Origin: Branchiostoma floridae
Lineage: Eukaryota > Chordata > Leptocardii > Amphioxiformes > Branchiostomatidae
Length of the DNA: 64,000 bases
Assembly: GCF_000003815.2 (NCBI RefSeq)
Contig: NC_049986.1
Span: forward strand, 17,984,993-18,048,992
Direction: 5' to 3'
Shown: positions 1 to 64,000 of the stretch, in pieces
Layout: each line of letters begins with the position of its first letter
How positions within the stretch are numbered: position 1 is the first letter of the stretch
Program-made: the position numbers and the translations under genes
The notes under the pieces: model-generated
Databases searched by the model: none
The model's input: the letters and a program-made list of their open reading frames with translations, nothing else
Told to the model about the DNA's origin: nothing

Positions 1-110
1 AAGCAAGCATGTTACCACTGTCGCCACAAAAGCTCAGAGCTCCTTGGCAAGGACGGTAGGTGATACTTGAACCCCACTGTTACACTACTCCCCCTTTTCT
101 TTTCTAGATT

Positions 111-216
111 CACACACACACACACACACACATAGACACACACACACACACACACACTCTCCCTCTGTCTATCTCTCTTACACACACACACACTCATAGA
201 AACACACACACACTTT
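111..216. repeat. (AC)n microsatellite
   Basis: Interrupted (ca)n runs with ct-rich spacers. Similar runs at about 49238-49306 and (gt)n at 46543-46564. Confidence 0.95.
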
Positions 217-2209
217 GCTTGCCGCATATAACTAACGTTATTGCATATGCGTAACGTTACTGCGTTGTTGTTGTTGTTGTCCTTGCTTTACGTCTATTTC
301 TTCACTAGACGTGGACTCCAGGTACCATTCCCATCTAGGTGCTTCTCATGTGATTGTTACTCCTTGGTCACGTTGGTGCTTGATCTCTGGTGCTTTGCAC
401 ATAATTTTCGTGTATGCATGTTACCCACCAGTGCAATTTACAGATTTTTCTGCCTCACGTTCAACTTTTCCGTTCCTATACCCTGATGACTTTGTTGCCA
501 GACTTTCACAACCAAGTAAGAACCCCAGTAGTCTACCGGGTGATTTAAACAACCATTTATTCTTACTCTGGCTGTGCATATAAAATCGCCGCCCCCCTCC
601 CCCTTCAATTTCGGCAGTCGACATGCAAGTTCCTCACTTTTCTTGCGCTTATAGCGAAATAGCAACCCTTTCTTCAAAATCCACTGATCCTAACTGTAGC
701 TGAGAAGGCTTTGTACATACCCTTGGCGAGAAAATACGTGATCGTTGGCTCGGTAGGCAGGAGAGCGAGTCAGAATGTTTGGATCATCGAAAATATCGTC
801 ATATGTGCGCCATGATGTTTTTACTGATGGGGTCACAGAATGGCGGGAAAACCAAATTCGGATCATGAACAGCGCCCTCTAGCGCTTGTGAGAGCATTAT
901 CATGAGATTGGATGATGTATTCATCCCTGCTTGAAAAGTAATGCCAAAGACTCGGAAATAACGATATTGAGAATGACCTTCACCAATGTAACGTTTTAGG
1001 TGTGTCATTAGATGCATGCTAATGATTTAACATTAAGTTAACGTTAAGTGGGTAGTGATCGTGAAAATAAAGGTCAGGTTTGATACTGGGCCCCCTACAT
1101 TGCAGCAGCTCTTTCTGATGCTGCAATAGAACTTTCACATAATACATTGCTTGGAATATTTGGCTGCAAGCAAATCTTGCCTTTCTACTGGTACTCTTTC
1201 TTATGTTTCCTATTTTCAACAAGACAAAGTATTGTTTGTCATCATTGTAAAGAGTCATAAATTGCAATGATACTGTTTTCTTGCATGGCAGATGAGATGA
1301 ACAAAACTGCAAGTGTCGCCATGATTGAAGCTAAAAACAGTGAGCACTTGCCATGAGACCATGTTTCATTTCTTCTTTATTCTTTCCTTACATACATTTC
1401 TTAGATTAGACACAGAAAGGTGTACAAGTTGCAGGGAAATCAAAGTCAATGATATTGCTACAACCAGAAGCTTCAAACCTGTAACATCATATTCAGAGTG
1501 ACTGACAGTCTGTTGTATTGTTTTGTGGTACTCCCATGGAAAAATGCTGGGAATATGACTGTCTTTATTTTTTGCACATAATCTACCAGACAAGCTTATG
1601 TCATATACACGAGGCCTCATATACAGGAGGCTATTTCCCTTGTTTCACCATGATAATATATATAACTTCAGATGTATATTTATAACGTTATATACAGAGA
1701 GAGACCTGCAGGTGCAGATTGTACAGTCACAAGATTATGAAAGTCCATGCTAACTGTGCAATAGCACTGCCACAGGACAGCGCTATTAAGTGCAATTAAG
1801 CACAATCAATGTACAATTATGTCTCCCTCCCACCCCACCCAATGTTGCCTGACAAAAAGGAAACAGAAAACAAGGATGACACTTCTTTCATAATTGTTGC
1901 TTTCTGGTAACTTTATTATAGATTTCCAACATGACTGTTTTATGCAAGATATCCAGGACAACCCCTCCAATGCTACATTTATTATCATTGACTCCTGAAT
2001 ATGTAAAAGATAACTGGCTTTAAGAGCATATTACCAGCATTTCACTAGCTAGATACATTCAATTTTGTGTACTGAGCACATTGTCTATTGACTACATTTT
2101 TCTAAAACCTTGTGGTAAAAGGTATAAGATGTGAGCTGCTTGGACCATCTGAGTGGGCAAGACATGAAAAAAGTGGGTTGCTTTTGTTGGCATTTGTATC
2201 TAGCCTGGG

Positions 2210-2395
2210 TATCCAAAAAGCAGTTACTCAAGCAACTGGATATGATTTTGGAAATGGTCAGACGTTTCAGACAGCCATCTGTTGTCTTTCGCCAGTGACA
2301 CTGAAAAACACCAGATTAATCTGTCTAAAACATCTGACGATTTCCAAAATCGTATCCAGTTGGTTGAGTACTAACTGCTTTTTGGCATATCTTAC
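2210..2395. mobile_element. Hairpin repeat, family with AAAAAGCAGTTACTCAAGCAAC
   Basis: The arms aaaaagcagttactcaagca... and ...gttgagtactaactgcttttt are inverted. A second full copy lies at 47171-47365, and fragments at about 60650-60715 and 61905-62015. No coding capacity, so a non-autonomous foldback element is likely. Confidence 0.8.
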
Positions 2396-2428
2396 TACCT
2401 GCAGCTGGATGTCAAACCTTCATTGACT

Positions 2429-2708
2429 TAGCCTGGGTATCATCCTTGTTTAGCTTCCGTTGCAGCTCATGACAAACATCTTTAAACCACTATCTGTGTT
2501 TTTCTGACAGCTATCAAGTACACTGTCAACGACATGATCTTGCCTGGCCATCAGAATGCCAGCAGATATCAGAAAACAATGTCTGACATGGGCTACAACA
2601 GAGGCTAATACATGTATAAGTTAGTATTACGCTTGCTTTTCTTGCGCACTGGTGAGACTGCACATAGGGGAGCAACCGCAAAACTAACTATCTATGGTAC
2701 CCAGGCTA
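2429..2708. mobile_element. MITE with TAGCCTGGGTA termini
   Basis: The ends tagcctgggtatcatcc and ggtacccaggcta form a terminal inverted repeat related to the 11.0-kb element. The interior is longer and not palindromic. No clear target duplication. Confidence 0.6.
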
Positions 2709-4679
2709 ATGTGAACAGCAGAAGTACAAAAATTGTTCAATTCTTCATCCTAACCAGAAGCCATTAACCATCCCACCCTTCAGTGCTGACGTACATGTGA
2801 GAGCTACAAGCTTGCCACAAACGCTGAGCTGCTTACATCAAGAGCAGTGTGTTCCAAAAGAACCTTTAATATCAATGCTAAATCAGTACATATAATTTTA
2901 CCCAACATCGACCTTGACCATATAGTAAATGCTCGATAGTAATTCTATTTACAAACTTGGACAGGAACGTCGTTAAAGTCACACTTCCCAGCCTCATGAC
3001 CATACCTTATTTGGCCCAGCTATCCCATAGTGCAGCACTCCCCGGGATTGTTCTACACTTTCCAGTAGAGATACATGTCAACTACATTTGTACACTCAGA
3101 TTCAGTGTGTGACTCACTGGCACAACAATTTTGGTCAGGCCATGTCTTGAAAAATTTCCTCCCTGAACAAATATACGAAGAAATGAAAGCATTGGGATGG
3201 AAAACACAATGTTCTAGTACATAGCTTTCCACAATATTGCAAAATGAGATTGAAGGTGCAATGTCTCTGGCACAAACTCTACAAGCAACCCTGTTGTCAA
3301 TTCAACTTTTGTCGTTCTCCATTTTTCACTACAAAAACAGTCTGACATGAAAGGAGTGGACAAAAATGCTAACATTGCTCATAAAGGACATATCTTAATC
3401 TGTTTTAGTTTTGAAATTACCAAACTTGGCAAGGAGCACCAAAAAAGGGTAATTCTGGATTGAATGTTACTCTGTTATGGCTTGATACAATAGCAAACAC
3501 CAGAGGCATTGCAAAATTGGCTGCAGCACATGGAATAGCATGGACCTTTCATCATTCAATAGAGAGACAAAACAGGACAGTTAAAAATGCCTTCCCTCCC
3601 ACCTTCCACACTTTGGACATACATTGTATATCTCGGGCAGAATTTTAATAATATCAAAATCATTGGTTTCCACGACGTCAAAGGCGCTGTTGTACTTTTG
3701 CGTATTTTCATTTTGGATGAGTTGCCTGATAGATATTTTTTCATATGAAGTCTCATGCAAAATACGCACTTCAGAAGCATCTCAATTGTTTTCCGCAAGC
3801 TTATGTAAACGATTGAGATGTGCATAAAGAGCATATTTAATATGTGAACGACTGTGAATGAAAAAACATCAATATACATGTAAAACTCATACAAAAAAGG
3901 ATACACAAAGGTATGACAGCCCCCTAAGAGACAGTCTGATTCTACAAAAAGGGGGTGAACACAGCAAAGCATGTTGAGAATACTTTGACTCAAAAGTGTC
4001 TTGAAAGCAAACCATTTTTGTGCCTATCCATAACAGTTAAGTGTATGCAAAAATGTCAGATTAATCAATAAAAACCTACCCAGAAATTCCAACAGAAATT
4101 TTATGCTTTGGTTCTGAACATTATAGGTGTGGGGGTGGACAGGGTGGATGGCACATAGTATATGAAATAATTATGGTATACACTGGCCATGCCAATTTTA
4201 ACAATCAATTTTGCCGCAGAAGAAAAAAAAGACAAAAAGTATATTATATCATCCAGCTGACAAAGCTTATACTCGCATTTGACTTCTCTAACAATCAATC
4301 ACATATAAAAGTTGGAGAATCAATTGCAAAAATTGGAGGCCTTAAATTGTGATGGCATTAATTACGGACATAACATGGCCTATGCAATTTTTCTGAGCGT
4401 GGTGAGGACACAGGACTCAGCTAACACACAGCCCATGCTTTAAGATTAACCAAGCCCCCCTTTCCTGATAAATATTACATGTTACATTCCTCAGCAACGA
4501 ATCAAGAGTAAAGTTGTACAGCGATCTCTGAGATTGAATGTCGGGAAGGAAGTTCACTAGACCACAGCATTATAGATTTGCTTAAGAACCTTTGTCACAA
4601 AATTCAAGAGCATCCACTAGAACTATAATGTATCTCCCATAATATTGCTACATTGCAATTGGTCAGAGTGACATCTTAA

Positions 4680-4685
4680 TTTATT
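4680..4685 (-). promoter_or_regulatory. RAB14: Candidate polyadenylation signal for RAB14
   Basis: AATAAA on the minus strand, about 1.1 kb past the RAB14 stop codon. Further AATAAA hexamers occur downstream (around 1.9 and 1.4 kb). The choice is uncertain, because Rab14 3'UTRs are long in vertebrates. Confidence 0.25.
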
Positions 4686-5297
4686 CAAAGAAGTCACTCG
4701 GAAGTGATATCTAGCAAGAGGCAAAAAGCAAGTGTGTGTTGACTTTCACAAAGTCTATCAATTTAGAATTTCAGTGCAAACTTGACCAGACAGAGATCAA
4801 TTTAACTCATTTCTCATCTTTTAGTGATCTAGAATATCCTTTTAGCAATGGATTCTTCCAAAATGCCAAAGGACAACAAGAGTTGTCAGGGAGTTGTGGG
4901 GAAATGGAATCCTTCAAAATATACTAGAGCAGAGATTGTGTTTCCATTGCTTTCCTCCCAGTAAAGAAAGAAGGTGTTATCATTTGGTCCATGAATCTCA
5001 ACTGGAAGTGTAAAAATGTCTGATGTCTAGTTTCACCAATTATACAGATATACTCTTGCAAGGGTAAGAGACCCCCATCATTTTGCTCAAAAAGTCACAT
5101 GTGCATTGAGACCCCGACATTTAAAAAAATCCCTAAGTTTTTCTTTTAAACAAATCACTTGTATTTTCCCAGACTTTAAACCATTAATGAAATTTAAAAT
5201 CAGTAATCATTGGCATTCCACAACTCATACAAATGTACATCAAACTCATTTTCACTGGGTACAGGTTTGCCAATTGGGAATTCCGTAATACTTATTG

Positions 5298-5722
5298 TAC
5301 AGTCAAACCTGTCCAAGAGACCACCTCTACATAAGGACCGTCTGGCCATTGTCAAACTTGTAAAACTCACCACTTCTACATAAGAGAAATCTGGCTAATG
5401 TGGCCACTTTTTGGTGGTACCTTAATATTTTATAATGAACACCTGTCAGGGCTGTCTAAAGGATGCATCCTTCCATCCCAGGACAGAAATTTGCTTGTTG
5501 GGACAGAAAATAATTTCACCCCATCCATCCCAAAAATGACACGTTTAGGACATACTTTCATCAGCTTAAAATGACATATTCATGCAGGAAAATCAACAAC
5601 ATGGGCTCCCAAACAATGAGTGGGATGGAAAAAAAATTGAACTGGAGATATCCTTCCACCTGTTCACACAGACCAGATTGTCTCTTTCCCCCGAATGGTC
5701 TTCTTGGGCAGTTTTGACTGTA
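5298..5722. mobile_element. TA-flanked element with CAGTCAAACC ends, copy 1
   Basis: Starts tacagtcaaacctgtccaag and ends ggcagttttgactgta, just downstream of the RAB14 stop. It holds the phrase gaccacctctacataaggacc shared with 15427-15640. The inverted ends and TA flanks fit a Tc1/mariner-type non-autonomous element. Another sequence (around 5450-5600) appears inserted within it. Confidence 0.7.
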
Positions 5723-5815
5723 CTTGTGTGCCCCCCTCCCCCCTCCACCAGTTGTGGTCTAGTGAACCCCTGGGACTGAGTGCCAGAAGCAGCATGGGCC
5801 GGGAGCGAGGCTGTT

Positions 5816-13834
<8,019 letters not shown>

Positions 13835-14574
13835 GGTTGCAGCACCTACAGCAAGACACAGAAGTTCGCTTCACATAAATAACTCAATCATGTCATTTGG
13901 CACATACAAAATGTCTCTTCCTGGAGGAGGCAAGATTTCTAAGGGCTATAGCTAGCGACTGTCAGTATCCAGTATCCAATTAATGAATTATACTGCTGCT
14001 GGTGTCCCTGACACAAGAGTAGGCAGAAGTCTTTTGCGACATTTTTTTGTAAGTTTCAACAAAATAATATTCAAAATTTCACTGCATTTTGATACAGAAT
14101 GAAAGTTGTAAATTGCTTATTGTAAATTTTAGGGCTTACGTTCTTGATTAGCTATCATAGACAATATCATAAAATGAATGGCAATTACGAGACACTTCAG
14201 TTGATTGCTTTCAGGACACAAACACTTTTCAAGGTTTTAGATAAAACTACCTTTATATAGTAGAAGCTGTAACCCAATGAGTCAATAGAACCAAAGCATG
14301 TCAGGATGTATCCCAGTGGCTGGAGAAAAGTGGCTTACTTACAGTTGCTGCCAAACTGGCATCATTCCATGAACTGGGACATGTATACCCAAGGTGCTAA
14401 CAGTAACAGGACAGACACTGATAAACAGTGCAACTGACGAAAGCTGTTAAGACTAGACACTGACCAGCTTACTTAACAAAAATAAGTTCTACCCATGCTG
14501 GTTGACGTGTTCTTTATTTTGTCGTGCCTTTTTGAGTTGACACAATTTGAATGACAGGGTCAACAATATGTTGT

Positions 14575-14662
14575 ACAAGGGGCGTTGCCTTAAACAATAA
14601 CTTTCCTGTGTGCTACTTCGTTATATAGGGGGCGTTGCCTAAACAGTAGCTTTCTTGTGTGC
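14575..14662. repeat. Short direct duplication, ~51-bp unit
   Basis: ggggcgttgccttaaacaataactttcctgtgtgctact recurs immediately with few changes, next to the 14.67-kb MITE. Confidence 0.8.
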
Positions 14663-14667
14663 TACTA

Positions 14668-15035
14668 CAGGGCTCGAAATACTGGGTGCATGTGCACCCA
14701 GGAGCACCCAAAATTGGAGCTGTGCACCCAATTATTTTCTGTGGGTGCACAGGGTGCACCCAAATATTTTCGTAGGTTTATGTAAACTATGTATGTAAAG
14801 ATATCAAAGTATACTACTAGTATACATCATATTCTTGACAACTAAGTGTTAGAAAGATAATGAAAAAGTCTGTTATGGTACTTGTTTAAAAAGAATTTGA
14901 TAGCTTGTAAGTAAGTTTTATTATTAGGTTATTACTTAAATTTAAGTGGTGCACCCAAATATTTTTTGGTGCACCCAACTTTTTAAGATGGGTGCACCAG
15001 TGCACCTAATCCCAAAAATGAATTTCGAGCCCTGT
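14668..15035. mobile_element. hAT-like MITE with CAGGGCTCGAAAT termini
   Basis: Begins cagggctcgaaatactgggtg and ends atttcgagccctg, with many internal gtgcaccca repeats in both orientations. Lies in RAB14 intron 1. A similarly ended element occupies about 53718-53955. Target duplication unclear. Confidence 0.75.
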
Positions 15036-15426
15036 ACTACTTCCAGATACATTTGTATGCCCTGCTTTTTAATAGATTTCATGCCATCATAATCCAGTAA
15101 AGCCAGTACAATTTACCATCGCATCTGGCCTATATTACATAATGTGCATTTCTTCTTGGAATAGAATAAATGGCCAACCAATAAAACCTTCTGAATCCTA
15201 CAGCAATCAAAGGCTTTACATTTGCGCACGACTGACCCATTTCTGATATCACTCAGCTTAGAATACTTTATTTCTGTTTTCCTCAATATTTGATTGACAA
15301 ATTTAGTGATAATGGTAAGCTACTGCTAGTATTCTTCCATTTTGCCAAATTTCAAGTGATTTGTAATTGTATTTTTCCTGAAATCTCTGAAATATTTCTG
15401 TAAACTGTAGATTTGAGCCCTGTATA

Positions 15427-15640
15427 TACAGTGAAAACTGTTCAACTTACTAACAATAAAGTAACATTACAAGTGACCACCTCTATATAAGGACCACATG
15501 GCCAATCATGTGACTTCTTTTGGTGGTCCCTTAGTCTCTTTTTTCCCCATTCACAAATCAATGCAATCAATAGTGACCACCAGTCTACCTAGGAGAGGTA
15601 CTGGTCTCCTTAGTGGTCTTTTTGGGCAGTTTGACTGTAT
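15427..15640. mobile_element. TA-flanked element with CAGTCAAACC ends, copy 2
   Basis: Shares gaccacctctatataaggacc and the right end ggcagtttgactgta with 5298-5722. Lies in RAB14 intron 1. The left end is diverged (tacagtgaaaactg). Confidence 0.7.
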
Positions 15641-17071
15641 TCCTGAAATGATTGGCTAAAGTAGACTATTAAAGGTGACCTACATTTCAGACTATATATC
15701 TGTAACCTTAGTGCCAATCTCCCTGCACTGGTGTGTGAAATACATGTAACATTGCAATCAATGCTGCCTCAAAAACCCATTCTGTCTCTCAACACATGAT
15801 TTGTCAAAGGGTTTGGTATCACTTTTGCGACAAGAGACTACCAAATTGTTATCACTATATCAGCAATATTGTCATTATTAAAGTGTGTGGTCCTGATTTG
15901 TGTGAATCATTTATGACACCACTGGACAGCAGTGATCATGATCACACAGTATTTTAAGTACTGATTTGGGCTACCCAAGTAGAATATGACAGCAAACAAA
16001 AGTAGCTGACTTTAAGGATAGTTAGCTAGACCTTGATGGGATGCCCCTGAAGGGGGCTTTGCCCAGCATATATATATTGACATAGAAATAAGATAGACAT
16101 TATCAAATCTACTAATCTATACTTTTTAAATTAAAGCATGGAAACTTGGATTATTACAGTCAAACTGCTGTGAACAAACACCAAATGTCATACACATAGA
16201 TTTTCATCTCCACACGTACCATACCATTATTGTAACCCATAATCACTCTGCTGTAAAATGTGCATAACACGGGCATGCTCATTATCATTAATCGATACCA
16301 CACTACCCATCATATTTTCTGCTAACGATTGACCCTATTCAAAAAACAGTTGCGAATGGAAACTCCTGAATGTGTATTCCATAAACCAGAAAATCTGTAT
16401 GCAAATCCATTCATCCCTTTGCAGCAAGGTCACACTTAGAGTTAGACAACCTGTGAATGGAGGATGCCTGAGTCCACTAGGACATTAGCAAAAAGGTTGC
16501 AATAATCAAAGCTGCTCTAAATTGAGGCCCTTATCTGGTACTGAAGTGGGATATTGAAAAGCATCCATTTTAACATCTAACTGAAGACTGGAAAGCATCC
16601 ATTTCAAAAGGTATTCTGCCGGGGTGTCTTGTAAAATTTTATCGTAGTCTGATTGCTTCTAACAGATTTAAAGGTCTCAAGTTTTAATCCAATAAATCGC
16701 CAAAAAAGGAACATGTACTGTAGCTATTACTAGCTAATATTAAAAAGGTGTAAGATATGTACAGAAAATGACAATAGCGCTAAGTTTAACTTAAGCTTTT
16801 ATTCTGCTACAAGTGACCTATTGTTTAACTGCTACATGATGCATGTGTGTAGGGTACAGTAAAGGTGAACTTTGTACTGTACCCCTTCTGTCAGTATGGG
16901 TCACAGATCTTGAGTATGTGTGAGACATTTTGACTGACAAAAATTGAAGAAGATATTAGAAACATGAACATTTGAAAATCAAACTTCACTTCTTTTCTTC
17001 TTTTTTCAAGATAAAAGTAAAAACAAGAAAGATATCAGAATGTGAGTTCAGTGCTTTGAATTGTTGTTACG

Positions 17072-17280
17072 TAATGGTAGTTCACCCTTATTCGTAAGGT
17101 ATCCACTGCTTTTAAAAACACTTTGGAAATCAAGTTGACTGACAGTGCTAAATTGCAATATTTCAAAACTATTGCAGTTTGCAGCCACCATCCGTTGACT
17201 AGAATTAAGACATCACAAAATACCATGTGTTTGAAACAATGGATATGGGTTTCCCTGTGGATAAAGGTGAACTATCATTA
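17072..17280. mobile_element. ~220-bp palindromic MITE, copy 1 of 5
   Basis: Ends taatggtagttcacccttat and ataaaggtgaactatcatta. Inner arms pair tttggaaatcaagttgactg with its approximate inverse. No coding capacity. Confidence 0.85.
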
Positions 17281-18559
17281 GTATCAACATAAGATCACGG
17301 GAAGCAAAGGGAATGCCTACAGGATCAACAGGTTTACATATTCAAGGCAGCTGCCTGCACTAATCAGAGAATCCTGGAGGGGACAGAGGGATATTTCAAA
17401 ACTGAAAGTCTGACCAAGGATATTATTACAATGTGACAGTTTCCCAACAAGCAAACACATGTGCCTGTAGCTCTTGTGTCATCTTCTTTATAATTACATG
17501 TTAATTTTAGAGATTAATTTTTAATACACCCGAACTCCTCCTGACGATAGAGATTAATTTTGTAGTTCTGATACCTGTCTTTATAGAAATTCTGAAGTAA
17601 TTTTAAGATTAAGTGGTATGGTTATAAAATGTTGCTTTCAGGTGAGTTCATCATTTTTGTCCATGCTCTAAATCATACTTAGAGTCAAAAAAAATCAATA
17701 AAAATGTCAATCAAAGGCTATTTTTCTTTGGAGACAGCTTTATAAATTGTATTATGAATCATCTCTATTTATTACATCAATATGGATGTTTAACTTTTGA
17801 TTGTCTGGGCTAAACAAACTCGGCACAACATGTAGTAATGTTTCGTTAAAAGCAGTCCTCATCCACAACAAAAGGATGCTGGGATTGGCTGGTGACTCAT
17901 CTCTTCAAGCTCTGAACCCTGATTGGCTGAAACCTGACAGGGATGACTTTGGCCATCTCTGACTCGGATTAATTTAATATTTGATGACTTATGTACACAT
18001 TTGAGCTGTCACACTGGTGGTAAAATAAATAAACTGCAATCTGTGCAAGAGTTAATTACGAAATTATACCAGAGACAGCACTTAATAACATTGCTGTTAT
18101 GTCATCTAACTGTATGATGCATATTCCATTATGAGTTTACACTAACAAGGAAAACATCACCAACAAATTTAATCACGACAAATCACACTTTTGATCAGTG
18201 GTATTTGCTACCACTCCTTACATTATGCACAGGTTAAACGTTAAGTTACACACTTCATAAATAACGTTAGTTTTTTACACAGCATATGGGAATGTGTGGA
18301 TTTAGTTAGGTGTGACATTTGAGTCCCTATCCTGGTACTTAATTTCGTTAATTCTGCCAACAATCGTCGCCAGAAGCCAGGATAAGTGCTAAGGGTGGCA
18401 GCTAGCTGGTGTATGATCACATCCATGATGCTCACAGCCTATGACGTAGCCTCTTTCATATGACTACAATTTCCCGGCCATCCGGGTGTCGGTTCGTGTT
18501 TACTACGCCATTATTCTTACCCCAACCCTCCATAACGACGTCTCAAACGAACAGGCGGT

Positions 18560-18850
18560 AACTAAGGTACCTTTGTGCTAACATTTCGAGCCAGCCGCGT
18601 TTCAATCAGTCTCTAAATAGACGTACCTTTACAGCCTCCCCCTGTGGTTTCTTTACTTTCCGGCTTGTCCAAGATGGCGGCGCAGGAAATCTGACCTGCG
18701 GGTCAGAGATGAGAGGTCAGAGTTGAGAGGTAAGAAGGTAAAGGTTAACGCCGTGGTGCCAGGAGACGGCGGCAGGGATCTGAGCGCTCCGGAGCCGCCT
18801 GGAAACCGCCGGTTTTCCCCGTCAACAACAGGTGAGCTCTCCTTCTGGTT
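18560..18850. promoter_or_regulatory. CpG-rich, probably bidirectional promoter
   Basis: This is one of the few stretches near a gene 5' end with many CpGs. It holds a YY1-type motif, aagatggcggc, at 18671-18681. A minus-strand donor for RAB14 lies at 18627-18626. A plus-strand donor (caacaacag|gtgagc) follows 18831, with an alternative (gag|gtaaga) after 18729. The arrangement fits a shared head-to-head promoter for RAB14 and a plus-strand transcript, probably the C1orf21-like gene. The plus-strand leader holds a short upstream ORF (ATG at 18709, stop within 6 codons). Transcription starts are inferred, not seen. Confidence 0.55.
18627..18700 (-). other. RAB14: Probable non-coding first exon of RAB14
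   Basis: On the minus strand a consensus donor (aaag|gtacgt) puts the exon end at 18627. Upstream sequence is CpG-rich. RAB14's first coding exon begins at an acceptor (13847-13846), so an upstream 5'UTR exon is required, and this is the best donor next to promoter-like sequence. The upstream limit (transcription start) is a guess. It implies a first intron of about 4.8 kb. Confidence 0.55.
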
Positions 18851-18994
18851 TTGTGAGGCTCAACTAGGGTTGTGTCGTCCTCTAGAAGTTGAAATTTGTA
18901 AGTTTACACGTTCTGATCGTTTACAATTGACCGATGTTTGTTGAAGTGATCAGCCCAGCTTAGCAGCTGGCCGTCATGCATGACAATGTAACGT

Positions 18995-19410
18995 GAGAAA
19001 GTGTTGGGGGTTCGCTACGGATAAACTAGAAAGCAAAGACAAAGACCTAACGGTAGATGGCAAATATGTCCCGGTTAAACACGGATTGGTAAGGTATTAA
19101 TAAAAAAATGATGTTATTTGTTGTTGATTGATTGATTTGATCAGTTGATGATTGATTGATTGATTGATTGATGAGGAATTTGCTGTTGTTGTTTTTCCTT
19201 CAATCGAACGTATAGCCCAGGATCGCAAAACTAACTTTTGTGTCTTTTTACGATTTGATTATTAAGTTATAACGTAATTACGTTATACTGTTTTGAAGGA
19301 ACAAATATATTTCTGATGTAAGAACGGAGAAACTGTTTGGGGTTCGCTACGGATAAGCTAAAAAAAAAGGCCTAACAGTAAATTGCAGTTGCCCGGTTTT
19401 AGACTTAAGG
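18995..19410. repeat. Direct duplication, ~331-bp offset
   Basis: gagaaagtgttgggggttcgctacggataa (18995 on) recurs as gagaaactgtttggggttcgctacggataa (about 19327 on), followed in both by cctaac(g/a)gta and cccggtt. Confidence 0.8.
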
Positions 19411-20435
19411 TGGACCTTTTAAGGATGTTATTTACTCTGTGACGGAGGGTAAACCTCCAACGACAGAGTATTGTTGTTGTCCGATGTGATGAGTGCTTGC
19501 ATCTGCATCGCTACGTTTCCAAATCCCTTTGCTGCATTCGTGGCAGAGGTATCCCCAAAAAAGATGTTAGACTCTGGCTTCCTACTAGCACATTGCATTG
19601 GTCAGTGCCAATGTTAAAATAAAGTACATTCTTTGTCCTGGTTAGCTGTCAGTAATATTAAGGCTTCATTTTCTTTTCTGTTTGTCGTTATTTGTCTGTC
19701 TGGGACTGTCCATCTTTTTCTTTGACATTGGAATTGACGTTGGCATATTTAGTGATTAGTATACATTTTCCGATGTATTTTTTTAAAAATCTGCAGCATA
19801 TATCTGCTCATAACAGCATTGCAGCTGCTTTGTACAATTTATAATTTATAATAAATGTAAAAGGTATTGAGACCTGACAAATTTTCTATAAAAAAAAAAC
19901 TAGAAAGGCAACATTTTTGAAAAAAAATGCAGGATGTGGGCGAAGGGAAAAGAAACGAAAAATCGCAAGAAAAGAAACAACTAGAAAGGCAACATTTTCG
20001 CGAAAATGCATCAAGTTTTCCCGTGGCCTTTTGTCAAGCTATCTTACACACACACAAAAAAAAATAGCATGCCATTAAGTGCCCCCTATTCTCGGCTTTC
20101 ACCTGACATCACGGGTTGTGCTGTGTACCTATATAAAGCTGAAATTCAGGTTCAGATCCGGACTCGAGTCTAGAGATTCAGGTTCAGGTCCGGTAGCCTC
20201 CAAATTTGACAACTAGTAACACCGCAGGCGACAGACATTGTCGATACAGTATTTGGCTGCCCGGTCCGAGGCGTTGACGAGCCCCTCTCCCTACGCCGTC
20301 TTTTGAGTGGAAGTAAAAAAATGGAAAATGCAGAAAAAAAAGGCTGAAATGCGGATTTTGATGTTGTGGTCGCAAGACAAAAGTATTCTTATATTAAATG
20401 GATGTTTAAAAAGGAAAAAAAGACGACTCTTCCTC

Positions 20436-20512
20436 TATAGACTCGAACCCGGGTCGATCCAGCAAAAAGCGTAGGGAGTCATAGCGCTAACCACTCGGCC
20501 ACACTAGTAACC
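20436..20512 (-). mobile_element. tRNA-like sequence (SINE head or tRNA pseudogene)
   Basis: Minus strand: A-box tggccgagtggttagcgc and B-box gggttcgagtc, class II-like (Leu/Ser-type) opening. The acceptor stem does not pair well, so a pseudogene or SINE head is more likely than a functional tRNA. Confidence 0.55.
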
Positions 20513-22489
20513 ATTTTCATTTGAAACTTTTAACAAATATACAAATGTATTAGATGGCGTGAACAGGTCCGTTCATAATTTCCAAGATTCTAAAGCCCAG
20601 TAAAGGTCCAATTTTCTGAAGATAATGTTTTTGTGTGAAATGTTTGCAATCTCCTTCGTTCCAAGGCGGGCAACTTCTTCCTGGAGCCAGAGTTCAGTTT
20701 CGCTGCTATTACTAGTATTCAAACTCGATGCCCAGCTGTGTCCTGCCCACTGATAGGTTCACCAGTGAGGTATCCCCGAGAGAGGCAGAATTTCCGCCAA
20801 TCAAAAAGCTGGATACGTGGAGTGCTTCCATTTTTTCTGAGTTTTGATTGGTCTAATTGGAATATGCAAATATCTGAGCAAAAACTAAATGTGAGGCTTC
20901 GCCCACATAACTAAATGTGAGGCTTCGCCCACATAAAAAACAAGTTATGCTTTATATAGCCTTACTGTACTGTTTCTGATATAGGTGCCTATATGACTCA
21001 GCATTTTCAACAAGTTCCCTAGAGTCCTATCCAATATGAAATAGATCATCTCATGTATCAAGGAGGATGAAAAAGGTTCAACTTCTTTCCATGTACAGTA
21101 CCAATTGGAAGCCCGATAGCATGTGTGTCCTATGTGTACGTGCTTAAGCTACTTACATGTTGAAGGGCTGATCTAATCAGCGCTGACATCTCGGCAGTAA
21201 TATGCCTCGGGCTGATTACCAATTAGGTCTGCCCTTGACAAATGTTTACGACAATTTTTTCCTAATAAGTTGATGTTTTACTAAAATCTCATGAAGACTA
21301 CCATGAAGTCAACATAGGAAAAATATATGTCTGACTCAATTTTAAACCCAATAGACCTCCCATGATGGTGAGAAGAAGAAGTGGCATGTTTTCCGATGTT
21401 TATGTTAGGATTTCCAAGTGCTGCCTGGCAATGGGAGCAAGCCACACCCAATTAAGTACATGATCATGATAAGCTGGTGTTCCATATCCAGGCAACATTA
21501 ATGATTCCGAAGCTGCCTGTGCTACCACAGAAGGGGGGCTGTGAGTACTCTCTGAGGCCTTCTGCCTGCTTCTAAAGCACTTGAACTTCTCCAGATATGG
21601 ATTATGAATCGATCATTAACTTTGGGTTTGACAAGTTTAAACATTAGAATATATGCGTTGCTGCTAGATGTAGATGGTTTAAACCGTTAATGTCTTTGTT
21701 ATGGCTTAGTGTGGCGGTGGCATGAATTTGATTTTAATGTTGAAAAGTTGAAGAACCCAACACAAGAAAAGTAGCGATAACCCGGGTGTGCTCATGAGAT
21801 CAACTTGGGGAAGCAAGATTCTCCAATCAGATCTACAGTGTATCTGGGGCAAATCAAATACTGTTTAGCCTATTGGATACTGTCTTTGCCCCCAATAGAT
21901 GGGGCTTGTCACTGGATGACCAATATTAGCTTTACACTAACAAGGAAGAAAGACTCACATAGTCACACGCCCATTGAAAACCCAGTCTATAGATTTAAAG
22001 CACACAGGTTCACTGTGTACAGAATTTGCAAGCTAATTTTATCGATATTTTTCACAACTTCTCTTTTATAGAGCGTTTGCTTTCCTCCATCAAAGCAGAA
22101 GAGTCACAAACAATAAGATTTAATGTTTGTTCAAAGGTTCTGCTTAAAAGTAAAGTCTGTCACTATTTCCAGGGTGGAAATTCTGTTGCTTATTTCAATT
22201 TTCACCAATTACCGGTTACTACAGGAAATGCTCTAAAGTACTGGGTATTGTAGAAGGAATTCCTGGAAAGTTGTAACAAGACTACATTCAAATTTGATTT
22301 AGGTCACATAACAATGATATACATGTACCTGGTAGACAGTCTGAGTAGTTCACTCTGACAATTATTTGTTATATGGTCTTAGTAGTTCTTTCCAAAGTGC
22401 TGCTGCTCCTTCTTGTTCATGTCTTTTAATTGCAGTTTCAGATGAGAATTTCCAGACTGTCATTATCAATTCTTTTGGATTGGTTTGGG

Positions 22490-22580
22490 TCCGGCAATTA
22501 CACTACGTATTACGCTAAGTGAAGGAAGGCAATTATGCTAAATTTGGTGGCCTCGCTACGAATTGTGTAGATAAGATCTG
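22490..22580. mobile_element. Fragment of the 8.8-kb element family
   Basis: Reverse-complement similarity to the 8.8-kb element: tacgtattacgctaa, aggcaattatgctaaatttgg, cctcgctacgaatt, gtagataaga in the same order. Confidence 0.6.
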
Positions 22581-23312
22581 AAAACTGCTTCAATTTAGGT
22601 GGTTCGTCAAGATACTCATACTGCTATAATGGTGATCTTGATCCTTTCATTTGTTACATGTACCGATTTGAAAATGATATTGAAGCAATTGAGATGGATG
22701 TAAAATGACGTTGTCTCCATTGTGAGAACACTTGGGAGATGTTTTCTTAGTGTATCGTGCTCCTAAAGTTTAGGGGTACAGTACCTAATTGTATTTACCC
22801 ATTGTAGCTAATGTAGGGTAAACAGTATCTGATCAGGGTAGGAAGGATACAGTGACGTCTGTAGGTCAAAGGAAGAAAAGACTTGAGTTTCTTCTGACAA
22901 AAGAAACACAAATATCTCAATTACACTTCAGTAAAGCACTTTGCGAGGAAGACGGCCAATCAGTTTGGTGCTAATAGATATGTGTTTGTTGTGATACAGT
23001 TGCCCTCGGGATATGTAGGTCTTCCAGAGGAACTTGGTATTTTGGTAACTTTTCTCTCACTGAAATATAAATGTTTGGCAAGAAGTGGCACCAAGTTACA
23101 AGCAGCCACAGTGTAAGACAATGTGGTTGATGGTGAATAGTATGCACAACACTGTATTACTGGTAATTACTAGTTTTCAATTATAGGTCAGCGCTAGAAG
23201 AAATTATGTCATACCAGCTGTAGCTCCAATGACTTTTCATTTGTACATGTACATGTCCTTTCAGCACAACTTTTGAAGCTTAAAACACATTAGCGAAATT
23301 TCAGAAAAGTCC

Positions 23313-23640
23313 CTAAAGCTAAGGGCAAAACCCGCCGTACGTGCAATTAGTCCGTACGTTTTTTTTGGAGGCCACGTCCGCCACGTATTTCTGAAAACAC
23401 TCAGGCTGTACAGGGCAGGCGCATTGCCCGTACTGGCACGTACGTGGGGCGATTCCACAGCTCGATGGTACACAAAATTTTGCCTGCACGTAAAGTTTTA
23501 CGACGTGTCTGCGCGCTCCAAAATCCGACTAGTTCGTACGGAGGCTGTACTTACCACTTACGGATCCCAAAAGATTTTTGACGTTTTGGCACGTAGATAG
23601 CACGTATTTGCACGTACGGAGGGTTGTGCCCTTAGCTCTA
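23313..23640. mobile_element. CpG-rich inverted-end element with CACGTACG words
   Basis: Ends agctaagggcaaaacccgcc...gtacgtgcaa and ttgcacgtacggagggttgt...gcccttagct. The interior is dense in cacgta/tacgtg. CpG content is far above the surroundings. Confidence 0.75.
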
Positions 23641-24637
23641 TGGAAATTGCATTATTCAGCCTCCCCTTTGTTGAATGATAGAAGAGCATTGCGATTATGA
23701 ATTACATGACAACTTGAAATGTCCTTGCTGCTTTGAGCCCACACTAATCAGTGGATGAGGTTGCGTTGTCTGTGTTTTCTGCTTGTACCGTAGCCCTTTC
23801 TTCTTTCCCCTGGAGAGCCAAGACTTTGTCTGTCGGTGGCCACATCTAAGCTGCCAATATATCCTGAGCCCAGCCGGGCTGATCCCACCGATGTTTGACA
23901 GTCTCTCATGTTGGCTCCGTTTATTTGAATGTTGCCAAGCCATCAGCTGGGACCCCGGCAATCAATCGAGGCCGACAATCAGCACACTAACTGGATGTGC
24001 GCACAGAGAGCCCACTCAGATGATGAAAAGCCTAAGTCTGACACCCTGTCCACCCATGTTTGGTGCCCTCCTCGCTTGCGCCACACTTATCTGATTCTCC
24101 TGCACGTTGAGTTGACAAATGGTGTTGTACAGCTGAGGTGAATAATTGCTTCCACTATTTATAGCCAACAGCGGGCCCAATTTATGCTCAGCCTGATGAA
24201 AACTTGGTGATGGATTTATTACGGTCGCACAACCTGTTTGGTCCCGTTATCCAGGTCGTGTGGCCGTATAACCTTTTCCGAGAACTGCGATTATCAAGAG
24301 GTTAGAAATACCAACTTTCATCCCTGGATCTGTAACTGAGCATCGGATTGTATAGAAATTGCGTCCCGTAGGACATTACTCCAGATGCTTTCAACTTACC
24401 AGGCCTTCCCGGGTGGCATTCTTTGTGTCTGGCTGTGAGTGGTTGGCTGTCTTGTTAGTGCTAGACCACAGAAGTCAAAGAGAGTAAGTGGTGTTTGATT
24501 TATCTGCTGTATAGCTGTATGATACAAGATTTGTTGCATGTTGTGCATGGGTCAGAAAAGATTGTTCCTGTACATGTAGTTTTATAGTACCTGTACCAAA
24601 TGGTACATGAAAAATGTGACGGCCAACGGGTGCTATG

Positions 24638-24861
24638 TAATGTTAGTTCACCTTTATCTGTAGGGTATTACCTATATCCGTTGTATCTAAACATTCGGTA
24701 TTTGGGGATCGTTAAGTCAATGGAAGGTAGTTTCACATCGCAATATCTTGAAAATGTTAACATTTCGAACCCAGTCGTCGTTCACCTGAAACCTCTAAAT
24801 ACCCATTTTTTTTAAAGCAACGGATCTAGGTTACCTGACAGATTAAGGTGAACTAGCATTA
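24638..24861. mobile_element. ~220-bp palindromic MITE, copy 2 of 5
   Basis: Ends taatgttagttcacctttat and attaaggtgaactagcatta. Contains the family's central gtcaatggaaggtagttt and cgaacccagtcgtcg. Confidence 0.88.
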
Positions 24862-24977
24862 TATGCTTTAAAAAGGATTGCTGTCCATTCTCAACCATTG
24901 CTGTTCATTTTCATACATTGTATTTCAAACTGTACCTAACATATACTACCAGTAGTAGCACTTGTCTATATTGCTGC

Positions 24978-25052
24978 TAGCCCTTTGACGTGGTCGAGGC
25001 ACCTTCTTAAACATGGGACCCCCATTTTACATCCCTTTCTGAAATAGCTTTC
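24978..25052. repeat. Dispersed repeat with GTGGTCGAGGCACCT
   Basis: acgtggtcgaggcaccttcttaaacatgggacc...ttacatccct matches about 53475-53530 (acgtggtcgaggcacctcc ... ttttacgtccctcccgga) and, more weakly, 45105-45165. Confidence 0.7.
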
Positions 25053-26889
25053 ATCAACTAATTGGAACTTTGAAGTTTATAATTACCTGTTGAGCTCCAG
25101 GGACATCATCTTTTATCTCTATAAAGAATTGAAAAGGAAGGACTGCTTCGACAATGAAAAGGAAAAAGGTAAAGTTACATTGAGGGGATAATAGTCATCT
25201 GCCGAAGGAAAGAAAGCAACAAAAGAGGAAATGTTACATTTTAGAAACCTTTTGATGTTTTGAAAATGCTTCAGATTTCAAGCACCCTTCTTTATCATTA
25301 TTTTCTATATCAGATTTTGAGTTCAGCATGTTGACTGTACAATGCACCAAAATAGAATCTTCAACTTAAGTTTGCTAATAGTATTTCTTGATGGACACTT
25401 GGTAATATGTATCATCATTGTGTCATCAATTATGAATAAACATTGTCTGGCAGTTTCTTTAACTGCAAACAGAAAAGTCAGTCATGTATAGCATCCTTCG
25501 TGACAAGCCTTTTCTGTTGCATTTTCACTCTGTTGGAACAATTATGGTAACATTACATAATAATTTAACATAATTTTTTAGAGAGGTTTTCTGTCTATGG
25601 CATATACTGATATAGTGTTTCATTCTGTTGGAACAATTTGATAGAACATTTTGATTTTGAGATACCAAGTGTCACCTCCAGGTTGGTAATGTTTCCTTCT
25701 CTGTGAGTCTCATACAGATCATATTATGTGCAGGTGCATGTAGGCTTTTATTTTTAGCCAGGCATGCGTCAATGCGTCATCTGGACGCACTTTTCTTAGA
25801 ATAACAAGAAATTTGATGCCCCTGGACGCCTTATCCTGGGGAGAAAATCGTCTGACAAGCATGAAATTCTGATTGACCAGGGATGCTACCAGGTCATCTG
25901 TGGTCACAGTCTTCTACTGTGACATCTGTAACAGTATTTTTGCCTCTTGGGATACCTTAGAATGCACTGTTTTAACTCAAAACCATCAAAAACTCTACAC
26001 CATGGAGGTTGGATGCCCCCTGACCCCCCTACAATAGTCACTTACCGTGACTCACCAATACGTTTGGACTCCCTATTATAACATCCTGGCTAAAAGCCTG
26101 GGTGCAGGCTATCAGTTTGTAAGGAATGGGGGACCCACAGGTTCTTGTAGAATCCAGGGGCAGAGGTCCAGTAACAGAGTCAAACCTCCCAATGTTTCAG
26201 TTTTCTCAAAAGCCTGAAATGCAGCATTCCTCAACTGTGTTTCAATTATGGTGACAAAAATGGTATGTTTGGCCTGAAAATGTTGAGGGGGAGTTTGGGT
26301 TCTTTTTCTTTCTTCCGTTGGCTGAGCCAATCAAAACTCAACAAGGCTGATGACATAGAAAGCTTAAACATTATATACGTTAGAAAATCACGATGATGTA
26401 GTGTAGGTACAAGTATCTGAAGGACAAAGGTTCATGTTCCTCATAGGAAGTTTTCTTTTATCCTTTTTAGACATCATACCTTATAAAGTTATATACAGTG
26501 TACATTTGTATACAACGCTTTCATCTTTCATACAGGGCATTGCACATTTTACAATATTGGCTTTTCATTTCTTTTCTGGCTGTCTTTTCTTTTTTTTCTG
26601 CCTTTTGGAAACATCATGCATTTTTGTCGAAATGTAGCCTTTCTAGTAAGTGCTTTATATTGTGTGCTATAAGTTATATATTCATGTCCATTAAGTGTTG
26701 TGTGTTTAATACAAACAGTAAGACTAGGCTTTTAGTCAGGCGATGGAATGAAGATCTTCAACAGATAATCCTGTCCTAAACATGGCTGAACTAAAACTGT
26801 TTACCAGTCGGTAAATTATTAATCATCTAATCTGGAGTGTTTGACCTTGGGGGAATCAAACACTTTTAAATTCATTGTTTATCGATATT

Positions 26890-27970
26890 TCTTCTGATGC
26901 AGGTGTTCTTGGCATACTCCAGTCCTGTATTAACAGCTGGTAGAATTTCTTCACGTAGACCAGGTCTAATCTTGATACTATTTCATTCACCTTGTGCATG
27001 GTCATAGCTTTCTAGAAATGTATACTAGTATGCAGTTACCTACATTTGTATCTATTGCTACTTTAATGCAAGTACAAGCGTCAAACAGTACAGAGGCCGT
27101 TGCAGCTAATATTTCCACATTTTCCCTAAAATCCCTGAATCAGGTTGTAATCTTACCCAGCAGCAAAAGGGTTAAATTCATTGTACATTCAACATTCTTC
27201 TGTTGCAGGTGTCCCGAAGGATTCCAGTCTTGTCCTAACAGCTGGCTACACCTGGACAGCTGCGATGGAGTGATGATGAGGACAAAGGCCAGGTGTTGAG
27301 AACCAGTCCTGACGTACTGGAGAGCTGTAGAAGCAAAGGTGACAAAAATTATATAATTCTATCCAGTGTTAATATGTAGCACTGTTACACCAGTTCACCT
27401 TTATCTGCAAGGTAACATCCTTTGTTTTAAAAACATTGTATTGAAGGATATCAAGTCGACTGACGGTAGTTTTAAATTGCAATTTTCAAACTATTACAAC
27501 TGGAAACCAAAGTGCGTTGACTTGAAATCCCTAAATACTATGTTTTTAAAAACAATATAGGTTACCTCGCAAATAAAGGCGAACTTTCGTTATATGGTCT
27601 TGTATAAGATCAGAATTGCGCTGAGGCATAATCCTTGGGGATCATTGTACCGACAAAAGACCTTGGCTGTTCGCCTGGTCCCGGAGTGCCTTGCGCTTGC
27701 TGAATTGCAAGGCTCGGCACACAGCAAAGGGTTCCAGCCACACACCGAGTCTACAGCATTCAAAGGTATGAGTTTTACCACAAATCTTGTTTCTTTCCAT
27801 TTAGTATGTAAAATGTAGCACTGTGTATATGATTGTGCAGTTGAAATGGTATTGCATGAGATCAGAATTGCACTGAAGCATAATCCTTGGGGATCATTGC
27901 ACGGGCAAAAGACCTTTAAGTTGGCTGTTCCCCATGGCTCTACAAACTACACAGCCACAAACAGAGCCTA
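26890..27970. repeat. Two adjacent segmental duplications
   Basis: cttctgatgcaggtgttcttgg...taacagctgg (26890-26941) recurs at 27198-27245. gatcagaattgcgctgaggc...gatcattg (27609-27648) recurs at 27859-27899. A MITE copy lies between them. Some edges look like splice sites. Confidence 0.75.
27384..27593. mobile_element. ~220-bp palindromic MITE, copy 3 of 5
   Basis: Outer words cagttcacctttatctgc and aataaaggcgaactttcgtt. Middle gatatcaagtcgactgacgg and gtgcgttgacttgaaatccc. Confidence 0.85.
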
Positions 27971-30900
27971 CAGCTCGTAGTTTTGTAAGACCCATCTTGC
28001 TGGCTGGAATTTTGGAGAGAAAGAAGAATCATAAGGCTTTTGTTTTGTATTAATTTAAAGAAAGCACAGAGTTGAATCCTGCTTATGTGTAACCTGTCCA
28101 GTTTTGCATATTGTGATGGCTCGGCTAACCCCATTAGGAATAGGACCAGCACAGAAAATTCAGGTACAGGTCCAGTCCAACAAGAAAAAACGGTTTTGTG
28201 GCCCCTAGGCCTACTCCCCATACATCTCTGTCCCTCATTGCCTGGTTCATGTTATTACCTCCATGAAATGTCATGGACTGGAGGTTATATTTTCTGTTAT
28301 GTGTCTCTGTCTGTGTAGATGATTACTCAAGAACGGCTGGATGGATTGGTTTCATACTTGTTGTGTTGGTGGGGTGTGATGAAAGCTCGAATCGATGAGA
28401 TCTTGGGAGCCGTATCTGTCGTTATAATCGATGTAATAATATCAGAAATCACCCCTATATTTGAGATATATTGGTACAGGCATCGTGCTTTAAGTGTTTG
28501 TTAATGGGCTTAGCTGCAAGCAGATAGTGAGGTGACAGCTGTAACAGGTATGGATGTCTCACATACTGTACTGCTGATTTGAGTGACATGGTGATTAAAA
28601 TGCCATTAGGTCCTCTCATCTTAGATGGGCTGGGTGTCAGCAGTTTTATGGGCGATACAGATGTTCTGATTTCGTTACGATAAGGGACAGTTGTTAGTTG
28701 TCTCTTTCGTAGCCAATGGTACTTGTTTTTTAGCAGACGGGGTTGGCGCCAAGTATTCATCTTACAGTTGATGTAGGGCTATCAGAGGAAAGTGTGCATC
28801 TCATTTTTGTACCGTGTGAACAGCTGATGTTATGACATATTGTTGGAAAATCAAATCACCATCTGACTAAAGTTGGCCACATCCCTTCTTCTTTCTGAGT
28901 TTCCCAACTTCCTCCCACCACACCGCTCTGAGGCACAGAGTCGAACCTCACTAATGCTGACGACCTTAGACAGTTTAAATGCCAAACATCAAGCTTAAGG
29001 AACACCACGCTACCATATGCCGTCGACCTCTTAAACGCACATTGCACAATTAAGTGTCACATTTTAATAATTACTAATCAGATGGACATCCTCTGTGTCA
29101 TTAAATAAATACACCACTACTTTCCCATAACATTTATAACCATTACTCTCAAATACAACCGACTATAAACATACATACCATCCACAAAAAAGCAATAAAT
29201 ATTTCATGGAGGTATGAGGTCCCCGAACTCTAGTTATTAATATTATCTTGAGACCAGTGTCCTTATTATGGGTGTCTAAGCAAGTATGATGGTTTTTGGT
29301 GGTCTTCAAATTACTGGCTTTTCCCTTCCCACAATCGGGAAACCAATGCACCAGGAGCAGAGTTGTAATGCATGTTTTAGCACAAACCTTGTACCTGCCA
29401 AGTACGGCGTGCTGTTGTCCCATCCTGTTTGTCAAACCAAGACCAAACAGTGGGACTTGATGGACATTTATGAGTTTGTGTACATGTGCACACATCATCA
29501 TCAGCTGCTTAGTTTTCCATGCGGATTTAGGCGTGTTGGTTTTTCTCTAACAAAGTGTGTGATTGAGTCACAATTGTCGATATATACTGTATAGAAGAAA
29601 GGACAAACGTTCTTACTGTGTAGACTGCAAGTGATGTTCTCTCCAAGCATGGCCAGCTGAAGGCTATGCTTTTGCTTGTTTGGGACGATCTTTTTAGGAA
29701 TTTTTTATCAGGTTTTCTATTTTATCAGGTTTTCCTTTTGTCTGCCATGAGTCAAACTTACTACTAAGTAGTAGTAAAATACAATGTGGAAAGTCTGATA
29801 GAAACACTCCAAAATACACCCAAACTTCAAGAAGCTGAAGCCTAACCTCTGCTTGGAGAGTAGAAGTGATGTTGTTAGATACATGTATGTGTCACATAGA
29901 ACAGTTAACACACTGACTGATGTTTTGATTGTGCAAACAAGGTAATCTATGCACATTGTGAGTCAGTACTTTGGTCCTACTAAGAATTAATGTAAATATT
30001 TTTCTTCAAATACAGACACTGATATCATGGCCAACTTGTACTTTCTAGACCCTTAATGCTGTGTCTATGAAAGGAAATTTGTTTGATCATGAATAATTAA
30101 AACATTGTGCTATTTTAAGTTTTAGATTCATTGAAATTGCCTTGTAGTATGCATATGCCTTGGGTATAACGTTAGAAGCAGCAGCATTGAGCTATAATTA
30201 GTATAGATAACGATGTAGAATCAGTCTTAGGGGCAAAGCTATCAACTTTAACTTCTTGTCTCACACCATTTTAACAGACCATTATGTATATGTATGAGTT
30301 AAACTGCTGCAGTAATATCTGTAGCTTGAAACATAAGATTTGCAAGGGGAAATGTTGGATAACACAATTCAAAATATAATATTCTATAGATTGTACTATA
30401 AATAGTATAATACGTGCCCGCAAAACTGTTATGTTAAACCAAATGGAATTTATACGGGAAATTAATGTACATGAACATATATTCATCAACGAAATTAATC
30501 AATTTACATTTAGCTAAGGTTATGAAAAAATCAATCTACAGTAAGCACCACATCGTTACGCTGGATGCCTCAACATGTTGCAAATCTTATGACTATTTTT
30601 CTTCTCTTTATTTGTAGATATGTAATTAAGATTCAATTAAATAAAAGTTGACTTCAGTCCTTTAAATTTTCTGATCCTGCACGTAAGTAAAAATATTATA
30701 GATCCATTGATATTACAAATACTGATACTAGTACTGATCTAAAATATATCTTATTAACTTACAAGCCAACTCTCACTCATCCCAACATACATGTAGGTGT
30801 TCATGGTTGGAAGTAAGCAAAAAGCCTGAGCATACAAAAATACGATTTGAACAAAAAATTTTGAAATTTACTTTCAAATACTTTTCACAATGTTGAAAAC

Positions 30901-31189
30901 AGGAATCCTGACTTCATAGCCTACTGTACATGTAGCTTTTCTTTTAGGAATTCTTAATTTTCAGACATGGTTTAACTGCACAAATCAGAAGAAATCAAAA
31001 GTTGAAGACAATGATGCATAAGCTGAAGAGAATGATGTCCTAGGGGGTCTATTATCCCCAATGCTGTACACACAGTCCGTTGGTTTATTACAATGACCAT
31101 GTTTTACCTGCTCGTTAAACAAACGAGGGAGGTGTGGCACCTGGCGTAGGCACGGCTTTCATGTCCAGGATATCAAACAACTTTTGTAG

Positions 31190-31373
31190 TGGCTTTGCCA
31201 TGGCAACGTGTTTGCTTTATTTGTCCTCACTATGTCGTCCCCCAGATTTTGTAAACAGTGTTCCCGCACCTTTGGCCCTGCCGTGGTTGTGCTAAGCGTT
31301 CGGGCGCGCGCGGGCGGGCGGGCTGTCGTGTCTAGGGTGGCAACGCCGAGTTGCGTTTGTCTGTTTTCTACAG
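31190..31373 (+). promoter_or_regulatory. Second GC-rich promoter and first-exon candidate on the plus strand
   Basis: A GC-rich patch (ggcgcgcgcgggcgggcgg, about 31302-31322) stands out from AT-rich surroundings. It is followed by a consensus donor, cag|gtgaga, after 31373. A near-palindromic RFX/X-box-like motif, tttgccatggcaac, lies at 31194-31207. This could be an internal promoter and 5'UTR exon for the C1orf21-like gene. An open frame here encodes no protein I recognise. Confidence 0.4.
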
Positions 31374-33212
31374 GTGAGAGTTTGTTCTTCAGAACACGTT
31401 TTTTTAGAGTTTTGGAACAGGAAAGCTTGTTGGTACAGACTGTGATTCACTTTGAAACCCTCAAACTCTGAAAGATTGTCTTGAAGGAAGTACATTGTGA
31501 TTAGAATGTCAAGAAAGATCGGAGGAGTTCGGTTGATAGATTATATTTTGTAGACAGCATATCTTACACCCCAAGCTATGAGGAAACTGAATTTGGTTCA
31601 ACAAGAAAAGTGGTTATGGGAAAGTCATTGTCTGTCCAGTTCTTTATCCCAAACAGTCTCACAGAGAACACGGAGTTTTGAACAGCTAAGAATAAACTTG
31701 TGTCGCATGACGTGTGTTCCAACTTCCTCTTTGTTAAGTTGAGTGCTTAATGTGATGTAACATTCTGTTTGGTCGTAAATATTGGACTTTCTGGTCAAAT
31801 TAAGTAGTATGAAGACCTTATTGTGTCAGTAATATTGTAACATGTTCATACAACAGTGTTCCTAAGAAAATGAATCTGAGACTAAGATTAGTGAGAAGGT
31901 TCCAAATTCAGCAAAGTGAACTTTGTGTTTGGCGTCATATTAAGTGAGGCAAATTGCTTGACATACCAAGCTTCCATAGAACCAAATCATTTTCAATCTT
32001 TTTCATATAAAAGCTGACATCCTTTTCAGGACTCACCTATACATGCCAAAAGTGTAGTTTACGTTATAGTGACTGCTGAAAAACTTTCCATATCGCATAG
32101 ATACAGCATTCATCCCAACTATTCTTTTGTATTTTGTTAAGTATTTACTACGTATTTAAGTGGGAAGGCGTTGTGATGATTTAATCTGTATTATGCGCCT
32201 TCCTAGCACACATGAAATTCAAAGGCCACCTCATTTGAATGCCTATCGTCCCATTTGTTACCCTATTTAGCGTAGAGGAGTAGGTATTACACATACCATG
32301 TCAACTATTCTTGTGTACAAAAAAAATGTACCCCAGGACTCCCCATAGCAAAGAGCAAATTAAAGGTATTGTCTTGTTACCTGTGATTCAGCATTGTCTT
32401 CGAGAAATGTGTAACATTGTAGCATTACGTGTAATGTTGCCAAAGCATCCAGTGTTAGGTTGATACTCGAGTTACAACTGGTCACTCGAAAAATTCTTGG
32501 ACTTAAAAATATGTTTGGAAAATGCAGCTTAATATTAGTTCTCAGAACTTATTAAGGTCCACAGCTTCCTCCTTAAATGTATTGTTGTATGGGGCTATAC
32601 TTAGTCTTTCATAATGATAATAATGAGATTTGTAACATATAACATGATTTGATAACTGCTTGCTAACTCAATAATGTTGTGACAAAGGTGTCAGTGTGAA
32701 TTTGATTCTGTGCTGTATTCACAGTTCAGTTCAGTATTCACAGAGAAGTAGATAAACTGTTTATCATGGATGGGCCCTGCTGATAACACTGTTTTGCTAA
32801 CAAACATGCTGTCAATTAAATCCTAAGGAACTGATTTCTGCCAAGCATCCTTAGTATACTAACTATTTTCTATTTTAGTCAAACGACTCACTCTCTCACT
32901 CATCCCTTCTACACTTTTTGCTCTTTAAGCAGTAGTGACATGATACAATGATAATTGTATTCTATTAGAAGTATTCCCAAAATGTGTAGACAACTTCTTC
33001 AGATATTTTGTACATAAAGAAGTCTATTTCATCAAGGGAATTATTACTGTTTGTCTTGTACTGTACTGCTTTCAACTTAAAAGATAGTTTGAAGTGATAG
33101 CTGTTCTACATGTTGTATAAGACATTACAGTCTTTAACATGCTGAAGTTGTGGCTCTCTTCAAACACCGGTACAAAGTGTTTTTTCCTGTTGCACAACAT
33201 TAATTGGGACCT

Positions 33213-33279
33213 GCTAGAGATTTGAACCCAGGTTCAAAGACTCAACAATCCTAAACACAAGACCACCTTGCCACCTAGG
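33213..33279 (-). mobile_element. tRNA-like SINE head
   Basis: Minus strand: A-box-like tggcaaggtgg and B-box-like gggttcaaatc. It directly precedes the orphan ORF at 33293. Confidence 0.5.
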
Positions 33280-33292
33280 GTACAGGTGTAAC

Positions 33293-33637
33293 ATGTTTAC
33301 TGTTAACTTGAAGAACAGTAGGCAGTTTCTTGGCATGAATACCAAATCTCCCAGTGATGTCTATTATTACAATGAAATCTATACCTGCCTGCAGGAAGTA
33401 GAAGACAATTTATATCAAGAATTGAAAAGACAATGTCAAGGAAACAGGACCTGCTTTTTCCTTGTGCCTGATCACATGGGAAATGGCAATCAAAGCATGG
33501 CGGAGCTCTTGTTTCTATTGTCCCATACACACAGGGAATTACTGATGTCACTGAAGGACAAGAAAAGGGCAGTAATTCTTCTCCGCCTCATTGAAGCAGA
33601 CGCATCTATTTTTGTAGTTGACATAACATGGCTTTGA
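33293..33637 (+). other. Orphan 114-residue ORF, unrecognised
   Basis: A plus-strand ORF of 114 residues with protein-like composition: balanced charged and hydrophobic residues, LKDKKRAVILLRLIEADAS near the end, CFFLVPDHMGNGNQSMAELL in the middle. It begins just after a tRNA-derived SINE fragment and has no clear splice signals or further in-frame extension. It could be a degraded piece of a larger protein or element, or chance. I do not recognise a family. Confidence 0.25.
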
Positions 33638-34560
33638 CAAGCAGAGCATACATTTACGTAAAGGCCACGGGTGGAAGAACACAGTATTATTTACCTGGTT
33701 GGAAGTTGAGAGGCAGCCTTTGTTCATGTTTAATGTACGGTGCCACCATTGATATATGCTGGCATTTACGTCGTTGGGAACAGCTTAGAAACAGTGTGAG
33801 AACTATTCATCAAGTTCAGCTTCTAGGGACGAGGGCTGTATTGGTATTTGAAAGTGTCACATGGCACAGTATCACAGACGTTTTAAAGTAAAAGTTTACC
33901 AACAACTAAGATGAGAATATGACTTCAAGTTGGAAGAAAACCCAAATCTATCTTTTTTCACACCTTAAGAAGGACTGTAAATGGATGTACAAAATTTTCC
34001 CTCCGACACATGAACTAGTGTTTTCAAACTGTATATTCTAGATCAGTACTTATTTTTATTTTCGCGAACCTCATTGAGAAAATGATAGATATTTTCTATT
34101 ATGTGAATGTTGTTTAGTAATAAATTGTGTTTCTAATCAGACTATTCATAGGCATGTATAGTTTAAGAAAACGCACCTAACAGCTGCTGGTAAAATTCTA
34201 AAAGACAACAAGGCAGATCATTGTAAAATACAGACTCAGTCGTCACCCATCAAGTATTACAGTAAAACATTAATCCATGGCTAACAGCTGGGTCCAGCCT
34301 TATACGCCTTAAATGATCATGAAATGGCCAACTGTTACCAGATCTGAACATTGGCAAGCTTTTAAGGAATGATTGGCTGAATTATATGAGGTAAGGCTAC
34401 ACCAGTTTGATTTGTTGGTTTTTGGATTTTTAAAGTGAAAATAAAGCAACCGGATATCATAAAAGCAATGGGCAGGAAGGAAAACTTGAACATGACTTTA
34501 TTCACTCTTAAAAAACTGAGTGCACCAAGGCATAAATCTGGTCCTCTGTCTGTGTCTTCA

Positions 34561-34768
34561 TAATGCTAACGCTTATCCATGGGGATCTGTTGTCTTTAAA
34601 AACAGCACATTTAGGAGTATTAAGTCTGCTGCCAGTGGTTTCAAATTTGCAATATTTTCAAAATATTCCTATTTTTTACCACCGTCCATCGACTCTATAT
34701 TCCTAAATACGTTTTTTGTACAAACAACGAATATAGGTTACCTTCGGATAAAGGTGAACCAGCCTTAC
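34561..34768. mobile_element. ~220-bp palindromic MITE, copy 4 of 5
   Basis: Ends taatgctaacgcttatccat and ggataaaggtgaaccagcct. Middle accgtccatcgactctatat. The left end is more diverged than in other copies. Confidence 0.75.
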
Positions 34769-34795
34769 ATGTTCTTCTCGTTAAGCAATTTTTTT

Positions 34796-34834
34796 AAATT
34801 CACTCACTCACTCACTCACACTCACTCACTCACT
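34796..34834. repeat. (CTCA)n microsatellite
   Basis: ttcactcactcactcacactcactcactcactc; 4-bp unit. A (gatt)n run lies at about 19125-19172. Confidence 0.92.
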
Positions 34835-36389
34835 CTCCGGTTTAACGTCTTTTTTTAAATCCGAGAACCAACAACTTAAATTGATGTGGCCTAAGGTGGT
34901 TGTCCTCAAATGAGGTGAAGTATGACATGATGCTTTTCAAGTAGCTACAGTTACTGTAGTGGTACATGAAGTTGTACTTTGTAGTGCGATTAGTCTGGCT
35001 TTGCCTTGCTGTGTCAGATTCAACTCCTCCTCTTCTTGATAATTGTGTTGGGTTCCTTAGGTTGTGTGCATAGCAGGCAACAACATTTCCTGGTAACTAT
35101 AAGGAAGAACAACATACATACAGAGTTAAGGTCAGTACTAATGTTATTCACTTGTAACTTGTAGCTCACTGATTTTTTTTTTTTTGGGGGGGGGGGTCTA
35201 ACTGTTTTTAAACCACCTTGCTGCATGTGCAGTGTCTGATTTACAATCAAGGTTATATGAGGTTTATACTGTGTTGTAAATCAGCATGGCAAATATTTTT
35301 GTTTGTTCTGAGTCATTGTCAAATGAGATGTGCCTTTCTCGGAAATGTTAGACAGTTGATTAATTGACTTAAGGTAATTAGATTTAGAATCTGTTGAAAA
35401 TAGAATTGATTATTTTCTAGAATCAAGCTTTCTCCTGAAACCTGGCCAAATAGATTTTTTTTTTTTGCTTCGGCAACTAGGCTGCACAATGGTGGATCAA
35501 AGTAAAAAACAACTTCTTCCTCAGTAAACTTTACCTAAACAAACATTCAAACTATCTTCTTCATCTAATATTTGCTAAAATATCCTAGCAACAACAAGAG
35601 CAACAATACGTGTCAAGATTTCATTTATGGTTTTACTGTGTACTGGTATTTAATGTCTTTGCAATTAGTAAATTGTCTCATGACCTTTTTGTAGAAATAG
35701 AGCATGAATAGTCTTAAAGGGCATGAGGCAACAATTACATTTTTTAAGTCTTCGAGTAAATCTGACAAGTAGTGAATAGTGAAAAATCACATTGTCAAAA
35801 ATAAACTTCCAAGTATCCATTCCCCATACTGGTTCGATTGATATCGAATTTGTAAAATTTATGATTTATATAGCTAGAGGTGAGTGTGTCCTTATTGCAA
35901 TTATTAAGTCCTGTTGTCATCGCAGCAAAATTTTAATTGTGTGTCACCCCAATTGATTACTGCCGAGATGAATCGGTCGCCTAGACCACCACCAGGGATT
36001 CGCTGGCACAAGAACTGATATTAGAATATCCACCAAGCAATTCCACTGTGACCGCTCAATGCACCACGTATCCAACGATTTATCACTGTTTGAACTCAAT
36101 CTTCAGACACTAATGTGTTCAACACATTTCAAAAAGGCTTCCATAACGACGCATTTGAGGAAAACGAGGTCAAAAGATTCCAGTTCCTTATCTGATATCA
36201 CAAGAACTGATATTAGAATATCCAGCCAGCAATTCCTCTGTGGCCGCTCATCCACCCTGTATCTAACGATTAATCACTGTTTGAACTCAATCTGCCAGCG
36301 ATTCATCTCTGCTTCTTTGATCAGATCAGTGGACACTCCTGGTATAACGAGGGTCCTCTTGATCACATGCCATTGAAACGTGCGAGTCG

Positions 36390-36680
36390 GGGCTGGAAGG
36401 GTAATCTTGTAGCTTTAAGGATTGTATCATAACAGGTGGTATCTATAGAGTGGAGGTGGATTTTCTGGTATACAAGTCTGTAGGTATGTATATGTACAAT
36501 GTCTCTAACACTACGTCGATGTAGATTAGACATCCAGGTAATAAGATATGCAAGGCAGAACTGGAAGGGTCATCTTGTAGCTTTTAGGAGTGTATAATAA
36601 CAGGTGGTAGCTATAGAGTGGAGGTGGATTCCCTGGTATACAAGTCTGTAGGTATGTACATGTACAATGTCTCTAACAAG
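36390..36680. repeat. Tandem duplication, ~163-bp offset
   Basis: ggaagggtaatcttgtagct...aatgtctctaaca recurs as ggaagggtcatcttgtagct...aatgtctctaaca. Just upstream, 36006-36290 holds another pair (cacaagaactgatattagaa...gtttgaactcaatct), offset about 192 bp. Confidence 0.85.
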
Positions 36681-36685
36681 ATCAG

Positions 36686-36759
36686 TGACACAGCAGGATT
36701 CGAACTCGAGACCTCTCAGTCCCGAGCCATTCACTGCCGCTGTGCCACATGATCTCGGC
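36686..36759 (-). mobile_element. tRNA-like SINE head
   Basis: Minus strand: A-box-like tggcacagcgg and B-box gagttcgaatcc, with tRNA-like spacing. Stem pairing is incomplete. Confidence 0.5.
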
Positions 36760-36837
36760 TGTTTTGAAATTGGTTATTTGGTCATTCAATTGATGAAATT
36801 ATTTACATCAATTGATGAAATTATTCACTGAATTATA

Positions 36838-37060
36838 TAATGCTAGTTTACCTTTATCCGCTGGGTAACCAGTATTTCCGTCATTTTTAAAAACTGGGTC
36901 TATAGGGATATCAAGTCAACAGACGAAGGTTTCAATCCACAGTATTTTGAAAATATTGCAGTTTGAACCACCATCCGTCAACTTGATATCCCTTAATACC
37001 CCATTTTAATTAAAAGCAATGAATATAGCTTACCCCGTGGATAAAGGAGAACTAGTGTTA
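36838..37060. mobile_element. ~220-bp palindromic MITE, copy 5 of 5
   Basis: Ends taatgctagtttacctttat and ataaaggagaactagtgtta. Long inner palindrome around gatatcaagtcaacagacg / ccgtcaacttgatatc. Confidence 0.88.
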
Positions 37061-37734
37061 TATCATATATCTGTGAATAATTTCAGCAATTTAGTGACCA
37101 AATAACAAATGTCTTCATTCACCATCAAAGAGGCACAACTGCCAATGTTTCAGTGGCCGTCTGTCAAATTCCTCAGGGCAATACTGACACCTAGCTAAGG
37201 TGGAAAGTAAAACCAGTTGTTATTCCCTGAGGAAGGTGATGACAGAAGGTCATTGAAACGTCAGCTGTTGTAACACTTTGTTATCAGTGTGTTGTCTGAA
37301 CCTTCTTAAGCCATTATGATGATTTTACTGTCTTGATTTTAGAGTATCAGTGTAGGTGAAGGCTGGATTTTTTGTCTGTATGCCTTTAAAAACCATCACT
37401 ATTTGAAGAATATTGTAGTAACTTGCTGATGAACCTCTTCAATGATAACATTTTTGCAATATTTTTGGATCGCCATTAATCCACTCTACCCCCTGTTAGT
37501 GTTATCAAACACTCAAAGAATTAATGGATAAATGGAGATCCAAAACAAAGCTTGAGCATCCATCCATCCATCATTCCTAGTACATACTGATCAGCTGTAG
37601 GGCAGTATGACGCTCCAAAAGAGGCTACCACCTATGGCGATCCTCCACCAGGTAGCTGACCCGCTATCCGTTGCTACAACATGTACCAATACTTAGTTTC
37701 CAATTCCTTATGATATACAATGTAGGAAGTAACC

Positions 37735-38020
37735 ACATTTATGTCATACCTGTGACGCGAAAACGTTCGATACGGGTGTTCCGGACCGGGCCGTATGCTT
37801 CCGTATCGCACAAGTTCGAAAGGTGTATCACACGGGCTCCATTCGAATAGATCGAACCATTTCGAGCGGGCTGAATACCGCTCGGTTGGCAATTCGAATA
37901 CCCGATTCGGACGTTGGAACATTGCTGTTGCAACACTTTTGGTTCGAGGGCACCAAATTTGTTCAACTTCTGGCGCATTTCGCATCAAAACATGTGTTTT
38001 CTCGGGTGGGTTTGACATAA
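37735..38020. mobile_element. CpG-rich element with TTTATGTCA ends
   Basis: Left tttatgtcatacctgtgacg and right gggtgggtttgacataaa are imperfect inverted repeats. The interior is rich in ttcgaat/attcgaa and cgg words. The left-end word recurs at about 45973 (tttatgtcatacccaccca). Confidence 0.6.
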
Positions 38021-38213
38021 ATAAATGGTCCCAGCCCTCCCGCGGGTTGGGCTGTTACCTTGGGTGATACGGAATACACCGTGTTGTATTCTATATGTAC
38101 ATGCAGGTGATCAGCCTAAGTGTAGAACCACAGCCATTATCCTTTAAATGCTTGTGACAAAATGGTCTTTAAAGCTTAAATGCACCTTAAGAATCCTGCA
38201 TATACACGTATAC

Positions 38214-38428
38214 TCTAAAATAGTGCATTTTAGTTCGCAGGGATTTAATTTCGCAGTAGCGAGAAAAATAACTTTTCACAGTGTTTTGAAGTTCGCAGTA
38301 GCACCATGCACTGTAGTCTCTTACTGCCATGTAAAAATGTTCACGGTGGTTTTAAATTTGCGGTGAGGCCGCCACCGCGAAAACCGCGAACATTAAACCA
38401 CCGTGAAAGTTTCTGCATTTACAGTATG
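38214..38428. repeat. Dispersed repeat with TTCGCAG/CGCGAA words
   Basis: Contains ttagttcgcagggatt, aatttcgcagtagcg, aagttcgcagtagca and the partly inverted ccaccgcgaaaaccgcgaac. Resembles a widespread invertebrate MITE type; family assignment not possible here. Confidence 0.5.
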
Positions 38429-38736
38429 TTGGTGTGGGGTAGCGACCTTTGAAAACAGTCCAAAGCTAACAAGACTGGAGTCCTGGATTACATATACATG
38501 TAATGTGAGATGGATATACACAATTATGATATTTACTTTCAGCCAGCATGAAAAATCCTCCATCTACTAGTAGTCCTTCACCTTTTCAGTAGTTCTGCTA
38601 ACTATTTCACACATTATTGGGATAAGTTATCACTAAAGCCCAAAGATGATCAGGCATTATGTTCCTATAGTGATAGCCTTTCTTGCCATGAGAACACCAT
38701 ACACTATACAGCATGTTTGGTGTTGTGTGTGTTTAG

Positions 38737-38862
38737 GCCTTCTACATTCAGCGAGGGATCATTGGGAACAGACCTTGTTTTCTGGTGGACACTAGAGCTG
38801 CTGGTACAGTGATAGTAACGTTGGTTGCACTAAGGTCTCAAGCCTGCATGCCTTTTTACAAG
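38737..38862 (+). other. Exon-like segment, possible 5'UTR exon
   Basis: It is preceded by an acceptor-like tgtgtttag and followed by a consensus donor (ttacaa|gtaagt). Composition is more GC-rich than the flanks. It lies between the two candidate promoters and the first C1orf21 coding exon. No recognisable protein. Low-to-moderate support from splice signals alone. Confidence 0.3.
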
Positions 38863-39361
38863 TAAGTTGTAGTCAGATCTTTTAATTAGTTACTGTAATT
38901 GGTTTGCTCTAAATCAATGTTTTATGTGGGTGGTTGAATGGATTTTATAGGACTTAAGTCATCTTTGACTTTATCATAATCCATTTTGAGTGCCAGGGGA
39001 GTTTGAGATGTGAAGTCCCCGTTTATGCATTGAATTTCTCTGAATATGTCTTTGTACATGTCCCACTGACATCTTTTGAATTGTCCAATCAATGATGGAC
39101 GTGCGTCAAGCTTAAGTCACAGCAACTGGGTCCGAAAGATACTCACAACAAATTTCAGAGATAAAGAACAAATTGTCTTACTTTTTGTGTATTTTGTCGT
39201 CTTCTAAGTCATACTTTTACGTATTACGCAATATCTAAATTGGAGAAAATAACAAAACAGTGACACAATGAACAACCCCGCAGTGATGCAAGCTTGATGC
39301 AAGTGCAGTAAGAGTGCACCTTAATATAGAATGATGTCCTAACCAGTTCTTGTCTGCATAT

Positions 39362-39735
39362 TAGGAGATTTGGAGAATTGTTCTTTTCTCATAATTCTTT
39401 GTGTCCAAAATCCTAGATTTTGTGTCTTTGACACAAAGGTCAGCGCATTTTGTTAACCTGTTGTCCTAATAAAAAGCCCAAAGCTCTTGTCAGCATAGGA
39501 GGTTAAGATAATTGTTCTATTCTTACCATTATGATAATTCTCTGGGTCCTAAATCCTAGATACAGTGCATTTTGTTAACCTGGTATCCTACTAGAAAGCC
39601 CAAAGTTTTTGCCAGCATAGGAGATTTGGAGAATTGTTCTTTTCTTACCATGATTCTCTGTGTCTGAGATCCTCGATTTCGTGTCTTCAACACAAAGCAC
39701 AGCGAATTTTGTTAACCTGTTATCAAATTTCCTTA
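39362..39735. repeat. Tandem repeat, 3 units of ~130-138 bp
   Basis: Three units contain ggaga/gg-tt..gaattgttc, tctctgtgtc..atcct.gat and cattttgttaacctg, near 39362, 39500 and 39626. Confidence 0.82.
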
Positions 39736-39917
39736 TTATCCTGGGAATGATTCCGTGCCTTAATATAGATATCCTGTACTTCAGGCCCTTAGCAACGTTT
39801 AGTTCTTTTGTTGTCTTCCTTTTGATGTAACTAGATAATATGGATGTTCCTAGCTACAAAATGTACATATAGGCCAGAAACCCTTGGTGACTAAGTAATG
39901 GTTTTATTCTTGGCTAG

Positions 39918-40007
39918 ATGTAATAATGTGGATGCCCTACATAGGCCTTAATCGATTCCTGGACAAAAAGAAATACGTCTGGCCATTTGAACGGGCACAG
40001 CCTGCAG
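39918..40007 (+). other. Exon-like segment, possible 5'UTR exon of C1orf21
   Basis: A splice-acceptor-like end (tattcttggctag) precedes 39918, and a strong donor (cctgcag|gtaaga) follows 40007. It lies 0.8 kb upstream of the first coding exon, which requires an upstream spliced leader. It is not coding in any frame that joins the MGC start. Transcript data would decide. Confidence 0.35.
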
Positions 40008-40810
40008 GTAAGATATGGAAGACTTTTGTAGTTCATCTGGCAGCTATCAGTTTTGTTTTCTTTTTGATGATTTTCCTCAAGATTTGAATGGCCAGGGTAT
40101 TGTATGAGCAAGGAATATTGTTGAAAGTCCTACCTACACATGTATATATTTCAGAGATTGATTGAACTGGCCTTTTTTCCGGTGCACATGGGATAAGACG
40201 GTATCAAAGAGCCAAAGCGGTATCCAAGTGGCCAGTTGGATACTGCTTTTGCCCTTTGAGGTTACAGCTTTCTCACTTAGGTAGGCGTAAATATGGTCCT
40301 GGTCAGCATGTGGTTGAAATTACTATAAAAGGTACTGCTGTTCGGTCACATCAATGTATTTCTCAATGTTACTCTTAAGTTTTTATGTTGAAATTTTAGC
40401 AAAAGAATGTCATCATGAACACATGGGCTGGGACAAAACTGTCATCTCATTGACTCTGTTCACTCCCTTAAAAAATAAGCTGAAATTGTAGTGTGCCTCG
40501 GTACATGTGCAGACTTTCCTCTCAAATTCTATTCTGTTGATTTGCCAATCTACTAGTAACATTATTTTACAAAATAAACAATCAAGAAATTAGATTGGTA
40601 CGGTCTTGGATTAAGGGTCTTTGGGATGTAGTGATGTATTGGATTGTTTTGTTTTTTTAATATGTTTGCTTTCAGACAGATGAGGACAATGTGGCACTGC
40701 ACTCAAGTTTTTAGTAGCTTACTTAACAGTTCCACACACAAAGTAATATATTGAAGAGTTGTTTTCTAATCAACCAGCATGTCTCTAACCCCTGACCTCT
40801 GTGTTGCCAG

Positions 40811-41165
40811 ATAGGACATGGGGTGTTCCAGTGCCAAGCAGATCCCTGCCCCCCTCCCGCCACAGAAAGACAGTCCAGTCCTAACACACACCACCAGCTC
40901 TGCCAAGCAGGCAGGTAGGTACACACAGAGACTTTAAATTCCCCCTGTTCTGTAAGATTGAAACAAAAAGCAGTCCCTATGTGTCCATGTATGACTGTGT
41001 AGATGGTGTTCACACCACCAGCTCTGCCAAGCAGGCAGGTAGGTAACACACACGAACTTAAATGTCCTCCTATTCTATAAAACCGAAAACATACAAAATC
41101 AGTCACCATCAATATTTGATCCAAAATCTTCTATCATACCATACTTTTGTATGGTTTCATGATAG

Positions 41166-41215
<50 letters not shown>

Positions 41216-44200
41216 GTGCATGGATAGAGTTCAGTACCAAGGACAGATTTTTCTGGGAGTGTGCTGGTGTATGTTCATGTGTGTGACTATTCAGCACCAA
41301 GGACAGGTATGTTCACATGTGTGTGGATGGTGTTCAGCACCAGGGACAGTTGTCTTCACCTGTATGTAAATGGCGTTCAGCACCAAGGACAGCTGTGTTC
41401 ACCTGTGTGAATGGTATTCAGCACCATGGAAAGTTGTGTTAACCAAATGTGTCAATGGTGTTCAGCACCAAGGACAGGTATGTTCAACCAGTGTTTGGAT
41501 GGTGTTCAGAACCAGGGACATGTATGTTTGGTTGCTGAACACCTTTGCATGAATGGTTTTCAGCAGCAAAGACAAGTAAGTTCACCTGTGTGTGAATGGT
41601 GTCAAGCAGCAAGGACAAGTATGTCCACTTGTGTATGGATGGGTACATTTGCCTGTGTAGATGGTGTTCAGTAACAAGGACAGGTGTGTTTGCCTGCATG
41701 TGGCTGGTGTTCAGCAACAAGAACAGGTGTGTCTGCCTCTGTGTGTGTGTGTGTGTGTGTGTGTGGATGGTGTTCAGTGCCAAGGACAGGTGCATTTACC
41801 TATGTGTGTATGGTGTTCAGTACTAAGGACAGGACTGGTGTGTTCACATTTGTGTGGATGGTGTTCAGCACAAAGAACATGCGTGTTTACCTGTGTGTGA
41901 GTAAAGACGAACTTAATGTCCATCTTATCTAATGTTTTCTTCCACAGATGTAAGAGGGGGTGATGTAGCTGATGAGGAGAATAACCAGGAGGTTTCAGAC
42001 AGAGGCAGACATGTGAATGGAGAGGATGAGGCAGGAATGGTGAGTTGCAGTTTTACCCAGCCACACAATAGCCACACAACACCTGCCCAACAGGCCCTAG
42101 ACTTTGCCCTGATTGGTTCCAACACTTACAAAACTCGAATAGGAAGGTACTGTAGGAACCTGTTAGGCTTAATGAGGGCTGACCTCAATGATAGAGGACT
42201 TGGGCCATTGCGGTCAGAAAGAAAACTGCGGGAGCTCAGGAAGCTGGCAATGAACAAGATGCAGTGGAGAGAGATGAAGAAAGACTGAGTGCTGTTGCAG
42301 AGTGTCCAGACCGCTGCATCAGCAGAACACAGTGGACTACTACATGTACTACTACTAACTACACAATAGTAGCATTCATAGTCAAACAGTATATCATTGA
42401 CTGAAAAGACAACAAAAACACAGTAATTGTAAAGAAATTTTGCTCTTTGTCTATGAAATTTTTGTAGGAATCTGTCATTTGAATGCTCAGTGGTCGCTTA
42501 GCAGTTCCAGCCTGTTTTGGAAAAGGGGGTTTCCTCCTTATGTTTTAATCAAATACTGTATGGTGACTAATTTCTATTTATAGCATTACATGTATTTTGT
42601 TTTGCAGTTAAAAAAGATAGTGGAGGACAAATATGAGCCACCAAAGCCTATCAGCAGACCTGCACCGTAAGTTGTTTTCTTAACTTGTTAACACTATCCG
42701 ACTGTAGACCTGTAAAAAGCACAATACCTTAACTATCCACTGGATCCATGCATGATAACACTGTCAGAAATGTTGATGTGATTACCAAGTTGACACAGAT
42801 GCTAAACGTTCATGCTAATCTCTTTCATTCTGATCTTTCCTACATGCCTCTCAGAAAGTTGAAAAATGGGTAAGGCGACATCAGTGTACCTCATACATTT
42901 CTCCTTTCACCTGCCAGATGCCATATGCACAGTACATGTTTATACTACTTGAAAGCTGAAGGACAGTTTGAGTTGTGTATTTGCATCAAATATGCCAATT
43001 GTAGACTGCTGTTATGGCAACGTTTGCTAAGTGACTTCTAACCATTCATAGATTGCTAGGATCCTGGAGTATTTGGCCACCAATTCAAAGGGATAATGTA
43101 TCACGAACATCCAGTATGGTCTTGCCTTCTAAATCATGTTTCTGTGGTTTAAACATGAAATTTTAATTAAATAAGTACAGTCATGTATGTACTTAATAAT
43201 ATTCAATTCTTGAGAAAGACATATTAAAGTCGAAACGGTAGAATACCGTCGTCTCTGAGCTGTCATTTTCCCAAGCTACGAATGATATGTACTTATAAAA
43301 TGTAATAGCAAGACCACAAGCCTTATGGTTAATTGTAGGATATTCCATGTTTGTATAGCCACAGTGTTTTCTTACTTTTTTTTTCTTTCTTTTTTCCTTC
43401 TCAGGCATGTATCTCACAGTCAACAAGAGTTCTTCAGACTTTTGGACCAAAAAATTGACCAGGTATGTAAATTTGGAGATAGACATTTTGTTGTGAATAT
43501 TCTGTCAAGACAAGGAATAATAGATTGAAGTACTTGTAACTTTCAATAACAATCATCACATGATTTACAGTTGTAAATCAAATACTACGTTTTCAGCAGA
43601 AAATGGAAACCGATGATAAAGATAATGGATAGACATTAAAAAACTGACTGTAAATAGGTAAACTTTCAAGGTAAAAGTAGCCCTTTTAAATGCATTTAGG
43701 GGCAGTGGGTTGTTATCCACTATGTCTATAGAGCATGATATTAGAAGGCAGAGCCAATCCCTCTCCTTCCACGGTCTTTTATCTTCCCAACCAAAGTCAG
43801 GTTAAGTCATGTTAAGGTTAAGTGATTTTCTTCAAAAGAAAGCAAGTTGGATCAATCAGTGCCTCAAACCGGGGTCATAATGACAAAAGCATGTGGTTAT
43901 ATGGAAGATCAATAAGTTTAAACATCTTGGCAATGATTTTTGGCAACCTGTTTTCTGCATGGAAAAGGTAAACATCTGTGCATGTAGAAATGCTGTTAGA
44001 ATAAGGTAAAAGGTTATGGTAGTCTCTTTGAAGAGCCTTCTTGCAGCAGTGAGTTGTTACCCACTGTGTCTAGGGCAAGGTATTGAAGGCTGAGCCCGTC
44101 TTTCTCCTTCCATCGCCTTTTATGTTCCCAACTGAAGTCAGGTACCCATTTCTTACCTGGATGGAGTGAGGAAAGTCGTGTACAGTATAGTGCCTTTTCC

Positions 44201-44361
44201 AAGGACATAACATCTAGCCAGTAATGGCAGGAATTGAACCCATGACCTCTCCATCTTGTGTCTGCGAGCATAGCCTCTCTGCCATGCGATGCCACTAAAG
44301 CTAACTACTTTTTTTCTTCCAGGGGAGAGACTATATGACAGATGATGAGGAGGCAAGATGA
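40811..44361 (+). CDS. C1orf21: C1orf21-like small acylated protein, 6 coding exons, complete
   Basis: Coding exons: 40818-40914 (exon opens at 40811 after an acceptor), 41948-42039, 42608-42666, 42855-42869, 43405-43462, 44323-44361. All have GT-AG junctions and kept frame. They total 360 nt, giving 119 residues; human C1orf21 is about 121. The N-terminus MGCSSAK is a typical N-myristoylation site followed by a palmitoylatable cysteine, as in vertebrate MGCASAK. The C-terminal block HVSHSQQEFFRLLDQKIDQ, then GRDYMTDDEEAR, closely matches the vertebrate tail and is the main reason for the call. The middle is hydrophilic, acidic and poorly conserved. Exon 4 is a 15-nt micro-exon. No enzymatic domain is visible and the molecular function is unknown; inner-membrane tethering is inferred. 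The start was chosen because MGC is the conserved start and only 7 bases separate it from the acceptor. Confidence 0.92.
40886..41053 (+). repeat. Tandem duplication of the C1orf21 first-coding-exon end with its splice donor
   Basis: The exon end and donor (ccaccagctctgccaagcag then gcaggtaggt, 40889-40920) recur about 126 bp downstream (around 41015-41044), with similar following sequence (cacacacgaact...aaatgtcctcc). A second, nearly identical donor is therefore present inside intron 1. Confidence 0.85.
41166..41905. repeat. Minisatellite, ~43-44 bp unit, 14 copies, with embedded (GT)n
   Basis: Lies in intron 1 of the C1orf21-like gene (40915-41947). The unit core is tggtgttcagcaccaaggac followed by aggtgtgttcacctgtgtgtgga. 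Cores fall near 41230, 41288, 41331, 41370, 41413, 41457, 41501, 41554, 41598, 41662, 41706, 41768, 41811 and 41859. Spacing is usually 43-44 bp, longer where GT runs expand. Pure (GT)n occurs at 41166-41212 and near 41740-41763. The unit is not a multiple of 3, so ORFs through it are incidental. Confidence 0.93.
43683..43860 (-). mobile_element. SINE copy lacking tRNA head
   Basis: Shares the body with 44020-44292 (gcagtgggttgttatccact, ctccttccacggtcttttat, cccaaccaaagtcaggt). The tRNA-like end is missing. Confidence 0.7.
44020..44292 (-). mobile_element. tRNA-derived SINE, most complete copy
   Basis: On the minus strand a tRNA-like head (44214-44292) has an A-box-like tggcagagagg and a B box ggttcaattcc, followed by a body with ctttcctcactccatcc and ccttcaataccttgcc. 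Body copies at 43683-43860 and 60233-60446. It lies immediately before the last C1orf21 exon. Confidence 0.82.
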
Positions 44362-45670
44362 CAGTGGATTTGGGACAACTGTCCCCACCCACAACCTCAC
44401 ATGGCACATCCCGCTTCTGTTTGAAGATTTTTTTAAAGGCAATGATGTTGATGTTGACAAGGAAGTTGGCCATTTGCTGCAGTCTACGTGTACATATACA
44501 TCGCAATGTCATGGTCAATGACTAGCACAATTACCTCTGTGAAAAAAATGTTGCCCAAATTTGAAAGTCAAATGATAGTCACTCACAAATTGAATGAGTA
44601 GTTTGGTCATTGACATTTTTCTTTGTAATATTTTATCCTTAAACATGTGACAATGTCTCAATGATTTAAGAAAAGATGCAGTATTCACACCACATAAAGT
44701 CAGGATTGTACAGCACAATCTAATGCCACCATTTTTTATCTTTACCAAATCTATGAATGCCTTTAATGGTAGCTATAAAAATTATCGTTTGGAATTGTTA
44801 TTTTTGTCATCGTTATTGGGTGGGCTGACTACTCTGTTTTTGTAGCCATGGGCTGAATTGTGAGAAGCTTGCAAAGTGTACAGTAGGAGGGGCTAAATCA
44901 CAAGGGCATGCCATAAGGCACTAACTCATTACCAGTAACCTCAATTGGACTGTCGCTAAACTCTGGAGCGAGCTGCCATTTGGTGCTAACTCAGGTGACC
45001 TCAATGTGACAGCATATTGCCCCAGGTGCAGCCATAGGACTGTAGGTTTTGAACGACTCACACCGGGAAGACCCCTTGTCTTTTCGATAAATGCTGTGGT
45101 TCTTAATGTGCTCGAGGTGTGCTCTCCTCAACACACTCTCCATTTAACGTCCTATCCGAGCAAATGAAAAAAGGATGAATGTGGCAAGACTCAAAGGGAT
45201 ACCATTATTTTATTCAAAACTTTATTGTAAATGGTGTTCTGTAAATAGGTAAAAATATGAAAATTATAAATACAATATTTCTAGACTGAGAAGCACATAT
45301 TTAATTATCTGCCAAAAAGCTGCTAAATAGATAATTATGGTGTCAACATTTTTATTTCACAATGAAACATTGTCTTCTGTGTTACCATATTGTAAATGGT
45401 TGTAATTGTTGTATGATAAAGTATAGATAGTGGCTATATTTAGTTAGATATATTATTAGGACCTAATAGGTCTTCTGTATAGTATACAGAAACTGGGTAC
45501 TGTTTTAGATCTAAAGTGGGTTTGATCCAGAACTTTTATCTTTGTTATTTGACCATGGGAGTTAGCATCATGATACATTTGTACATTGTACATGTACGCT
45601 TGTACTTCATGTGAATTTAGAATACAGAACAGTCTACTAGTCAAGTATTCTAAATCACCCAAGGTACCAT

Positions 45671-45854
45671 TCTCCTACGCAGGGACATCCAACAGCCAAA
45701 CTGCCTGTCTGGATGTGCCCTGCTCTTTCAACCGTCACTCTTAGTTCCTGACCGCCTTGCTTATGAATATTAATGAGGTTACTAAGAGTGACGGTTGAAA
45801 GAGTAGGGTGCATCCAGACAGGCAGTTTGGCTGTTGGATGTCCCTGCGTAGGAG
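45671..45854. mobile_element. Long hairpin element, ~75-bp arms
   Basis: The left arm (ctcctacgcagggacatcca ... cgtcactcttagt) is almost perfectly complementary to the right arm (actaagagtgacg ... tggatgtccctgcgtaggag), with a loop of about 33 bp. Probably a foldback MITE in the C1orf21 3' flank or 3'UTR. Confidence 0.9.
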
Positions 45855-46470
45855 GATGCCAAGGCACCAGCCCAACCAAACCAGGCCACAGGGCAATATT
45901 ATGATGTGGCCTGCGAGAGGGCTGGGACTGAGGGTGATGGGGAATACACAGTGTTTCAAACTTACAGTGTATTTATGTCATACCCACCCAAGGAAACACA
46001 CATTACAAATTATGCTAAATACAACTGTTACAGAAGTTGAGGAAATTTGGAATTTTCGAACAGCCATTCCCATGGCCACATCTAAGTCCAGTATTCAAAT
46101 TTTTGACAACAGCAGTCTTGTTGCATGCATTGTGAATTCAAATAATTCTGTGGAGGCCTGTGTGATAACCCAAGTTATTGCCCAGTACAGAACCCAGGTA
46201 CATGTATGACATAATAAAGGACAACCTCTAGAATATTTCAGTAGCCCTTGTGATTTATACAAGTTGGCCTTTTTCAGCAGCATCTTGTATTTTGATATCA
46301 TGCTGCATGTTACTATTGTATTACAACAATTATTGATATGATTTATCAGTTCCTTTGACAAACTTTAAGATTACGGTATGAATTATGATGATGATTTGAT
46401 GGTCTGGTCACTGTTCACTTCCCCTGCTTGTACACACAAAAATGTACTTGATGAGCACCTAAATTATGCA

Positions 46471-46742
46471 AATAAATTGAATGTTGACTCCCATTGTTTG
46501 GAAGGGGAACTTGTGATTTGGTGCATCTCATGGCAGCGTCTTCTTTGTGTGTGTGTGTGTGTGTATGTTGTACATTCGTAACCTTAGAGATGGCAGACAA
46601 TACTGCATATTTCTCTGTACATTTTCAATTTATCATTATATCCAAGTTTGGGGATAAGGGCAATGTTTAGCTTGAAATAATTATCACAAATTCATTGATA
46701 GAATCAGAACATAAACATACTATGGTTCATAATTGTAATAAA
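46471..46742 (+). promoter_or_regulatory. C1orf21: Candidate polyadenylation signals for C1orf21
   Basis: AATAAA hexamers at 46471-46476 and 46737-46742 are the first clear plus-strand signals after the stop at 44361. They imply a 3'UTR of 2.1-2.4 kb; vertebrate C1orf21 also has a long 3'UTR. More occur near 47.4 and 47.7 kb. Confidence 0.3.
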
Positions 46743-47170
46743 AATATAGGACTTCTGGACATTTCATCAACAGCTTGGTAGAGGAAAGACCCCATGATTC
46801 CTATTTATCTGTCTTGACACAAAAGTTACGTAAAGATCATAGAATGGCATATCTCAGAACACGCTTAATTTGAATGGCTTTATTTTGCTGTTTCTGTACA
46901 GTATTTCACATAATGTGCTTTACAAAACAGGAAGATCCTGCTGTGTCCAGGTCTATTCATCAAAGAAGCCAATAACATTTTACAATCATTATGCATAATA
47001 ATATTGCAAAAAAATAAATAATCAATGCAGCACAATTCTTACATCTTGCATAATATATAATGACATAATTTGCTTGTCATGACTGATATAGGCAACAAAG
47101 AGCATATTAAGTATAACATTTAGCATGACTTCTAGGAGCAACATGTACATGTAAGTTTAACTTAGTTACA

Positions 47171-47365
47171 TCAAAAAGCAGCCACTCAAGCAACTAGAAA
47201 TGATTTTGGAAACGGCCATTTCAGACAGCATCCACTATCTTTTGTCAGTGATACTGTCTGAGCATTTCCAAAATTTGTCACTGACAAAAGATAGTGGATG
47301 GTGTCTGAAATGTCTGTTTCCAAAATCATTTATCCAGTTGCTTGAGTAAATGCTTTTTGACATAT
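47171..47365. mobile_element. Hairpin repeat, second copy of the 2.2-kb family
   Basis: Inverted arms tcaaaaagcagccactcaag and ttgagtaaatgctttttga, with inner arms ctatcttttgtcagtga / tcactgacaaaagatag. Similar in order and sequence to 2210-2395. Confidence 0.85.
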
Positions 47366-48704
47366 CTTATTATCTGGATGTCTAACCTTCATTGACCTAC
47401 CTCATCAATAAAGTTTTTAACACTCACATATTTCATTTTCAAATTGTTTAACATTTTCCCAAATTGTTTAACATTTTCCAGCTAGCTTGGCTACAAACTA
47501 ATTCTCAAGAGATAAAACTAAAACAGACACTTATTACATTGGCTGACACTATACTCAAAACCTACAAATGTAGCTGCAGCATAATACTAGTAGCTTATAA
47601 ACTTACTTTATTTGGCACATGCAACTATATGTTTATTGCATCTTATGCACTTTACATGTAAGCTGCTTGGGAATCTAGAACCACAATAAAATATAGACTG
47701 GAGATCTGAAAATCATTTCAAATATCACCAAGAAAGGAAATAGTTTGACAAATGTAGTCTTCGGTGTCACAGTGTGAGGACTCCTTGTCACATTTACATG
47801 AAATATACATTACACTTACAGTTCCATGAAACAACTATTACCTTATATAAAATCGATAACAAATAGGCAACTAATTAAGGATAATATTACTTATAAGTGA
47901 CAATGTTGGCACAGTATTAAGCTTTCATACAGTTAATAGTGTGTGCAATATCTGTCTTCTGTCCCATTGGTTTTACATGCATCCTCCTGTGAATACTACT
48001 GACCACACCAACACCTCAAGGTCAATCTCCTGTGAGCTAGAAATAGCAATGAGATCACCTTAAAGGTTCACAAATTTGACATGATTGAGTGATACATATA
48101 GCTGTGATCACAGGATAAATTCAAAAGAGTAAATGTTTTTGTAAATGTACAAAAATGTAGATTTTATCCTATCAAAAGTTTGTAGGCTAACAACGGCATT
48201 AACAGCTGGGACTGAGATGTCTCAACATGCCTTTGGCACAACTACTTGCAACAGTTCCTTCTTCATGTAGATTGTGAATCATGTAACAAAAGACACTGTG
48301 TTACGTTACATCGCATTGGATTCCTAACTGTGTTACTTGCAACATTTCTATTCTGTCTAAGACTATATTTTGTAAAGCTTTCTTCCAAGTTAATAACCCT
48401 GTACTGCACATAATAAGTCTTAACATATCAACTGCACACTTAAGAACAAGTATTCAAGTAACTGATCAATGTACATTTAACAACATAGTATTAGTCAAAA
48501 CAATTTGCATCATTTGCAAAGGTCGCAGTTGCAGCACAGTTGCAACTATGTACTAAACCTTTTATATTTACTTAGAGAGCATTCATCCTCAAATTACTTT
48601 GAATTTCTTAAAATCTCTCCTTTGTTCTAGAAGGTACAATACAATACTCTTTCAAAAACTAATACTGTAACTGAGTTTCTGAATGAGCATTGTGGCTAAA
48701 AGAT

Positions 48705-48710
48705 TTTATT
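48705..48710 (-). promoter_or_regulatory. Candidate polyadenylation signal for the TBC/WD40 gene
   Basis: AATAAA on the minus strand, 167 bases past the stop codon at 48877-48879. It is the nearest such hexamer and would give a short 3'UTR. Confidence 0.4.
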
Positions 48711-48876
48711 TACAGTACAGTACTGTAAAAGTGCATGTAAACTAAGTGTATTATCAAAACTGAAATATTTAGTTTTCACAACTGTTACAATTATCTATAG
48801 ATCATCGATATAACTTTTACAACTCTTCACTGGCAGTGCCTCGTGGAGCACACTCATAATGATGAGTGTTATCTGA

Positions 48877-51800
48877 TCACAGGAGAGTGACCTGCTCAAG
48901 GTGGTCCCCAGAAATGCTGGAGAAATGTTCATTTGACTCCGTCAATGCAGATGCTGTAGTTGTCTTGCTGAAGAGTGGTGGTACTTCCCTAACAGCTTCA
49001 CTGGTCCAGACCTAATGAAAAAACAATAATCAAATTCAAAAAATCAAAGAATCCACTAATCAAGTACTACAAAAAAAGCTACCATTAACCTTACCATTAA
49101 CCTCATGCTGTGATTGCAACAATTAGGAGATGACAGACTTCATTTCCTCAATACTTTCTGGTTCTTCAAATCCCACAAATTCGCACACGCACAGATAAAC
49201 AGAAGGATTTCTTACTACTTTCTGGCCTTCTACTTTCTGACACACACACACACACAGACTACATTTGTACACACATACACACAAACACACACTACACACA
49301 CAAAAAAACAAAGGCAAGATTTAAAACAATGCTACACTCCCTTGAGGTATAGCGACTGTGTATAGCATCTTACCTGATCATGCCGTGTCCATTTCAGCAC
49401 AGTACACTGTTCCCCCAGGCTCCCCGCACAGCTGAGGATCACTGTGTCCTCCTGGTCACCACTGCACAAAACACAGTACAAGGGTGTTACAGCCAACTTC
49501 CGAACAATCTCTAACTTACCATGTCTTAGATTATCCCGTGTCTAGTGACTCATTGGCCAACAAGACATCTCCACTCAGAGGAATTTGGGGCTAACTAGAT
49601 AGAATAAATCCAAATAGACGCTTTATTGACAAGACAAGTGACTTTCATATAGTCGGCTATAAACTACAAAACAGGGTTACAGAATAGATTTTAAGATTTT
49701 GTACTAAGTAAGCAATATAGGACAATATTAGAAGTAAAACATACCAAACTACCACCAGGGCTCTGATAGGGCGATCTGATACTCTCGTCTTGCTCTTCAG
49801 TCTCAAGTCATACTGGAAGGTCAGGTCCTCCCTGCTGGAGAATACTGAACTTTCCCTGGAAGCTTCCACACTCAGCCGATCTTTACTTTCCCCTGTGTAG
49901 TAGTCAGCAACTGCCTGGTCCCCTAGTGGAACTGGCGGCGGCGGCTCGTTGTCCGGTTCATCGATGATGCACCATGACCCCCGGCTAGAGTTCATGCTCT
50001 TGTTGCGCATGTGGTAGGGGATTGCTGACATTTCTGTACATGTACCTCTCTCTGGTTTCCCATCAGAATCCGTGTGACTGTCCAATGACTGCTGAGGGGA
50101 TGCCATCTCAGCAGACCGTAGCATCATGTAGCTTTGCTGAACGTCTACTACAGGCTGTTTCTGGGGAGGCGGATGACTAGAATCTGGCTTACTGTCAATC
50201 AGACCAGACCACAGGTCCATCAGGGACGACCGTCGAACATTGTTCTGCACAGGCTCTGCGACATTTGTTTCAGACTCTAGAACACTAGTGCTCTTTCTTC
50301 TTCCTTCAGGGCTTCTCCTGAAGCTGTCCTGTTGGTCGCACTGGTTGACGTGGTTGGACTGAGTCGTGCTGAAGCTCACAGGTCCTTTGTGTTTGAAACT
50401 ACTGACTGGAATGTTGTCACAGAAGAAGTCATCCTCGTTGTCTTCAGATCCAAGGGGTGTCATTTCCAGTGGTACTTGCTCAATGGTTGACATCCTCCGT
50501 GTAGTGGATGGGACAACAGGAACGCTAAGGGTGTCATCCTTACTGCTGATGCCATTGGGGACATCTGGTGAGTCATCTTGCTCGGTTTCAAGCGTGAACT
50601 GGAGGAAGCCATTGTCATTTGTTCCATACCCACTAGAAGTGGAGTAAGTTCTACTGTTCCTCTGGGAAGACAGTGAGGACTCTGCCTCTGAGAATGCCTG
50701 GCTCAGCCTGTGGGCATTCGTATTTACTTCCTTTGCTGGACTCAAAGACCCATTGGACTCGACAGTCAAGTTTGCTTCCTTCAGAAGCTGCGCTAGAACA
50801 CTGGATTCTTCAGTCGTCGGTTCCCTATATATTGCACTTGATTCATCACAGGCAACACTTTCTCTGATTACATCATCAACTTGCGTGCACTCAGCGTCAC
50901 CATTTCTGCTTATCTCATCACTTTGTGAGTGGTTGACATCCACTTTGGTGATGGAGGTACCATCCACCGTCCACCCACTGACTGCCTCACTTCCTAACTC
51001 CAGATCCTCAGACATGCTGTTCAACAACTCTTCGTTTGAGAAGCGTCTTGTGCTGGAGATTCGCCGTCTAGCGAGGCTCGCTTGGGAAATCGTCTCGTCG
51101 CCAAGGCGCTGCGAGCCGGGCTGATCCTGGGCAGGTGTGACCTCAGGGTCGATGACATCGTAAACAATGACATCTCCTGCACCTGTCCCTACCCACAATT
51201 CCTTCCTGTAGGAGAGGATTGCTGTGACCCTTGATGCATTGAAATGGCATTCCTCCCACTGGAAAAGGAGAAAATACAAATAACTGAGTGTATTGCTCAA
51301 ACCTGAAATGAAAAAGTTCCTTTCTATCTTAATTTCTGAGCATATACATCAACACTATACATAAGACACATTTGATATTAAGCCTTCAGAAAGTATAGAG
51401 CAATGGAAAAGCAAACTTGTTATTTGTCTGTAACAGTTACATGTATTTGTATACAATGGCCATGCAAATGCCCAGTCCACATGCACCTTTAGTAAAGGCC
51501 TAACAGGCTTGAAGAGAAAGGGGCAGCATGGGGCCACAAAGGAGTCCAGTCTAAGCTGTTGATGTGATAAGATCTCTAACAAAATCACTCACAGGGTTTT
51601 ACTTTTAGGAGTAGGGAAGTTTTAATATCTTCTAAGCTTACACTGTGTTACAGCCCATAGCACTGACTAATAGTCTAACAGCACTATGTACTATGACATG
51701 CAAGTTTCAGACTCTGATTTCTGTAACCACTACATACATGTAAGCTTTGATTACTGCAGGTAAAAGACAGAGCCTATTGAGAGAGAGCAAACAGCTTTCC

Positions 51801-54800
51801 CAGCTAGACCTGGAGAGGAATAGAGTTGAGCATGAAAAACTAGTAAGAACAGATCTATACACTGAGTGTAATTTAGATCAGGTACTTTACAACATGCACC
51901 CTTAGCAAAATACAGCAAAGACTTGTATGGTCATGTTACGTTGCATTGACCCTTAAGTTATCCTTCTACTACATGGTACTGTTGAAAGGAGAAAAACATC
52001 TCACACCTGAAAAGTGCAACCCTCAACCAAGAGGTAATGGTTACTAACAAACTACATGTATTACACAATTACTTATTCTGTTGTTTCACTACAAGATATA
52101 ATGAGCTCCACAAAATGAGACAGACAATGTAATCATTTTTGGTAGCATAAGAGACTGAGGTACATGGGAAAAACTGAACCCAGTCTCTTCAGTTTCATCC
52201 TCTGCTGACATTTTCCACCTACATTTTTGGATGTGGTGTGGGAGTTGGTGCTGACATCATACAGGATGGAGCATGTGAAGGTCTGCGTGTCCCACAGCTC
52301 AACAATGGACGATCCCCGGATGGACACCCACACACCCTGCTCCCCCCTCACCAGGTGGGAGATGTGGTCGCTTCCATCCAGGGAGACTTGGAACACCACC
52401 AGGGAATCCAGGGAGCTGGGATGTACAGTGAATCATTATGAAACAAACAATACCAGAGGGTTTGCTGTAGTATGTTAGAATGCTGTTAGAATGCTGCCAG
52501 AAGGCCCACCATTATCAAGTTTTTGTTTTCCCAGTCTCTATCCTGACCTACCAAATATCATACAGATACATCCACATCTTTTTGAGTTATGCTGTCCACA
52601 AACCCATAGACTCACACCCAAACAGCACCATGAAATATAAATTTAAGTCCCAACTAAGCTTTGCATCTTGTGTATCTTACTATCTGGATATCTACCCTTA
52701 ATTGACAACTAAAAGACTGTTAGAGTTGAGAAAATAACCTACTTAGCATTGAGCACAGCCACCCTGTTGCCACATGTGCACCACAGTTGGTCTTCCACCA
52801 AGGCCACACAGGTGACCGGGTGTCTGCCTACTGGGATGTACACCGGCTCTGTCACTGGACCCCGCACACCCAAGTCCTGGACAAACACAAGAAATGTTTA
52901 TGGTAATTATCTGCTATCTAACACTGTGCAACAAACTGAATGATAAGTGGAAGAAGGAGTGGGCTTTGTAGAAGTTTTCAGACATTCTCCATGTGGCAGG
53001 TGGTGGGTGAAACATTAAAAAAACATATGTTAAGCACACCCAAGTCCTGAAGAGACACAAGCAATGTTAATTCATAATAGTTATACCCAGTGCAACAGCC
53101 AAGTGGGTAGAGTGTTTGCCATGTATTCAAATTGAGAGAGACAATACAGGAATGCACTGTCTCCCAATAGGACTAACTGTTTTATTTCAGCACAATTGAG
53201 AACTTAATTCTTGGAGATTTTGCATTTGAACAAGGAAATATTCATTGTAAAATAGAATACTTATGTGTCGATGATTAAAATTTCCATCTTGAAGATCTAC
53301 TTGCTCACAAAGTATTACTTTTTAAAAGATCAAAACATCAAATAAAGCACCTTGGTTTTTTTTACTGTATCTGTCCATGGTGCTGAAATGCCATCCACTG
53401 GTTGTTATGTTATAATCATCTGGTGTATTTTGCCAGCAAGTAGGTACCCAAATTATGAGTAATGCGGCTGTTTAACGTGGTCGAGGCACCTCCTTGAGCA
53501 AGGGACCCGTTTTACGTCCCTCCCGGAAGACAATTTAGTAGAAAGCTTCGTGAGGCTACAGCAATCCAGACTTCCTTGGTTATGTTATGGATGCCCCTGT
53601 AGCTAAACTGGTAGCAGCCTCACAACTGAGCTCCTGGTTCTAACTAGTTAGTAAAGTCTTGTCTTGAAATGGTGGTCCACTGTTTGCCTCTCATCAGTTA
53701 AAAGGAATAAGATGAAGCAGGGATCAAAATACTTTTCTCATGGTATATGCAAAAGTGCAAGTTGGCAAAAATTTTATGTGCACTTTGAAAAATTTACATG
53801 CAAAATACAACTTATGACCAGTGACGATCCCCATTAGCCAAAAAAAGGCACCAGGTATTTTCAACATGCAGGATTGCAAGTTCAGAATATTTTTACGTGC
53901 AAATCTCGAAAACTACGTGCAAATTGCAAGTTAAGTATGTGTATTTCGAACCCTGTTAAGGCAGAACATTTTGCTCAAACGTACCTCCATAACAGCAATA
54001 TGCCCATCAGCCAGGGCAGCATACACGTGTGTGTTTGAGGGAGGAACTGCCAGATCCAGCACAGTGTCGTTCAGCTTCATTCTCCACACCTCCAGTCTGA
54101 ACAAGCAGAAAAGTAAAATAAAACAGAATGGAAAAAATACTTCTTACTACTGCACCAACTGCAATTTAAGCTATGCATCAACAAAAAACATAACACATAA
54201 TATAGTATGCACAGTATGCAAATTGAATGCAAAAAATATTATGTCAAAACATATATGAGAAAGTGAAAGAATAAAGCAATTGATAGGAAAAGATTTTCCA
54301 GTTTGAACATGAATTACATGTACAAGGAAAATGAAATAGAAATAATGAAAAAGAATAAAGCAGAATGCATAATGCAAATATCTTACAACTGCAAAAAACG
54401 GCCAATAACCAAAATAAAATTGTGATTTATACATAGAAGTGGTACAAGTACATGCATAATAATGACATTTTAATGTAAACAGTGCATACATACTTTGAGG
54501 CTGTGCTGTAAGCATACAGATGTGAGTTCAACGTGCCGACCAGCATAGTTCCACCACTCTCCAACTGGAGGCCATGGCAGCACATCACACGGGAGTCAAC
54601 CTGCAGGACACCATTAAGCATCTTGCATTTACTATATACTAGTATTTTAATGGATAAACTAAATCTTTAGTGCCTTATACTCACATCTAAACAATCATAT
54701 CATCTGATAGTATGTCATCACCAGCCAAATTACAATGGACCGTTCTCGTTGAACACCATAAGCCCGGTCCCTGACAGAGGGTTCTATTTGCTTGTTCATT

Positions 54801-57800
54801 ACGGTGTTTGACAGCAATGGTCTATTCCACTATTCATCAAACAGCAACAGACAGTCTTAATGTGTTTTTTCTCAAGGGATAATGAAGAGTGATTATAGAC
54901 AAAGGAAATACAATGTATGTTGAAGTCCTTATTTACCAAGATGTCCATATTCTGCATGGTGCAGGTGCCTGCGTCCACCTCACAGATCTCTGCACTGTTG
55001 TGTTCACAGGCACACATCCAGGCTTTACCTGTGGTGAGCAAAATATACACTGTGTATAGATTTATGTTTAGATGTGATTGGGACAATTGACCCTCTACCA
55101 GCTTTGCCCAGTTAACTCAGCCCAATGCACCTCTCACTTAAACATGTGGATTCACAGACAACAACACCAATTAACCTTCAGCACACAGAAGAACCCGTTT
55201 GGCTACCAATTTTTTATAAGATTAGGAATCTATGAGATTAGGAAGCAGGAAGAAGTTGATGCTTTTCCAGCCCCAACTGTCCATTAAAAGCTAGAGCTAT
55301 CATCACCAGACAAGTGTTACCAGGACTTACAACACCTGTATTGGGTGTAAGATTCCAAAACTGTGCTGTTGTACAGTAACAGGCATAAGGCACCTGAAAT
55401 GGTTACATCTGAGGTTTAGACATTGTATCTTTGTATGTTTTTTTGGTGTTACATACAAGCAACATACACAATATTAATCTAATGGTATCATTAATATATA
55501 TATTAATGCCATTACATGATCATAATATTTTGAAAACCAGCCTGACCATGTGTAGTGGCAGCGGCACACTCCACCATCAGCTGACCCTCTCCCATGGACC
55601 GTTCCAGCTGGCGCATCTGATCCAGCTGAAAAAAAGTTGATAATATATTATTATAGAAAAACAGGAAGATTCAGATTACAGTCATTCAGATCTGGTGCAA
55701 ACCATCAACACACAAATGGACAGTGTTAACTTCAATGATTAAGAACTGGCTTACTCCGATTTAACATTCATTGCCCTGACAACAAAAATTCTGAGCAACT
55801 TTTGGACTTAAGAAAGGTTGATTTTATTTCACTATGGAGCAATACACCATGAGAGGAAACGACAGGAGGGAGAGGCCATGTTTCCCGTCTCAACTTGCGT
55901 ATCATTACAAGTGTATATGCGGAATTCAAGGGCACAACACTGAAAGAAAGGAGTCCTCTCTCCAATAGTCTGCTTGAAGAGGCTTTGGGGTGCTTTATTA
56001 TTGAAAATTCTGCCACCAGAGTTAAAATGTCTACTGACTGAATCAACACCATCACCAAATTAACACTGTAAGACAACAGAGGTTACAGGAGACCAAGGAA
56101 ATGGTTGGAATGTGTTAGGACCAAGGAAATCCTGGTTGGAATGAAGGAGAGACATCAAAATGTGCGGTCTAACTAGGGTGAGCCCGCTGGACACAGCCGT
56201 GTAGAAGCGCAGTGTAAAGACTAGACAACTGCTGCCAACCCATGTCAGGGACCCCAGCAGCAGTGCACGTATAATCAAATACTGGATATTACTAAAATTC
56301 TGATCCAAAACATGACTGACCAGTCTGTCTCTCTCATCCTCAGCCTCCCTGTACTTCTCCTGCCTTGAGAAGGAGTCCTTGATGGTCTGTCTGTAGTACG
56401 CCTGCTTGGTCTGGATGTTGGCTCGCCGAGGGAACGGCTGGAGACCTTCAAAAGCAATCTGGACGTCAAGAAAACATTTTTGAAAATTAGTGTCATATAG
56501 CCAGATGTCATTGACGAGCCAGAAGTAACCATTCTACATTGGTTGTGATGTTGCAATATCATAGAAGTACCACAGGTGGTGAATTATGAATCTCAAGTGG
56601 TTAGTTACTACAATAACTGACTCATTTGACCATGTTAATGAGGCTTCAGAGAGTTAACAGCATGAGTCGTAAATGTTTCAAGCTGTGATACTTTCTCTGT
56701 AAAGAAAGCATTCACATTTAAGTAAAACTAGATTTTCATCTAACTTACATTTATTTGTTATTTTATTCAGTTACCAGTCTCAAAGTCCTTCCACAGCAAC
56801 AGCCCTTTCCTCTAACTGCCAAACTATAGAACTCACTTGGTGACAACTGTTTCCTCCTATATACAATTTTCAAGCCTTCAACACCAATGTTCACCGCTAT
56901 CTCCTTGCATAATAATTTCCACGACTATCAAATTATTTCATTGCCCAGATGTGGTCAAATGGCTTTGCATAAACAAACATTTTCAAAAAGTCTTCAAGTT
57001 TCAGCAGTCACTTTGTATCCGATAACCTCTGTACCTGGTCTACTGCATGTAAGTGTGCCTCCTGCCAGGATTTAAGGGCTTGGTAGTCAGTGTTTGATTA
57101 TGTCATCTTTTATTAGTCTTAATCTGTATCCATTGTATTTTTATGTCGGGGCGAGGGATAGCAAAGGTGCCACTTCTTGTTCTCTTGCCCCTTCTACTTA
57201 GTTTTGTAAGCAGACTCACCAGAGCCAGCCCCTCCACATCATACGTGACCTTGGCCATGGACTTCATGTACTTCATGACGGACAGGCTGTCCTCCCGGGA
57301 CAGGATGGCCTCCTCGTGAAGCTTTAGGATGGCCAGCGAGAACCTGAACAGCACCTTTGGACCTTCCACAAGAAAACAGTCCCAGATTCGCAGCAGAGTC
57401 TGTGGAAAGTAGAGTTCTAGGTTTACTGAGTTGTACATTAAAGCCTGATCACACTCTTTTTCTACTTCAACAGTATGAGAAAGAAGATACATTGTACATC
57501 TCTATATGAGTAACAGCTTCAGGATGGCCTGGGAGAACATGAACAGGACCTTTGGACCTTCCACGAGAAAACAGTCCCAGATTCGCAGCAGAGTCTGGTG
57601 GGAGTAGAGAAAAGACAGGGTTTACTGAGTTGTACATTTAAGAATGGCTTCCTCATGCAGCTTTGGGATGGCCAGGGAGAACCGGAAAAGGGCCTTTGGA
57701 CCTTCTACGAGAAAACAGTCCCAGATTTGCAACAGAGTCTGTGGGAAAGAAGTGAACTGGGTTTACTGAGTTGTACATTTAGGCCTAAATACACTCTGAG

Positions 57801-60800
57801 GTTTATCTGCTTCAACAGTATGACCAAGAAAAAAGAGACAGGAATGCATTGTCGCTCTTTAGGAGTAACTGTTTTCATGTTTTCAGCACAAATGGGATCA
57901 TGATCCATGAAGGTACCGTATATTCTCGAATAAAGTACGCACTTTTTTAACTTTTCAAAATTGAAAAGGTGCTACAAGTTGGGGTGCGTACTTTATTTGA
58001 GGTTACTGCACAGATAAATGGTAAGAAAAGCCTAAAATAAAGCAAGGTGGAGCTACACTTCTAGTAATGTTCCAAAGCATACACATTGTTGTTGTCTTGA
58101 AGTTGTCTAAACATGAAACAAAGAAATTGTCTTAACATGATTTACATATTAACAGTGGCATTTGCATACAATCCTTTTGAGTTAGTGACTTTGACTTGTA
58201 CAATTGGTTTTGCCTGATTTCTTCTACCAGTTCTCAGTGATTTTTACAATTTGCAGCAGGCAATTCACAAGTTTATAGAGACAATGACAGTGTAAACCCA
58301 GGTTATTTTATGCAAAATGACCTGGGGAAAACATCATAAATTCGAATTTATTTAGTTAAAGGCCTGTTCAAAACTGGTGGAGAAGGGGTGCGTACTTTAT
58401 TTGAGTTTTTCCATTTTACCTTTCAGTCCCAAAGATCTGTCTAAGACTTGTCCAAAATCAGGGGTGCATACTTTAATTGGGGTGCGTACTTTATTCGAGA
58501 ATATACGGTACTCATTTGAACTTCATTATAGAATTCCCTAGGTGTCAATGGCAGCAAGTCTCATCCTTTCCTTCTTTAAGATCTACTTACTCACAAAGTA
58601 GTACTTTTTAAAAGACCAAAACATAGTCAAAAATGTCTAAAGCCTTAAATAAAGCCCCATGGCTATGAACTATATCTGTCCAAAGTACTGAAATGCAATC
58701 CGCTGCTGTAGAGAAGAGAAAGGAGAGTAGACATGCCATATATAGAGGAGTGGCTTTCCATTTTTTTTTTCTCATCCAAAAACCAATGGATCAAATAGGT
58801 GTGACCTAAAACTCACCTCAAATGGCACAGAATCAAAGAAGAGAGCAAGGAACCAGTTGAGGGTGACGGTAGACAGGAGGATACCCAGCACCTCCAGATG
58901 GTCACGCAGGCGAGGCATTATCTCAGAGACCAGCTCCTTTAACACCTCCTGGTCTGCTTGGGCGCCCACCAGGTTCTTGTCGAAATAGTTGATACTGAAG
59001 TACTTCTCTGTCACAGCTACCAGGAACCTGTATTAGAGTTTTCAAATTGTGTTAGCTATGAGAATCATCTTGTAGAAGATAGTGCTGATGGTGATTCTTT
59101 TAGATGATAGTACTGATTCCTAAATCACTGCACTTACAGCTAAATCTTGAATAAATCAAAATATGGTTATTTGCTACATCTGTCCATAGTGCTGAAATGC
59201 CATCCACTGGTTTGTTATGTTACACTAAACAAAACTGGTATGTTTGGCCATTCACTGGTTATGCAAAACAATAAAAAACAAAACCATAGCATGTCCAGGC
59301 CAAAAGATACTGTAACAGAAATTAGCGGTACCAAAGTCAGCTGCCAGAGGACATAAAATCAACCTTGACTTTTGTGTTCACAATTTATCTGGAAACTCTT
59401 AAGTTATTGATGAAACTTAAGCTACTAAAGAAACTCACAGACATACAAACCAAATGTAATAAGTCCATTTTTCATGGAGAGTATGTCGAGAAGGACAACC
59501 TCAAGCCAACCGTTCACACTTGTGCCACATCTTTAGAAAAGACGCTGGAGCCATGTGGCTTCCTTGGTGTTATGGGCTCAAATGAGCACTATGCACCTGG
59601 CCTATAAAAGCAAGGACATGCTGTACTATGCTCATTCGCCCATAACACTGAGGAAGCCACACAGCGAAACATGTTTGTTGTGTGTCGGTTCGAATAAAGT
59701 TCCTAAACGGGGAACATGCGGCTTCAGCATCTTTTCTGAAGATGTGGCTGAAGTGTGAACAGTTGGCTTGAGGTTGTCCTTCTCCACATACTCCATTTTT
59801 CATGGAGGTAACAAAAAGACAAAAGTAAAACTGACCAGAAAGCGTCCTCCTCCTCCAGGAAGAGTAGACTCATGCCCACCATGAAGTTCAGCCCCTGGCA
59901 GTACCCGATGTTGGGGTTGTGGAGACAGTACGCCTGCAGAATGTTTCTCAATTTGCTGATCTGGACATGCAAGGGGCACAGAAAACATTTAATCACAAGC
60001 TGTAAACATCACCAAAATCAATGAACAAAACAATCATAAACCTTTCAGAAAAATGAAACTATTATTAAAGGCATTAACAAAACTACCTCGCAAGATATTT
60101 TAGAAAATCTGTGTAGCCTTCACTGGACTTTATGCAAGCTTTTCCCCCGCAACATCGTATACACATCCTGTGAATCAATTCATAAAATGTAAAAGTAAAG
60201 GTTGGTTAAGGTACTCCCCCCGCCTTCTTTTAGGCTGTAGCGATAGGGGGGTATAATCCACTGCATTGGAAAGTATAGCTCATCCGTTGCCCTATTCCTA
60301 CTCCCAACTGAAGTGCCCATTTTTACACTTGGGTGTAGTGAGAAAGGTTGTGTACAGTATATTTCCCAAGGACAAAATATCTAGTCAGAAAGGCCCAGAA
60401 TTACACCCATGTTCTCCACACCAGGCCATTTGGCCATTTGATGCCACATAAATAAAATGTGGGTTGATCAAACCAAACAAAAAGAAGGATGTTTCCTTAC
60501 CCCATCAGCGTCCAGCTGGTTGAAGTGCTCGTTACATGGCATGGTCCTGAGGAGGTCTAACTCTATCTGCTTCTTGTGCTGCGACACTATCTGTCAGGGG
60601 ATATGGAAATAAAAGAGTTGATGAAGGTTACACAAAATTCTAGGTATTAAGATATGCCAAAAAGCAGTTACTCAAGCAACAGGAAATGATTTTTGAAATA
60701 GACGGTTTATTTCTTTCCTCCTGAGAAAGGTGAAAACCAGAAGAGTGTTGAACCTTGCTGTTATCTCCTTTTCTAATTGTTGCAGGGTTTTCTCTTTTTG

Positions 60801-63761
60801 CTACAATGGTTCTTTCACCTGATGATACATGTTACAATTCTTGATGATTATATGGATGACATCCCTGGGAACCCCAAAACCTGATGTGACTGAATTAAAA
60901 AAAAGTTTGGCAAAAAAGTTGCCTTCATTATGAAATCTAAGTGGTAAGGAAGGTTGACAAATGATCTAACACTTTTTGAAATGGTCCAAAATTGATGCGA
61001 GTGCGCATGTCATCTATATAACCGAATCAACATGGCCTAACCAAAAAGTCCACAAGCATTTTCTTGCAAAACTGCAAAGCTTTTGCAGTATGTAAAATAA
61101 ACCTACCACAGACTGCTCTGACAATGTCACCAGGTCATCATAATACCCTGGGCCCTGAAATGAAAAAAACAAGAACTTCAACCTTCAATCTCTCTAAGGA
61201 TCAAATGTAATCCTCTGTGAGTCAAATACTTTGAATACTACAAATTTCTTTTTCCAATTTACAAAAGCAAAGGCTCTCTAACCTTACAGTCAGTCAAATC
61301 TCACATGTCTTAAAATAGTCTTTAAGTAGTACCTTTTGTTCCTCGATGTCCTGTGTTTGTATGTGGACAAACTTCTGCCACACCTCGCTGCGGTACTGGT
61401 CAGGGATACCGTCCCTCACCAACACCTTCAACTCTTTCTGTAAAACAAAGTGATAAAATCCTAGAACTTACAAAAACTGGAGACACAAAGTGTTTGAATA
61501 TGAACATTCAACATTTTAAAACTATTCTATATTTTTTTTTGCTTTGAAGTTCGTACTGGGCTTTCTTTATCTTTATTCATCCAAACTGAGACTTTTAGAG
61601 ATTATCAGAAAATGAAAACAAAAACAGAAATTCAATGTAAAAGTTTTAAAAGAATTGCACAGCTACTGGTAGAAGAGGGAGACACACTGTACTGATACTG
61701 ACACATCTACTGCAACTAATTTAGAAGAAACGAGATTTGCTGCTTACAGTTTTCTGCAGGTCCTGCCTGTGTGCCTTGAGATAATCAGTCCACTGGGTCT
61801 GGTGCTTTTCATAACTCTGGAGAAAAACACACAGAAAAAATCATAATCATACATTGTATAACACACCAGACTTACGTTGATGAAGGTAGAAATGTAAGTC
61901 ACACTGACAAAAGATAACGAATGTTATCTGAAAACATCTGACCTTTTCCAAAATCATATCCAATTGCTTCAAGAGACATTGCTATTTGGCAAATATTATC
62001 TGAAAAATCTGACTGTTTCAAAAATAATCTCCTATTTAGTGTACACAGCACACTGTTTCCATGTACATGTAATTCTACCTCCGGAATTCAACTACATGCA
62101 TGTTGCTGGATACAACCTAATTTTACATCTTCTATTGCCCCACAAGTTTCTGTATGACAAGAGATTATAACCTTACAGGACAGTATATTAAATTCAGTTG
62201 GTCAATTTTATAAGGCAACCAGTGTTCACACTGTGTGTATACACTCACATTTTCAGACAACAGCTAAAAAAGGCACTGCTTGTTGCTGGTGGTGGTTTAC
62301 CTTTATTTGTGACCTGTAATGTTGTGTGAGCTGCCTGCAGATGTAGTGGAGCTGGATAGCCTCATTGTGCAGGGTGTGGATGAAACCATAACTGTCGGTG
62401 TGAGTGGCAACCTTGCCTGACCTGAAAAGTCAGATGTACACATATGGAAAATGAAAATTTTTATATTACAAAGTCACTAAGACTGTCAGCATATATCTAA
62501 ACATATTTTCTTTGACATGGGCAATTGGTTCAAAACCAAACTCTTTCAAAAGACTGATTTCTAACTTATTTGACAAAAGGTTATACACAACAAAAGATCA
62601 ATTTCTAACTTGCCTGTCAAATGTTGGTAGTGTTGGGTTAATGGTTCTCGCTTCTTCTAACATGGCTTCCAACCTTTCATAGTGCTAAAGGTGCAGAGAA
62701 AAACATTATAATAGTACATTAACATAAATATGTTGCATTATTACATAACATTACTAAGTACATTATTACATAACATTACTAAGTGCAATGAGTCTATTCT
62801 CAAGTCCTGCATCATTGTCGTAATATACTGCAGTCCTAGACAAGATAGGACATTGCATTTTCCATTCTGCATACTTAAAAGCAAGCAGAATAGAAATGCT
62901 TGGGCAAATAAAATAAGTATGCAACATTGAAAATCCAGATTCTGCACATATGCAAAGACTTTTACATTACGGCTGATATTTCATTTAGTTCACCAAAGTG
63001 ATATCCGAATCCAATGTGATCTAAAAGTACTAGAAGATAAAATTGAATGATTCCTGATCACCTTGTCCCCTCCATATGCCCTGATCTCCATACAGTCAAA
63101 CGGGTCCTCGGGTGGGAGGTGTATGCACCCCTGCAGCAGGTACACGTAGTCTCTCTTATACTCATCCAGCTGGGCTTCCAGACTACGGATCTTCCTGCAA
63201 TTACAAAAATAATTTCATCAAGTTAGTAGAACATATTAGAATATTAGAGTCTCTTCTCCTCTTTTCTCTTCCACAGAACTTCTGACTGGAATGCTGCTAC
63301 ATGATATAGCAGCTAGCAAAAAGCATCACTCCTGTCAGAATCTTTGAGGAAGAGAAAGCAGATGAGATTTTATGAGAGTTTGTGAAAAAGAAATCTTCAA
63401 TATCCTCCTTCTACAATGGTTGCTGAGGACAACCAGAGAAATGGTTCACTCATAGAGTTAGTGAATTTTACACGTTCAACCTGTTTTTTCCACTTTGATG
63501 TTACAGTACTAGACTATTAATTGCTCTACCATTTCATTCGAGCAATGCTGAAGAAATTGAAGTTTGAGGTTTGATCAATCTTGTCAGGAACATTCTACTC
63601 ACGCATGCTGTTGTCGAGATTTGAGCTGCTCCTGTTGCCGTAGGCGTGACAATTTGTGTACCTCCCCGTTTAGGAAAGTGTTCTGGTCCTGCAGGATGCG
63701 ACACTTCTCCTGCATCAGGGCAGTGTACTTCTGCAGCTGGGCTGTCTCCTCACTGGACATA
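48877..63761 (-). CDS. TBC1D2-like RabGAP with C-terminal WD40-like propeller (5' end outside window)
   Basis: Exons: 63761-63603, 63194-63062, 62684-62614, 62421-62301, 61816-61748, 61437-61333, 61154-61107, 60590-60501, 59960-59836, 59027-58817, 57399-57220, 56458-56321, 55625-55547, 55028-54937, 54600-54494, 54096-53985, 52876-52743, 52415-52223, 51258-49745, 49461-49374, 49011-48877. All keep frame, about 1,300 residues, open at the 5' side. Residue numbers count from the first in-window codon. Coiled coil about 1-75. TBC domain about 185-460, with IELDLLR (arginine finger, IxxDxxR) and GYCQGLN (glutamine finger), so probably active in speeding Rab GTP hydrolysis. A linker helix (FSRQEKYREAEDERDRL) follows, then WD40-like blades from about 490. 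A serine-rich, probably disordered insert fills most of the 1,514-nt exon, and the last blade is VILSCAGSLGEQCTVLKW. The TBC part resembles TBC1D2/2B; the propeller (ELWVGTGAGDVIVYD) resembles LRRK2 and ARHGEF10. Target Rab unknown. Confidence 0.93.
53130..53412. repeat. Dispersed repeat, intact copy
   Basis: Contains caggaatgcactgtctccca, aactgttttatttcagcaca, agatctacttgctcacaaag and gtgctgaaatgccatccact. Other copies: 57830-58700 (split by the 593-bp MITE) and a 3' fragment at about 59155-59225. All lie in introns of the TBC gene. Confidence 0.8.
53718..53955. mobile_element. Element with CAGGGATCAAAATA / TATTTCGAACCCTG ends
   Basis: Inverted ends resemble those at 14668-15035. The interior is rich in acgtgcaaat/gcaagtt words. 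Lies in a TBC-gene intron. Confidence 0.6.
57511..57740 (-). pseudogene. Two truncated tandem copies of the TBC-domain exon
   Basis: In the intron just upstream (in gene direction) of the functional exon 57399-57220 lie two partial copies. Copy 2 (about 57511-57594) reads TLLRIWDCFLVEGPKVLF and then diverges to a stop. Copy 3 (about 57645-57739) reads TLLQIWDCFLVEGPKALF and continues into HEEAIL. Both keep an acceptor AG before ACTCTG but lack the exon's 3' half and its donor. Flanking intron sequence (gtttactgagttgtacatt) is duplicated with each copy, so these are DNA tandem duplications, not retrocopies. Probably non-functional relics. Confidence 0.85.
57830..58705. repeat. Dispersed repeat, copy interrupted by MITE
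   Basis: The left part (caggaatgcattgtcgctct, gtaactgttttcatgttttcagcac) and right part (agatctacttactcacaaag, ctgaaatgcaatccgctg) match 53130-53412 in order, with the 593-bp MITE between them. Confidence 0.82.
57916..58508. mobile_element. 593-bp mariner-type MITE, TA target duplication
   Basis: Perfect terminal inverted repeats ccgtatattctcgaataaag... and ...ctttattcgagaatatacgg, flanked by TA on both sides. Inner copies of gtgcgtactttatt. It is inserted inside an older dispersed repeat and carries no transposase. Confidence 0.92.
59476..59794. mobile_element. 319-bp hairpin MITE with 9-bp target duplication
   Basis: Arms ggagagtatgtcgagaaggacaacc...ccgttcacactt and aagtgtgaacagttggcttg...ccacatactcc. 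The direct duplication atttttcat lies at 59467-59475 and 59795-59803. Inner inverted words gttatgggctcaaatgagc / gctcattcgcccataac. It ends about 40 bp from TBC exon 59836-59960. Confidence 0.93.
60233..60446 (-). mobile_element. SINE copy in TBC-gene intron
   Basis: Shares cccaactgaagtgcccattt, gtgtagtgagaaaggttgtgtacagtat and a degenerate tRNA-like end (gccatttgatgcca) with 44020-44292. Confidence 0.7.
60647..60715. mobile_element. Fragment of the 2.2-kb hairpin family
   Basis: Single arm (aaaaagcagttactcaagca) in an intron of the TBC gene. A further diverged fragment lies at about 61905-62015. Confidence 0.65.
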
Positions 63762-64000
63762 CTAGAATACAAGCAAGACTGATATGTTAAAGTCAAGATT
63801 AATATAGTTTGGTCTTGGCATTGATTCAAGTGCATACATGTAACAACTGCACATTAACAAGTAAAATTTCTGGGGCAAATTTTGACGAGTTTTGAATTAT
63901 TCCCCTCCACTCATGAGCCCATGTTGTTGATTTGCTTGTTAAAAAAATGTTAGCTTTACAGCTATATTTTCGTCAGTCCAGTTTCCAAAAATCATTTCCC

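Follow-up and report, generated by a model that had tools for sequence, protein, structure and literature searches.

A TBC1D2 (Armus)-type RabGAP gene of Branchiostoma floridae that probably carries a C-terminal propeller of the LRRK2/ARHGEF10/JIP class

A gene of the amphioxus Branchiostoma floridae probably encodes a RabGAP of TBC1D2 (Armus) type with a C-terminal propeller of the LRRK2/ARHGEF10/JIP class, that is, a GAP that would be docked through its propeller and regulated through a long loop; we put the probability of this reading at about 70%. The gene lies in a stretch of 64,000 nucleotides (C8:17984993-18048992, hereafter the window), and the genome that was searched comprises 513 Mb in 431 contigs. 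Among the matches listed, which cover open-access titles and the starts of abstracts, no protein that combines a TBC domain with an LRRK-type propeller was found; automatic genome annotations may list it.

Results

Gene model

Stop-to-stop reading frames and splice sites together yielded 21 exons on the minus strand, running from 63761 to 48877 (Table 1). An earlier note on this DNA had claimed 21 exons spliced in frame, and we confirmed this at exactly 48877-63761 on the minus strand, with the frame kept across 20/20 exon junctions. The spliced product has 1300 residues, with a coiled coil, a RabGAP-TBC domain and a propeller in this order, and contains all of the phrases quoted in the note (IELDLLR, GYCQGLN, IVELWDTQT, ELWVGTGAGDVIVYD and VILSCAGS...VLKW). 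Read in either of its alternative frames, the spliced sequence is interrupted by stops (79 in one frame and 59 in the other). Nineteen introns are of the GT-AG type and one, intron 3, is of the GC-AG type; the donor of this GC-AG pair (window 62612-62613) is otherwise near-consensus (CAG/GCAAGT).

The propeller half of the model was also assessed independently of homology. Codon scores in frame are higher than in both shifted forward frames for exons 13-18, exon 19 and exons 20-21, and none of 2000 intron windows reaches the score of any of these three sets. On the reverse strand, one frame of exons 20-21 slightly exceeds their coding frame (0.099 vs 0.071). Exon 19 contains 504 codons without a stop, for which the chance expectation is ~2e-11.

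Table 1. Exons and neighbouring features of the gene, in window positions.
Feature	Position	Strand	Content and evidence
Exon 1	63603..63761	-	Coiled coil (QNTFLNGEVHKLSRLR); same exon in second copy
Exon 2	63062..63194	-	Coiled coil; second-copy comparison
Exon 3	62614..62684	-	Followed by the GC-AG intron
Exon 4	62301..62421	-	DSYGF motif, aligned with YDIYGF of the working human TBC1D2B sequence
Exon 5	61748..61816	-	Second-copy comparison
Exon 6	61333..61437	-	TBC domain begins; Pfam
Exon 7	61107..61154	-	TBC; second-copy comparison
Exon 8	60501..60590	-	TBC; arginine finger IELDLLR (R250)
Exon 9	59836..59960	-	TBC; glutamine finger GYCQG (Q287)
Exon 10	58817..59027	-	TBC; Pfam
Exon 11	57220..57399	-	TBC domain, final part; Pfam
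Exon 12	56321..56458	-	Post-TBC stretch, presumed helix (IAFEGLQPFPRR); aligned with the end of the working TBC1D2B sequence
Exon 13	55547..55625	-	Presumed helix end and propeller match start (residue 498)
Exon 14	54937..55028	-	Propeller; Pfam and codon scores
Exon 15	54494..54600	-	Propeller; Pfam and codon scores
Exon 16	53985..54096	-	Propeller; Pfam and codon scores
Exon 17	52743..52876	-	Propeller; Pfam and codon scores
Exon 18	52223..52415	-	Propeller (IVELWDTQT); Pfam, PDB sequence match
Exon 19	49745..51258	-	Propeller strand ELWVGTGAGDVIVYD, 445-residue Ser-rich loop, propeller re-entry
Exon 20	49374..49461	-	Presumed last propeller blade; Pfam only to ...TVIL, VLKW by eye
Exon 21	48877..49011	-	Short Ser/Thr-rich C-terminal tail, TGA stop
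Candidate polyadenylation signal AATAAA	48705..48710	-	~170 bases beyond stop
Partial exon 11 copy in intron 10	57515..57594	-	74/80 bases
Second partial exon 11 copy in intron 10	57641..57738	-	84/98 bases

A RabGAP of TBC1D2 type

Pfam places a RabGAP-TBC domain (PF00566) at residues 197-410 of the window product (3.7e-55), and both catalytic fingers, IxxDxxR and YCQG, are present (R250 and Q287). Together with the Beta-prop_LRRK2 match described below, this bears out the prediction of a coiled coil, a catalytically complete TBC domain and a C-terminal propeller in one product. Against a working human TBC1D2B sequence that was not taken from a database record, the window protein gives a single alignment of 488 columns, 175 of which are identical (36%), that runs from the coiled-coil motif QNxFLNxE through the YGF motif and the TBC domain to the post-TBC stretch; in the TBC part, identity to this working sequence is 41.0%. 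TBC1D2/Armus and TBC1D2B resemble the gene in their PH domain, in both motifs, in the two-finger TBC domain and in the post-TBC stretch. Unlike these proteins of the TBC1D2 (Armus) family, which end there, the window protein continues past the TBC domain into the propeller (Pfam) with its 445-residue loop. According to PMC6176412, Armus (TBC1D2) acts as a GAP for Rab7 and has LC3 and Rac1 as binding partners. In lipid overlays its PH domain recognises PI(3)P and PI(4)P, and its TBC domain employs an arginine and a glutamine finger.

A second copy and the upstream PH exons

A genome search with the TBC half revealed that the 5' half of the gene occurs a second time, at 11.28-11.29 Mb of contig C8 on the opposite strand. 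This second copy (C8:11279179-11291023) corresponds to the first 16 exons (A-I and 1-7), and its similarity to the window gene stops just past exon 7; a scaffold gap of 100 N follows ~240 bases further on. Since homology ends after exon 7, only the window gene shows the propeller half. Exons 1-7 are of equal length in the two copies and their DNA is 96.5% identical (681/706 bases); in the introns, 88.8% of the aligned bases agree when gaps are not counted. All 235/235 residues encoded by exons 1-7 are identical (dN 0.0, dS 0.196), which supports the limits of these exons and shows that they are under purifying selection. The second copy could be either a diverged allele that was misplaced or placed twice, or a true duplicate. 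It also contains a partial extra exon 2 (L027:808-863; first 56 bases, 98% identical) just 5' of exon 2.

Upstream of exon 1, the second copy has nine additional exons (A-I) that add 366 residues in frame, and exons A-C encode a PH domain (PF00169, 2.9e-9). The gene is therefore incomplete within the window, as its first exon there is internal in the second copy and the PH domain lies upstream of it. The 30 residues of exon A and those of exon F are present, and identical, upstream of the window gene; the remaining seven exons (B-E and G-I) were not found in that upstream stretch, which is partly N, and are taken from the second copy only. We infer a full protein of 1666 residues encoded by 30 exons, with the order PH, coiled coil, TBC and propeller.

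One gene or two

The TBC and propeller halves might instead belong to two neighbouring genes, a TBC1D2-type gene ending near exon 12 and a propeller gene starting near exon 13. Intron 12, which separates the halves, has 695 bases and contains two AATAAA motifs, and exon 12, if unspliced, reads to a stop at 56060-56062. The two motifs make an additional short form possible; such motifs carry little weight in this region, as AATAAA or ATTAAA occurs at 22 sites in 47.5-63.8 kb, including the candidate signal past the final stop. Two genes are, moreover, hard to reconcile with the phase-0 join of exons 12 and 13 through ordinary splice sites, with the scant room for a promoter, and with exon 13 itself, whose 79 bases cover both the last part of the presumed post-TBC helix and residue 498, where the propeller match begins. 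We consider the split into two genes highly improbable, and a single transcript for TBC domain and propeller is the predicted arrangement.

A predicted propeller intermediate between LRRK2 and WD40_2

In the full product, Pfam matches Beta-prop_LRRK2 (PF23748) at residues 498-757 (5.5e-24) and WD40_2 (PF19056) at residues 586-757 (1.8e-18). We take WD40_2 to be the ARHGEF10, ARHGEF17 and JIP3/4 type; ARHGEF10 carries a propeller of the LRRK2/ARHGEF10/JIP class. With the loop removed, Beta-prop_LRRK2 matches at 1.6e-25 (90.3 bits vs a cut-off of 26.9) over profile positions 12-334 of 359, a single collinear match that likens it to the LRRK2 propeller, and WD40_2 matches at 5.1e-20 (72.1 bits vs a cut-off of 22.5), covering only profile positions 135-300 of 488. 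As a yardstick, an LRRK2-type propeller on contig C5 scored 206.6 bits with Beta-prop_LRRK2 and 46.1 bits with WD40_2. We read the C5 gene as probably LRRK2 rather than another LRRK, from its score and its C-terminus.

The two halves of the window propeller behave differently. The lower blades alone score 53.2 bits with Beta-prop_LRRK2 vs 65.8 bits with WD40_2, which is their best model. The upper half alone has no match to either model at E 0.1 in Pfam, its best match being Beta-prop_ACSF4 at 0.0018, under the family cut-off; in context, it raises the LRRK2 score from 53.2 bits for the lower blades to 90.3 bits for the whole. Recognition of the upper half as LRRK2-like thus depends on the rest of the domain.

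A sequence search of the PDB with a 280-residue query returned LRRK2 chains that match residues 15-274 in one stretch, and these long matches are to LRRK2 chains or to chains named only serine/threonine kinase. With a lower-half query, the best chain (named only serine/threonine kinase) reached E 3.7e-4 and the first LRRK2-named chain E 1.6e-3, with coverage of query residues 66-145 only. PQQ-type propellers, both designed and natural (for example Cake and Scone), also stand among the first PDB matches by way of a single repeated stretch at about residues 72-130, and were rejected as repeat-driven and not a sign of kinship.

The claim of an LRRK2/ARHGEF10-like propeller therefore stands as far as the Pfam and PDB sequence searches go, but the scores do not fit a plain LRRK2 type. 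Similarly, the suggestion that the propeller phrases follow the order of the LRRK2 blades held in part: the first two phrases align with LRRK2, but for VILSCAGS...VLKW the PDB match stops before the phrase and the Pfam match at its VIL. In exon 20 the Beta-prop_LRRK2 match reaches no further than ...TVIL, so that VLKW is judged to be the final strand by eye. The propeller fold and the blade count are predictions.

Outside the propeller, no kinase, Roc-COR or RhoGEF domain was found in the window product by Pfam. These absences set it apart from LRRK2 (kinase and Roc-COR) and from the RhoGEF proteins of the WD40_2 class; it further differs from LRRK2 in the long loop before the last blade, and it matches the WD40_2 model only in part. 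By inspection, the tail past the last blade of the window protein is short, Ser/Thr-rich and apparently without an LRRK-like C-terminal helix, and the C5 gene has a helix-like C-terminal stretch. A helix of this kind packs on the kinase in LRRK1, as it does in LRRK2 (PMC10412621). When PF23748 was run against the genome, it matched two exons, both on C5, and missed the propeller exons of the window itself, so it is too insensitive to count paralogs among intron-split genes. Judging by sequence, the propeller is probably a member of the broader LRRK2/ARHGEF10/JIP class; it stands between LRRK2 and WD40_2 and does not appear to qualify clearly as an LRRK2 propeller.

The loop before the last blade comprises 445 residues (758-1202), of which 16.4% are serine, and follows the strand ELWVGTGAGDVIVYD. 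It contains five RRx[ST] sites, compared with a mean of 0.35 in shuffled sequences, and 0/5000 shuffles reach five. Sites of this form are suited to basophilic, AGC-type kinases. LC3-interacting motifs in the 445-residue loop are not above shuffles.

A canonical TBC1D2-type gene in the same genome

A canonical TBC1D2-type gene was located on contig C4 (~25.464-25.476 Mb) with the working human TBC1D2B sequence as query. Like the window gene it has PH, coiled-coil and TBC exons, but unlike it has no propeller: its last exon ends in ...IREDFTSSYEQKTTDFLSDDES-stop right after the TBC part (...FLSDDES-stop), an end like that of TBC1D2B, and no propeller match at E 0.01 was found in the 18.6 kb beyond with the window protein, propeller included, as query. 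That TBC1D2/2B proteins lack a propeller, as had been stated, is in agreement with this gene of the same genome. Since the canonical form is present, we conclude that the fusion sits in a divergent TBC1D2-type paralog.

How old this paralog is bears on whether the PH-TBC-propeller architecture could be ancestral to deuterostomes or bilaterians, as an old TBC1D2 sister gene that was lost in vertebrates, a loss that the note had suggested. Over the TBC domain region, identity between the window gene and the canonical C4 gene is 42.1%, lower than the 57.7% between the C4 gene and the working human TBC1D2B sequence; the C4 row was joined from readable exons and may lack a piece. The TBC-part introns of the window gene and the C4 gene share, by eye, no position and phase, with several lying within ~1-5 residues of each other. 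Both observations are in line with an old origin; however, a fast lineage-specific duplicate would give the same picture. Trees of five or six TBC rows, in which long branches meet, did not settle the branch order: support was 88/93 for the two human rows and 40/0 for the branch that sets the window gene outside the other three, so the long branch of the window gene was not placed. We regard ancestry of the architecture as a tentative possibility, somewhat on the doubtful side.

Repeats in and around the TBC exons

Both partial copies of exon 11 in intron 10 (Table 1) start at the first base of the exon and are without its second half. On another contig (C11:13549280-13550554, L035), eleven matches to one TBC segment (~profile 171-203) lie mostly ~104 bases apart, apparently as a tandem array in another TBC gene; this array has no blastn match to the window exon 11 region at E 1e-3. 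Intron 10 also contains perfect 30-base inverted repeats, 539 bases apart, that resemble a small DNA transposon (window 57913-58511), and in intron 9 inverted arms of 74 bases (91%) flank a nested 24-base inverted repeat, a candidate miniature element (window 59479-59793).

Discussion

We propose that the PH domain and the coiled coil would bring the protein to endosomal membranes, where the TBC domain would inactivate a Rab (Rab7 by kinship) via its arginine and glutamine fingers. The propeller would dock the protein to partners on that endosomal membrane, and phosphorylation of the RRx[S/T] sites of the loop by AGC-type kinases would adjust docking or activity. As both fingers (R250 and Q287) are present, we expect the TBC domain to act as in Armus, with a Rab of late endosomes as its substrate; Rab7 is the putative target by kinship at ~42% identity, and the docking role of the propeller and the control by kinases through the loop are likewise predicted roles. 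The protein may also share docking partners with LRRK2, as the note suggested.

Several links between such propellers and Rab proteins have been described. LRRK1 and LRRK2 phosphorylate Rabs (PMC7886321), and ARHGEF10 acts in the Rab6-to-Rab8 relay (PMC10041652). In mouse cells, LRRK1 switches on TBC1D2-dependent Rab7 inactivation (PMC5348726), and phosphorylation of Armus by LRRK1 is named in PMC6176412. PMC13304329 mentions neither TBC nor RabGAP. A TBC1D2 protein with such a propeller in one chain fits the LRRK1-TBC1D2-Rab7 network.

It is tempting to go further and to suppose that an LRRK gene supplied the propeller, so that the fusion records the LRRK1-TBC1D2 partnership (a Rosetta-stone fusion). 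The best full-length Pfam match is indeed Beta-prop_LRRK2 and the long PDB matches are to LRRK2 or to chains named only serine/threonine kinase, to which the role of LRRK1 in TBC1D2-dependent Rab7 inactivation can be added; but the lower blades prefer WD40_2, the upper half alone matches neither model, the LRRK C-terminal helix seems absent by inspection, and the exon spans look unlike those of the C5 LRRK2-type gene, as judged there from open frames only. Therefore, we consider an LRRK origin unlikely. A stronger form would hold that amphioxus kept an old RabGAP lineage in which a TBC1D2-type Rab7 GAP and an LRRK1/2 propeller unite the mammalian two-protein partnership in one chain, with the propeller binding LRRK partners and the loop mimicking the phosphorylation of TBC1D2 by LRRK1. 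The mixed propeller scores and the apparent lack of the LRRK helix weigh against this form, which we hold to be quite unlikely.

Based on our findings, we favour a TBC1D2-type RabGAP with a propeller of the wider LRRK2/ARHGEF10/JIP class. A fusion of this kind beside a propeller-less TBC1D2-type gene may hint at which proteins work together. If real at the transcript level, it would tie a poorly understood class of propellers, that of LRRK2 and ARHGEF10, to Rab inactivation, would offer a small test protein for the binding partners of such propellers, and would add an evolutionary clue to the pathway that has been reported to lead from LRRK1 through TBC1D2 to Rab7.
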